NCBI GenBank assembly: GCA_945870455.1
Contig: CAMBSL010000003.1
Location: forward strand, 1 to 56,417
From: Pirellula staleyi DSM 6068
Lineage (GTDB): Bacteria > Planctomycetota > Planctomycetia > Pirellulales > Pirellulaceae
Length of the DNA stretch: 56,417 bases
Direction of reading: 5' to 3'
A program made the translations under genes and the position numbers. Below the pieces are notes generated by a model that was not told the origin of the DNA, made no database searches, and was given only the letters and a program-made list of their open reading frames with translations. Shown here piece after piece: positions 1 to 56,417 of the stretch. How positions within the stretch are numbered: position 1 is the stretch's first letter; each line of letters opens with the position of its first letter.

Positions 1-378
1 AGCTATACCATTGATTCCGTTCGAGCCATCGCAAGCGAAAATCCGGACGCGAAATTGTTTTTATTGATGGGTGCCGATGTTCTCGTGGATTTAGCAAAAT
101 GGCGAGAACCAACCGAATTGTTTCGGATGATTACACCTTGTGTGATCGCTCGCGGAGGAGTTGGAGAACCTCAGTGGGAAATGTTGCGTCCCTACGTGGA
201 TTCCAGAACATTTAGCAAAGTTATTGAAACGAAGGTTGTGGCTCCGCACATAGAAATCAGCTCGACCGAATTGAAAGCAAGAATCCGCAGAGGGCAAACG
301 ATTCGTTATCAAGTACCGCCTGCGGTCGACTTAGTTATCCGCGAGAAAAACCTCTATGGCCTAGACGTTCCAAGCTGA
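1..378 (+). CDS. nadD: Nicotinate-nucleotide adenylyltransferase, 3' part (5' end outside window)
   Basis: Frame +1 is open from base 1 (SYTIDSVRAIASENPDAKLFLLMGADVLVDLAKWRE...). SxTxxT/GAD-like and ISSTxLKARIRRG C-terminal motifs are typical of NadD. Confidence 0.85.
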   Translation, partial: SYTIDSVRAIASENPDAKLFLLMGADVLVDLAKWREPTELFRMITPCVIARGGVGEPQWEMLRPYVDSRTFSKVIETKVVAPHIEISSTELKARIRRGQTIRYQVPPAVDLVIREKNLYGLDVPS

Positions 379-780
379 CGCAATTCGAAAACGAGTCGGC
401 TGTTTAGTGCGTGAAGAGAAGCCTAATCGAATCCTCATCTTGTGGCAGCCCTCTCGCCCTGATAGCCTATCCCAAGATGATAGACTTGCATTTTTAGCGG
501 GAAACGAGATGCACTACGAAAAGTAGTTGCAGATTGAACAGCGCCTCAGTGAACTTCTGGAACTTATTCGGTCCGGGCACAGGGCCGAACACGAATCGCT
601 TGCACATCCGAGACAGTGCTTGAGGGAAAGAAGCAGGTCGCTAGTAAACACCTGATTACGGCCATCGCGTGGCAGCAACGAGCAAATCCATCGACGTTGC
701 GACTGTTATCGGAAACGAGCAATCGTCGCGAAAAATCAGTTTTTCTTGCTATGGGGAGTCCTCGATCGAGACCGTAAAAC

Positions 781-1107
781 GTGACCCAAACAAATGAGAC
801 AATCACCGTCAAATACGCAACTTCTAACGTTGAACTTGAGGCGGTAAAGGCGATATACAGATCGAGCAAACGCGAACTTGGTTTTTTGCCCGACGGTGCG
901 TTCCAAGAACGATACGATCGCGGGCAAATCTTGATCGTGGTCGTTGATGGAACGATTGCTGGGTATGTTCTTTTTTCGACAAATCAGAAGTATGAAGTTC
1001 GGATAGCCCACCTTGTGATTGCAAGGGCGTTTCAAGGCCGTAAATTGAGTACTTACTTAATCGACCGCTTGAAACTGGCGAGTCTACAAAGTCGCTTTCA
1101 GGGATAA
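781..1107 (+). pseudogene. GNAT-family N-acetyltransferase, apparently truncated (GTG start)
   Basis: 108 aa with GNAT core (IAGYVLFSTNQKYEVRIAHLVIARAFQGRKLSTYLIDRLK), stopping right after the acetyl-CoA-binding region. Confidence 0.5.
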
Positions 1108-1181
1108 TCGACGGCGCACTCAGTCGTCCGGGTCGGTTCGAGGTTTATCAGATACGCGATTCGAAGGAGAATTCACTTGCT

Positions 1182-2129
1182 TTGATCTTGGCGGAGAAGA
1201 TTGATGACTGCGTCTATTTTCTCAAAAGGTTCCGAGTCTCTCGACGACTTGCAGGGACACGACTTGGAAATGTAATAACCGAGTTGATCGCTTACTATCC
1301 ACTGGGAGCTTGGAAAGGAAACCAAAATCGTTTGGTCAAAGTCGATGACCCAAATGTCGAGCTAATGGTTCTACTGGCCTGTCTACGGCGCGGTTTCCAG
1401 TTCAGCAATGGCGAATACTGGAGAGTATCACTCCCTGGGATCTGGAGTCGCGGCGAGGTGGCCAGCGCACTAAACGATCTTGTTGCTGAACATGGACTTC
1501 CCAACGAGATCGGAGAGTCGATGATGCAATTGGCTGAAAGCAACGCCGACGACGGCGGCAGTTTCACGCAACAGTTAGAGAAGGCCATTCATCCAGGAAA
1601 GGCATCCTTCGGATTACTTCCAACGTACGTCATTCCGATTCAACCCGAGTGGGCGCAAGAACTCTTCGATTTTCGGATTTGGAGCCGTCCATTGCTAAAA
1701 ATGGATACTCAACTCGTGGTCAATCCAGACTCGGTCTACTATAAACGGCCGAGAAACAGCCCCCAAAGTAGCCATGGTCGAATCCTTTGGTATGTGAGCG
1801 GCGATACACGAAGGGGCGGTGGTTGCGTCCGTGCTTGCTCCGTTTTGACCAAAGGTGTCAACGGGTCAGTCAAAGATCTATTTCGCGAGTACCAACGATT
1901 GGGTGTGTTTGAATGGCGACACCTGATGGATCACTTTGACGATGCAAATTCTCCAGCATTTGCGGTTGAATTCACAAATACTGAACTGTTTCCTAACCCA
2001 ATCTCACTGGACGAATTGAATGCAATTTTGGTAGAAGACGGAATGAAACGCCAGCAGTTCGTATCCTCGGTAAAGATAAGCCAAGTCGCCTTTGAAAAAA
2101 TCTACCAACATGCTTTCAATGAGGAGTAG
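1182..2129 (+). CDS. Hypothetical protein, possibly the C-terminal part of a GNAT-fused protein paired with the downstream ASCH protein
   Basis: 315 aa ORF with TTG start. The same frame is open upstream to ~1044, overlapping the GNAT ORF in another frame. Ends 4 bp before the ASCH ORF. Confidence 0.55.
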   Translation: MILAEKIDDCVYFLKRFRVSRRLAGTRLGNVITELIAYYPLGAWKGNQNRLVKVDDPNVELMVLLACLRRGFQFSNGEYWRVSLPGIWSRGEVASALNDLVAEHGLPNEIGESMMQLAESNADDGGSFTQQLEKAIHPGKASFGLLPTYVIPIQPEWAQELFDFRIWSRPLLKMDTQLVVNPDSVYYKRPRNSPQSSHGRILWYVSGDTRRGGGCVRACSVLTKGVNGSVKDLFREYQRLGVFEWRHLMDHFDDANSPAFAVEFTNTELFPNPISLDELNAILVEDGMKRQQFVSSVKISQVAFEKIYQHAFNEE

Positions 2130-2132
2130 ACG

Positions 2133-2573
2133 ATGTTGTTCCTGTCAATTCATCCAGAATTTGTATTAGCTATTGTTGAAGGAAAGAAGACAGTAGAGCT
2201 TCGAAAGAGACGTCCGAGCGCAGAACTGGGTTCGATAGTTGCGATTTATGCAACGACGCCGAGATGTGAAGTCGTCGCAACCGCAACGCTTAGTCGTGTT
2301 GATTTTGATGCGCCAGAAGTACTGTGGCGACGAGTGCGAAATTCTGCGTCCGTCACCAAGGCGCAATATGACTCATACTACATGAATTCGGATTTGGCTG
2401 TTGGATTGCATCTAGACAATGTGCTTGTCCTTAACCGTCCTATTCTACTCGCCGAGCTTCGAAGCGAGTGGAAACAGTTTCAGCCACCGCAACAATTCAG
2501 ATATCTCGATTCGAACCAGCAGAGGCTGATCCAGAGCCAATCATCGACTCCAGGATTGGCGTTGAGGGGCTAG
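2133..2573 (+). CDS. ASCH-domain-like protein
   Basis: MLFLSIHPEFVLAIVEGKKTVELRKRRP... matches the ASCH/PUA-like N-terminal signature (sI.p.fa.aIl.GkKtvElRkr). Confidence 0.7.
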   Translation: MLFLSIHPEFVLAIVEGKKTVELRKRRPSAELGSIVAIYATTPRCEVVATATLSRVDFDAPEVLWRRVRNSASVTKAQYDSYYMNSDLAVGLHLDNVLVLNRPILLAELRSEWKQFQPPQQFRYLDSNQQRLIQSQSSTPGLALRG

Positions 2574-2659
2574 TCCGACTTGGGAACGGTTCTAGTTGCA
2601 AATGACAGCCCTTGAGCAAAAGCTGCGTCCGCTGAGTCCCCTTTTGCTCTTCCTTTCGA

Positions 2660-3256
2660 TTACTTTCGCACCCGCTGAGACTCCATCGACTTTCGAAGTT
2701 GCTCGATCGCAAATACCTCCTGTCTTCTTTCGCGTTCGGTCGGGGGCTCAGGCTCCTCACCTTGGACTTGGAAGTCCAGTTCTACCGAATCGAAGCCAAT
2801 CGATATCGTTCCTGAACACGCAAAATCAGCCGTCAGACGTTGAATGACTCGACAGAATTTTTGGTAACAAGTGTCCTGTAACCAGGTAACCGTTTCACCC
2901 TCTCTGAGTTGCAAAGGCTTCAAATGCGAGGGACGAAGAATTTCGATGAACATGCGTTTCACTCTCTTGATTGGGAAAATTGACTCGATTCTTAGCGTAT
3001 CAACAATTCGGCCAATCGAGAAATGAGCAAATCGTGTCCGAAATCCGCGCCAACTGCCTAGGGTTTCGTCTTTCGGGTTGAGCCGTTCAATAGTCAAATA
3101 CGTTTCGGATCTTTGAGGCCGTTGCCTCGCCAACGGAACCGAAAGCGCGGCAATAAGGGGACGCAGCGGACCCAGCTCATTGTTTTGGTCTAACAGACCA
3201 GCGGCCATGACGGGGTTTTGACGCGGGCAACTTCGATCATGGTAGCTGACACGCCG
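2660..3256 (-). CDS. Hypothetical protein; start uncertain, the track ORF runs up to 3619 into repeat sequence
   Basis: Open frame without a recognised family. The part upstream of ~3300 translates RAYT-duplicate and REP sequence, so it is not credible as coding. Confidence 0.25.
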   Translation of the reverse strand, partial: RRVSYHDRSCPRQNPVMAAGLLDQNNELGPLRPLIAALSVPLARQRPQRSETYLTIERLNPKDETLGSWRGFRTRFAHFSIGRIVDTLRIESIFPIKRVKRMFIEILRPSHLKPLQLREGETVTWLQDTCYQKFCRVIQRLTADFACSGTISIGFDSVELDFQVQGEEPEPPTERERRQEVFAIEQLRKSMESQRVRK

Positions 3257-3373
3257 CAGCGACCGTCGTTGTCCATTAGTTGGAAACGTTAATGTTGCCG
3301 CCCGTTCAACGAGATGGAACGCGATGAAGGCACTCAACCGACGCGAATTGAACTCGTCCCCTTTAGCTCTTCC

Positions 3374-3455
3374 ATTCAAGCTCGATGGCAAGATGATCTC
3401 TATGGATACGTTGGTGGCGTGGCGTCGTTCGCGAGAACAAAGGAACGCTATTGAA
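3374..3455 (+). repeat. Direct-repeat copy 1 of a RAYT coding segment (partner at 3710-3786)
   Basis: ATTCAAGCTCGATGGCAAGATGATCTCTATGGATACGTTGGTGGC(GTGGC)GTCGTTCGCGAGAACAAAGGAACGCTATTGAA is almost identical to 3710-3786, with a 5 bp internal insertion. Confidence 0.9.
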
Positions 3456-3700
3456 GAGCGTTCTGACATAGCCACGAAGTGGCGAAAGGTTGTAGCCATG
3501 GGCGTAAGCCCATGGCTCATCGAGAACACAACGCGAAGTCCCGAAGGGACGAAAGGAACTCGGGCATTCGCTTCCCCCTTTCGCTCCTTCGGGGCTCCCC
3601 CGTTGTTCGTGCTACCCAATCCATGGGCTCGCGCCCATGGCTACAACATTCCGTCCCTAAGGGACTGGCTGCACCGCACGCGCCGTCCTCATTCATGCAG
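3456..3700. repeat. REP/BIME-like element copy 1
   Basis: GTAG at the foot of hairpin CCATGGGCGTAAGCCCATGG (3492-3515), and inverted partner CCATGGGCTCGCGCCCATGG-CTAC (3621-3644). Shares flanks with the copy at 4138-4300. Confidence 0.85.
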
Positions 3701-4111
3701 GTAGCATTCATTCAAGCTGGATGGCAAGATGATCTCTATGGATACATTGGTGGCATCGTTCGCGAGAACAAAGGAACGCTATTGAAAATTGGCGGCGTTG
3801 CGGACCATGTGCACTTACTGGCAAAGCTAAGCCCTACGCTCGCAATTTCCGATGTCCTTCGAATCATCAAGACGAATTCATCGAAGTGGATAAATGAGCG
3901 GAAGGATGTTAATTACAAATTTCAATGGCAACCAGGATTCGCTGCATTTTCCGTGAGCGAGTCGCAGGCTCCGGTCGTTGAGAACTACATCGCCAATCAG
4001 GCAGAACATCACCGAACGAAAACATTCGAGGAGGAGTTCCTCGGGATGTTGAAGAAACACCGAATCGAATACGATCCTCGATACGTCTTCGAGCAGGAGA
4101 TCGTCGAATGA
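3697..4111 (+). pseudogene. REP-associated tyrosine transposase (IS200/IS605-like Y1 transposase), apparently lacking its N-terminus
   Basis: DDLYGYIGGIVRENKGTLLKIGGVADHVHLLAKLSP (HUH-type HVH) ... VVENYIANQAEHHRTKTFEEEFLGMLKKHRIEYD (catalytic Tyr region). The usual N-terminal strand (xxYHxVFSTKxR) is not seen. Confidence 0.75.
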
Positions 4112-4137
4112 GGATTCTGTTAGCAGCAAAGCGGCGC

Positions 4138-4300
4138 TCTGACATAGCCACAAAGTGGCGAAAGGTTGTAGCCATGGGCGTAAGCCCATGGAACATCGAG
4201 AACACAATGCGAAGTCCCTTCGGGGCTCCCCCATTGTTCGTGCTACCGAATCCATGGGCTCGCGCCCATGGCTACATCGTTCCGTCCCTTCGGGACTAGG
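4138..4300. repeat. REP/BIME-like element copy 2
   Basis: Same architecture as 3456-3700: GTAG-CCATGGGCGTAAGCCCATGG (4168-4191) and CCATGGGCTCGCGCCCATGG-CTAC (4252-4275), plus GTCCCTTCGGGAC. Confidence 0.85.
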
Positions 4301-4358
4301 CGATTTGGTACCTCGGGGCATTGCGGCGATAGCCCCGAGGGTGCTCGTTGACGTCCAT

Positions 4359-4403
4359 TAAAAAAAGAACCTGGGCCTGCAGAACTGGCTGCAGGCCCAG
4401 GTT
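4359..4403 (-). terminator. Strong intrinsic terminator (minus strand)
   Basis: Perfect 15-bp inverted repeat AACCTGGGCCTGCAG/CTGCAGGCCCAGGTT with a 6-nt loop. On the minus strand it is followed by CTTTTTTT. Confidence 0.75.
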
Positions 4404-4560
4404 GGGACTAAATACCTCTTTCCTACTATCCTCTTTGCTTGCGCATTCGGCGTTCGAAAAGTGGGGTAGAGGCTGCAAGGCATATGCAGCCCGCCGGCAC
4501 GCTTATGCCGCCTCACCCCCATGGCTAGTACAGATTGATGTCACTAATCACCTCCTTTCA
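4404..4560 (-). ncRNA. Candidate structured RNA or leader upstream of the 4359-4403 terminator
   Basis: Nested complementarities: 4463-4472/4511-4519 (GGGGTAGAGG/CCTCACCCC, one bulge), 4471-4477/4485-4491 (7 bp perfect), 4495-4499/4506-4510 (5 bp perfect). Confidence 0.35.
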
Positions 4561-5121
4561 ATAATTGCCTGACTTTTGCGGCCGCTCAGCCGAGAACAGG
4601 GCCGCATCAGTACTGGGACGGTAGCCGCGATGCGTTTCGCAGCACTTACGTGTAGTGTATTCACAAATGGCCAACCAAATCAACCAAGGGCGAACAAAAA
4701 CTCGCAGGTCTCTTGAAAAAATCATTAGCAGACCTTGGCCGCTTGGTGTGGACACGCAGCACGCGTCAAAACTGAGCTAACTGCCCGAAAAACATCGTTG
4801 CAAGTCGCTAATGTAAATCGTGCCCTCCTAGAACTCACACAAGCTTAAAACACGGGCTATTTCCGCGGGAATGCGCCTTCTTGTAGCACAACACGGAACG
4901 CTTGGGCGGACGATCACCTTCTCCGGATTCGTGCGACCCATTTCATGAAAAATTATTTGCGGATTCATTGGACATTTGCGAACCAGGGCAAGTTGTTCGT
5001 CATTTGGCCTAGCGTTTGCTAGCCCGACAGACTTGAGTTTCGGTGCGCAATCTCTCCGCACTGTAACTCACCAACCAGCAGGAAAAAAGTTTGAGAGAAA
5101 GAACTCGAGGCGGAGTTAGAA

Positions 5122-6579
5122 ATGATTCGAACGGCGTTTTTTTCGATTTTTTTGTTGACCGTGTTGTGTTCGGGGCTAACGACCGAGCTCATTGCCCAGG
5201 ATGCGACTAGTCCACCAACTCCCGTGGCACCCGAAGTGGTTCCCGTGGCAACGGAAGTGGCTGCTGCGGCGCCCGTTTCCACCTTGGACAAGGGTGATCA
5301 GGCATGGTTATTGGCGAGCAGTGCACTTGTGCTGTTGATGACTCCGGGGCTCGCGTTTTTCTACGGCGGTCTCGTCGGCAGGAAGAACATTCTGAGTGTC
5401 TTGATGCAGTGCTTTCTCTGCATGTGTTTGGTATCGATTCTTTGGGTGACGGTTGGATACAGCCTTGCTTTCGCGGGCGGCGCTCCAGACGACGAAATTT
5501 TTGGAGGATTTGCCGGAAATCCGATGAAGCACTTTATGCTTGCCGGTATCTCGTTCACCGATTCGTTTGAGCCAGTGACGGGAGTCAAGTTGGGTATCAG
5601 CCAACAAACCTTCATGGTCTTTCAAATGATGTTCGCGATTATCACGCCAGCGTTGATCATCGGTGCCTTCGCAGAGCGAATGAAGTTTCTTGCCTTCGTC
5701 GTTTTCACTGCTCTATGGAGCGTGATTGTTTACAGCCCGATTGCACACTGGGTTTGGTTTGGTCCGACACACCCCATTTTTGGCTTGGGAGTGTTTGATG
5801 CCAAGGACGCGGTTCCAACGGGAGCCCTAGACTTTGCTGGCGGCACAGTTGTTCACATCAATGCTGGAATCGCAGCTTTGGTTTGCTGTCTCGTCATAGG
5901 TCCTCGTCGAGGATTTCCGAGACAGATGACTCCGCCGCACAATCTACCGTTTGCGGTTTTGGGCGCTGGTCTGCTGTGGTTTGGTTGGTTTGGATTTAAC
6001 GGTGGTAGCGCCTTCGGAGCAACGGACCAAGCCGTCCGAGGTTTCGTAACAACCCAAGTCGCAGCAGCGACTGCGGGGTTGGTTTGGTCTCTGATTGAAA
6101 TCGTTCGCAACGGCAAACCTACTGCTCTTGGAATGATCACCGGAGCGGTAGCGGGACTAGTGGGAATCACTCCAGCGGCAGGCTTTGTGGAAGTTTGGGC
6201 AGCCATAGTCATCGGAGCCGGAGCTACCATCGTCAGCTACATTTTCGTCGCCTTCGTCAAACCCGCGTTAAAGTATGACGATTCCCTAGACGTTTTTGGT
6301 GTTCACGGCATGTCGGGTATTTGGGGTGCAATTGCCACCGGTATTTTTGCAATTCCAGGGTTCGGTGTGGATCGACTTGGCGGAGCATACTATGGCAATA
6401 CAGCTCAAGTGATGCTGCAGCTAAAAGCGATCGGCGTTACCTTGATCTACTCCGGGGTGGTTTCCTTCATTTTGCTCAAGATCATCGACTTTACGATTGG
6501 CTTGCGAACGAGCGAAGAGGGCGAGAAGATGGGTTTGGATTTGACCGACCACGCGGAAACGGCCTACACCGTTTCGTAA
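5122..6579 (+). CDS. amtB: Ammonium transporter, AmtB/Mep family
   Basis: LMTPGLAFFYGGLVGRKNILSVLMQCF..., AGGTVVHINAG, DVFGVHGMSGIWGAIATGIFA. Signal-peptide-like N-terminus. Confidence 0.95.
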   Translation: MIRTAFFSIFLLTVLCSGLTTELIAQDATSPPTPVAPEVVPVATEVAAAAPVSTLDKGDQAWLLASSALVLLMTPGLAFFYGGLVGRKNILSVLMQCFLCMCLVSILWVTVGYSLAFAGGAPDDEIFGGFAGNPMKHFMLAGISFTDSFEPVTGVKLGISQQTFMVFQMMFAIITPALIIGAFAERMKFLAFVVFTALWSVIVYSPIAHWVWFGPTHPIFGLGVFDAKDAVPTGALDFAGGTVVHINAGIAALVCCLVIGPRRGFPRQMTPPHNLPFAVLGAGLLWFGWFGFNGGSAFGATDQAVRGFVTTQVAAATAGLVWSLIEIVRNGKPTALGMITGAVAGLVGITPAAGFVEVWAAIVIGAGATIVSYIFVAFVKPALKYDDSLDVFGVHGMSGIWGAIATGIFAIPGFGVDRLGGAYYGNTAQVMLQLKAIGVTLIYSGVVSFILLKIIDFTIGLRTSEEGEKMGLDLTDHAETAYTVS

Positions 6580-6658
6580 CGATCGCGTTTCTCGGTGTTT
6601 GAACACTCGTTCGCTCCACCGGCCTCGTGCCTCATCTTTACCCAGATCATTTGATCTT

Positions 6659-6704
6659 GCTCCCCTCGCCCCGTACTCGGGGAGAGGGGCTGGCGGGTGA
6701 GAGG
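6659..6704. repeat. Dispersed GC-rich palindromic repeat (family D)
   Basis: GCTCCCCTCGCCCCGTACTCGGGGAGAGGGGCTGGCGGGTGAGAGG; related copies at 54042-54091 and 54139-54197. Confidence 0.75.
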
Positions 6705-6794
6705 TTTTGCACTGTGTTTTGATTGCACTTGGCAGAGGCGCTAAGCACGACGGTATGAGTCTTCGAGTGAAACAAACTGAGTGCCGAAGAGCGA

Positions 6795-6841
6795 TAGCCC
6801 CGGTTCTCGACGAATGTCGAGCAATTGGAAAACCGGGGCTA
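6795..6841. repeat. Palindromic repeat downstream of ppk1
   Basis: TAGCCCCGGTT...AACCGGGGCTA, with internal CTCGACGAATGTCGAG hairpin. Confidence 0.6.
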
Positions 6842-6893
6842 GCGCGGCTAGCGCCCAACGACTGGCTGGTATGAAAAACAGTTGCGGATGTGC

Positions 6894-9008
6894 TTAGTCT
6901 TTTATTGCCGCCGACTTGTGCGGTTCAAACGTCGTTCTGGCTGCTTGCTCCGCTTTCTTAACGGCCGAAATTGCCGATTCGCAGAGGAAGCGTTGTGCTC
7001 GAAACTTGGGTTGGTTGGCTTCTGGTTGAACGCGAACATAACTACCATCCGGGCCGAGACTCCAAGAGTTTTGATTGTCCCGGAAATACGTGTCGAGAAT
7101 CTCCATTACCCGGCGTTTGGAAGCCATATCTTCGATTGGGACTAACAGTTCAACACGACGATCAAATGATCTCGGCATCCAGTCGGCGCTACTGATGTAC
7201 ACCGCATCATCACCCCCATGATAGAAGTACAAAACGCGAGCGTGTTCCAAAAAGCGATCGACCACACTGACTACGCTGATGTTTTCACTAAGCCCGGGTA
7301 CACCCGGCCGTAAGCAACAGATTCCTCGAACGTTGAGTCGAACAACCACTCCAGCTTGACTGGCTTCGTACAAGGCTTTGATGATGTCCGGGTCCACCAG
7401 CGAATTGATTTTGGCAACGATATAGGCTTTTTGACCATTGCGCTTGTTAAGTGTTTCCGCTTGAATCAATGCAAGTAACTTCTTTCGCAAACCGAGCGGA
7501 GCCGATTCGAGTTTGTCATAGGGCTGTGGTTGACTGTAGCCGGTTATCGCGTTGATAAAGGCGCTTGCATCCCGCCCGAGCGATTCATTGCAGGTGAGAT
7601 AACTGAGATCGCTATACAAACGTGCAGTCGCTTCGTTGTAGTTTCCTGTGCCAAAATGGACATAGCGAACGATGCCTGAGGGCTCGCGCCGAACCACAAT
7701 ACAGATCTTGGCGTGTGTTTTTAGACCTCGGACTCCGTAGATGACCTGAACTCCACATCGTTCTAGTTCGCGGGCCCATTCGATGTTGCGAGCCTCGTCA
7801 AACCGAGCCTTCAATTCGACAATTGCGGTAACGTACTTGCCTCGCTCGGCCGCTTTTTTGAGGGCAGCGACGATTGGACTCTTGCGGCTCGTTCGATAGA
7901 GCACTTGCTTTATTGCAAGAACATCCGCATCCTCGGCCGCTTCCTCAATGAATCGAACGACTGGCTCAAAGCTCTCATAAGGATGACACAGCAAAAGCTC
8001 GTTTTCGGCAATGCTCTTAAACATGCTCTGCGTCGGATCGATCGTGGCTGGACGCTGTGGTATCCACGCAGTGTCTCGCAATGCTGGGAACCCCTCCATG
8101 TCCGTTAAATACATCATGCTGGCAAGATCGAGTGGGCCTGATATCTTGAAGACATCCCTGGAACGAAGACCTAATTTTTCTTGCAAAAAATCGAGCGTTG
8201 GCTCGGAAACACTATCCGCGATTTCCAGACGCACGAATCCAGCCATCCGACGCGAATGAAGAACTTCCTCCATTCCCATCATCAAGTCCGCAGCACTATC
8301 CTCACGCACCGACACATCTGCATTCCGGGTGACCCGAAATGCAACGCATTCATCGACCCGCTTGCCGGGATAGTATTGATCTACCAACTCGGACGTGACG
8401 TCCTCAAGAAGTGCATAATTGTAGCCGCGGTCGCTAGGAAGCGTGATGAATCGCGAAAGCGCTTTGCCAAGTGGGATAAATGCAAATCGATTAGGATTTT
8501 CAGAGTCTTCGCTGGCCATTCGAACGCACAAGTTTAACCCAAGATTAGCCAAGAGCGGAAACGGACTCTCTGGATCGATGTCCATCGGCGAAACAATAGG
8601 GTATATCTCTTCGTGGAAAAAGCGAAGGATCGACTCGCGGTGTCGCACCGACGCCTTGCAAGCAGAAATGCGTTCCAACCCTTCGGCCGCAAGGGTTGGT
8701 TCGACGGCGTTCAGGAAGCATTCATACTGATCCCGAACAATCGAGTTGACCCGTTCAAATATCAAATTCAACTGCTCCGATACCGTCGCGCCGCTTGGAT
8801 CCGCCTTCTCGAAACCCTGAGCTTGTTGAAGCTGCAATCCACCAACCCGCACCATGAAAAACTCGTCCAAGTTACTTGCCGTGATGGCAAGGAACTTCAA
8901 TCGTTCAAGATCGGGAACTTTGGTATACAGTGCTTGGTCAAGAACCCGTTGGTTAAATTCGAGCCAACTGAGCTCTCGGTTGATAAACGAATGATTGTTT
9001 TGAGGCAT
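6894..9008 (-). CDS. ppk1: Polyphosphate kinase 1
   Basis: FINRELSWLEFNQRVLDQA N-terminus; ALKKAAERGKYVTAIVELKARFDEARNIEWARELE; THAKICIVVRRE (catalytic His); HFGTGNYNEATARLYSDLSYLT. Confidence 0.95.
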   Translation of the reverse strand: MPQNNHSFINRELSWLEFNQRVLDQALYTKVPDLERLKFLAITASNLDEFFMVRVGGLQLQQAQGFEKADPSGATVSEQLNLIFERVNSIVRDQYECFLNAVEPTLAAEGLERISACKASVRHRESILRFFHEEIYPIVSPMDIDPESPFPLLANLGLNLCVRMASEDSENPNRFAFIPLGKALSRFITLPSDRGYNYALLEDVTSELVDQYYPGKRVDECVAFRVTRNADVSVREDSAADLMMGMEEVLHSRRMAGFVRLEIADSVSEPTLDFLQEKLGLRSRDVFKISGPLDLASMMYLTDMEGFPALRDTAWIPQRPATIDPTQSMFKSIAENELLLCHPYESFEPVVRFIEEAAEDADVLAIKQVLYRTSRKSPIVAALKKAAERGKYVTAIVELKARFDEARNIEWARELERCGVQVIYGVRGLKTHAKICIVVRREPSGIVRYVHFGTGNYNEATARLYSDLSYLTCNESLGRDASAFINAITGYSQPQPYDKLESAPLGLRKKLLALIQAETLNKRNGQKAYIVAKINSLVDPDIIKALYEASQAGVVVRLNVRGICCLRPGVPGLSENISVVSVVDRFLEHARVLYFYHGGDDAVYISSADWMPRSFDRRVELLVPIEDMASKRRVMEILDTYFRDNQNSWSLGPDGSYVRVQPEANQPKFRAQRFLCESAISAVKKAEQAARTTFEPHKSAAIKD

Positions 9009-9151
9009 GGGATCGAGGAGAAATAGATGAGTCGTACGAGAGAAGCGAAGTGCCCCTATGGTAACCGAAATCCTGTTTCATGTTTCGAAGGCACTGAGGA
9101 CCGACAGATCTGCTCCTACCCTGGCGGAGCATGGGAACGAGGAATTGGCGC

Positions 9152-10186
9152 TTACTTGGTTGCTGGCTCGATCATATGATCGTGGATCTGCTTGACAATT
9201 GTGGGCAAATAGAAAATCCCAGAGTAATGGTCCGCCGCCATCACCACGTGATGCGATGGCTCCAACGGGATCTTGTTGGCGAGCAGATAAGCGTTTTCTA
9301 TCGGCACCACATCATCGAATTCGCCTGAGAATAGCCATGTTTTTTCCGGTTGGATTCGATGGGCTAGCCTCATTGGTTCGACGCAATTGAACAGTTCTTT
9401 GACTTGCATTCCAGATATACCACCTTGCTCAAGCTCTTCGCGCATCTTGGAAGCATCTTTTTTGCCATTCATCACGACCCCGTAGATATCGCCCCCCGAG
9501 AGAAACAAAAAGACGCGATGGAATCCGTCGTCCAATCCCGCCGTCGTGCTTGCGACGAAGCCACCCAAGCTGGTCCCTTGCAGAGAGATCCTGGATGTGT
9601 CCACCAAAGAAAGTGTCGCAACAGCGTCTTTCGCTCGCCGCACGTCCGCGATTCCCTGCACCATGGATGCCATAAGGTTTTCACCGCTAGGCTTTCCAGA
9701 TGGACTACGCCGCTTGCCATAGTTTGGCAGTTGTACCATAAACGTGTGGACACCCTTTCGACTGAGGCCCGCAGCGATAAGCCGTCCGACCGCCATTCCG
9801 CTCCCCGACTCGTGCACGATGACAGCGGCTGGTGCATAGATCGGGCTTTTGGTTTTATCTTTGGCCTGATACCACTCTACCGCAACGAGGTCATTGTTTG
9901 CGTCTCCGACCGGGCGGGGGCTAGGGAAACGAAGCAGCCAGTCACCATGCTTGCTATCTGCTTGTTCGACTCGAACCTCAAAATCCGTTGGATCCCAAAG
10001 CAGAGCATTCAAACACGCCAACGCATCTTGGCTCGTTTCGGGTTTGGGAGCAAGCGTGTCTTTCGCGCGAAGCTTCAGCCCCACACCGATCGTTTGTCGG
10101 TCCTCCGCATTCGACGCCCCGCAAAAAAACGCGATCGCAAACACGAAACACAATTGCTTCTTCCAAAAGTGGATGGCTGCAAGCAT
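9152..10186 (-). CDS. Secreted alpha/beta hydrolase family protein
   Basis: Start set at M42 of the track ORF because a signal peptide begins there (MLAAIHFWKKQLCFVFAIAFFCGASNA). ISLQGTSLGGFVAST nucleophile-elbow-like motif; DDVVPIENA, DHYSG. Confidence 0.7.
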   Translation of the reverse strand: MLAAIHFWKKQLCFVFAIAFFCGASNAEDRQTIGVGLKLRAKDTLAPKPETSQDALACLNALLWDPTDFEVRVEQADSKHGDWLLRFPSPRPVGDANNDLVAVEWYQAKDKTKSPIYAPAAVIVHESGSGMAVGRLIAAGLSRKGVHTFMVQLPNYGKRRSPSGKPSGENLMASMVQGIADVRRAKDAVATLSLVDTSRISLQGTSLGGFVASTTAGLDDGFHRVFLFLSGGDIYGVVMNGKKDASKMREELEQGGISGMQVKELFNCVEPMRLAHRIQPEKTWLFSGEFDDVVPIENAYLLANKIPLEPSHHVVMAADHYSGIFYLPTIVKQIHDHMIEPATK

Positions 10187-10239
10187 GTTGGTTTTCCTTA
10201 GGCGAGCTGCGGGGTAAAAGATACCGAACGAAACGGACG

Positions 10240-10330
10240 GTAGGATGGGACCATTTGTCCCGTCCAAAATGTCCCGTCCAAAATGTCCCGTCCAAAATGT
10301 CCCGTCCAAACCAAGGATTGGGACAATGCT
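10240..10330. repeat. Dispersed repeat (family C) carrying a 4x14-bp tandem array
   Basis: GTAGGATGGGACCATTTGTCCCGTCC followed by TGTCCCGTCCAAAA repeated; array ~10257-10310. Single-unit relative at 53872-53925. Confidence 0.85.
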
Positions 10331-10373
10331 CTCAATCCCTTTTTGTTAGTTCCAAATCGACCCAGCCAACAAT

Positions 10374-10460
10374 AGGTGCAGGCTCGCTCCGCCGTACCGA
10401 TCTCAGTCTAGCTCTTTACCAGGATTCTAGGTGGACGGCACATAGAATGTGCCTACTACT
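10374..10460 (-). repeat. Dispersed palindromic element (family B), inverted relative to 32301-32401
   Basis: Reverse complement reads GTAGTAGGCACATTCTATGTGCCGTCCACCTAG...GCGGAGCGAGCCTGCACCT, alignable to 32301-32401. Confidence 0.8.
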
Positions 10461-10508
10461 TCGATTGGACGTTTGCTAGCATTCGGCATCGCAATCGCGG
10501 ATCGTTTT

Positions 10509-11231
10509 TCAATCGTCCGATTCAAAGACATTCTTGTAAAAGAATCCTGCAGCGACGGCCCCAATAATTGGTGCTACCCAAAACAACCAAAGCTGCAGAG
10601 TCGCCCAGTCTTGAACGAAAAGAGCAGGTCCCGTGGATCGGGCTGGGTTGACGGACAAATTCGTCACTGGAATTCCAATCAAATGGATGAGCGTCAGACC
10701 AAGACCGATCGCGATCGGTGCGAAGCCAGCCGGAGCTCGCTTATCTGTTGCGCCATGGATAATAAACAGAAAGAAAAATGTCAAAACAACTTCAGCTACG
10801 AAACATGCCACAAGCGAGTACTTTCCGGGCGAGTGATCTCCATAGCCATTCGAAGCAAATCCATCTGAAAGGTTGAAATTGGCGTTTCCAGACGCAATCA
10901 CGTAAAGAACGGCTGCTCCCAATACCCCGCCGATGACTTGCGACACAATGTAGGGCAGTGCATCCGCAAATTTGAAGCGTCCTCCTGCCGTAAGGCCTAG
11001 CGTAACAGCCGGGTTTAAATGGCATCCGGAAATGTGACCGATGGTGTAAGCCATGGTCAAGACCGTTAGTCCAAACGCTAACGAAACACCGACAAAACCA
11101 ATTCCAAGACTAATTGGCGTCGTATCTACTTTCCCTGCAAAAACAGCCGCTAAAACGGCGCTCCCACATCCGCCAAAAACGAGCCAAAATGTTCCGAAAC
11201 ACTCTGCAATACAACGTTTTCCCAAATTCAT
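10509..11231 (-). CDS. aqpZ: Aquaporin, MIP family
   Basis: Two NPA motifs ([26 protein letters not shown]). Start chosen at [26 protein letters not shown]. Confidence 0.93.
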
Positions 11232-11446
11232 TCTGCGTCTCTCCTTGAAGTGAACTGATCCATAAAAACCACCGGAGGGCATGGTATCATAAAAAACGCT
11301 ATTGTGGATATCCTAGTAAGTGTCAAATGGCTGCACCCCCAGACGGCGTAGCGTGCCACCCGCGCGTGCACCCTTTGGATGCCATAAACGATTAAACTTA
11401 TCGGCCGCCGATTCATCCTGGGTACGTATTCTCCAACTCAACATTC

Positions 11447-12715
11447 ATGACGAAACACTCAACAACAAGGGACTCTTTTTCGTGGCTGTCGATGGCTTGG
11501 CTGGTGGTTGTGTTGCTCTTTCCTGTGGCGATGCTCAATTACTTAGATCGCCAGATGATCGCTGCGATGAAAACCTCGGTGATGCTGGATATTCCGAGTA
11601 TCGGATCGGATGCGAATTGGGGCCGGATGCTTGGTCAGTTCAAATGGGTTTATGCTTTTTTAAGTCCTATCGGCGGATATCTTGCGGATCGATATAGTCG
11701 TCGGTTGACGATTTGCTTAAGTCTTTTCGCATGGTCTATCATCACGTTCCTCACGGGGCATGTGACGACCTACAACGAGCTGTTGTGGACTCGTACTTTG
11801 ATGGGGGTCAGCGAATCCTTTTATATCCCAGCAGCTCTCGCCTTGATCGCCGATTATCACACCGGGACAACGCGGTCGAGAGCGGTGGGAATTCATCAAA
11901 TGGGAATCTACTGTGGCGTGATTCTGGGCGGATTCTCTGGATACGCGGCCGAGTCGCCGAAGATTGGCTGGCAAATAGCCTTTCAAGTAATCGGTGTTGT
12001 TGGGATCGTGTACGCCGTACCGCTGCTTGTCTTTTTGCGGGATGTGCCTGCGAAACTGGATGGTTCGCATAAGGAAGAGAGACCGAGCGTTCTGATTTCG
12101 CTTCGAGTGCTGCTGCTCAATGGATCTTTTCTTTTGCTCGTCGCCTACTTTACGTTGCCTGCCCTGGCGGGTTGGGTCGTTCGCGATTGGATGCCTTCGA
12201 TTCTCAAAGATAGTTTTAACCTCGGGCAGGGATTTGCCGGTGTTTCTGCGACGCTCTATTGGCAGAGTGCCGCAATTGTGGCGGCGTTGCTAGGAGGCTT
12301 GCTTGCAGACCGTTGGATGGAACGCAACATTCGCGGCCGCATTTTTGTCAGCGCTACGGGTATGTGCTTGATCATCCCAGCCTTGATCTGCGTGGGGATT
12401 GCAACGAGCCAAGGTTCTTTTACGATGGCAATCTTGGCGCTGATTTTGTTTGGGATCGGTTGGGGCTTTTTTGACTGCAATAACATGCCGATCTTATGCC
12501 AAATTGTTTCGCCAAGGTATCGAGCGACCGGTTACGGCATCATGAATATGGTAAGTATCAGTTGTGGAGGACTTGCCGATTGGGGATTCGGATGGATGCG
12601 AGACCGTCATGTACCAATCAGCGTTATCTTTGGAGTGTTCGCCGCTGTCTGTGCGATCTCCGTCATTTTGGTATTGTTTATCCGTCCACGTCCCGTTCAC
12701 GAACTCTCTGAATAG
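11447..12715 (+). CDS. MFS transporter
   Basis: About 12 hydrophobic segments; GGYLADRYSRRLT and GLLADRWMERNIRGR loops. Upstream of sugar-catabolism genes. Confidence 0.9.
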   Translation: MTKHSTTRDSFSWLSMAWLVVVLLFPVAMLNYLDRQMIAAMKTSVMLDIPSIGSDANWGRMLGQFKWVYAFLSPIGGYLADRYSRRLTICLSLFAWSIITFLTGHVTTYNELLWTRTLMGVSESFYIPAALALIADYHTGTTRSRAVGIHQMGIYCGVILGGFSGYAAESPKIGWQIAFQVIGVVGIVYAVPLLVFLRDVPAKLDGSHKEERPSVLISLRVLLLNGSFLLLVAYFTLPALAGWVVRDWMPSILKDSFNLGQGFAGVSATLYWQSAAIVAALLGGLLADRWMERNIRGRIFVSATGMCLIIPALICVGIATSQGSFTMAILALILFGIGWGFFDCNNMPILCQIVSPRYRATGYGIMNMVSISCGGLADWGFGWMRDRHVPISVIFGVFAAVCAISVILVLFIRPRPVHELSE

Positions 12716-12724
12716 AAATCGACT

Positions 12725-13639
12725 ATGGCTTTGCGCTTTTCGGGTATTATACCGCCGCTTGTCACGCCCCTGCTAGGACGCGATGAAATCGATCACGTTG
12801 GACTCGAACGGTTGATCCATCACGTCGTCGATGGTGGTGTGCATGGAATCTTTATCCTTGGAACAACGGGTGAAGCTCCCAGTCTGAGCTATCGTTTGCG
12901 CCGCGAGCTAATCGATCGGGCGACCAAGATTGTCGCACATCGAATTCCTGTATTAGTGGGAATCACCGACACGTCGTTTGTCGAATCGGTTCAACTCGCC
13001 AAACACGCGGCCGATGCTGGAGCCGACGCAGTCGTTCTTTCGACACCGTATTATTTTCCAGCGGGTCAAACCGAGTTGACTGGATATGTGCAAAATTTGG
13101 TACCGGAGTTACCGCTACCCTTAGTTCTCTACAATATGCCAAGCTTGACAAAGGTCTGGTTCGAAATAGGGACGTTGGAAAAACTCTCTACGATTCCACA
13201 AATCATCGGTGTCAAAGATAGCAGCGGAGACTTGGCGTATTTTGAGCGGGTACTACAACTGAAGAAGATTCGGCCCGATTGGTCGATCATGATCGGACCG
13301 GAGGCCAAATTGCCGGCCGCTATGCAATTGGGCGGTGACGGTGGTGTAGCTGGCGGTGCAAACGTCTTTCCGCAGTTGTTCGTGAAATGTTATCAAGCCT
13401 GCGTGTCAGCGGATCCAGCTCGAATTCTTGAGTACCAAATGGCGATCGATGCCTTGCAGCAGATTTACGAGGTCGGCAAGTATGCTTCGAAATACATCAA
13501 GGCGACTAAATGCTGTTTATCGATTCTAGGAATATGTGACGATTTTATGGCCGAACCGTTTCACCGATTTCTTCCGCCAGAACGCGCCAAGGTTGAGTCG
13601 GTACTAAAATCCTTATCGTCACCGTTGCACTCGATTTGA
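12725..13639 (+). CDS. DapA/N-acetylneuraminate lyase superfamily aldolase
   Basis: [69 protein letters not shown] (Schiff-base Lys). Confidence 0.9.
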
Positions 13640-13713
13640 CCTCGATCGAAAAGAACTGCGACAGAACTGACTACCCGTAATCCCATTGTCCCTCAACCTG
13701 AGTGCTTCCGATC

Positions 13714-15321
13714 ATGGCCGACTCCCAAAAAATTGTTCTCGGTTTGGATTTGGGAACCGAATCCGTTCGAGCGTTGTTGGTGGATACACGCGGGGCCGAG
13801 CTTGCCTCGTTTACGGTGAAGTATGCTCATGGGCAAATCGTGGAGACCTTGCCTGGAACCAACATGAGACTTCCGCCACTTTATGCTTTGCAGCATCCGC
13901 TGGACTGGCATAATTCCGCCGCAAAAGCGACGAAAGCGGCGATTCGCAAAGCCAAAATCCAATCGACGGATGTTGTCGGAATCGGTGTGGACTTTACGAG
14001 CTGCACCATGTTACCTACGCGACGTGACGGGACTCCGCTGTGTTTGTTGGACGAGTATGCTGCTGAGCCGCTTGCCTGGCCGAAGCTCTGGAAACATCAC
14101 GGTGCGCAAAAGCAAACCGATCGCATCAATCAGGTGGCAAGAGCTCGGAACGAAGCATTTTTAGACCGATATGGTGGTGTCATTGGATTGGAATGGTTTT
14201 TTCCTAAGATGCTCGAAACACTAGAGCATGCACCGAAAGTTTATCGAGCTACCGACATCTGGTTGGAAGCCGGAGACTGGTTCGTTTGGAAGTTGGTCGG
14301 CGGTCCAGCCGAGTCGTTGCCTCGCTCAACATGCCAAGCCGGATACAAAGGCATGTGGAACGCGACCGACGGTTATCCAAGTCAAGCATTTTTGAAGGCC
14401 GTCCATCCGTCTTTTGAAAAGGTGGTGGTAGAAAAAATGCCGGGCCGTCTGATCGCTCCCGGTGTGGCTGCAGGGGGGCTTTGTCGCGAGTTTGCCAAGT
14501 CGTTCGGCTTACAAGAAGGCACACCCGTTAGCGCAGCGATCATCGACGCGCACGCAGGAGTCCCAGGCGCTGGAGCATCCACTCCAGGAACACTTGTCAT
14601 GGTGATGGGTACCAGCTCGTGTCACATGCTGAACAGCTTGGTCGAAAAGGGCGTTTCAGGTGTTGCAGGCGTTGTGAAGGATGGAATCTTGCCTGGATTC
14701 TACGGATATGAAACGGGCCAAGCTGCCGTAGGTGATGCGTTTGATTGGTTGCGTCGCTTGACCGGTCATACGGATTTCGAAAAACTCGGCCGCGATGCCA
14801 CCAAATTGCCGCCGGGTGCCGACGGTGTTCTTTGCGTCGATTGGTTTCATGGTTGCCGAACGCCGCTCATGGATGGGAATTTGAAGGGTGCCTTCATAGG
14901 CTTGGGGCTTCAACATCGTCCTGAGCATCTCTACAAAGCCCTGTTGGAAGGCTCTGCGTTCGGTCTGCGATGGATTGTTGAATTGCTGCGGGATGGAGGG
15001 GTCGAAGTACGCAAATTGGTTGCCACCGGAGGTCTTCCCCATCATAATCCGCTTGTCGTTCAGGTTTATGCGGATGTCTTAGGTGAATCGATTATGGTAC
15101 ACCCAAGCAAACAAGGCTCCGCGTTGGGAGCTGCTATATTAGGAAGCCTGGCAGCAGGCATTTTTGATTCGCCGAAGGCCGCAATTCGAGCGATGGCGAC
15201 CCCACGCGACGGTGAAGCCGCAATCGTCAAACCCAATCGAAGCAATCGAAAAACCTACGATAGCCTATACCGAGAATACCGTCGACACGCTGATTTCCTT
15301 TGCAAAAATTCTCCTACCTAA
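13714..15321 (+). CDS. FGGY-family carbohydrate kinase, ribulokinase-like
   Basis: VLGLDLGTESVRALLVDTRG; GIGVDFTSCTMLP; GASTPGTLVMVMGTSSCHM; LVATGGLPHHNPLVVQVYADVLG. Resembles AraB. Start set at MADSQKIV. Confidence 0.88.
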   Translation: MADSQKIVLGLDLGTESVRALLVDTRGAELASFTVKYAHGQIVETLPGTNMRLPPLYALQHPLDWHNSAAKATKAAIRKAKIQSTDVVGIGVDFTSCTMLPTRRDGTPLCLLDEYAAEPLAWPKLWKHHGAQKQTDRINQVARARNEAFLDRYGGVIGLEWFFPKMLETLEHAPKVYRATDIWLEAGDWFVWKLVGGPAESLPRSTCQAGYKGMWNATDGYPSQAFLKAVHPSFEKVVVEKMPGRLIAPGVAAGGLCREFAKSFGLQEGTPVSAAIIDAHAGVPGAGASTPGTLVMVMGTSSCHMLNSLVEKGVSGVAGVVKDGILPGFYGYETGQAAVGDAFDWLRRLTGHTDFEKLGRDATKLPPGADGVLCVDWFHGCRTPLMDGNLKGAFIGLGLQHRPEHLYKALLEGSAFGLRWIVELLRDGGVEVRKLVATGGLPHHNPLVVQVYADVLGESIMVHPSKQGSALGAAILGSLAAGIFDSPKAAIRAMATPRDGEAAIVKPNRSNRKTYDSLYREYRRHADFLCKNSPT

Positions 15322-15339
15322 CTTTTTGAATCAACCTCT

Positions 15340-16962
15340 ATGAGTCGAATGAAGAACCGATCGATCCAGTTAGTCGCCAGCGGTGACTTACGCCTTTCTG
15401 CCAACCAAGTCTGCTGGCCTGCTCAAGCGGCGATGGAAAAAACGCTGACCGCAGCGATTGCTTCCGAAGGCTACGAGCTTATTCGCTCACATCCCTACCA
15501 CCCGAAGCTAAAGCACGGATTCATTGCAAGCCAGCGTGAAGGAATGGAGATCTTTCGCGGCATTGATCCTGACAAACCATTGATTGTTGCCGAAGCGGTC
15601 TGGCAATACTCACATCATGTGCTTGCCGGACTCACGACACATCGCGGACCTATATTGACGGTTGCCAACTGGAGCGGCCAGTGGCCAGGCTTAGTAGGAA
15701 TGCTCAACCTGAATGGCTCACTTACGAAAGCCGGCGTTGCCTATTCGACGCTTTGGAGTGAAGATTTTCGCGACAAATTCTTTGTTTCAAAACTTCAAGA
15801 ATGGTTGAAAACGGGGCATGTGAAGCATTCGCTTGACCATGTCCAATCACTGGACCAGGTGAAAGGCACGTCCAATTCAACCAAGCTCGGACAACGCTTG
15901 GCGACCGAGCTTCGACGCGACAAAGCGATCATGGGGATTTTTGACGAAGGCTGCATGGGAATGTTCAACGCGATCATTCCCGACCAACTTTTGCATCAAG
16001 TCGGCGTCTTCAAAGAACGGCTTAGCCAGTCCGCTCTCTACTATGAGACCCAACAAGTCAGCGAAGATGAAGCCAATAAGGTGCGCGATTGGATCGAGAA
16101 GCGAGGCATGAAATTCCACACGGGTGATACTCACGAAAGCGACTTGACCGACGCTCAGATTCGGCTTCAATGCAAGATGTATGTTGCTGCCGTTCGAATC
16201 GCGGACGATTTTGGCTGTGATGCCATTGGCATACAATACCAGCAAGGTTTGAAAGATCTTTTGCCCGCCAGCGATTTGGTTGAGGGGACGCTCAACAATT
16301 CAGATCGACCGCCTGTTCGCTCACGCGATGGCCGTCGCATTTTAAAGAAAGGTGAACCATTGCTGCACTTCAATGAAGTCGACGAATGCGCCGGCTTGGA
16401 TGCGATGCTAACCGAACGCGTCCATAAAGCATTGGGGCAACCGGTCGAAAACACGCTGCATGATGTTCGTTGGGGAGAGCAATTCGGCGACGAGTACGTT
16501 TGGGTGTTTCTCATTAGCGGAGCAGCCCCACCGGCCCACTTTGTAGGGGGTTGGAAAGGGGCTCACGGCTATCGTCAGCCCGCCATGTATTTCCCCAATG
16601 GCGGTAGTACGCTTCATGGAGTCTCGAAACCGGGCGAAATTGTTTGGAGCCGAATCTACGTTGCCGAAGATGCTCTGCACATGGACCTCGGACGAGGTGG
16701 CGTTGTCGAATTGCCTCCAGCAGAAACGCAGCGCCGCTTGGATGCAACGACTCCGCAATGGCCGATCATGCATGCGGTAACCTATGGAGTCAGTCGCGAT
16801 CAACTGATGGCCAAGCACCAAGCGAACCACATTCAAGTTGCCTACGCCAACGATGCCAAGGCCGCAGATGAATGCCTGCTTAGCAAAGCCCATTTCGCAA
16901 GTGCACTGGGCATGAAAGTGAATCTTTGCGGTACCCGTTCCAGAACACTCGCCTGGCGGTAG
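15340..16962 (+). CDS. L-fucose/L-arabinose isomerase superfamily protein
   Basis: 540 aa directly after the FGGY kinase. [60 protein letters not shown] resemble fucose-isomerase-like enzymes. Confidence 0.75.
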
Positions 16963-16986
16963 TTTTCAGCCTGGCGGTAGTTTTCA
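16951..16986 (+). repeat. 2x18-bp perfect tandem duplication overlapping a stop codon
   Basis: GCCTGGCGGTAGTTTTCA x2; the first unit contains the TAG (16960-16962) of the isomerase. Confidence 0.95.
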
Positions 16987-17025
16987 GCAGAGACGGGTGC
17001 CGGCGTTCTCCCCGAAGCCACCCGT

Positions 17026-17835
17026 CTATTCTGCCAATTCTCGCGAACGTTTTACCGCCGCCATCACACCGTCGATGACTGCCGATCGAAATCCCGCCCG
17101 CTCCATAGTGCTGAGGGCTGCAATGGTCGTTCCACCAGGGCTCGTTACTTGTTCTCGTAAAATCGCCGGATGCGTTCCTGTCTCTTGGACCATCGTTGCG
17201 GTTCCAAGAACCGTTTGGGTTGCAAGCTCTAGCGCCGCTTGACGGCTTAAGCCAGCCATCACTCCACCATCGCTCAATGCTTCAATCATCATCAGTACAT
17301 ACGCAGGACCGGAACCCGAAACTCCGGTAACCGCGTGCAATTGGTCTTCGGACACTCGGACCACTTTGCCGACAGCACCGAACAGCGATTCACACCAAAA
17401 CGCATCCTCCCGTGTAACCGCTCGCGCATTCGTAATCCCGCTTGCTCCTTGAAGCGATTGGCAAGGCGTGTTGGGCATGACTCGAATGATTTTCTCTGTT
17501 CGAAACCAACTAACAAGTTTGGACAGAGGAATGCCAGCCGCGATCGATACAAGCAAATGCTCGTCGGTCACCAACGGCTCGCAATTGCCCGCAATGTCCG
17601 ACAGTGTTTGAGGTTTGACCGCCAACACGATTCGCGTGCATCGAGCGAACAAATCGGTCGGAGTTTCGACAAGTTCACTTCCGGGAAATTTCTCGCGAAG
17701 GATTAATACCTGCTGCGGGTTTGTGTCAAAAAATGCAATTTCGGATTCGCGAGCGATGCCCGACGCTACCGCGCCGCGAGCGATAGCCTTGGCCATCTGG
17801 CCACCACCCAAAAAGCCGAACTTCAATGGGTTCAT
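17026..17835 (-). CDS. proC: Pyrroline-5-carboxylate reductase
   Basis: MNPLKFGFLGGGQMAKAIARG; AVTGVSGSGPAYVLMMIEALSDGGV; REQVTSPGGTTIAAL. Start 17837 within ATGA overlap with metF also possible given track ORF start at 17847. Confidence 0.93.
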   Translation of the reverse strand: MNPLKFGFLGGGQMAKAIARGAVASGIARESEIAFFDTNPQQVLILREKFPGSELVETPTDLFARCTRIVLAVKPQTLSDIAGNCEPLVTDEHLLVSIAAGIPLSKLVSWFRTEKIIRVMPNTPCQSLQGASGITNARAVTREDAFWCESLFGAVGKVVRVSEDQLHAVTGVSGSGPAYVLMMIEALSDGGVMAGLSRQAALELATQTVLGTATMVQETGTHPAILREQVTSPGGTTIAALSTMERAGFRSAVIDGVMAAVKRSRELAE

Positions 17836-18707
17836 GAAACGAACCAATGCGCCTTGAGAACCTCAGCTGTCGCTTGCGATTTGTTTAAGACGTAGAAGTG
17901 GATTCCCGGAACGCCGTCGTTCAGAAGTTCAGAGACTTGACGCTGTGCAAATTCGACACCGGTAGAGAACTGCCAGTCAGCCTCATCGCTCTCGCCGAGT
18001 CGCGAAAGGAAGCTATCGGGCAGATTCGCTTTGCACATGGATGCAATCCGCTTGATCTGGGCAAGATTGGTCACAGGCAATATTCCGGGAACAATTGGAA
18101 TATGGATGCCGGCAGAGGTGCACTTGTCGCGGAATCGAAAGTAGTCCTCGTTGTTGTAGAACAGTTGGGTGACGATAATGTCGGCACCTGCATCTACCTT
18201 GCGTTTCAAGTTCTCCAGATCCACTTCAGCGCTCGGTGCTTCTTGATGCACCTCGGGATAACCCGCGACCGCAATCCCCAGCTCCGGAAATTCGGTACGT
18301 ATCAATGAGACGAGCTCGTTTGCGTATTTAAGACCGCCCGCGGTTTGTTGAAACTCCGATTGTCCTTTGGGTGGATCGCCGCGCAAGGCCATGATGTGGT
18401 CGGTTCCTTGAGCGATCGCCGTATTCAGATAGTCTCTGAGTTGGTCAACGGTCGTACCCACGCAAGTCAGGTGCGATGCGACTGGAATCTGATACTCGTC
18501 CTTGACCGCTTTCAGGATTTGGAGCGTACGATCACGAGTCGAGCCACCCGCTCCGTAGGTGCAAGTAAAAAAGTCTGGCGAAAACTCAATGAGTTCGCCG
18601 ACGGTGTGCATCAATAGATCAACTCCTTCGTCCGTTTTCGGTGGAAAAAGTTCGAACGAAAGGCCCCGTCGATTGTTTGTAAAATAGTCACCAAGTCCCA
18701 TGCTCAC
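17832..18707 (-). CDS. metF: Methylenetetrahydrofolate reductase
   Basis: LSFELFPPKTDEG; FTCTYGAGGSTRDRT; IMALRGDPPKG; GADIIVTQLFYNNEDYFRF. ATGA stop/start overlap with proC. Confidence 0.95.
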   Translation of the reverse strand: MSMGLGDYFTNNRRGLSFELFPPKTDEGVDLLMHTVGELIEFSPDFFTCTYGAGGSTRDRTLQILKAVKDEYQIPVASHLTCVGTTVDQLRDYLNTAIAQGTDHIMALRGDPPKGQSEFQQTAGGLKYANELVSLIRTEFPELGIAVAGYPEVHQEAPSAEVDLENLKRKVDAGADIIVTQLFYNNEDYFRFRDKCTSAGIHIPIVPGILPVTNLAQIKRIASMCKANLPDSFLSRLGESDEADWQFSTGVEFAQRQVSELLNDGVPGIHFYVLNKSQATAEVLKAHWFVS

Positions 18708-18937
18708 ACCCTCTCTAGTCTAAATGCCTTTTCACTCAATGGATCGAGTCGCCACGCATGATTCGATCTTTCGCACTCTAATAAGGTAACAAATCACAGC
18801 CTCTATTCAAGCTTGCTTGCACAAGTGTAACCTGTGTGTTTCAATTAAAAATTCACAGCCAATGCCCATTCGAACCCCGATTTCGATCGGGGGAATCGCC
18901 ATCGGTATCTTGTTAAAGTACAGAAAGACGCCCAAGA

Positions 18938-19480
18938 ATGAACGCAAAGCCACACGAACCCCTCCTTGGCAAGCGAGTGCTCGCCTTCGTCGGCGATATT
19001 TACGAGGACCTGGAGCTGTGGTATCCCAAGCTCAGGCTCATCGAAGCGGGCGCTGTTTTCGTGATTGCGGGCGAAGAATCCAAAACCAAATATTCCGGAA
19101 AGAATGGTTACCCGTGCGTTTCCGACATTCGAATTGCCGATGCGCAATCGCAAGATTTCGATGCAGTCTTACTTCCTGGTGGATTCATGCCCGACCGTTT
19201 GCGACGTCTCGACAAGGTCAAACAGTTGATTGCTGAGTTTAGTGAACAGCGGAAGTGTGTGGCCGCAATTTGCCATGGAGGGTGGCTGGCGATTTCGGCT
19301 GGCGTCTATCGTGGCGTCCGAGTAACCGGTTCACCTGGAATCCAAGATGATCTCATCAATGCAGGAGCCATTTGGGAAGACGCTCCGGTGGTGGTCGATC
19401 GCCATTTTGTGAGCAGTCGCAAGCCAGACGATCTTCCTTGGTTCGCGAAAGCCATGATTGAAGTCATGCAAAACAAATAG
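18938..19480 (+). CDS. DJ-1/PfpI family protein
   Basis: LAFVGDIYEDLELWYPKLRLIEAGA; VLLPGGFMPDRLR; VAAICHGGWLAIS (nucleophile-elbow Cys). Confidence 0.92.
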   Translation: MNAKPHEPLLGKRVLAFVGDIYEDLELWYPKLRLIEAGAVFVIAGEESKTKYSGKNGYPCVSDIRIADAQSQDFDAVLLPGGFMPDRLRRLDKVKQLIAEFSEQRKCVAAICHGGWLAISAGVYRGVRVTGSPGIQDDLINAGAIWEDAPVVVDRHFVSSRKPDDLPWFAKAMIEVMQNK

Positions 19481-19648
19481 CGAGATGTTAGGGCACAGGT
19501 CATTAACGCTAGCATAAAGTCAGTGCTATGAATCGGTTGCGGTTTCATGTGCGCCTGAAATCTAGCTACAAGACCTTTGCGGCAAGGAGGCGCACCCCTA
19601 AACTAGCAATCACAGCCGTTCTTCAACACACCCAAGGCACAATCCGCA

Positions 19649-21709
19649 ATGACCAAAAGCCCATCGTCCATCCTAGCTTCGCCCAGAATACTGACATCCG
19701 CACTACTCGCCGTCACGTTCACCGTCCCCTCGTTGGTCGCGCAAGATGCAACGAATACGAAACTTGTCTCGGGCGTGGAACTTGAGAATTTTGACAAATC
19801 GGTACCGCCGGACGAAGACTTCTTTCGCCACGTGAATGGCAAGTGGCTCAAAGAAACTGCGATTCCATCGGACCAATCCAACTATGGTGCTTTCACGGTT
19901 CTCGCTATTGAGACGAAGGAAGCGATCAAGAAGATCATCGAAGAGGCGGGCGAACAATCGAACCCTTCGCCAATCGCGAAACAAGTCGGAGATTTTTATC
20001 GGTCCTACACGAATACCGAGCAACGCAATCGAATGGGTCTCAAGCCCATCGAAGGAATTGTGACTGAAATTCAAGCTGTCGAAGACAAGGACCAATTGGT
20101 CATGCTGGCAGGTAAATTGTCGCGACGGGGAATTGAGAGCTTCTACCGATTTCACATCGAGGTGGACGCACGGCGATCGGATCAATACGCAGTCTATGTC
20201 GACCAAGACGGGACCAGCTTACCTGACCGCGACTATTATCTCCTCGACGATGACAGCAAGACCGAAGTGCGCAAAGCGTTCAAGAAGTTCATCGAGGACA
20301 TGCTGACACAAATCAAATGGCCAAAACCAAGCGAATTTGCAGAAAAGATCATCAACCTGGAGACTCTCTTTGCAAAATCACAATGGACTCAAGTTGAATT
20401 GCGAGATCCCGTCAAGGCGTACAACAAAATGCCTTCATCCGAGTTTGCGACCAAGTACACGGATTTGCGATGGGAGCAGTACGCGTCGGCGGCAGGCTTG
20501 CCCGTCGGAATCGATCTAATTGCTGGCCAACCGAGCTTCTTTCAGAATGCGTCGGACATTATCGCCAAGTCCGACTTGGAAACCCTCAAAGCGTACCTCG
20601 CATTCCAGACGATCGACGCGTACGCGCCGTTGTTAAGTGAATCTCTTGAGAAGATGCATTTCGGATTTCATGCAACAGCTTTGAGTGGCGTCACAGAACA
20701 AGAGCCGTTGTGGAGACGAGGCGTTGACACATGCAACGGGCTATTGGGAATGCCAGTCGGGCAGCTTTACGTTGAGAGGTATTTCTCACCCAAAGCCAAG
20801 GAAAAAATGAATGTGCTGGTCAAGAATCTGCTGAAGGCCTTTGAGATGCGAATCGATCAATTGGCATGGATGGGCGAAGGCACGAAAGCCCAGGCAAAAG
20901 AAAAGTTATCGCAATTCACACCTAAGATCGGCTACCCGGATGTTTGGAAGGATTACTCATCGGCAGTCATCGTCCCAGACGATGTTATTGCGAATCTTGG
21001 CAAGATTTCCGAGTTTGAGCATGCGTACGAAATAAACAAGTTAGGAAAACCAATCAATCGTTCGGAGTGGTTTATGCCACCGCAAACCGTGAACGCTTAT
21101 TACAATCCGACAATGAACGAAATCGTCTTTCCTGCTGCGATTTTGCAACCACCGTTTTTCAATTTGGAAGCAGACGATGCCATCAACTACGGCGCGATCG
21201 GAGCGGTGATTGGTCACGAAATCAGTCACGGCTTCGACGACTCGGGGGCACAATATGATGGAAAAGGAAACCTCCGCGATTGGTGGACCGAGAAAGACAA
21301 AGCAGAGTTCAAAGCGCGCTCTTCTCAGCTCGTCTCGCAATACGATGCCTTCGCTCCATTGCCGAACTCCAAAGTGAATGGCAAACTCACTTTAGGCGAA
21401 AACATTGGTGACCTCGGGGGTATCAGTGTCGCCCAAACAGCGTATAAATTGTCACTTGCCGGCAACACATCGCCTGTATTGGACGGCTTTTCCGGCGATC
21501 AACGCTTTTTCATCGGTTGGGCTCAGGTATGGCGTCGCAAGTATCGCGATCAAGAGATGCTCAAGCGATTGATGACGGACCCGCATTCTCCAAGCCAATA
21601 TCGCTGCAACGGTATTCTATCGAACATCGATAGTTTCTACGACGTGTTTTCGGTCAAACCCAACACAAAGATGTTTATCCCGTCAGACAGCCGAGTTCGC
21701 ATCTGGTAA
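19649..21709 (+). CDS. M13-family metallopeptidase (neprilysin-like)
   Basis: VIGHEISHGFDDSGAQYDGKGNLRDWW zinc motif; GENIGDLGG; SPSQYRCNG C-terminal motif; signal peptide. Confidence 0.95.
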   Translation: MTKSPSSILASPRILTSALLAVTFTVPSLVAQDATNTKLVSGVELENFDKSVPPDEDFFRHVNGKWLKETAIPSDQSNYGAFTVLAIETKEAIKKIIEEAGEQSNPSPIAKQVGDFYRSYTNTEQRNRMGLKPIEGIVTEIQAVEDKDQLVMLAGKLSRRGIESFYRFHIEVDARRSDQYAVYVDQDGTSLPDRDYYLLDDDSKTEVRKAFKKFIEDMLTQIKWPKPSEFAEKIINLETLFAKSQWTQVELRDPVKAYNKMPSSEFATKYTDLRWEQYASAAGLPVGIDLIAGQPSFFQNASDIIAKSDLETLKAYLAFQTIDAYAPLLSESLEKMHFGFHATALSGVTEQEPLWRRGVDTCNGLLGMPVGQLYVERYFSPKAKEKMNVLVKNLLKAFEMRIDQLAWMGEGTKAQAKEKLSQFTPKIGYPDVWKDYSSAVIVPDDVIANLGKISEFEHAYEINKLGKPINRSEWFMPPQTVNAYYNPTMNEIVFPAAILQPPFFNLEADDAINYGAIGAVIGHEISHGFDDSGAQYDGKGNLRDWWTEKDKAEFKARSSQLVSQYDAFAPLPNSKVNGKLTLGENIGDLGGISVAQTAYKLSLAGNTSPVLDGFSGDQRFFIGWAQVWRRKYRDQEMLKRLMTDPHSPSQYRCNGILSNIDSFYDVFSVKPNTKMFIPSDSRVRIW

Positions 21710-21782
21710 GCTTTCCGCTGATCGCAGGCTTGTGCGCCCATCATTATCCGCATCGACCGTAGGTGTGGGTAAAGTCGAGGAC

Positions 21783-24491
21783 TTATGTGCAGGACTCATC
21801 TGTTTCAATAGCTCGCAATAGCATTTGCCTAAGCGTGTAGAGTCTTGTTGGTTCTGTGAGTTTATGGCACTCCATATCGGTCACATAAAATACGTCGACG
21901 ACCTGGTCTAGGTGCGTACTCACTTTGGCAACGTGCAAGTCGAGACTCAGATCAAACATCGCCTTGGAAATATCGTAGAGCAACCCGATGCGATCGTATG
22001 CAAAGACTGAAATGATGGTGTGATGCTCTGAAGTGCTATTGTCGAATCGAATCTGGGTTGGCTGTGTGCGAGCAATGGCTGCGTCGACGGTGGATTGCGT
22101 TTTCCATATTCGTCGAAAAACGGGTGGTTTTGTGTTTTGTGGATCAATCGACAATACAAGATGCCGGCAAATTTGATCGATTCGTTCGGGTGGCGGAGTG
22201 CCTTCGTAGTCGGGATCTTGAACGACAAACCGATCCCACGCGATGCGTCCTGGCTGAGTGTGGATTTCGGCTGAGAGAATACTCAGCCCCTGGCTGGTCA
22301 ATGCGCCCGCGATCCGATGGAACAAGCCAGAGGACTGTTGTTGCAGGACGGCGGTAACGTATTCGATTGCGTCCTGGCTTCCAAGGAATTTGCCCCAAGC
22401 CTGCACGGGTTTGTCGGTCGTCAGCTGATGCAGTCGTCGCAACTCGCGAATAAGCTCATTAGGTTCAATGGAGATTAAATAACCGGACGGAATCCCATCG
22501 ATTTGCTCGGTCCACCAAGGATCTTCGCGATCGGTGGCCGTGAGTTGAGCCATAACGGCGGTTCGCTGTGTAGCTACTATATCGAGGAAACGCTGTCCAG
22601 GACTATCGCTTCGAAATTGAGCTTCTGTTGCGTCGTATAATTGCAAAATCAGATTGAGTTTCCATTCATTCAAAGCTCCTGGCCCGACTGCATCTAAATC
22701 GGCACATGACAACACCATGAGCATTTGCAATCGCTCCAGTGAGCCCACTTGCTTTGCAAAGTGAATGATCGGATCTTTTTGTGACAGGTCGAATCGGAAA
22801 GCGGTATTCGTCATCAAGAGATGCTGATGAACTAAAAAGACCAACAACTCTCGATCGACATCCGACAGTTTCAGTAGCCTAGCGGTTTCGTCCGCGATAA
22901 CCCGTCCAACCTCGCTGTGGTCCTCGATAAAGCCCTTTCCAAGATCGTGAAGCAGCAATGCCAAGTGCAGAATCATTTTGTTTTTGAGCCCGCGATAGAC
23001 GCGGCCCAGGACATTATCTGTCTTGGCGAACTCGCCGGCGCATTCAACGGAACGTATGCAATGAGCATCGACCGTGTATTTGTGATACTCGTTGAACTGC
23101 AACAAACACCTAGCATGACGCATGCTCGGAATGATCTGTTCCAAAACACGTAACTCGTGCAATCGACGGAGTATTTCGCCAAGGCGCCCTGGCTCGCTGA
23201 TCAGTTGCAAAAATCGATCGATTGCCTCGGTGCCAACATGTCCGTCCCTGCGTCGCAGCATCGCTTGGCGAATGGTTCTCCAAGTTCGATGTTCGATGCG
23301 TCGATTGTATCGATTGGAAACTTGCATCAGTTCCAGTACTCTGGCTGGATCCGTTTGCAAACGCGACAAGCCGGAGCGTGTCGCCCAAATTTCGTTTAGC
23401 CCAAGCCGGATTCCCTCTCGGATAGGCCAGCCTAGGAACCTCGACAAGAACCCTACGACGCTCATGCGAGAACGAGCCATTCCAACGAAATTGGCCGAAC
23501 TATATCGTACTTCGCTGGTAAATTCGAAGAACTGCTGCATGAATTCTTCGACCGGCAAGACGCCGTCGGTACCCTTGAACTGCATGATGGCAGCCATTTC
23601 GACCTGCTTCGATCGGTCTAACGTGTCCTGTGCACGTCCCGCCCGGAAATGCAATTCGTTGCGCATTCGTAACAGATACTGATATCCGTCTCGAATTGCC
23701 TGAAAATCCTCTTGAGCCAACAGCCCCATTTCCACGAGTTGTTCTGGGTCCTTTTCTCCAAAACAAACAAAACCAATCCAACGAACGATTTGCACATCGC
23801 GCAAGCAACCTCGAGATCGTTTGACGTTGGGATGCAAGAGATAAATCGTCTCGCCAAATTTCTGACGTTCAAGGAATCGTTCCTTTTCGATCATGCCTGC
23901 GAGTCGTCCAGAACGTCGCTTGCACCCATTTCGAAAGGAGTTAAGAAAGCTCTCAAAGAGCATTTCGCTCCCTTCAATGAGTCTCATTTCAGCAAGCGAT
24001 GTGAGGATCGTTGCGTCCGTCCACGCAATCTGTCTCGCTTGGAAGGGTGTACGAATCGAGAACCCCAATTGCAACCCGGCATCGACGATCATCTGTGCGA
24101 TCGATCTGGCCAGAGGAGCAATTTGAACTTCGGTGACCCCTCGGTAGAGCAACATCAAATCGATGTCGGAAAAAGGCGCAAGATCGCGTCGCCCATAGCC
24201 GCCCAATGCGATGAACGCGAAGCAGCTCGGGTCGAGTGGCGTTGGCAGAGTCTGAACTGCCGCTTGAATCAATTCGTTGACGACCTCGTCTACATGATCG
24301 GCCCAAGCAAAACAAAGCTGTGGCCCGGAAGCTCCAGAGTGGTGAAGCGTGGCTGCTTTGGCACGCGCGTCCGTTAATTGGGATCGCGCTTTTACGACTT
24401 GCGGATGTAAAGTTGACAATGTGAAGCAATCCGCGAGCTGGTAAGGCGACGGCAGTCGTATTTTATACCGGGAGGGAGAGGCGCCTACCAA
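21783..24491 (-). CDS. glnD: [Protein-PII] uridylyltransferase / UMP-removing enzyme
   Basis: GGYGRRDLAPFSDIDLMLLY nucleotidyltransferase motif; LLLHDLGKG HD motif; C-terminal ACT domains (ISVFAYDRIGLLYDISKAMFDL). Confidence 0.93.
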   Translation of the reverse strand: MVGASPSRYKIRLPSPYQLADCFTLSTLHPQVVKARSQLTDARAKAATLHHSGASGPQLCFAWADHVDEVVNELIQAAVQTLPTPLDPSCFAFIALGGYGRRDLAPFSDIDLMLLYRGVTEVQIAPLARSIAQMIVDAGLQLGFSIRTPFQARQIAWTDATILTSLAEMRLIEGSEMLFESFLNSFRNGCKRRSGRLAGMIEKERFLERQKFGETIYLLHPNVKRSRGCLRDVQIVRWIGFVCFGEKDPEQLVEMGLLAQEDFQAIRDGYQYLLRMRNELHFRAGRAQDTLDRSKQVEMAAIMQFKGTDGVLPVEEFMQQFFEFTSEVRYSSANFVGMARSRMSVVGFLSRFLGWPIREGIRLGLNEIWATRSGLSRLQTDPARVLELMQVSNRYNRRIEHRTWRTIRQAMLRRRDGHVGTEAIDRFLQLISEPGRLGEILRRLHELRVLEQIIPSMRHARCLLQFNEYHKYTVDAHCIRSVECAGEFAKTDNVLGRVYRGLKNKMILHLALLLHDLGKGFIEDHSEVGRVIADETARLLKLSDVDRELLVFLVHQHLLMTNTAFRFDLSQKDPIIHFAKQVGSLERLQMLMVLSCADLDAVGPGALNEWKLNLILQLYDATEAQFRSDSPGQRFLDIVATQRTAVMAQLTATDREDPWWTEQIDGIPSGYLISIEPNELIRELRRLHQLTTDKPVQAWGKFLGSQDAIEYVTAVLQQQSSGLFHRIAGALTSQGLSILSAEIHTQPGRIAWDRFVVQDPDYEGTPPPERIDQICRHLVLSIDPQNTKPPVFRRIWKTQSTVDAAIARTQPTQIRFDNSTSEHHTIISVFAYDRIGLLYDISKAMFDLSLDLHVAKVSTHLDQVVDVFYVTDMECHKLTEPTRLYTLRQMLLRAIETDESCT

Positions 24492-24596
24492 ACTAAAGCC
24501 AAGCTCGGCAGGGCCCGTTACGACCCCATTAAAATCGAGGACGGGTGGAATCCAGTCTGCCGCTCGACTAGTACTGAAGCGTTAGGTGATTGTGGT

Positions 24597-24959
<363 letters not shown>

Positions 24960-25141
24960 CTAGTCGTTGGACCTAGCTGATTATCGAATTCGCGGGACCG
25001 CCTGTGCGTCGCTCGCACATCCCACCTCCTAAGTGTAACCAAATCACTTCTCATCCAACAAGGCTAGCTTGCACATCCACCTATATTCTCCCCGGGTTTT
25101 TTGAAGACGGATTCGGAAACTCGGATGTCCGGAGGTAAATA

Positions 25142-25915
25142 TCAGAAATACTTCACCCAGCATCCATTGACAAATCGTTCTTGTGGCAAGAATCGAGCTT
25201 TGTAATTCAAGTGCCGGTTTTCCGCCACGTACATCCCCAAATAGACGTATTTTCGGTCACTTTCCAGGGCGAATTGAATTTGCTTCAGAATGGAGAAGGT
25301 ACCGATTGATAACTTGGAATATGCCGGATCGAAGTACGTGTACACCGCCGAAAGAGATTTGCGTCCACAATCTACAATGGAAACAGCGATCAACTCGCCG
25401 TCCGACCAGTAGCTCAATTCAACTGTCTCCCCGCAACACGTGTCGACCAAGAAACTGTCGTATTCACTGAATTGATACTCATATTCAGATTCCCCCAGCC
25501 CGCGCTGCGTTCGATGGAGATTGAATAAACTCAACCGTTTTTCGTCGATGCTGGGGCGATCTACATGTACCTGTAGGCTCCTGTCGCCTCTTTTCAACAC
25601 GCGCTGAAACGAGTCGCGAAAAATAAACTCGTGAATATCGACCCGCGTAGGCTCACACGCCGAACATTGATGGCAAGCAGTATGATAAAGAAAGACCCCC
25701 GATCGTCTCATGCCGTTTGCTAGGACCACATCAAACTCATCAAGCGTCAGCAATCGAGCTGGCAGATTTAACGGCAAATTTGCCGTTCGCCCGTCGAGAT
25801 AGGAACAAGCATGCTCGTTGGGTATCAAGTCGGCAATCGGTAAAGAGCTTGGAAGACGCTGGGCTTGGAAGTCTTGAATCGCTTTTTCCCGGTCGCTTAT
25901 TTCCTGTTCATCCAT
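25142..25915 (-). CDS. bpt: Aspartate/glutamate leucyl- or arginyl-tRNA-protein transferase
   Basis: ACSYLDGRTANLPL; RRSGVFLYHTACHQCSACEPTRV; SVYTYFDPAYSKLSIGTFSILKQI; YLGMYVAENRHLNYKARFLP. Confidence 0.9.
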   Translation of the reverse strand: MDEQEISDREKAIQDFQAQRLPSSLPIADLIPNEHACSYLDGRTANLPLNLPARLLTLDEFDVVLANGMRRSGVFLYHTACHQCSACEPTRVDIHEFIFRDSFQRVLKRGDRSLQVHVDRPSIDEKRLSLFNLHRTQRGLGESEYEYQFSEYDSFLVDTCCGETVELSYWSDGELIAVSIVDCGRKSLSAVYTYFDPAYSKLSIGTFSILKQIQFALESDRKYVYLGMYVAENRHLNYKARFLPQERFVNGCWVKYF

Positions 25916-26041
25916 CGCAAACTCAAAACGTGAACCCGTTTCACCTAACGACTTTCGGTCAATCCTATTAGAATCGTATCAGAACTTTCGGTCTCGGTAA
26001 GGCTAGTGCTTTGTTACTGCTAAGAATTAGGTTTGGATGGT

Positions 26042-26091
26042 GTGGATCTTGTTAAAGATCCACCAGATTCAGGATCTTTAACAAGATCCAC
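26042..26091. repeat. Perfect 20-bp inverted repeat, 10-nt loop
   Basis: GTGGATCTTGTTAAAGATCC - accagattca - GGATCTTTAACAAGATCCAC. Confidence 0.95.
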
Positions 26092-26190
26092 TACCCTAAA
26101 ATCAAGCTGCAATGCAGCACTAGAATGCATTTGAGGAACCAACTTCGGTTGTGTTCCAACGTTCCATTGCAAATCTGAGGATCCGGCCTA

Positions 26191-27705
26191 ATGAAATCTC
26201 CCATAGTATTCTTTGCGTTATTCGTTTTTATGGCAGCCGAACGCTCCTTTGCAAACTCAAAAGCGGATCGGACCGATTCGCGATGGAATGTCGTTTTCAT
26301 GCTGGCCGACGATCTCGGCTGGGGCGAGCTTGGTTGTTACGGCCAAGTGAAAATTCCTACGCCGAATATCGATCGGCTGGCGGCGGACGGTATGCGTTTC
26401 ACTCAACACTACAGCGGCGCACCCGTCTGCGCTCCGTCCCGGTGCGTGTTGATGACAGGCAAGCACTTAGGTCATGCGGAAATCCGAGGCAATATGCAAG
26501 CACGAGTGAAACTCCCTGAGTTCACCGAGGGGCAAATCCCAATCTCCGATGATGCATTTACGCTGGCTCAAATTTTTCAGCGAGCCGGTTACGCGACAGG
26601 CGCGATTGGAAAGTGGGGACTGGGGCCGGTCGCAAGTACAGGCGATCCGAATCGAAAGGGATTCGATCTGTTCTTTGGTTACAACTGCCAGTCCGTCGCA
26701 CACAGTTACTACCCAGCGCATCTATGGCGCAACGCAGCGAAAATCAAGATTAATGATCCACCGATTCCAGGTCATCGCAAACAACCCGAAGGCGAAGTGC
26801 GTGCAACGTCTTGGATCGGCGAGAACTATGCGCCCAAGTTGATGATTCAAGAAGCAGAGACATTCATCCAAACGAACCGCGATAAACCGTTCTTCCTTTA
26901 CTTGCCATTCATCGAACCACACGTTGCCATGCATCCACCGCAAGAATCCGTTGATAAGTTCCCTGCGGATTGGGACACAAAAGTGTATCGAGGTGAAAGT
27001 TCCTATTTGCCCCATCCGCGTCCCAGAGCCGCATACGCAGCCATGATCTCGGATCTAGACAGTTATGTCGGCCGTGTCGTGGCTGCCATTGAAAAAGCAG
27101 GATTGACCAACAGAACGCTCATGGTCTTTTCAAGCGATAATGGTGCAACTCATCCTGGGCCACCCAACACCGATTTCCATATAGGTGGTGCAGATCCGAA
27201 CTTTTTCAAAAGCAACGCCGGTTTGCGCGGATACAAGGGGAGCGTCTACGAAGGTGGAATAAGGGTTCCGATGATTGTCCGATTGCCTGGCGTCATTCCC
27301 GCAAGTTCGGTAAGTCATGCGCCGGGGTATTTTGCGGATTGGTTTCCGACTCTATGCGATGCAGTCGGTTTGCAGAAACCGGAGGGGCTGGATGGTCAAA
27401 GTTTGTGGCCCATCATGACAGGCATGACAGGGGGGAAAGAGCCCACGGAACGAAAGGCGATGGTTTGGGTCTTCCCAGAATATGGAGGGCAAGTTGCCGT
27501 GCGCCTCGGTGATATGAAGGTGGTTCGGCAAGGTCTCAAGACCAAGGCTGTTTCGAATTGGGAAGTTTACGATCTGAGCGTCGACGCCTCCGAGAAGAGT
27601 GATATCGCGGCAACGCATAAAGACGTAGTTGAACAGGCTCTCGAAGTTCTAAGACGCGAAGTCACAGAAAACAAAACCTTTCCGCTCGCGATTCCCGGAC
27701 TTTAG
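26191..27705 (+). CDS. Sulfatase (arylsulfatase family), secreted
   Basis: VFMLADDLGWGELGCYGQ; formylglycine motif CAPSRCVLMTGKHLGH; VFSSDNGATH; signal peptide. Confidence 0.95.
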   Translation: MKSPIVFFALFVFMAAERSFANSKADRTDSRWNVVFMLADDLGWGELGCYGQVKIPTPNIDRLAADGMRFTQHYSGAPVCAPSRCVLMTGKHLGHAEIRGNMQARVKLPEFTEGQIPISDDAFTLAQIFQRAGYATGAIGKWGLGPVASTGDPNRKGFDLFFGYNCQSVAHSYYPAHLWRNAAKIKINDPPIPGHRKQPEGEVRATSWIGENYAPKLMIQEAETFIQTNRDKPFFLYLPFIEPHVAMHPPQESVDKFPADWDTKVYRGESSYLPHPRPRAAYAAMISDLDSYVGRVVAAIEKAGLTNRTLMVFSSDNGATHPGPPNTDFHIGGADPNFFKSNAGLRGYKGSVYEGGIRVPMIVRLPGVIPASSVSHAPGYFADWFPTLCDAVGLQKPEGLDGQSLWPIMTGMTGGKEPTERKAMVWVFPEYGGQVAVRLGDMKVVRQGLKTKAVSNWEVYDLSVDASEKSDIAATHKDVVEQALEVLRREVTENKTFPLAIPGL

Positions 27706-27762
27706 ATGGAATCGAGATTCCTGGACTTTGGATAGATAGGACGTGGTTTGCGAGTTAAATTT

Positions 27763-27825
27763 GCACACTTAACGCCCGATCATGCACACCTACCGCCCGA
27801 TCACGCACGCCTACCGCCCGATCAT
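27763..27825 (-). repeat. 3x21-bp tandem repeat copying a gene's C-terminal codons and stop
   Basis: GCACACTTAACGCCCGATCAT/GCACACCTACCGCCCGATCAC/GCACGCCTACCGCCCGATCAT; on the minus strand each unit ends (M/V)IGR-stop. Confidence 0.93.
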
Positions 27826-28128
27826 TGGAGGCTGTTGTTGTACCATTGGCTGAGCGGTGTATCCTGCCGGATAGCCCGGCACGGCCCCCTGCTGCATGAC
27901 AGGATATGTCGGGATTTGTCCTTGCGGCATCATGCTAGGCTGACCAGGAGGCATCACCCCTACCATTGGGCTGGCTTGAATCGGCTGGCCCGGTTGAACT
28001 TGGTATTGATAAGGGACGCCTTGATATTGCTGTTGTGGAAACGGTGGACTGGGGGTAGTTGCGCAACCGCTCCACGGGAGAATAGCAGCACAAATCCCCA
28101 GTACTTTGACGAGCCTCTGATGCCTCAC
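27811..28128 (-). CDS. Small Pro/Gln-rich putative lipoprotein
   Basis: MRHQRLVKVLGICAAILPWSGCATT (lipobox-like SGC) followed by a PQG/Y-rich low-complexity region. Confidence 0.65.
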   Translation of the reverse strand: MRHQRLVKVLGICAAILPWSGCATTPSPPFPQQQYQGVPYQYQVQPGQPIQASPMVGVMPPGQPSMMPQGQIPTYPVMQQGAVPGYPAGYTAQPMVQQQPPMIGR

Positions 28129-28303
28129 AATCGCTTCCTCACTGCAAATGATCCTAATTTCAAAATAACTTCCACAAGAATCGCAGAATCTCTAAAGCTG
28201 TGTCTACAGCAATTTCCAATGGGCAGGAAAACGGAAAACAGCTAGATTGCTTGCATTCAAGCGTCATTTGCCTTTCCAAAACCCACTTCTATCGATTTTG
28301 ACT

Positions 28304-29650
28304 ATGTCTCGAAACGCTCTATGGGCAATCTCTCCCGTCGATGGTCGCTACTCAAATCAGACCGCCACTTTGGCTCGTTTTTTTTCCGAAGCAGCCTTGA
28401 TTCAGTATCGATTGCGAATCGAAACCGAGTACTTGATCGCACTTTGTCTGCTGCCGTTGCCCCAACTGAGCGAAGTCGACTCGACGTTGTTCCCCAGCTT
28501 GCGTGAAACGATTTATGGAAAGTTCTCGGAAGAAGATGCGATCGCGGTTAAGGAGATTGAGAAGACCACGAATCACGACGTCAAAGCCATCGAGTACTTT
28601 GTCAAGGATCGGCTCGATCGACTGAATTTGTCCTCGATCAAGGAGTTTGTTCATTTTGGGCTCACCTCGCAGGACGTCAACAACACGGCCACACCTTTGC
28701 TCCTGAAAGAAGCTCATCACGAGGTCGTGTTGCCAGCGATTCAAAAGTTATTGGCGAAGATAGACGCGATGGCTGAGCAATGGAGCGACGTGCCGATGCT
28801 TGCACGAACGCATGGTCAGCCGGCTTCGCCAACGCGACTCGGCAAAGAGATCCGTGTCTTCGGCGAACGCATTCGGCAGCAATTGCACTTGCTCGCTCAA
28901 GTTCCATTCGCAGCCAAATTCGGAGGTGCGACGGGCAACTTTAATGCACATCACGTTGCATACCCTCAATTGGATTGGAACCAGTTTGGGAACCAATTCG
29001 TTGCGTCACTCGGGTTGCAACGTTCGAGTCCGACGACGCAAATCGAACACTACGACCACTTGGCGGCTTACTTTGATGGCCTCAAACGCATCAATACGAT
29101 TTTGATTGATTTGAGCCGAGATTTTTGGACCTACATTTCGATGAACTATTTTCGTCAGCAGATCAAAGCTGGAGAGGTCGGATCGTCGGCGATGCCACAC
29201 AAAGTCAATCCGATCGATTTCGAAAATGCGGAAGGGAACTTAGGCATCGCGAACGCGATCTTCGAACATCTCAGCGCCAAATTGCCGATTTCTCGCCTGC
29301 AGCGTGACTTGACTGACTCCACGGTCCTACGAAACATCGGAGTCCCGATCGCTCACACTTTAATCGCTTGCAATTCGTTGATGAAAGGCTTGGGCAAAGT
29401 CTTGCTCAACGAGTCCGCATTGCATGCAGACCTCGAGGCAAACTGGGCAGTCGTTGCGGAAGCCATCCAAACCATCCTGAGACGAGAGGGGTATCCTCAG
29501 CCCTACGAAGCTCTCAAGGGCTTAACGCGTACGAACGACGCAATCACCGAAAAAGCCATTCGCGAGTTCATCTTGAGCTTGGATGTGTCCGTCCCTATTC
29601 AGGAGGAGTTATTGAGAATTTCCCCGTTTAATTACACAGGGATATCGTGA
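28304..29650 (+). CDS. purB: Adenylosuccinate lyase
   Basis: MSRNALWAISPVDGRYSNQT; LTSQDVNNTA; MLARTHGQPASPTRLGKE; GEVGSSAMPHKVNPIDFENAEGN. Confidence 0.95.
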   Translation: MSRNALWAISPVDGRYSNQTATLARFFSEAALIQYRLRIETEYLIALCLLPLPQLSEVDSTLFPSLRETIYGKFSEEDAIAVKEIEKTTNHDVKAIEYFVKDRLDRLNLSSIKEFVHFGLTSQDVNNTATPLLLKEAHHEVVLPAIQKLLAKIDAMAEQWSDVPMLARTHGQPASPTRLGKEIRVFGERIRQQLHLLAQVPFAAKFGGATGNFNAHHVAYPQLDWNQFGNQFVASLGLQRSSPTTQIEHYDHLAAYFDGLKRINTILIDLSRDFWTYISMNYFRQQIKAGEVGSSAMPHKVNPIDFENAEGNLGIANAIFEHLSAKLPISRLQRDLTDSTVLRNIGVPIAHTLIACNSLMKGLGKVLLNESALHADLEANWAVVAEAIQTILRREGYPQPYEALKGLTRTNDAITEKAIREFILSLDVSVPIQEELLRISPFNYTGIS

Positions 29651-29844
29651 TTAGGCGGGAGGCAGACTGCTAGGAATTCGGGAAAACGCTATACTTCCAA
29701 CCGGGAATTCGGATATTGGTCCGAATGGGTCCTATCCGCAACCTTGGTTTGATAGCGAATCACTCGGGACAAAGCGGTAGAAATCGTCGGGGCCGAATTG
29801 GCCCCAATCCGCAACTTTGGTTTTATGGCCCGCTGGGATATTGA

Positions 29845-31092
29845 ATGCAGCAAAAAGTATTTGAACATCGATTACCTAACGGAATGGTCGTACTCGGTGA
29901 GCCCATGCCTTGGCTGGAGTCGGTAGCATTTTCACTTCTATTGCCAGCCGGTACCCACAATGAACCGAGCAAAAGACTTGGACTTGCAGGGGTCACGCTA
30001 GAGATGTGCCAGCGCGGAGCAGGTCCATACAGTAGCCGAGAAATCGTAGAACAGCTCGACTTTTTAGGTGTCGAAAGGTCCAGTTCGGTAACGACGTTTC
30101 ATACTTCGCTAAGTATGGCAGCGATGGCAAGCGTGCTCGAACCAACACTTGAGATCGCCGCAGCCATCTTTCGTCAGCCACACTTCCCCGAGGACGAACT
30201 GGAGGAGGCACGACAGTCCGCATTGCTGGAGCTAGCTTCGATCGATGACGATCCGGCGCAAAAGTGTTTCAAGGAACTAAAGAAATTGCGTTATGGTGAA
30301 CTCTTCGGCCGCTCATCGCTTGGTGACGAAAACGGCTTAGAAGAGACGACCCTACTCGACTGCAAGAACTTCCAGCGAGATCACTACCATCCAGACGGAG
30401 CCATCTTAAGTTTGGCAGGCAATTTCAATTGGGAAAAATTTGTCGCGACGGCAGAGCAGTTGTTCGGCGACTGGAAAGGGAATGCACTTGCGAAACATCC
30501 CAAGGTGGCATCCATTCCAGGAAACTCGCATTTGGGACATGACAGTCAACAAACGCATATCGCACTTGCATACGATGCGGTCTCCTACGATCACCCTGAA
30601 TACTATCAAAGCCGAGGGCTCGTGGGGATATTGAGCGATGGCATGAGCTCTCGGTTATTTGCCGAAGTACGAGAGAAACGCGGTTTGGTTTACTCGGTTT
30701 CCGCATCCTCGCATTCGCTGGACGATTGCGGCAGCGTTTTATGTTACGCGGGTACGACCGCCCCACGAGCACAAGAAACGCTCGATGTCACGGTCGCAAC
30801 GATTCGTTCCCTCAACCAGGGGATTGAACCGGACGAGTTGAAGCGACTCAAGTCACGTGTTCGCACATCCCTGGTGATGGAGCAAGAAAGCAGTTCGTCC
30901 CGAAGTTCTCAAATGGCCTATGATTGGGCCTACCTGGGACGTGTGCCAACTCGGCAGGAGTTGCTCAAAGCCATAGAGGCGCTCACTTGCGAGAGCTTGT
31001 TGGAGCACTATCGAAAGTACCCGCCGCGCCGATGGTCACTAGTTACGATTGGACCAGAACCCTTGGAGTTTCCCGATGCAGTTTCGCAGTGA
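29845..31092 (+). CDS. M16-family peptidase-like protein lacking the HxxEH zinc motif
   Basis: FEHRLPNGMVVLGEPMPWLESVAFSLLLPAGTHNEPSKRLGLAGVTLEMCQRGAG; REKRGLVYSVSASSHSL. The HFLEH position reads VTLEM. Confidence 0.88.
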   Translation: MQQKVFEHRLPNGMVVLGEPMPWLESVAFSLLLPAGTHNEPSKRLGLAGVTLEMCQRGAGPYSSREIVEQLDFLGVERSSSVTTFHTSLSMAAMASVLEPTLEIAAAIFRQPHFPEDELEEARQSALLELASIDDDPAQKCFKELKKLRYGELFGRSSLGDENGLEETTLLDCKNFQRDHYHPDGAILSLAGNFNWEKFVATAEQLFGDWKGNALAKHPKVASIPGNSHLGHDSQQTHIALAYDAVSYDHPEYYQSRGLVGILSDGMSSRLFAEVREKRGLVYSVSASSHSLDDCGSVLCYAGTTAPRAQETLDVTVATIRSLNQGIEPDELKRLKSRVRTSLVMEQESSSSRSSQMAYDWAYLGRVPTRQELLKAIEALTCESLLEHYRKYPPRRWSLVTIGPEPLEFPDAVSQ

Positions 31093-32296
31093 AAAACTTG
31101 ACAATGGCTTGGAAGTGATCGCGGAAATCAATCCGGAAGCCTTCAGCTTGTCGCTTGGTTACTTCGTCAAAACAGGGTCGAGAGATGAGACACCTGAGAT
31201 GGCTGGCGTTAGCCATTTTCTTGAACACATGATGTTTAAGGGGACCGCAAAACGCACTGCGGTGGATGTGAATCGCGAGCTTGACGACCTAGGTTCGCAG
31301 TCCAACGCTTACACGAGCGAGGAACAAACCGTTTATTACATGAGCGTATTGCCTGAAAATCAACACGCGGCCCTCGACTTGCTCAGCGACATGATGAGGC
31401 CAGCGCTTCGAGACGAAGATTTCCAAACGGAGCGTCAAGTCATTTTGGAAGAAATCGCCATGTACGATGATCAACCACCCTACGGGGCCATGGAACGCGC
31501 AGCCGAAGGATACTTCGGAGATCATCCACTTTCTCGACGTGTCTTGGGAACAAAAGAGACTGTGGCGCAACTTGATCCCGATTCGATGCGTACATATCAC
31601 CAAGCAAGATATGCTCCAAACAACTTGACGCTCGTCGCGGCGGGTGCAGTTGATTTCGACCAATTGCTGCTGTCGGTTGATGAATTGACGCGACAGTGGA
31701 AGCCTTCCACAGCTGGGCGTTCATTGAATCAGCCGGTTCCAAGAAGTGAAGACATCGAAATGGTGCATCCACCCGCTACCCAACAATATACGCTTCAGTA
31801 TTCGCCGGGTCCTGGGTATTGCGACGCCAACCGATACGTTTCTAGAATACTAGCGTCCATTCTGGGCGACGACTCTGGTAGCCGGCTGTTCTGGGAGTTG
31901 GTTGATACGGGATTAGCGGAATCAGCGGCCATCTTTACTCAGGAGTTTGAGGAGTGTGGATTATTGTGCGCGTTTCTCGCATGTGCCCCTGAACAGCACG
32001 ACGAGAATTGGGCAATCATCCAAAAAATACTGACGCAAGGGAAACAAGCACCCATCACGGATCGCGAACTTGAACTTGCCAAAAACAAGATCTGCTCCGG
32101 AATGATCCTCGGTTCGGAGCGACCGAGCAATCGCTTGTTCTCGGTCGGCAACGCATGGACCATTCGTCGCAAATACGAAACCATCCAGTCCGCTTCGGAA
32201 CACTATCGTCAAGTCTCAATCGAAGCAGTGCAAAAAGAATTCGAGTCCCTTGTGGACCGGACAAAGGTGATCGTAAGCGTCGGGCCACAAGGTTAA
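31076..32296 (+). CDS. M16-family zinc metallopeptidase (catalytic)
   Basis: GVSHFLEHMMFKGT (HxxEH), downstream ERQVILEEIAMYDDQP. Overlaps the 3' end of the upstream M16 gene. Confidence 0.93.
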   Translation: MQFRSEKLDNGLEVIAEINPEAFSLSLGYFVKTGSRDETPEMAGVSHFLEHMMFKGTAKRTAVDVNRELDDLGSQSNAYTSEEQTVYYMSVLPENQHAALDLLSDMMRPALRDEDFQTERQVILEEIAMYDDQPPYGAMERAAEGYFGDHPLSRRVLGTKETVAQLDPDSMRTYHQARYAPNNLTLVAAGAVDFDQLLLSVDELTRQWKPSTAGRSLNQPVPRSEDIEMVHPPATQQYTLQYSPGPGYCDANRYVSRILASILGDDSGSRLFWELVDTGLAESAAIFTQEFEECGLLCAFLACAPEQHDENWAIIQKILTQGKQAPITDRELELAKNKICSGMILGSERPSNRLFSVGNAWTIRRKYETIQSASEHYRQVSIEAVQKEFESLVDRTKVIVSVGPQG

Positions 32297-32300
32297 CCAA

Positions 32301-32401
32301 AGTAGCAGGCACATTCTATGTGCCGTCCGCCTATGTGCCGTCCGCCTAGGATCGAGGTAGACGCTTGACGACGAACGGCACGGCGGACCGTGCCTGCACC
32401 T
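32301..32401 (+). repeat. Dispersed palindromic element (family B) with internal 2x15-bp duplication
   Basis: AGTAGCAGGCACATTCTATGTGCCGTCCGC...CGGCACGGCGGACCGTGCCTGCACC; duplicated CTATGTGCCGTCCGC at 32316-32345. Confidence 0.85.
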
Positions 32402-32448
32402 TCTGTCGGCTAGGACGATAGTACCAATGACACCCCGGGCGATTTACT

Positions 32449-33975
32449 CTATTGCGGGCCAAGCCGCACAATCTTGTCCCCTTCGGAATCTCGAACGACC
32501 AACCGGATTGAACCTTTCTGGAATGCGGCCTCTGCCGCGTCTGAAAATTCGACCGGATTGTTTACCTTTTTTCCGTTTACAGAAAGGATGACAACGCCGG
32601 GCGGAATTGTGGCTGCGAAGGGACTTCGACGGCTGACGATCTTGACTTCGACACCTTCACCATCCTGCAAAGCGTACTCCTCTTGGACCTCGCTCGAAAC
32701 AGGGCCTACTTTCATCCCGAGCGCTTCCATGGATTCCGATGCGCTTGCCATCAAGGCCGATTCATCCAGTTCCGCGACCGTGACTGAGATATCCGATTGC
32801 TTGCCATCTCGTAGGACAGAAACCTTTAATTGAGTGCCGGGTTTCGTTTCGCCGATGGTTCGACGCATACCAGATTCGGATTCGATGGGTAAACCATTGA
32901 TGGATGTGATAATGTCCCCTTTTCTGATACCGGCCTTATCCGCAGGCATGTCTTTGTTAACCGAGGCAACGAATGCGCCTCGAGTGTCGACGGGCAACGC
33001 AAGGCTTTTGGCCCTTTCAGGCGTCATCGTTTCCGGCGTGATACCTATGACCCCACGCGTGACTCGGCCTTTGGAAATCAACTCATCGAGAACTCGTTTT
33101 GCAATATTGCTTGGTACGGCGAAGCAGACTCCGCTGTAGCCACCGCTTCGTGAAGCAATCGCTGTGTTGATCCCGATCACTTCACCGTGCAAATTCAACA
33201 GTGGCCCGCCGCTGTTTCCGGGATTGATGGCCGCATCGGTTTGGATGAAATTATCGTACGGCGTGATTCCTTGATCATTTCGATTCGTAGCGCTTACAAT
33301 TCCGGCCGTTACGGTTTGGGTCAGACCGAATGGGCTTCCAATGGCAATGACCCAATCCCCCACTTCCATGCTTGCCGAATTTCCGAGAGGAGCAGCCACC
33401 AAGCCAGTTGCATTGATCTTAAGGACGGCTAAATCGGTTCGCACATCGACCCCAATGACCTTAGCCTCCATCTTGCGATCGTCACTCAATACGACTTCTA
33501 GAACGCTGGCCCCTTTCACCACGTGGTTGTTGGTCAGGATATAACCGTCTTCGCGAACGATGACACCGGAACCTAACCCATTTTCAAATCGTCCGTTAGG
33601 TCCGCCGATCCCACCATCGGTGTCATCCGGATCAATCCCTGGAAATTGGCGTCCAAAGAACTGTTCGAGCTCGGGTGGCAGCCCCCTCAATTGGCCGCGA
33701 GACTGGCCGCGAGTTTGAGCAGAACGAACGACCACGTTCTTGATACTGACTACCGACGGTTTAAGCGACTTCGACACATCTCGAAAAACCTTAGACATTT
33801 GGTCTGCGCCGATGGTTTGGTCCAGACCACCACGTGCTTGCTGAGCCTCCACAATCTGCTGTGCGTAGACAACGGATGTGCCTCTGGACGGTCCGGAAAA
33901 GAGCCAGTAGGCCACGGGAGCGCCAAAAACAGCAGACAAAACCAATAATTTCCAAGTTCCGAGAGGTCGGTTCAT
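32449..33975 (-). CDS. HtrA/Deg-family serine protease with PDZ domains
   Basis: GYILTNNHVVKGASVLEVVLSD, DVRTDLAVLKI, IQTDAAINPGNSGGPLLNLHGEVIGINTAI; PDZ (MPADKAGIRKGDIITSINGLPI). Confidence 0.95.
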   Translation of the reverse strand: MNRPLGTWKLLVLSAVFGAPVAYWLFSGPSRGTSVVYAQQIVEAQQARGGLDQTIGADQMSKVFRDVSKSLKPSVVSIKNVVVRSAQTRGQSRGQLRGLPPELEQFFGRQFPGIDPDDTDGGIGGPNGRFENGLGSGVIVREDGYILTNNHVVKGASVLEVVLSDDRKMEAKVIGVDVRTDLAVLKINATGLVAAPLGNSASMEVGDWVIAIGSPFGLTQTVTAGIVSATNRNDQGITPYDNFIQTDAAINPGNSGGPLLNLHGEVIGINTAIASRSGGYSGVCFAVPSNIAKRVLDELISKGRVTRGVIGITPETMTPERAKSLALPVDTRGAFVASVNKDMPADKAGIRKGDIITSINGLPIESESGMRRTIGETKPGTQLKVSVLRDGKQSDISVTVAELDESALMASASESMEALGMKVGPVSSEVQEEYALQDGEGVEVKIVSRRSPFAATIPPGVVILSVNGKKVNNPVEFSDAAEAAFQKGSIRLVVRDSEGDKIVRLGPQ

Positions 33976-34343
33976 TTGAATTGCTCGCTAAAAATTGAAA
34001 GGGTGCAAAACGTTTCTTGCCAATTTGACCTAGGTTGAGAATCGGCTGTTGGGTCAACTACAAAATGCGTGCCAAAACCGACCAATTTTCGACACTTTTC
34101 GCTGATCTCCACCAAAATCATTAAGCCGCACCACCAAATCCGCCAGAACGAGCCTGCAGGATTCGTTGAGCCACACGGATTGAGTGATGGCGTTTGCCGA
34201 GGAGTGTCCAAATTCCTGATATCTTCACTAACTCGAAAGAGAATGGTCGCTCGCAGTCGAATTCTCCCTTGGGAAATCTTGTAGAACTTTCGACCCTCTT
34301 GATTCGTTCCACACTTTCCTACACGAACTCTATGGACTACCGT

Positions 34344-34381
34344 TGCGTCTTGCCTCAAATAGTGCGTCTTGCCTCAAATAG
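34344..34381. repeat. 2x19-bp perfect tandem duplication just upstream of an EamA gene
   Basis: TGCGTCTTGCCTCAAATAG x2. Confidence 0.95.
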
Positions 34382-34405
34382 AAGGAACTCCAAGCGAAAT
34401 CGACA

Positions 34406-35350
34406 ATGACGCACCCGACGAAACCTAGCCCGCTCCTAATTCTACTCGGGCTAGTCACAATCTATCTAGTTTGGGGTTCAACGTATTTAGCGATCCGTGT
34501 GGCGGTGAATACGATGCCGCCATTTCTTATGGCGAGCTGCCGATTTCTTGTTGCAGGGCTAGTCGTTGCGATCGTCATTCAGATGTTGCGGGGTTTTCAT
34601 TTGACGAGTCGACAATGGTTCGACAACGCAATCGTAGGGGGCTTCATGTTGCTGGGTGGAAATGGGCTCGTTTCGTGGGCAGAAAAGTCGATACCTTCCG
34701 GTATTGCGACCTTGATTGTATCGCTCAGCCCGCTGTTCTTTGTTTTTGCCGAGTGGGGAGTTTCGTGGTGGCATCAAGACCCTTCGAAGACGGCTCGTCC
34801 CAATGGACTTACGTTCGTGGGTCTCGCCTTGGGTACGCTTGGGTTATGCATTCTGGTTGGCCCATCATTCCGTTTGGACACTCATTCAAAACTGGAATCG
34901 CTAAGCGTTCTTGCAGTGGTTCTCGCGTGTATCTGCTGGACCATCGGCTCGCTATACAGTCGCTACGCAAAAAACGCTGCGGATCCGTTTACTGGCTCCG
35001 CTGCTCAAATGCTATGCGGAGGCGTTTGGTTGCTACTCGTGAGTTTACTGTTTGGCGAGTTACGGACCTTCTCCATTACCAACGTTTCGGCGGAATCGAT
35101 GGCCGCGTGGTTATATTTGGTGGTGGCGGGTTCGCTGATCGCATTCACAACGTTTGTTTGGCTGATGAAACATTGTTCGCCTACGATCGTATCGACGTAC
35201 GCCTATGTGAACCCAATCGTAGCCGTTTTTCTTGGTTGGTTTCTTTTGAACGAGAGCGTCAGTCCACATCTCGTCATCGCATCGATAGCCATCGTCCTGG
35301 GCGTAGCCCTCATAACGATATCGAAGAAGCAGTCTAAGTCACGGGTTTAG
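34406..35350 (+). CDS. EamA/DMT-family transporter
   Basis: TIYLVWGSTYLAIRVAVNTMPPFLMASCRFLVAG; C-terminal AYVNPIVAVFLGWFLLNESVSPHLVIASIAIVLGVAL. Confidence 0.92.
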   Translation: MTHPTKPSPLLILLGLVTIYLVWGSTYLAIRVAVNTMPPFLMASCRFLVAGLVVAIVIQMLRGFHLTSRQWFDNAIVGGFMLLGGNGLVSWAEKSIPSGIATLIVSLSPLFFVFAEWGVSWWHQDPSKTARPNGLTFVGLALGTLGLCILVGPSFRLDTHSKLESLSVLAVVLACICWTIGSLYSRYAKNAADPFTGSAAQMLCGGVWLLLVSLLFGELRTFSITNVSAESMAAWLYLVVAGSLIAFTTFVWLMKHCSPTIVSTYAYVNPIVAVFLGWFLLNESVSPHLVIASIAIVLGVALITISKKQSKSRV

Positions 35351-35473
35351 CACGAAGGGGATGAAAGTAGATTCTATGGCGTGTTACCTGATGAGCATGC
35401 ACCCGTGTTATGATATCCACCCAGACAAATTTGTTTCGGATTGTTTCGAGAACGATTGTGGGAAGGCTGATTC

Positions 35474-38278
35474 ATGTGCCGCCAGGTTTTGATTGTTACA
35501 AGTAGTTTAGTATTGTCATTATTGGTGTCGTTGGAACGAGGGCTGGTTCGGGCAGAACAGGTTCGACTCGACGTAACCCGCGACACTTGGCTTTCCGCCG
35601 TCGGTGACGAATCGAAGGGCGCCAATGGTGGGGCCGCTCGTTTAAAGCTCAAATCGATTCAAGAGCTCTCGCTGATCGACTTCGATTTTGCCAAACTGCG
35701 AGGCAAGGAAATTCAACGCTGCCGACTCTTTCTAAAGCAGGCAAGCGATATCCCGTTGGATCGAATTACGCTGAGTACTTTGGGAGCAAATTGGTCCGAA
35801 GGCACTTCTACCAATTACGCTATCGTTAATGGCCAATCGACCTTCACGCATCAGTCTTACCCGGATGTTCGCTGGGCCGACAGTGACATTACTGCAGTGT
35901 CGTTGGGAGCTGGCAGTACGATTTGGCGACCGCTGAAGCCCATGGAACAAGAGGCTGGTTGGGTTGCATACGAAGTCCCAAGCGAGTTAGTGCAATTGTG
36001 CGTTGCTGGACTAAGCCCGGGCTGGCTAATGATGGATGACACTGGCAGCACATGGAAACGCGATGGTGAGTCTTTTGAACCTCAGCTCTTTCCAAATCGA
36101 TATGTCTTCAGTCGGGACTCCAACCGAAGCACCATGCCCTATTTGGAAATCGAATGCACTCCGAGTGCAAGCGATCAAACCGTGCCATCCGCGACCCATT
36201 TCCAAAGGCTCACTAGGGACGCTTCCCTAAACGATTCGCGAGATTTACTGATTTGGCGCTTCGACAAGTCGAATGCCTCAGCGAATGTTGTGGGGTTTCG
36301 ACTGAAAGTAGATGGCAAAGAAGTGGACCAAACTTTTTTGCCCTCGATCGAGCGATCCGTTGACGAGGTGATGACAATGCCTATTGACCCACGGATGCCG
36401 CCTTGGGACTTAAGTAAGGACCATGAATTGGAACTGAGGGCGGTCGACAAAATGGGAAGAGAAAGTGCGCCGAGCGGGCTTGTTATCCCCGCCCAGGCAA
36501 CGAGGCCCGTTGCTCTACCCATCTCGTCGTTTCAAAACGACGCTGCTCTCCCGAAGCCGCAAGCTATTGCCAATTGGTCGGAATGTTTGGCCTTTGCAAA
36601 TATGCAAGTGTCCGTCATCGATCCCCTCGATCAGCTCATTCCAACAACGGGGCAAATCGTTCCGCCAAATCGGCCAAATTATCTGTCGGAGAATGCGCTG
36701 TGGCATGCCAAAACAAGTACGATTGAATTGTCGACTTGCCGAAGCGCTTGGGTCGGTTTCCAACTTGCGATCCAAGAACCGGCAGAGGGAGTCGAGCTCC
36801 AGTGCACCCTTGCGGACATCCCAGGGATACGCATGGAAGCTTCGCGTTACGAAGTTGTCGATTCCCCATCGGGACCGATCGCTGATCCACTCATCCCGAT
36901 TGGGGAAAAGGATCGTTTGGCAAAAGGAGTTTTGCTAGAACCCTCGAAGCGTTCACCGAAACTGGGGGCTTGGTTGATCGAACTGTATGTCCCCGCCGGA
37001 ACTCCTCCTAAAGAATACACGGGACAACTGGAATTGCGATCGGGCGCAAGCACTTGTTCCGTGTCGTTGCGTGTGAACGTGGGGAGCCGCACGATACCAG
37101 ACAAGCTCAGCTTTTTGCCCGAAATGAATTGCTATGACTTGCCGACGAATGATCGCGACTACTATCGGTTGGGGCAACGACATCGCGTGGTTGTCAATCG
37201 CGTTCCTTACTACCAAAATGGACGAGTATCCGAAGGGTTCGCGCCTAAGGGCACAGGTCCAGGCTGGGATTGGTCGGCTTGGGATGGTCGTTTCGGCGAT
37301 TTGTTTACGGGCGAAGCGTTTGCAGACTTGCCCCGAGGAAAAACTCCCATTGAGTGCTTCTATTTCCCGATGCACGAAAACTGGCCGTTGCCCATGGCGG
37401 GGAATTACAACGGCAGCTACTGGGCGGACGAAGCGTTTCCAGATTCGTATAGGAAAACCTGGGAGCAAACGGTTTCCGACTTTGTCGAGCATGTCGAAAG
37501 CAAAAATTGGCTTCAGACTCGATTTCAGGTATTTCTCAACAACAAAGTGGACTTCAAAAGGCGAGGTTGGTCGCGAGGCTCATCGCCTTGGTTGCTGGAT
37601 GAGCCTGCTAACTTTCAGGATTACTTCGCGCTCAGATACTTTGGTTTGGCCTTCGAGGCAGGCTATTCCCGGTCCCATCGCAAGTCGACGGTCCTGTATC
37701 GATGCGACATATCTCGACCTCAATGGGAGCGTACCACCTTGGACGGATTGCTTGATTACAACGTTGTCTCACAATCTGCGTTCCGAGAGTATCGGCGACT
37801 TGTGCTCGATCGGAAACTACGAAACAGACAGACCGTCATGGTATACGGCAGCAGCAATCCCATAGGGGCGAGCAACGTACAGAGTGTTGCATGGGCATGG
37901 GACAGTTGGTGTCGAGGTGCCGATGGGATCTTGCCATGGCAAACGATTGGGACCAAGCAGTCGTGGGAGAAAGCGGACGAACTTGCGTTGTTCTATCCAA
38001 ATCCATCTGGCCCAAGCAGTCCACCGATACCGTCCATACGACTCAAGGCTTACTGTTATGGTCAGCAAGATACCGAACGGTTGAATGGCCAATGGAGAGA
38101 GTCGATACCATCACATCGACTAGACCGTTACGATTGGGGTGAGCGATTTCTTGATGTCCTTCCATTGAAGTCTATATCGAGGGCCGATTCGAACATAGCA
38201 GAGGATGCGGGCTGGTCCGATTACGGTGGCATCACCCCAGAAGCCTTTGAATTGCTCAGGCGACAATTGCAAAATTAA
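35474..38278 (+). CDS. Large secreted protein, probably DUF4091-containing (glycoside-hydrolase-like)
   Basis: Signal peptide; N-terminal region resembling CBM-like disaggregatase domains (DVTRDTWLSAVGDESKGANGGAARLKLKS); C-terminal GADGILPWQTIGTKQSWEKADELALFYP as in DUF4091 proteins. Confidence 0.6.
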   Translation: MCRQVLIVTSSLVLSLLVSLERGLVRAEQVRLDVTRDTWLSAVGDESKGANGGAARLKLKSIQELSLIDFDFAKLRGKEIQRCRLFLKQASDIPLDRITLSTLGANWSEGTSTNYAIVNGQSTFTHQSYPDVRWADSDITAVSLGAGSTIWRPLKPMEQEAGWVAYEVPSELVQLCVAGLSPGWLMMDDTGSTWKRDGESFEPQLFPNRYVFSRDSNRSTMPYLEIECTPSASDQTVPSATHFQRLTRDASLNDSRDLLIWRFDKSNASANVVGFRLKVDGKEVDQTFLPSIERSVDEVMTMPIDPRMPPWDLSKDHELELRAVDKMGRESAPSGLVIPAQATRPVALPISSFQNDAALPKPQAIANWSECLAFANMQVSVIDPLDQLIPTTGQIVPPNRPNYLSENALWHAKTSTIELSTCRSAWVGFQLAIQEPAEGVELQCTLADIPGIRMEASRYEVVDSPSGPIADPLIPIGEKDRLAKGVLLEPSKRSPKLGAWLIELYVPAGTPPKEYTGQLELRSGASTCSVSLRVNVGSRTIPDKLSFLPEMNCYDLPTNDRDYYRLGQRHRVVVNRVPYYQNGRVSEGFAPKGTGPGWDWSAWDGRFGDLFTGEAFADLPRGKTPIECFYFPMHENWPLPMAGNYNGSYWADEAFPDSYRKTWEQTVSDFVEHVESKNWLQTRFQVFLNNKVDFKRRGWSRGSSPWLLDEPANFQDYFALRYFGLAFEAGYSRSHRKSTVLYRCDISRPQWERTTLDGLLDYNVVSQSAFREYRRLVLDRKLRNRQTVMVYGSSNPIGASNVQSVAWAWDSWCRGADGILPWQTIGTKQSWEKADELALFYPNPSGPSSPPIPSIRLKAYCYGQQDTERLNGQWRESIPSHRLDRYDWGERFLDVLPLKSISRADSNIAEDAGWSDYGGITPEAFELLRRQLQN

Positions 38279-38366
38279 GTGGACACAACAAATCCCGCGT
38301 TTTGCAATAGTCCCAAGAGCTTTCCAATCGCGTGAACCTTTCTTGAACAAGTCTGTCATCTGATCC

Positions 38367-39758
38367 ATGAGAACAAAACAGTTGATCGAACTTGGAATTC
38401 CCGAAGCTGCCATTCCGTTGGCCATTGAAGCTATCCAGGCTTTGTCTGCACAGGAACAGCGACAGCGCGAAATCAAGCTAACGTTGGCCGCTTGCGTCGC
38501 GACGCCGGAAGCGTACGTCACAGACCCGACGCTCGGTCGGTTGGCAGTCGAAATTGTCTCATTGAACCAAGAACCAGGGTATCCCGAACAGGAACCGATT
38601 CAGTACAAGACCTGGGGGACTGAAATCGAGGATGGTTCACACCAGCAAATGCGAGAAGCTTGCAGGCTGCCTATGGCGGTAGGAGCGGCATTGATGCCCG
38701 ATGCCCATATTGGCTACGGACTGCCCATCGGCGGGGTGCTCGCACTCCAAGATGCGGTCGTGCCCTACGCGGTTGGTGTTGATATCGCTTGTCGGATGAA
38801 GCTGTCTGTCATTGAGGCGAACCCGAACGAACTGAGTACGGATGTCCATCGCTTCAAGACCGCTCTCGAAAATGGAACGCGTTTCGGTATCGGGAGTGCA
38901 TTTAAGACACCGCACGATCATTCGGTCTTGGATTTAGACTGGTCGGTCTCGCGCGTCACCCGTGAGCACAAAGACAAAGCTCGAAAGCAACTTGGGACGA
39001 GTGGTTCAGGGAATCATTTTGTCGAGTTCGGCATTTTGAGTCTGAACCAACGCAGCGACGATCTGGGTCTTGATCCCGGTCAATATGTGGCATTGATGAG
39101 TCATTCCGGGAGCCGCGGAACGGGAGCCGCAGTGTGCAGTACGTACAGTTCGATCGCACAGTCGCGATTGCCAAAGCGATATCAGAAATTTGGGCGACTT
39201 GCTTGGTTGGATATGGCGAGTGAAGCGGGGCAAGAGTATTGGCAGGCGATGAATTTGATGGGGGAATACGCGGCTGCCAATCACGACATTATCCATCGAT
39301 CGGTTATCAAACTGGCCAAGAGTCGAATCGTAGCGGGTGTCGAAAACCACCATAACTTTGCATGGCAAGAGAATCACCTGGGTCGCCAGTTGATCGTTCA
39401 CCGCAAAGGTGCAACGCCGGCTGGGCGTGGCGTGTTAGGTGTTATTCCGGGTTCGATGGCAACTCCGGCGTTTGTGGTTCGCGGTTTAGGTAACGACGCT
39501 TCGTTTCACTCGGCAGCCCACGGAGCGGGGCGTCGTATGAGTCGAACCAAAGCCCGGGCAGAGTTTCGTTTTAAACCGATTCAACAGAATTTGCTCGCAC
39601 AGGGCGTGCACATTCTGTCCGCAGGTGCAGATGAAGTTCCAGGCGTTTACAAAGACATCCACCAAGTCATGTCGGAACAACAAGATCTCGTTGAAATAGT
39701 TGCTCGCTTCGACCCAAAAATCGTAAAAATGAGCGACGACGGCAAGAGCGAAGACTAA
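38367..39758 (+). CDS. rtcB: RtcB-family RNA ligase
   Basis: LMPDAHIGYGLPIGGVLALQDAVVPYAVGVDIACRM; GSGNHFVEFG; HSGSRGTGA; ENHHNFAWQE; PGSM; HGAGRRMSR. Confidence 0.93.
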   Translation: MRTKQLIELGIPEAAIPLAIEAIQALSAQEQRQREIKLTLAACVATPEAYVTDPTLGRLAVEIVSLNQEPGYPEQEPIQYKTWGTEIEDGSHQQMREACRLPMAVGAALMPDAHIGYGLPIGGVLALQDAVVPYAVGVDIACRMKLSVIEANPNELSTDVHRFKTALENGTRFGIGSAFKTPHDHSVLDLDWSVSRVTREHKDKARKQLGTSGSGNHFVEFGILSLNQRSDDLGLDPGQYVALMSHSGSRGTGAAVCSTYSSIAQSRLPKRYQKFGRLAWLDMASEAGQEYWQAMNLMGEYAAANHDIIHRSVIKLAKSRIVAGVENHHNFAWQENHLGRQLIVHRKGATPAGRGVLGVIPGSMATPAFVVRGLGNDASFHSAAHGAGRRMSRTKARAEFRFKPIQQNLLAQGVHILSAGADEVPGVYKDIHQVMSEQQDLVEIVARFDPKIVKMSDDGKSED

Positions 39759-39912
39759 ATCCTTGGGTTGGTCACTTGGCTCGGCACGATTCGTGCACTA
39801 AAGTGTGCGGGTAATCAGTTTAGATATTTTGACAGCGATAAACATTCGCTGCTCAGAAGAACCGTTAGAAACTCGTCGTAAACACGAATCGCAATTTGAG
39901 AGGAAGATCATT

Positions 39913-40236
39913 ATGGCAGCAGAATTTACAGAAGATGGCTTTGACTCCCAGGTCTTAGGTGCGGACAAGCCAGTTCTCGTGGACTTTTGGGCGACTTGGT
40001 GCGGACCGTGTCGACAAATTGCGCCGGTAATCGATGATCTGGCTGTCAAGTACGAAGGACGCGTTTCCGTCGGCAAGGTCAATGTTGAAGAGCAACCGGA
40101 ACTTGCTCAACGCTACGGCATCAACGCGATTCCAACGTTGTTGCTCTTTAAAAACGGGGAAATCGTGGAGCGATTTCAAGGTGTTCCACCTCGGAGCAAA
40201 CTCGAAGCCGCGATGGACTCGGCTGAGCAAAGCTAG
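39913..40236 (+). CDS. trxA: Thioredoxin
   Basis: [43 protein letters not shown]. Start set at MAAEFTEDG. Confidence 0.95.
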
Positions 40237-40289
40237 TGGCAGCTTTCGCAATGGGACGGCTTGGTAGCTCAGCATTCAGGACTTAGCTA

Positions 40290-40415
40290 GTTACCAGGCT
40301 CTGCCTGGTAACTCAATGCATGCTAGGCTCCGCCTCGCCGAAATGCATCGTTAGTTTGTGAACTCGGGAGGCAGGAGCCTCCAATACAATGCGTTCCCAG
40401 GCAGAGCCTGGGAAC
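40290..40415. repeat. Cluster of palindromic repeats downstream of trxA
   Basis: GTTACCAGGCTCTGCCTGGTAAC (40290-40312), GGAGGCAGGAGCCTCC (40367-40382), GTTCCCAGGCAGAGCCTGGGAAC (40393-40415). Confidence 0.85.
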
Positions 40416-40457
40416 GAGTCGTCTCCTGTGCGACGTTAATTTCAATCACGACTGCAT

Positions 40458-40513
40458 AAAAAAACCGAGGGGGGGATTTGCTTTCGCAACGCCCTCCCCT
40501 CGGCCGCTTTTTT
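40458..40513. terminator. Putative bidirectional intrinsic terminator between convergent genes
   Basis: AAAAAAA-CCGAGGGGGGG...CCCTCCCCTCGG-CCGCTTTTTT between trxA (+) and the 40576-41400 gene (-). Confidence 0.7.
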
Positions 40514-40575
40514 CTCTTCTCGACCCCACACACACTACTAAAAAAGCCGAAAAGAGAAATACTCAAGCAGGGTCA

Positions 40576-41400
40576 CTAGCTCTTGACCCGCGTTCGGACA
40601 GAGTCAAAGGAGGTCGTATTTGTGTCACCTTGGATGACCGGAGCAACTCCCTCATTTGAGGCCGGGCCCGATTCGATTTCCACGGCGGCCCCTGCAGGCT
40701 CAGGTGTCAATTCGGAGGGCAGTGACGTTTTTGCTTCCAGATCCACCGATCGGATGAATTCCTTTGAGGTAATGTATTGATCTGCTGTGACACGACCGAT
40801 GTTCTCCTTTAAGGTTCCATCCAGAGAATGGCAAAGCTGTGCGATCTGACGTTGCGTCAAGCTTCCATCGCCACTGTTGTTTGCATCTCGCGATGCGAAC
40901 AGTGCATCGATTTCGGTTACGATTGCAGTGAACTGTTCTTGACGAAGAATATGCGGCCAAGCAATTTGTCCTTTTTGAGAATTGAATTCTTGGGCTGATA
41001 AACGCTTGGGCTGATAGTATTCGATGGCTTTACGTCGGGCTTCCCCGACGAATGGCCTCGGACCATATTTCTTCATGAATTCTTCCCGAATTTCCCGCCG
41101 CTCGTAATACGCTTTGGTCACAGCGACGCTGTTTTCGATCGCCCGCTTGTACGCTTCTTCAAAGTTGATCGAAGCCAAGCTACTCATGTAGGTATTCTGG
41201 CCTTCTGCACTTATGACCGCGGCCTGCCCTCGCATGGCCCCCTCGGCTGCAGTGCTAGAATGGTTGAGGTACGACCAATTCGCAACTGGAGCGGCGATGG
41301 CGGGACCACTTGCAAAACCTTGTGCTTGGACTGAACCATGCGACGACACACCGATTACCACCGCACCTAAGCTCGCCCATTTTTTCATTGATTGGATCAT
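40576..41400 (-). CDS. Hypothetical exported protein
   Basis: Signal peptide (MKKWASLGAVVIGVSSHGSVQAQ); DANNSGDGSLT resembles a Ca-binding loop; no family recognised. Confidence 0.65.
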   Translation of the reverse strand: MIQSMKKWASLGAVVIGVSSHGSVQAQGFASGPAIAAPVANWSYLNHSSTAAEGAMRGQAAVISAEGQNTYMSSLASINFEEAYKRAIENSVAVTKAYYERREIREEFMKKYGPRPFVGEARRKAIEYYQPKRLSAQEFNSQKGQIAWPHILRQEQFTAIVTEIDALFASRDANNSGDGSLTQRQIAQLCHSLDGTLKENIGRVTADQYITSKEFIRSVDLEAKTSLPSELTPEPAGAAVEIESGPASNEGVAPVIQGDTNTTSFDSVRTRVKS

Positions 41401-41642
41401 CTTCTTTTCCTTTACCTGAACAGTTCACTTACGATCGTTTTCCGATCACTGGAAGGTCCTGGCTAGAGGATGCAAGTACTGTGCCGAAACATAGGTTTTC
41501 AACGCAATAACGGCTTCCACGCTTTGGCCTTTCGATTCATCGTTAATGATTTTGCGGCTTTCTTGGAAAACTGTCTAACGCATGAAATTTTCCATTTGTT
41601 CCTTCTGGATCGAAACACGGATGGTTAGAATTCACTGTCTTT

Positions 41643-43622
41643 GTGGCAGCCTGTCTCATTTTGCGACCCGAGACGATGAATTCACTACAGATTGATAGCT
41701 CGCTGACGTTGCTCCCCGTGATCCACGGGAGCGCCTCCTATGCGGTGGCTGTTCGAAGATACTTACTCGAACATCGATTCGATTGCATCGGTATTCCATT
41801 GCCGGCCTCGTTTCGATCGGCTGTCCTCGCGGGTGTCGAGCAACTTCCGATCGCGAGCGCTGCGGTGCAACTGTTGCCGACGTTCGATGGAGACAAAGGC
41901 CAAGACGAAGAGTACGAGGGAGGTGATGGCGACGAGTACGAGGAAGGTGATGGCGAAGAAGACGCCGAGAAGCAGTTAGAGTTGGTCCCGACTTCGAAGG
42001 TGGCAACCTACGTTCCTATCGACCCATGTCAGGCCGTCATTGCGGCGATTCGGTTTGGGATCATGGACCGCACCTCGCTTGCGTTTATCGGCCATGAGTC
42101 GAATGTTTTCGAACAAGAACCATCTAGTGTCCCGGACCCATTTGCTCTTGGCCAAACGACGATTGAGAGATTTTGTGCCGCGTGTTTACCTGGGATCCCT
42201 GCTCCGATAAGCCCGCAACGAATCGACCGATTTGCTTTCATGGCTCAACGGATACTCGAGCTAAAGGCAAAGTATTCCAACGTGGTAGCATTGTGTGATC
42301 TGCAGGATTGGCCATGGTTGCGAGACGAAATTACCAAGGAGCGATTGGACCCGTCCAGGCGAGTTTTCGAAGCCACAGAATCCCTTGAGTCGGCCTTGAA
42401 CTACGCTGTCGACCCCCGAACATTGCTGTTCCTGATGGGAGAACTCCCATTCATTACTGGGCTTTATGAAAAGGCTCGGCAAACGCTGGACGATGATACT
42501 TCCATTGTGGTTGACGGCATCAAAGAGTTGCTTGTCTCGACGCGACAAAGTTATCTAGCAGACTTGGGAAACAGAGCCCGGAAAATCACGCCGATGCTGC
42601 TCTCGCAATGTCTCAAGTTCATTCGGAACCAGACGCTGTTGGATCGACGATTTACGCCAAGTTTTTATACGATCGCGAGATCATCGCAACAAGTTTTGGG
42701 AGATCAATACACGACCCATTTGGTTGAAGCCGCCAAGAACTATCCGTTTGATGAGCCTTTGGCTTGGCCAATGCTGAGGATGGGGATAGATCAAGCGTAC
42801 TTGCCTACGGAAGGGGTGGTTCGGATGGTGAATCTATTGCCTGGCTCCCCATCAACATGGCACTCTTTGGAACTCAATCGTCCTCCGTTAAAGGCCGATA
42901 AACGCAAATGGAAGACACGTTGGAACCCATACCAGCAGTGCTCGTGGCCAGAAGAGGACACACGCATCGAGAGCTTCCGCAACCGAGTGGTCGAGCGAGC
43001 GCAAGCGATGATCGGCGCCGATTTGGCGAGGACCGAGAAATTCACGACGAGCATGATGGACGGACTGGACCTTCGCGAGACTCTGCGGCATTGGTACGAC
43101 GGATCGTTGTATGTCAAAGTAGCACCACCGAGCGTCAGCACATTGGATGCTACCGTCATGCTGTTTGAAAATGAACCGGACCCACAAGAGTACTCGTGGC
43201 GAGCGACTTGGTTTGCGGAGCATGAGGAAGAATCGACTTTAGCATTTTATTCGACGCCGTTTCAAAAAGAGATGTTGGGCCCGGGTGTAGCTGTCTCAAC
43301 GTACGGTGGCGCGATGTTTTTATTCCCGCCTAGGGTGATCGAGGACATCTGGGAAGATGAACGTTTGGATTTTGCGGTCACCTTGGAGCAACGCTTGGTT
43401 GCGGCCGCATGTCTTCATTCGCAGTGCCGTCACATTGCTGTTTTGAGCTGGTCCTCGCCAGGACTTGCGCTCAAGAAGATTGCCAAAATCTTCAAAAAAT
43501 CCCTGGTGCATGTTCCCTTAAGTCATTTTTCGGACTCCACCGTGCTGCAACTACGTACGTTCCATGTCTTGAACGGACAGCACGTCCGAAGTTATGCGGC
43601 CCATTTTATCCGCAAAGCCTAA
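41643..43622 (+). CDS. Large hypothetical protein, possibly TraB/TIKI- or DUF5682-like N-terminal fold, with acidic linker
   Basis: LLPVIHGSASYAVAVRRYLLEHRFDCIGIPLPASFRSAVLAGVEQLP; DEEYEGGDGDEYEEGDGEEDAE linker. Start may be the internal Met (MNSLQIDSS). Confidence 0.6.
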   Translation: MAACLILRPETMNSLQIDSSLTLLPVIHGSASYAVAVRRYLLEHRFDCIGIPLPASFRSAVLAGVEQLPIASAAVQLLPTFDGDKGQDEEYEGGDGDEYEEGDGEEDAEKQLELVPTSKVATYVPIDPCQAVIAAIRFGIMDRTSLAFIGHESNVFEQEPSSVPDPFALGQTTIERFCAACLPGIPAPISPQRIDRFAFMAQRILELKAKYSNVVALCDLQDWPWLRDEITKERLDPSRRVFEATESLESALNYAVDPRTLLFLMGELPFITGLYEKARQTLDDDTSIVVDGIKELLVSTRQSYLADLGNRARKITPMLLSQCLKFIRNQTLLDRRFTPSFYTIARSSQQVLGDQYTTHLVEAAKNYPFDEPLAWPMLRMGIDQAYLPTEGVVRMVNLLPGSPSTWHSLELNRPPLKADKRKWKTRWNPYQQCSWPEEDTRIESFRNRVVERAQAMIGADLARTEKFTTSMMDGLDLRETLRHWYDGSLYVKVAPPSVSTLDATVMLFENEPDPQEYSWRATWFAEHEEESTLAFYSTPFQKEMLGPGVAVSTYGGAMFLFPPRVIEDIWEDERLDFAVTLEQRLVAAACLHSQCRHIAVLSWSSPGLALKKIAKIFKKSLVHVPLSHFSDSTVLQLRTFHVLNGQHVRSYAAHFIRKA

Positions 43623-43728
43623 GTGTTTCTCAATTAGGCATCGACCATAACACGGGCCGCCGCTCGTCGTGCGGTCTAGCCTAAAAACCTGAACGAACCG
43701 CCGCACAAGGACGGCGGGATTCGAATCA

Positions 43729-43752
43729 CCCCAGGCTTGCCCTGGGGATTTG
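43729..43752 (+). terminator. Putative intrinsic terminator
   Basis: CCCCAGG-CTTGC-CCTGGGG followed by ATTTGTT. Confidence 0.45.
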
Positions 43753-43905
43753 TTATGTTTTGTGGCTAATCGAGGCCGCTGATCGACGACCTCGATCCTA
43801 AGTGTTGAAACGATGCCTTTGAGTTACAATGCTTGGGGTAAGTACTCTGGTTCGCTAGGTACCCTGGCGTGTTATCAATCCTCCCTACGAAAGTTGCCGT
43901 AACGA

Positions 43906-44736
43906 ATGTTTGCAAAACCCTTTCAATTCTTCTTGTCTGCACAATCCTCAAAGCGGCTGGCTGCGATGGCAATCACGTTTGCTTGTGCATCGTCCGCTTT
44001 CTCCCAAGAGTATCTTAACGGGATTAAATGGACTGCACCGGCGATTATTACACCTGGCGCTCGAGATTCGGATGCTCCCTCGGATGCTGTCAAACTCTTT
44101 GATGGCAAAGATCTTTCGCAATGGAAGAACGCGGAAACTTGGGTTGTGAAGGATGGCGTCGCCATTTGCGGCAAAGCACAGATTACGACCAAGGAAGAGT
44201 TTGGAGATTGCCAATTGCATGTTGAGTGGTCAGCACCGACGCCAGCAGTCGGCAGTGGGCAAGGGCGTGGCAACAGCGGCATTTTCTTGATGGGAAGATA
44301 CGAATTGCAAGTTCTTGATTCGTTCGACAACCTCACCTACTTTGACGGCCAAGCGGGTGCGATTTACAAGCAGACACCGCCGATGGCGAATGCGATGCGC
44401 AAGCCTGGTGAATGGAACGCATATGACATCTTTTGGACTGGGCCTCGATTCAAAGAGGATGGATCGTTGGAAACACCAGCTTACATCACTGCTGTTCATA
44501 ACGGTGTATTGGTCTTGAACCATTTCCAATTGCTCGGCGACACACCCTTTAACCGACCGCCGCAATACAAGGCACACTCCCCCAAAGGGCCAATTTCCAT
44601 TCAGGACCACGGGAATCCCGTTCGCTTTCGAAACATCTGGATTCGCGAAATCGCCAACGCCAAAGGAGTTCAAGAACGCGAACCATTCCTTCGCAGTGGG
44701 GACAAAGAAACACCGATTGCAAAAAGTCCCAAGTAA
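43906..44736 (+). CDS. DUF1080 (3-keto-disaccharide hydrolase-like) secreted protein
   Basis: LFDGKDLSQWKN, CQLHVEWSAP, GNSGIFLMGRYELQVLDS, KPGEWNAYDIFWTGPRF, GPISIQDHGNPVRFRNIWIREI. Confidence 0.95.
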   Translation: MFAKPFQFFLSAQSSKRLAAMAITFACASSAFSQEYLNGIKWTAPAIITPGARDSDAPSDAVKLFDGKDLSQWKNAETWVVKDGVAICGKAQITTKEEFGDCQLHVEWSAPTPAVGSGQGRGNSGIFLMGRYELQVLDSFDNLTYFDGQAGAIYKQTPPMANAMRKPGEWNAYDIFWTGPRFKEDGSLETPAYITAVHNGVLVLNHFQLLGDTPFNRPPQYKAHSPKGPISIQDHGNPVRFRNIWIREIANAKGVQEREPFLRSGDKETPIAKSPK

Positions 44737-44804
44737 AGACCTGTACCGAGACATGGCCCGGTATTGAGACATGGCATAGTCCAATCGCTCCCGCCCTCAT
44801 CTAG

Positions 44805-44912
44805 CAAACCCTGTGGATCGCGCACCGCAGTCCGCAGGACATCATGGACGAAATCGCGTCGCTGGACGCCGAGAGCGCCGAAGTGCTGCAATTAATTCGA
44901 GGGCTATTATGA
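44805..44912 (+). pseudogene. hsdM remnant (last ~35 codons of a type I R-M methylase)
   Basis: QTLWIAHRSPQDIMDEIASLDAESAEVLQLIRGLL-stop resembles HsdM C-termini. Ends in an ATGA overlap with the hsdS relic. Confidence 0.6.
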
Positions 44913-45097
44913 CCGACCAACCACAACGCCGTGGGAGCGATGGGAATAACAGGAATAATGAAAATCATGTTTCCCATTCTTCCCATAAATCTCCTTTGCC
45001 ATCATCTCCCTTCGCCCGCCTCTACGAGCGGAAGCTCGCCGCCCTGGAGGCGTTGAAGAAGTCGTTGCTGCACCAAGCTTTCACTGGAGAACTCTAG
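44909..45097 (+). pseudogene. hsdS remnant, internally deleted (start codon plus extreme C-terminus)
   Basis: MTDQPQRRG...FARLYERKLAALEALKKSLLHQAFTGEL; the C-terminal helix is typical of HsdS and both recognition domains are absent. Confidence 0.75.
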
Positions 45098-45122
45098 AAA
45101 TGAAACTGCGAGCGAGCTCCCC

Positions 45123-45336
45123 AGCCCTGCAAGGGCGTAATGTGATAGCCCGGGGTGAAGCCCCGGGTAACGCGTCGCAAAAAATATTCCAAGCCCTGAA
45201 AGGGCGACACAACCCCGCATCCACCAGCCGTTTGGTTGCGTCGCAAAATTGTTCCGCCCCTTCAGGGCGGGGAAATCATTGGGACGTCGAACCCGGGGCG
45301 TTGCCCCGGGCTATCACATTGCGCCCTTTCAGGGCT
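45123..45336. repeat. Composite palindromic element with 46-bp imperfect terminal inverted repeats
   Basis: Left arm 45123-45168 AGCCCTGCAAGGGCGTAATGTGATAGCCCGGGGTGAAGCCCCGGGT; right arm 45291-45336 is its near-perfect reverse complement. Confidence 0.85.
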
Positions 45337-45354
45337 GCCGAACCCCAAAGCCTC

Positions 45355-45450
45355 GCCAACCTCTACGAACGGAAGCTCGCTGCTCTGGAGGAATTGAAGA
45401 AGTCGCTGCTGCACCAAGCGTTCAATGGTCAATGGACAAAGAATAGTTGA
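45355..45450 (+). pseudogene. Second hsdS C-terminal remnant
   Basis: LANLYERKLAALEELKKSLLHQAFNGQW; about 88% identical at DNA level to the tail at ~45022-45090, differences mostly synonymous. Confidence 0.75.
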
Positions 45451-46016
45451 TAATGGACAACGATGAGACGCCCAAGTCCGAGATCATCCTTTATCAAACC
45501 GAGGATGGCCGGACTCGCATTCAATGCCGATTTGAGAACGAGACAATTTGGCTTACGCAAAAGCTGATGGCGGAGCTATTTCAAAAAGACGTCCGCACAA
45601 TCAATGAGCATATTCAGAACGTCTTTGCCGAGGCGGAGTTGGCTCCCGATTCAGTTATCCGGAAATTCCGGATAACTGCCGCCGATGGGAAAACGTACGA
45701 TACCCAGCACTACTCCCTTGAAATGATTATGGCGGTTGGATACCGGGTGAAGTCCCCACGCGGCACGCAGTTTCGCCAATGGGCCACGGCTCGATTGAGC
45801 GAATACCTCGTGAAGGGATTCGCCATGGACGACGAACGGCTCAAAAACCCACCTGGCAAAGGGCATAAGGGCTACTTCGACGAACTGCTAGAACGCATTC
45901 GCGATATCCGATCCAGCGAACGACGCTTCTACCAAAAAGTGCTCGATATGTATGCTACCAGCGTTGACTACACACCCAAAACCGAAATGTCCCAAGAGTT
46001 CTTTGCAACGGTCTAG
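45447..46016 (+). pseudogene. rhuM: RhuM-family protein, C-terminally truncated
   Basis: EIILYQTEDGRTRIQCRFENETIWLTQKLMAELFQKDVRTINEHIQNVFAEAEL...VGYRVKSPRGTQFRQWAT; ends at ...MSQEFFATV, about half the usual length. Confidence 0.8.
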
Positions 46017-47833
46017 GCTGCTTTGGACTGAATCTTGGGAGCATTGAGCCCAAATAGACCGAAGATTTCTTTCTGGTTAAGACCAAGATTTTTTGGTGTT
46101 CCGGCTTCTGCAAAGAGGGTGTTAAACAACTCTCGCTTCTGTTCGAGCACGTCATGGATGCGTTGCTCGATCGTATCAAGCGACATCATGCGGGTCACGG
46201 TCACTGGCTGCTTAACCCCTAGACGATGCGCACGGTTGATTGCCTGATCCTCGACGGCTGGGTTCCACCAGCGGTCAAATAAGAACACATAGTGGCAAAA
46301 CTGCAGGTTTAAACCGACGGCTCCTGCACCGTAACTCATCAAGATCACCTTATTCTTGGGGTCATTCTTGAACTGATCGATGATTGCATCGCGTTTGCCG
46401 GATGGAATTCGCCCGTGGTACTCCAGCGGCTGATATTTGGCTAATCGCTCCTTCAATACGTCGAGCGTTTGGACCCATTGACTGAAGATAATTGCTTTTT
46501 GACCACTTGCAGCGATCTCTTCGAGATCTGCTTCGAGTCGTTCCATTTTGGCGCTGGATCCGGTGGCTGGATCAAAATTGCAAATCTGCTTTAGCCGCAA
46601 CACCAATTCAAATACATGATGAATGGTGACTGATTCACCCATTTCCGATAACTGAACGATTCCGTCTTCTTCGGCCGTACGGTAGCTAGCTCGCTGATCG
46701 CCCGTAAGTTCAAGATCGGCTGGCCGGAACAGCTTGGGAGGCATGTCGGTCAGCACTTTGTCTTTGGTTCGTCGGAGGATGTAATCTCGCGTCGCATTGC
46801 CAAGGGATTTCAAATGCATATCATCGCGCAGATAGCCTGGGGACAAAAACTCGAAGATGCTGACCAAATCCTCAACGGAGTTTTCGATGGGAGTTCCTGT
46901 CAACGCCCAGGAACGAGCCCGAGGAATCGATCGCACGATCTCGCTGGTAGTGCTATTGCGATTTTTGATACGCTGAGCTTCGTCAAGCACGACCAAATCG
47001 AAATGCAATGCGTTCTCTTCGAACACATCACGGTCTCGCATCATCAATTCGTAATTGGCAATTTTGACTGGGGCTTGCGGGTTATTCCAAATCCAATTCC
47101 GCTTGGCCGCATCCCCTTCGATAATCGCAAGAGGGATCTCGGGTGCCCACTGTCGGAACTCTCGAATCCAATTCGTAACGAGGGGTTTCGGGCATATGAG
47201 AAGTACGTTCTTCAATTCGCTCGACAGCAATAGCATTCGAATCGCAGTGATCGCTTGCATGGTTTTGCCCAAACCCATTTCGTCGGCCAGAATTGCCGCG
47301 GAACGAGGGAACAAGAAGGCGATGCCTTCCAGCTGGTACGGGAATGGCTGAAACGGAAAAGTCAGTTTGGCGGTTTGGACGATAGACTCAAGCGGTGGTT
47401 GCAGGACATAGTAGAGGCGGTCTTCCAGTCGAACAAGGTCGCCGGGTGGCCGAATGCGAGTGACCCTTGCGCGATTTCCTGAGGCTCCCTCATCCTGAAC
47501 TTCGTCGCTTTCAGCCTCGTTTTTTTTCGGCTTAACTCGTGACGGGTTGTTTTGATCGGAATCTTCTACCTTGGTTTGTGGCGCCAACCACTCGGGCGAC
47601 TCCGGAAATGAGAAGCCTATCGTTCGTGGCAGGGACTGGGACAATTGAATGGGCAGGACTTTCGGCGCATGGAATGGTTCCAGGCTCAGTCTGCCCTGCT
47701 GCTCATCGCAATTGAAAACGACGTCAAACGGGTTTGTTGACAGAAGCGGCTCGAAGAGGGAGATATCGAGGTCGTGAGCGAGCCAACTTGCATTGCTTGC
47801 TGTTTCGATCGTGCTCTGTTCTGAGCGATTCAT
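46013..47833 (-). CDS. SNF2-family DEAD/DEAH helicase
   Basis: ILADEMGLGKTMQAI, DEAQRIKN, TGTPIENSVEDL, LMSYGAGAVGLNLQFCHYVFLFDRWWNPAVEDQAINRAHRLGVKQPV. Confidence 0.95.
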   Translation of the reverse strand: MNRSEQSTIETASNASWLAHDLDISLFEPLLSTNPFDVVFNCDEQQGRLSLEPFHAPKVLPIQLSQSLPRTIGFSFPESPEWLAPQTKVEDSDQNNPSRVKPKKNEAESDEVQDEGASGNRARVTRIRPPGDLVRLEDRLYYVLQPPLESIVQTAKLTFPFQPFPYQLEGIAFLFPRSAAILADEMGLGKTMQAITAIRMLLLSSELKNVLLICPKPLVTNWIREFRQWAPEIPLAIIEGDAAKRNWIWNNPQAPVKIANYELMMRDRDVFEENALHFDLVVLDEAQRIKNRNSTTSEIVRSIPRARSWALTGTPIENSVEDLVSIFEFLSPGYLRDDMHLKSLGNATRDYILRRTKDKVLTDMPPKLFRPADLELTGDQRASYRTAEEDGIVQLSEMGESVTIHHVFELVLRLKQICNFDPATGSSAKMERLEADLEEIAASGQKAIIFSQWVQTLDVLKERLAKYQPLEYHGRIPSGKRDAIIDQFKNDPKNKVILMSYGAGAVGLNLQFCHYVFLFDRWWNPAVEDQAINRAHRLGVKQPVTVTRMMSLDTIEQRIHDVLEQKRELFNTLFAEAGTPKNLGLNQKEIFGLFGLNAPKIQSKAA

Positions 47834-47835
47834 GA

Positions 47836-48465
47836 CTATGCGGCCTTGGTTGCGGGATGTGCTTCTAACAGGGCTTCTTCAATGCGTCCGAAAGGCTCGA
47901 GCAAATCTAGGGTTGGTTTGCTCCCGTCGAACAAAGCATCAAATGCAGTTGCATCCCCCGCATATTCACGCAGCGTTGTGACGTTGTGCCCGAAAATTTT
48001 GAAACGATGAAAGTCGTCGCGACTGATAAGGGGACGAGGCAATGGAGCGGCTTGGTCCTCTTGAAATTCAATGACTCCAACTGGGAGCGGGTGCATGTGC
48101 CGCAATGTCAACACCGCTTGAGTGTCCGCAAAAAGCACAGCCGGTACACACTTTGCTTTGGTGACTAACGCTCTGGCGATCTGTTCGCCACAAACAAATT
48201 CATTCAATGTGGCTCCATAGAGAATTTGCTGGGCGCGTGTTGGTTGGAGCGGAAGTGTGCAATGAAATTCAAGGGGTCGGGCGAGGTTGTTCACGATAAG
48301 ATAGCCACCAAAAAAACCGTGAATCGGATGGTGGCGGACCGTTAGGAAGCCTATTGAAATCGTTGTTTTTGGTTTATTTTCTTGCATGCGGATTTTCATC
48401 CAAGAATCGATCGGGAAGGGGGCCGCCAAGTCGTAGGACCGGCACGATAGCTTCGACTGAATCAT
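47836..48465 (-). CDS. Hypothetical protein, likely co-transcribed with the SNF2 helicase
   Basis: 209 aa ORF with 2-bp spacing to the SNF2 gene; no family recognised. Internal Met starts possible. Confidence 0.65.
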   Translation of the reverse strand: MIQSKLSCRSYDLAAPFPIDSWMKIRMQENKPKTTISIGFLTVRHHPIHGFFGGYLIVNNLARPLEFHCTLPLQPTRAQQILYGATLNEFVCGEQIARALVTKAKCVPAVLFADTQAVLTLRHMHPLPVGVIEFQEDQAAPLPRPLISRDDFHRFKIFGHNVTTLREYAGDATAFDALFDGSKPTLDLLEPFGRIEEALLEAHPATKAA

Positions 48466-48672
48466 CTCGTTTGGTTCAGTGTCACCTGAATTAGCGGTCC
48501 AATCGGATCATTGGTCAAAGCCGTCCCAATCTGCAAAGATTACAAATGCCAGACTAGATGCTCGACTTTTATGCTCGATAACGACTATACTACGATTCAG
48601 GTCAACTTGAGAAAATTTGAGTCGAATGATCCGGATTCATAAATCACTCGTAGAACAGATTGCGCAATCTCT

Positions 48673-49137
48673 ATGTCCCACGATCCAGCTCAGTATTCGC
48701 CCGTATTCAGCATTGATGTGTCCGCAGAAGCTAGCTCAAACACGCCTCCACGTCCCGCGGAAGTAGGAGCTGCATTGCTAGCATTGACACGCCAATTGGT
48801 CGAGTCGCAACAACGCCAAAATCAACTGCTTGACCAAATACTGCAGGTGAACAAACAAGTGCTGCAAGCTAGCAATCAAGCCAACACGCAACGCCAGAAT
48901 GAACTCACTCAGTGGCGAAACGCTCACCCCAAGTTGGTCCGTTCGTGCAAACAAGCTCTAGAAACGCTGTCGACAGTGCAAACCGAGTTTTTGCAGAATT
49001 TAGCCGACGAAGTTGCAGACTCCAAGGATGGGCTTTCGGAAAGCGATTACGTTTTCACCGAGTTTCTCGACCGTTTTGGACCACGCATGGCGCATCTTAA
49101 CGGCATTTTGCAAGTCTTGAACCATCTGAGCGGCTAG
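48673..49137 (+). CDS. Hypothetical coiled-coil protein
   Basis: Q/L-rich heptads (LTRQLVESQQRQNQLLDQILQVNKQVLQASNQ). Confidence 0.65.
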   Translation: MSHDPAQYSPVFSIDVSAEASSNTPPRPAEVGAALLALTRQLVESQQRQNQLLDQILQVNKQVLQASNQANTQRQNELTQWRNAHPKLVRSCKQALETLSTVQTEFLQNLADEVADSKDGLSESDYVFTEFLDRFGPRMAHLNGILQVLNHLSG

Positions 49138-49254
49138 TTCGGGCTCGTTAGATCGGGCTCGCTTTAGTCTGGGCTAATTGGATTTTGCGATTTGTGATAA
49201 AATCGAGCTGCAAGAATTTGCTCATCTTTACGACCACCATTCCATTATCCATCA

Positions 49255-49932
49255 ATGACGATTGAAACAAGGGTTGTGTTGCCCGGCCCAAACGAAAATA
49301 CGGTGCGCACCCAGGATGGCAAGGTTATTCCGACACCCTCCGGCTGGGAACTACTGCCGCCCGGCGATGCAGGCTTGACCAGACGGGTTAAGGCAGCAGG
49401 GCCAACATGGACCGTACAAGAGAAAAAAGGCCGTCGAACGTTTTCCAAGGGGGTATGGGCGCCAACCGAAACCATCCTTTCCATCCGTATTGACCTCGTT
49501 CACGAACGCTCGACCGAATCGTACGCTAAGCGAAAAATTGCGGATGCCAACCGACGAGAGAAAAAACAGTCTGAATATGTAGAAGATTTTGGGGCCGCCG
49601 TTGTCGATTTCCTCAATTTCGCGTCTTGTTACTCGGACCTTGCGGTAAAACTATCCGCCGCGGTCACTACCCATGCAACCCCGGTCGGAAGCGGGACCGT
49701 GGCCAGAACGGAACGTATCCCCATCGAGCAACGAGCGGAATCGGCTGTGATCGCTTGGATGCGTCACCAGACAACCGCATACGACGATCTCAAAATCGCG
49801 CGTGTGAAGGGCAAACGGCGCGAAGTCCGCCGCGAGTTGGCCGAGCAGTCTCGTCTGCTGCTCAACGATTATCGAAGAGGTCATTCTGTGGACAAAACGC
49901 ATTGCCCGCTTCGAAAGGCATTAGAAGGATAA
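49255..49932 (+). CDS. DUF2293-like protein
   Basis: ERIPIEQRAESAVIAWMRHQTTAYDDLKIARVKGKRREVRRELAEQSRLLLNDYRRG resembles DUF2293. Confidence 0.7.
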   Translation: MTIETRVVLPGPNENTVRTQDGKVIPTPSGWELLPPGDAGLTRRVKAAGPTWTVQEKKGRRTFSKGVWAPTETILSIRIDLVHERSTESYAKRKIADANRREKKQSEYVEDFGAAVVDFLNFASCYSDLAVKLSAAVTTHATPVGSGTVARTERIPIEQRAESAVIAWMRHQTTAYDDLKIARVKGKRREVRRELAEQSRLLLNDYRRGHSVDKTHCPLRKALEG

Positions 49933-49934
49933 AT

Positions 49935-50702
49935 ATGTACCACCAGACGGTTGTCAAACCAAACGCCGAGGAGGTTGCGATTGCAGCAACTGAGTGGCTA
50001 ATCGAAACGATTCAAGAGTGCCTAGCCGCGCGCGGTCAGTGTAGCATCGCGTTATCAGGCGGCTCTACGCCCAAGCGACTCTACCAGCTCATCGCCGAGA
50101 ATGAAACCGAGAGTCTAGATTGGTCGCAAGTGACCTTGATCTGGGGGGATGAACGCAATGTTCCGCCGGAGCACGTGGACAGCAATTACAACATGGTCCG
50201 CGAAGCATGGTTCGATCGGCTTGACCCCAAAAAAAATCCCAAGTCCATACCGCGTATTCTGCAGGTAGGGATCGACGTCAAAGCCCCAGAGAGAGCTGCT
50301 GCTAGATACGAAGAACAACTCAAGGAACTGCTTATCAGCGATGACGAACGCGATGACGCCGACATTCCGCTAATCGATATTGTATTGCTCGGATTAGGAG
50401 ACGACGCTCACACAGCGTCTCTCTTTCCCGAGACCGAAGCATTAAAAGAGTCGAACCGACTCTTTGTGGCGAACTTTATCCCTAAGTTTTCAGCCTACCG
50501 ACTCACCCTTACTGCACCCATTATCAACGCCGCGAGAAATGTTGCTTTTCTTGTTTGCGGTGCATCGAAGCGACCCGCAGTGGATGTTGTCATGCATGGT
50601 CCACGTCATCCCGACGAGTACCCTGCTCAATTGATCGAACCTAAGCTCGGTCGCTTGTGGTGGTTCCTCGACGCAGCCGCAGCCTCCGAAGTACTGAAAT
50701 AA
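49935..50702 (+). CDS. pgl: 6-phosphogluconolactonase
   Basis: IALSGGSTPKRLYQLIA; LIWGDERNVPPEHVDSNYNMVREAWFD; LLGLGDDAHTASLFP. Start corrected from the track ORF. Confidence 0.93.
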   Translation: MYHQTVVKPNAEEVAIAATEWLIETIQECLAARGQCSIALSGGSTPKRLYQLIAENETESLDWSQVTLIWGDERNVPPEHVDSNYNMVREAWFDRLDPKKNPKSIPRILQVGIDVKAPERAAARYEEQLKELLISDDERDDADIPLIDIVLLGLGDDAHTASLFPETEALKESNRLFVANFIPKFSAYRLTLTAPIINAARNVAFLVCGASKRPAVDVVMHGPRHPDEYPAQLIEPKLGRLWWFLDAAAASEVLK

Positions 50703-50719
50703 CTAGAATACGGAAACAC

Positions 50720-52696
50720 ATGTCCGAAGAATTAAATTCCACATCGCCTACCGAGTCGCTGAGTCCGTCATTCGGTGGACTGCGAGTTGCCGCGTTGGAA
50801 AGTAGGCGCCGAGATGATTTCGCTCGACTGATCGAACGGTTTGGTGGCGTGCCGTTTGTAAGTCCATCGATGCGCGAAATTCCGATCGAAAAGAACAAAG
50901 AAGCTGTCGACTTTGCTTATCGGGTCATCACCGGTGAAATCGGTGCGGTCATTTTTTTAACCGGGGTTGGATTCAAACAATTGATCACTGCCATTGAACC
51001 CCACGTCGACAAACAGCGATTTCTCGATGCCCTGTCGGACATTCCAACGCTAGCTCGGGGTCCCAAGCCGGTTGCCGCCATGCGTGAGCTCGGACTACAA
51101 CCAACACACCGAGCCCCAGAGCCAAACACATGGCGAGAAGTCCTGCAAACGATCGATCAACATTTGCCCATTTCGAACTTGACCGTTGGACTCCAGGAAT
51201 ACGGGATCACCAATCACTCCTTAGTAGGCGGCCTGGAAGCCCGCGGAGCTCGTGTTACCACCGTACGCGTCTACCAGTGGGACTTGCCGGAGGACACGAA
51301 ACCGCTCGAAGAGAACATTCGAGCCATTGTTCGTGGCGAACGAGATTGCTTGTTATTCACAAGCGCCCACCAAGCGGTCAATTTGCTTCGCATTGCAACC
51401 GCCCTCGATTGTGAATCGGACCTGCGTTCTGCTTTGCAAAGCATGGTCGTTGCCTCGATAGGTCCAACCACTTCGGAGATGCTGCAACATTTGGATATTC
51501 CGATCGACCTCGAGCCCGACCACCCGAAAATGGGACACTTGGTACAGGCGTCCGCAGAAAAGGGACCGCGTATCCTGAAAGCGAAACGCTTTGCAAGAAG
51601 CCCTCGTCCAACCATGCATGATGATGTGAAAAAAGGTCCAATCGACCCACACCAAGCATCGCTTCAAGAAAGCTGTTTCATGAAGGCTTGCTATCGCCAA
51701 CCATCGGACGTGACCCCCGTTTGGTTGATGCGACAAGCTGGACGCTATATGGCCGAGTACCGAGCGGTTCGAGAAAAGGTATCGTTCCTCGAACTTTGCA
51801 AGAATTCTGCTTTGTGCGCCGAAGTGATGGTTACGGCGGTCGACAAACTGGGAGTGGATGCTGCGATCATCTTCTCCGATCTTTTGCCCATACTGGAACC
51901 GATGGGATTCCAATTAGAATTCACCACCGGCGATGGACCGGTCATCCATAACCCAATTCGCACTCCGAAAGACGTGGATCGTGTGCGGTTGCTGGAGAAT
52001 ATGGATGCGTTGCAGTTTGTTCCAGATACGGTTCGCGCAACCCGAGCAAGTTTGCCCACAAAGATACCTGTCATCGGCTTTTCAGGATCCCCTTTTACGT
52101 TAGCCAGTTACATGATCGAAGGTGGCGGTTCGCGGAACTACATCCATACCAAGACTCTCATGTACACCGACCCGGTGGCTTGGAAAGTACTGATGAGCAA
52201 ACTGGTGGACTCGATCGCGTTGTATCTCAACTCGCAAATCGCCGCAGGAGCCCAGTGCGTTCAATTGTTTGATTCCTGGGCTGGCTGTCTTTCGCCCAAC
52301 GAGTATCGAACCCGCATTCTTCCGCACATGCATCAGCTCCTGGACTCGATCGTGCCAGGAGTGCCTGTCATCAACTTTGCAACGGGGAATCCAATGCTCA
52401 CCTCGCTATTGCGTGGGGATAGCCGAACCGTTGTGGGCTTGGACTGGCGGGTACCGCTCGACGTGGGTTGGGATATGGCAGGAAACGATCGAGCGGTTCA
52501 AGGAAACCTCGATCCCATCGTTTTGTTCGCGGACTTGGAAACGATACGCGACCAAGTTCATTACGTGCTTTCGCAAGCGTCCGGGCGCCCCGGGCATATC
52601 TTCAATCTTGGGCACGGGATTTTGCCTGGGACTCCTGTCGACAATGTCATAGCGCTCGTGGATATGGTCCACGAGCTGAGCGACCGCCGCAGTTAG
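50720..52696 (+). CDS. hemDE: Uroporphyrinogen-III synthase / uroporphyrinogen decarboxylase fusion
   Basis: N-terminal HemD-like (LRVAALESRRRDDFARLIERFGGVPFVSPSM; FLTGVGFKQLI; LLFTSAHQAVNLL; IGPTTSEML); C-terminal HemE (PVWLMRQAGRYMAEYRAVR; DAAIIFSDLLPILEPMG; GFSGSPFTLASYMIEGGGS). Confidence 0.92.
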   Translation: MSEELNSTSPTESLSPSFGGLRVAALESRRRDDFARLIERFGGVPFVSPSMREIPIEKNKEAVDFAYRVITGEIGAVIFLTGVGFKQLITAIEPHVDKQRFLDALSDIPTLARGPKPVAAMRELGLQPTHRAPEPNTWREVLQTIDQHLPISNLTVGLQEYGITNHSLVGGLEARGARVTTVRVYQWDLPEDTKPLEENIRAIVRGERDCLLFTSAHQAVNLLRIATALDCESDLRSALQSMVVASIGPTTSEMLQHLDIPIDLEPDHPKMGHLVQASAEKGPRILKAKRFARSPRPTMHDDVKKGPIDPHQASLQESCFMKACYRQPSDVTPVWLMRQAGRYMAEYRAVREKVSFLELCKNSALCAEVMVTAVDKLGVDAAIIFSDLLPILEPMGFQLEFTTGDGPVIHNPIRTPKDVDRVRLLENMDALQFVPDTVRATRASLPTKIPVIGFSGSPFTLASYMIEGGGSRNYIHTKTLMYTDPVAWKVLMSKLVDSIALYLNSQIAAGAQCVQLFDSWAGCLSPNEYRTRILPHMHQLLDSIVPGVPVINFATGNPMLTSLLRGDSRTVVGLDWRVPLDVGWDMAGNDRAVQGNLDPIVLFADLETIRDQVHYVLSQASGRPGHIFNLGHGILPGTPVDNVIALVDMVHELSDRRS

Positions 52697-52719
52697 TCTG
52701 GATATCAACAGCAAATCCT

Positions 52720-53814
52720 ATGCTATTCAACAACGTGTCACTTTTGTCCGTGGGCTATGTGTTGCCCCCCCAAATCGTGACGTCCGCCGACATCGAATCA
52801 CAATTGGATGGCGTCTACCAACGGCTTAAGTTGCCGCAAGGCCGCCTCGAAGGAATGAGCGGCATTCGAGAACGCCGACTTTGGAAGCCGCATACTCGCA
52901 TCAGCGATATGAGTGCCGAGAGTTGCCGCCTTGCCTTGAACGCGGTTCAAGTCGATCCCAAGACGGTGCAGTGCTTGCTCCACGCAAGCGTCTGCCGTGA
53001 GTATCTTGAACCTGCTACCGCCTGCCGAGTGCATCACCTTGTCGGCCTTCCTGAGAACGCGTGGGTCTACGATGTTTCGAATGCTTGTTTGGGAGTGATG
53101 AACGGAGCCGTCCAAATCGCTCAGTTGATCGAAAGCGGGGTGATACGCGCAGGGCTTGTAGTGGGGACTGAGGATTGTCGAGGCTTGTTGGAAGGGACGA
53201 TTCAACAACTCAATTCCGATCCGAATTTGACGCGACAATCGATCAAGCCAGCATTCGCTTCGCTGACCATTGGATCAGGGAGCTGTGCCTGGCTACTCGG
53301 CGATCGCAGGTACTTCGAATCGCAGAAACCAGGTTGTGGAGCTGCATTAAAGGGTGCTGTCGCTGTTGCCCGAACTCAACATCATGAACTGTGTCAAAGC
53401 GACACCGATCAAGCGGGTAGCGGCATGCAGCCCATCATGAATACGGATTCCGAATTGCTATTGGAGGCGGGTGTTGCAACCGGTGCGGCCGCTTTCGAGT
53501 TGCTTCTCGATGAGTTAAAGTGGGTACGGACCGATATTGCCACAACGGTTTGTCATCAAGTGGGATCCGCTCACCGTCGGCGAATGCTTGAAACCTTGAA
53601 TATGCCGATCGATACGGACTATTCGACGTTTGATCGCTTAGGAAACACGGGATCGGTCGCGCTGCCAACCGCACTTGGGCTCGGCCTGTCTCAATCGTAT
53701 TTTGCAGCCGGAACCAAAACCGCTTTGTTGGGTATCGGCTCAGGGCTCAATTCGTTGATGCTGGGACTCGAGTTCGGCAACGTGCAAGTTGGTTGCAACG
53801 AAATTGAACACTAA
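52720..53814 (+). CDS. 3-oxoacyl-ACP synthase III / OleA-like thiolase-fold enzyme
   Basis: VYDVSNACLGVMNGAVQIAQLIESGVIRAGLVVGTED (active-site Cys), CHQVGSAHRRRM, DRLGNTGSVALPTALG. Start corrected from the track ORF. Confidence 0.85.
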   Translation: MLFNNVSLLSVGYVLPPQIVTSADIESQLDGVYQRLKLPQGRLEGMSGIRERRLWKPHTRISDMSAESCRLALNAVQVDPKTVQCLLHASVCREYLEPATACRVHHLVGLPENAWVYDVSNACLGVMNGAVQIAQLIESGVIRAGLVVGTEDCRGLLEGTIQQLNSDPNLTRQSIKPAFASLTIGSGSCAWLLGDRRYFESQKPGCGAALKGAVAVARTQHHELCQSDTDQAGSGMQPIMNTDSELLLEAGVATGAAAFELLLDELKWVRTDIATTVCHQVGSAHRRRMLETLNMPIDTDYSTFDRLGNTGSVALPTALGLGLSQSYFAAGTKTALLGIGSGLNSLMLGLEFGNVQVGCNEIEH

Positions 53815-53871
53815 GAACAAGTGCATGAATCTTTCGGTGGAATTTGGCCCTGTTCCACGAGGTGCCGTTCC

Positions 53872-53925
53872 GTAGGATGGGACCAATGTCCCGTCCGATG
53901 ATTCGTTCGGGACAATGGTCCCAAA
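53872..53925. repeat. Dispersed repeat (family C), single-unit copy
   Basis: GTAGGATGGGACCAATGTCCCGTCC...GGGACAATGGTCCC; compare 10240-10330. Confidence 0.75.
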
Positions 53926-54041
53926 CTACACTCAATGACTTATGCGGAAGTGCTTGGAGTTCCGGCAGTCTGGATTGATGTGGTCTTAAAAGCCTGCTCA
54001 ACCAGGACTCACCTCCTCATCCCCCCACTAACGAATAGATT

Positions 54042-54091
54042 CTCGCTCCCTTCTCCCCGGTACTCCGGGGAGAAGGGCTGGGGATGAGGGG
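54042..54091. repeat. Dispersed palindromic repeat (family D)
   Basis: CTCGCTCCCTTCTCCCCGGTACTCCGGGGAGAAGGGCTGGGGATGAGGGG. Confidence 0.8.
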
Positions 54092-54138
54092 TTGAGAGCT
54101 TTGGAATCGCTACGATTTCCTAGGTAGGATACGTGGTT

Positions 54139-54197
54139 CCCCTCACCCTCCGACCCCCTCCCCCCGGAGTACCGCGGAGTACCGGGGCGAGGAGGAG
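54139..54197 (-). repeat. Dispersed palindromic repeat (family D), inverted copy with 2x10-bp duplication
   Basis: CCCCTCACCC...CCCCCGGAGTACCGCGGAGTACCGGGGCGAGG; duplicated CGGAGTACCG at 54165-54184. Confidence 0.8.
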
Positions 54198-54211
54198 AAT
54201 ATACTCAGGGG

Positions 54212-54718
54212 TCAAGCTTCGCTCTCTTTGTACAGCCTGCTCGTTTCGACGTAATGTTTCCAGCCGTGTTCAATCATTTCGGCGTCAGCCTTGTTGGTTT
54301 CGCGAACGACTTTGCCTGGCATTCCCATAACCAAGGAATGTGGAGGGATGACTTTGCCTTCAGGGACTAACGCCCCTGCCGCGATGATGGAGCCCGTTCC
54401 AATGACGGCACCATTGAGCACAACGGCTCGAATACCGATGAGACAGTCGTTCTCAACCGTTGCTCCGTGAATGATTGCTCCATGTCCGACCGTCACACGC
54501 TCACCGATGGTGCACGGAAACCCAGGGTCGCTGTGCAAGCAGCAAAGGTCTTGTATGTTGGAATGGGCGCCAATTCGAATCGTCGCCACGTCACCGCGAA
54601 GTACTGCTCCAAACAAAACACAGGCCTGTCGGTCGATGGTCACTTCGCCCCGAATCGTTGCGTTGGCGGCGACAAAGCACTCGGCATCGATCAAGTCGGG
54701 TTGAAATTTGGTTTTCAT
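54212..54718 (-). CDS. Gamma-carbonic anhydrase family (hexapeptide-repeat) protein
   Basis: VLFGAVLRGDVATIRIGAHSNIQDLCCLHSDPGFPCTIGERVTVGHGAIIHGATVEND; GSIIAAGALVPEGKVIPPHSLVMGMPGKVVRE. Confidence 0.92.
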   Translation of the reverse strand: MKTKFQPDLIDAECFVAANATIRGEVTIDRQACVLFGAVLRGDVATIRIGAHSNIQDLCCLHSDPGFPCTIGERVTVGHGAIIHGATVENDCLIGIRAVVLNGAVIGTGSIIAAGALVPEGKVIPPHSLVMGMPGKVVRETNKADAEMIEHGWKHYVETSRLYKESEA

Positions 54719-54741
54719 CGTTTTCGTGTTCGACCATCCTG

Positions 54742-56295
54742 CTACTCCGGCAGTGGCTTATCCTTGGTTTCTGGTAAGAAATAGACGGCAATCAAACCGA
54801 TTAAGAAGATAACACTCATGTAGCTGCACGCGTCACGGAAGGCATCGATTTTTTCGGTCGTCGACTTCGCCTTGGCAGCTAGACTGAGCGCCAGCAATCC
54901 CAGCGTAATTGGGCCAGATGCAGCCACGTAACGCCCCACGTTGTAGCAAAAACTTGTTCCTGTGCTTCGAAGCCGTAGGGGGAACAACTCAGGCAGGTAG
55001 ATGGCAAAGCCCGCGAACAGAGCCATTTGAAAAAAGCCCATGACGCTACTCATCCAAAGGTGCCACGGACTGTTAAACATCTGGAAATATCCGACGGTCG
55101 CAATCATTGCCGCGATGAATGCCATGGCAAACGCTTTTCGCCGCCCAATTGCCTGCGCAATGTAAGTAAACGTCATCATTCCAAAGAAAGCGCCTATGTT
55201 CTGCAAGATTCCGTTGAATGCAACCAATGTGGAGGCTTCGTCTGCAATCCTCGCCTTCACGTCCTTGGGCAGCTCAATAATCGCGGGTTGGGCGTCCGTC
55301 GGTTGGGCGTCAGCCACTGAAACATCGATGGATGCTTTTTGTTTCGCAATTTCTTGCTGAGTCAGGTTATTCGTAATGACGTCACGAACCAAGTCCGGCG
55401 CAAAAAAGCCAATCCCCCAGACACCGATAATCCCTGCTACGCACAGTAGCATGCCGAACAAAGCGTTCCACCGAAGCACAGGGGTTCCGAAAAGCTCCGC
55501 ATAGGAACCGAATTTGACGCCAGTGATTTTGCCTTCTTTTCTGGCTTTGACCCAGGCCTCAGGTTCCTTCATTTTCATTTGCAAAAAGACGCACAAGAAT
55601 GCTGGCAAGGCACCGACCAAAAACATAACCTTCCAACTCATATTGGAGGCAATCACATCTGCTTTCGATAAAGAGGTGACCAACAAATAGATGAGCCCAG
55701 AGGAGATATTGCCTACCGCAGATAACGCCTGAAGCAATCCGAGAGCACCCGTCCTGGAGCGCGCGGGCAAGCTATCCGCAACCAAAGTAACTGCCAGACC
55801 AAAAACACCACCGACCCCCAAGCCAGTGATAAACCGATATATTGCAAAATCGATCCAACCGGTGGAGAACGCCGACAGGCCTGTGCAAATGGAATAGATC
55901 AAAACGGTCAAGGTTAGCGTTTTCGCTCGTCCAAACCAATCTCCAACCGACCCGAAGATCAATCCGCCAGTCGCCCAACCGATCATGAAAATACTGGTTG
56001 CGTAACCCGAGTACGCACCGACCTGGCTTGCGTCCATGGTGGGTGGTAGCAGGTGCTTAAGAGCATCCTTACGCACCAAAATGAAGATCTGTTGATCGAG
56101 GCAATCGAATAGCCACGCGAGTGATGCCATCGCGAAAACAAACCAGTGATAACTGGTTAGGCCATTCCACCAGTTGGTTTTTGTTGTTTGTTCCGACACG
56201 CGTTGGGTCTTTCCTGGCGAGGGTTGATCGGCGGGCAAGTATGGGCGAGACGGATTATAGTCCAACATCGCCCCTCGGTGCCGTGCCGGCAACAA
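54742..56295 (-). CDS. MFS transporter (sugar/aromatic acid:H+ symporter-like)
   Basis: ASLAWLFDCLDQQIFILVRK; GGLIFGSVGDWFGRAKTLTLTVLIYS; RFITGLGVGGVFGLAVTLVADSLPARSRTGALGLLQ; LPELFPLRLRSTGTSFCYNVGRY. Start may be 56268. Confidence 0.92.
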   Translation of the reverse strand: MLPARHRGAMLDYNPSRPYLPADQPSPGKTQRVSEQTTKTNWWNGLTSYHWFVFAMASLAWLFDCLDQQIFILVRKDALKHLLPPTMDASQVGAYSGYATSIFMIGWATGGLIFGSVGDWFGRAKTLTLTVLIYSICTGLSAFSTGWIDFAIYRFITGLGVGGVFGLAVTLVADSLPARSRTGALGLLQALSAVGNISSGLIYLLVTSLSKADVIASNMSWKVMFLVGALPAFLCVFLQMKMKEPEAWVKARKEGKITGVKFGSYAELFGTPVLRWNALFGMLLCVAGIIGVWGIGFFAPDLVRDVITNNLTQQEIAKQKASIDVSVADAQPTDAQPAIIELPKDVKARIADEASTLVAFNGILQNIGAFFGMMTFTYIAQAIGRRKAFAMAFIAAMIATVGYFQMFNSPWHLWMSSVMGFFQMALFAGFAIYLPELFPLRLRSTGTSFCYNVGRYVAASGPITLGLLALSLAAKAKSTTEKIDAFRDACSYMSVIFLIGLIAVYFLPETKDKPLPE

Positions 56296-56327
56296 AAATC
56301 CAAGGTTAGGAGGTCGACTTGGTTTTA

Positions 56328-56417
56328 CTATTTCTTGTTCGTCACGGTGAATTCAAATATCCCTCCCACGTCAGAAACATTGAATTCAAGTCCGCTTGAT
56401 TCCGGCGACCCGAATTT
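56328..56417 (-). CDS. 3' end of a hypothetical CDS running off the window
   Basis: Open frame to window end: ...KFGSPESSGLEFNVSDVGGIFEFTVTNKK-stop. Confidence 0.4.
   Translation of the reverse strand, partial: KFGSPESSGLEFNVSDVGGIFEFTVTNKK

What the first reader, a model, noticed from the sequence alone, without database searches (positions are those of the whole stretch)
44805..46016. Scar of a dismantled type I R-M locus: hsdM tail, mini-hsdS, palindromic element, second hsdS tail, truncated rhuM
Within 1.2 kb are a 3' HsdM fragment in ATGA overlap with an hsdS start codon, an hsdS reduced to its first codons plus the C-terminal helix (LYERKLAALEALKKSLLHQAFTGEL), a ~214-bp palindromic element, another hsdS tail, and a RhuM protein cut at ...SQEFFATV. 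Known knowledge: rhuM genes are often embedded in type I R-M operons. The two hsdS tails differ mainly at synonymous sites, which suggests two formerly functional genes rather than one recent duplication. This looks like a decayed defence locus whose intact form may survive in relatives.
Basis: partly seen in the sequence, partly recalled or inferred. Interest (0 to 1): 0.72.

Follow-up and report, generated by a model that had tools for sequence, protein, structure and literature searches.

The report
Relic restriction operon with repeated gene-ends
A freshwater Pirellula-type bacterium carries the crumbled remains of a type I restriction-modification operon, and its odd doubled gene-end turns out to be a recurring footprint, also found in intact operons of other bacteria, of how extra genes were probably spliced into such operons.

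Summary
(1) The ATG overlapping the hsdM stop (44909) starts not an hsdS but a four-helix-bundle gene (TIGR04258/TIGR02436). The matching locus in sister genome G016 still holds that gene, and intact hsdM/four-helix-bundle/hsdS/hsdR operons exist in other phyla. The 'mini-hsdS' is this gene's first ~34 codons fused to the last 28 codons of hsdS. (2) Two hsdS tails need not mean two hsdS genes. Loose 3' tails of the upstream hsd gene recur around accessory genes in other operons: five copies on the hsdS side, all 36-37-codon ORFs with ATG exactly 24 nt before the tail, their first codons resembling the hsdR start; on the hsdM side, 7 of 11 operons with an inserted gene keep 16-60 nt of hsdM end before hsdS. 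The palindrome is an inverted pair of Rfam Acido-Lenti-1 motifs. RhuM is cut at codon 189, at the same base in both species, so the scar predates their split. The locus itself is dead and ordinary. The repeated-tail footprint is, as far as I could find, undescribed; how it forms is inference.

The parts
43906..44736 (+). left flank: 3-keto-disaccharide hydrolase (DUF1080, PF06439); 95% nt identical in G016
   Evidence: Pfam E=1.7e-46; alignment with L054
44817..44912 (+). 3' end of hsdM (31 codons), stop overlapping the next ATG (ATGA)
   Evidence: E=2e-6 to Pirellulaceae HsdM, only close match of that family in the own genome; tblastn
44909..45010 (+). 5' end of a four-helix-bundle suffix gene (MTDQPQRRGSDGNNRNNENH...), 34 codons left
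   Evidence: 91% identical to the same gene in G016; TIGR02436 in the G016 fragment; TIGR04258/TIGR02436 in intact relatives
44940..44986 (+). imperfect palindrome within the four-helix-bundle N-terminal codons (ATGGGAAT..../..ATTCTTCCCAT)
   Evidence: sequence; a similar arrangement in L117 and other four-helix-bundle genes; the fold of the surrounding 111 nt is not significant (z=-1.2)
45011..45097 (+). hsdS 3' tail no. 1 (FARLYERKLAALEALKKSLLHQAFTGEL*), in frame with the four-helix-bundle start
   Evidence: PADLOC Specificity_I; tblastn
45100..45450 (+). ORF from an ATG 2 nt after tail 1's stop, reading in frame through the palindrome into hsdS tail no. 2
45110..45350 (.). palindromic repeat element, an inverted pair of Acido-Lenti-1 motifs; related pieces at many other places in the own genome
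45123..45167 (-). Acido-Lenti-1 RNA motif (RF01687), 39.5 bits
45292..45336 (+). Acido-Lenti-1 RNA motif (RF01687), 44.4 bits
45349..45435 (+). hsdS 3' tail no. 2 (SLANLYERKLAALEELKKSLLHQAFNGQ), directly before rhuM
45453..46016 (+). rhuM (PDC-S05 candidate defence gene), truncated, joined to the 3' end of the SNF2 gene at CTAGGCTGC
   Evidence: PF13310 E=8.5e-56; PDC-S05; same cut in G016
46013..47833 (-). right flank: SNF2 helicase, conserved in 39 of 40 relatives; not part of the R-M locus

Best explanation
The locus is a dead remnant of a type I R-M operon that stood between a DUF1080 gene and an SNF2 gene in the ancestor of the two Pirellula-type genomes (window and G016). Its order was at least hsdM, four-helix-bundle gene, hsdS, tail repeat, rhuM. 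The rhuM cut and the flanking junctions predate the split of the two species. Afterwards each lineage lost different parts: the window lost most of the four-helix-bundle gene and hsdS, leaving two hsdS tails; G016 lost the hsdM end, hsdS with its tails and the front of rhuM, and keeps a broken four-helix-bundle gene. The doubled tail is best read as the footprint of accessory-gene insertion: in other operons an accessory gene sits between two copies of the upstream gene's 3' end, so that the upstream gene keeps its end and the downstream gene keeps its native start region. An inverted pair of Acido-Lenti-1 motifs now occupies the space between the tails. Shown: gene identities, shared scar, recurrence of repeated tails. 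Inferred: loss of function, order of events, and formation by recombination between the hsdR start and the hsdS tail.
For: Gene identities. Sister locus G016:C94 (Pirellula sp. Tobar2m-G36, L116): flanks 95-96.5% identical, scar pieces 94.3% and 95.9%, same rhuM cut point, different remains. Intact operons: L040 hsdM-hsdS-rhuM-hsdR; L122, L128, L134, L140 with the four-helix-bundle gene between hsdM and hsdS, and L117 with the same ATGA start MTEKNRNDGKNGSDRNYENH. Tail repeats on the hsdS side: L215, L274, L275, L276, L277. On the hsdM side 7 of 11 operons with an inserted gene keep hsdM-end sequence before hsdS. First 18 nt of the five tail ORFs resemble hsdR starts (each within the top 0.3-1.7% of 722 gene starts).
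Against: Four of 11 hsdM-side insertions (L124, L134, L140, L275) and several hsdS-side ones (L040, L216, L217, L218) show no repeated tail, so it is not obligatory. No locus shows one operon before and after insertion. In the window nothing but the palindrome lies between the tails, so a lost accessory gene there is an assumption. Three of the five tail ORFs match hsdR starts only weakly. The five are probably not independent. In L276 and L277 the upstream hsdS lies beyond the contig end.
Confidence: 0.76

Rival explanations
1. One reading: two separate, formerly functional hsdS genes, each reduced to its tail.
For: The tails differ at 11 of 27 codons, so they are not a recent copy of each other. 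Duplicated hsdS genes are known elsewhere (PMC7394358).
Against: No trace of a second target-recognition domain in the window. Loose tails without recognition domains recur beside a single full hsdS in L274 and L275.
Confidence: 0.15
2. The tail ORFs are a real microgene: a 36-residue peptide copying the distal conserved helix of HsdS, kept by selection in intact operons; the window would hold a relic of it.
For: Five of five tail ORFs in otherwise intact or semi-intact operons have ATG exactly 24 nt before the tail, in GC-rich and AT-rich genomes alike; 12 of 36 columns are invariant in an alignment of the five plus one consensus sequence.
Against: A fixed start also follows from one joining point (hsdR Met-Asn-x-x-Glu-Thr to hsdS Gln-Arg-Leu) without function. 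L275's copy has lost the conserved Tyr and several other consensus residues. Most operons lack it.
Confidence: 0.15
3. The tail is kept only because it holds the ribosome-binding and coupling region of the next gene (GGAG of the FTGEL codons; ATGA overlap of hsdM and hsdS), and arises by chance joins of many kinds.
For: All 7 hsdM-side repeats end at the native ATGA overlap. Orphan tails also stand directly before rhuM in L306 and before a Fic-domain gene in L307, with no hsdM or hsdR nearby.
Against: Does not by itself explain the constant start of the hsdS-side ORFs.
Confidence: 0.45
4. The short ORFs are chance similarity or assembly noise.
For: Tails are short, and most genomes used are draft metagenome assemblies.
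Against: E-values of 1e-4 to 1e-14 per genome; diverged repeat copies within contigs in many genomes; neighbouring hsd genes.
Confidence: 0.02

Closest known systems
Type I R-M operons with embedded accessory genes (for example DarTG2 between hsdS and hsdR with RptR, PMC12255303)
   Same: Accessory or defence genes sit between hsdM, hsdS and hsdR in one operon; rhuM between hsdS and hsdR in L040, L218 and L312.
   Different: Here the locus is broken, and repeated 3' ends of hsd genes bound the inserted genes in a subset of operons; I found no description of that.
Duplicated or truncated hsdS loci that switch specificity by recombination (SpnIII, tvr; PMC4190663, PMC6265443, PMC7394358)
   Same: Extra partial hsdS sequence beside a full hsdS.
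   Different: Those carry target-recognition domains and, in inverting systems, inverted repeats; the tails here hold only the last ~30 codons, in direct orientation, so they cannot switch specificity.
Acido-Lenti-1 RNA motif (RF01687, PMC2864571)
   Same: Both arms of the palindrome reach the family's gathering score.
   Different: Here it is an inverted pair lying inside an open reading frame between two hsdS tails.
Four-helix-bundle proteins TIGR02436/TIGR04258
   Same: The window's N-terminal codons match this family's gene in G016 and resemble that in L117.
   Different: Only 34 codons remain; in most relatives that I scanned the gene stands alone, in some it lies between hsdM and hsdS.

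Membership tests
Type I R-M operon (functional) | full-length hsdM, hsdS and hsdR | tested here: not met
   Only 31 codons of hsdM and two ~28-codon hsdS tails remain, no hsdR fragment was seen at the site, and there is no other hsdM of this family in the genome.
Type I R-M operon (remnant) | order and junctions as in intact operons | tested here: met
   hsdM end with ATGA overlap, four-helix-bundle start, hsdS tail, rhuM; intact counterparts L117, L122, L128, L040.
TIGR04258/TIGR02436 four-helix-bundle gene | four-helix-bundle core and suffix domain | tested here: not met
   Core and suffix are deleted in the window; assignment of the remaining N-terminus rests on 91% identity to G016, whose fragment reaches TIGR02436 only below cut-off (16.9 against 24 bits, E=0.0055) but aligns with intact TIGR04258 proteins.
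RhuM (PF13310, PDC-S05) | profile match over the gathering score | tested here: met
   189.5 bits against 33.7, but only profile positions 1-122 of 252.
RhuM (PF13310, PDC-S05) | complete protein | tested here: not met
   Ends at codon 189; intact relatives about 350 aa.
Acido-Lenti-1 RNA (RF01687) | covariance-model score above the gathering threshold | tested here: met
   44.4 and 39.5 bits against 37, full model length 1-46.
Specificity-switching hsdS locus | recognition domains and inverted or direct repeats within hsdS copies | tested here: not met
   No HsdS profile match outside the C-terminal tails, no recognition domain.

The most novel reading that the evidence does not exclude
Type I R-M operons gain accessory defence genes by a recurrent cassette-like route: recombination at the conserved 3' ends of hsdM and hsdS (and at a Glu-Thr codon match between the hsdR start and the hsdS tail) stacks a new gene in front of a copy of the upstream gene's end, leaving 36-codon HsdR/HsdS chimeric mini-genes or hsdM-end repeats that preserve translational coupling and let genes be swapped or lost again by homologous recombination.
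Probability: 0.35. Interest if true: 0.65.

Novelty: new variant of a known kind. Interest (0 to 1): 0.46.

Why it matters
Accessory and defence genes are often found inside type I R-M operons, but how they get in without breaking the operon is not clear to me from the papers I could find. Repeated hsdM and hsdS ends that bound inserted genes would be a direct, searchable footprint of that process, and short loose hsdS tails could serve as markers for finding unannotated accessory genes beside them. The footprint also warns annotators that an orphan hsdS tail is not evidence of a second specificity gene.

Tried and rejected
A tail-peptide search of plasmids returned nothing, perhaps because BLAST masks the Leu/Lys-rich peptide. 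DNA-pattern scans of viral contigs for the tail ORF and tail returned nothing; an HsdS-profile scan gave four viral-contig loci, of which two keep the plain hsdM-hsdS overlap; none was searched for repeated tails. Tail DNA against E. coli genomes and a second plasmid search gave nothing. A possible orphan tail on the Aquincola plasmid (L314) was set aside because its hsdS may run across the record start. Short-frame hits at contig ends (L218, L220, L279, L308, L309) were not counted as orphan tails. Seventeen hits in the phylum of G683 included no short-frame tail. Shufflon or inverton reading rejected for lack of recognition domains. A group of solitary four-helix-bundle loci in Planctomycetia was examined for a fixed hsdM link; only L101 there (and L187 elsewhere) keeps an hsdM end upstream.

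Full report
What is there. The window's 44.8-46.0 kb segment lies between a 3-keto-disaccharide hydrolase (DUF1080) gene and an SNF2 helicase gene. In order it holds: the last 31 codons of hsdM (44817-44912; E=2e-6 against an intact Pirellulaceae HsdM, and no other close match of that family in the genome); an ATG overlapping the hsdM stop; a short ORF ending in an HsdS C-terminal tail (45011-45097); a palindrome (about 45110-45350); a second HsdS tail (45349-45435); and rhuM cut at codon 189, which abuts the SNF2 stop codon.

The overlapping start codon. The sister genome G016, contig C94 (in the public set Pirellula sp. isolate Tobar2m-G36, L116), has the same neighbours at 95-96.5% nucleotide identity. 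It reads MTDQPQRRGSDGNKRNNENHDSRSSHKSPLPSSP followed by a protein that matches the four-helix-bundle family weakly (TIGR02436, E=0.0055, below cut-off) and aligns at 51-73% identity to relatives; one of those relatives and three operon-borne four-helix-bundle proteins carry TIGR04258 clearly over cut-off. In L117 (Verrucomicrobia) the same kind of gene, MTEKNRNDGKNGSDRNYENHSSHTSYHSHNSHS..., starts at the same ATGA overlap with a full hsdM and is followed by hsdS and hsdR. L122, L128, L134 and L140 have the same gene order. So the window's 'mini-hsdS' is a deletion chimera: four-helix-bundle N-terminus plus hsdS tail.

The scar is shared and old. G016 keeps the left junction up to ACCTGTACCGAGACATGGCC, then the four-helix-bundle gene with a stop at codon 108 and further damage, then rhuM codons 143-189 joined to the SNF2 end at the same base as in the window. 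The shared pieces are 94.3% and 95.9% identical. The rhuM cut therefore predates the split, and the two lineages lost different parts later. Same-genus G006 has an hsdM-hsdS-rhuM-hsdR order, though its hsdR was reported in two frames. G021 keeps a C-terminal hsdS half plus full rhuM, and G002 a rhuM fragment beside a tRNA-like end.

The palindrome. It folds far better than shuffled sequence (z=-11.4) and is an inverted pair of Acido-Lenti-1 motifs, both over Rfam's gathering score. A blastn search of the own genome lists 43 matches, including self and reverse-strand matches, at many contigs, so it is a dispersed repeat that landed here. The reading frame from an ATG at 45100 stays open through it into tail 2.

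The doubled tail. I searched the tail peptide in 392, 388, 395 and 399 genomes of four phylum-level samples. Loose tails with short frames turned up beside full or broken operons. In L274: hsdS, TPR-protein gene, loose tail, a gene with a nuclease-like match, hsdR. In L275: hsdS, DUF429 gene, loose tail, rhuM, hsdR. In L215: tail, HD-domain gene, tail (96 nt at 97% identity), a TspO-like gene (by eye, not scanned), fragments of rhuM and hsdR. In L276 and L277 a loose tail stands after an accessory gene and before rhuM or hsdR. All five loose tails are ORFs of 36 or 37 codons with ATG exactly 24 nt before the tail. Their first 18 nt resemble hsdR starts: each lies within the top 0.3-1.7% of 722 gene starts from the same loci, clearly in L276 and L277, weakly in the others. 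In Pseudomonadota a loose tail also precedes a solitary rhuM (L306) and a Fic-domain gene (L307); L310 has a tail with stop codons beside a similar gene that I did not scan.

The hsdM side. Where hsdS follows hsdM directly the two overlap by ATGA or nearly so. Where an accessory gene lies between them, hsdM-end sequence is found again right before the hsdS ATG in 7 of 11 operons: strongly in L117, L128, L284, L285 and L286, and over only the last 16 or so nt in L122 and L274 (P 0.0005 and 0.001 against 20,000 ATG-preceding controls). It is absent in L124, L134, L140 and L275. The inserted genes include four-helix-bundle, KilA-N, Bro-N and, without a repeat, a DUF1016 nuclease.

Reading. The repeats let the upstream gene keep its end and the downstream gene keep its start region. 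One way to make them is a crossover between the hsdR start of one operon and the hsdS tail of another at a shared Glu-Thr codon pair; another is integration of a circle carrying tail plus gene. Neither is shown. A tail kept only for translation, or a true 36-residue peptide, remain possible. In the window the second tail would be such a footprint. I did not find this described in the papers searched, but most subscription journals are not in that library.

Limits. Most genomes are draft assemblies; L276 and L277 end before any hsdS; the five loose tails may share descent; five 36-codon ORFs are too few for a selection test. The tail comparison in the window (6 synonymous, 5 non-synonymous codon changes of 27) reflects hsdS history and does not show that the tails themselves are under selection.

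Verdict. The repeated gene ends are the part worth following up.

Noticed in passing
window 44940-44986; L117 1681-1770; L122, L286, L098-L100: Four-helix-bundle genes carry low-complexity, palindrome-like N-terminal codons (Gly-Asn-Asp runs followed by His-Ser-Ser-His runs).
   Followed up: partly
G000:C27 (L038 9821-15616): The own genome keeps a different type I-like system: an hsdR-like 848-aa ORF, a KilA-N-type 347-aa ORF, and an 808-809-aa ORF that matches both HsdM and Methylase_S.
   Followed up: no
L274 around 9400: The hsdM-end remnant before hsdS is interrupted by peptide-coding repeats of the CPEPVE type, another palindromic repeat landing in the same kind of spot.
   Followed up: no
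L045 8500-9600 (G002): A rhuM fragment lies next to what reads like a tRNA 3' end, with GCCCTGAAGGGGC-type palindromes directly upstream.
   Followed up: no
L110 7835-9058 and 10267-11499: Two tandem near-copies of a long ORF containing a four-helix-bundle domain and a C-terminal Cys-rich stretch.
   Followed up: no
L101 8766-8846; L187 9855-9935: Four-helix-bundle genes away from any full R-M operon keep an orphan hsdM end just upstream.
   Followed up: partly
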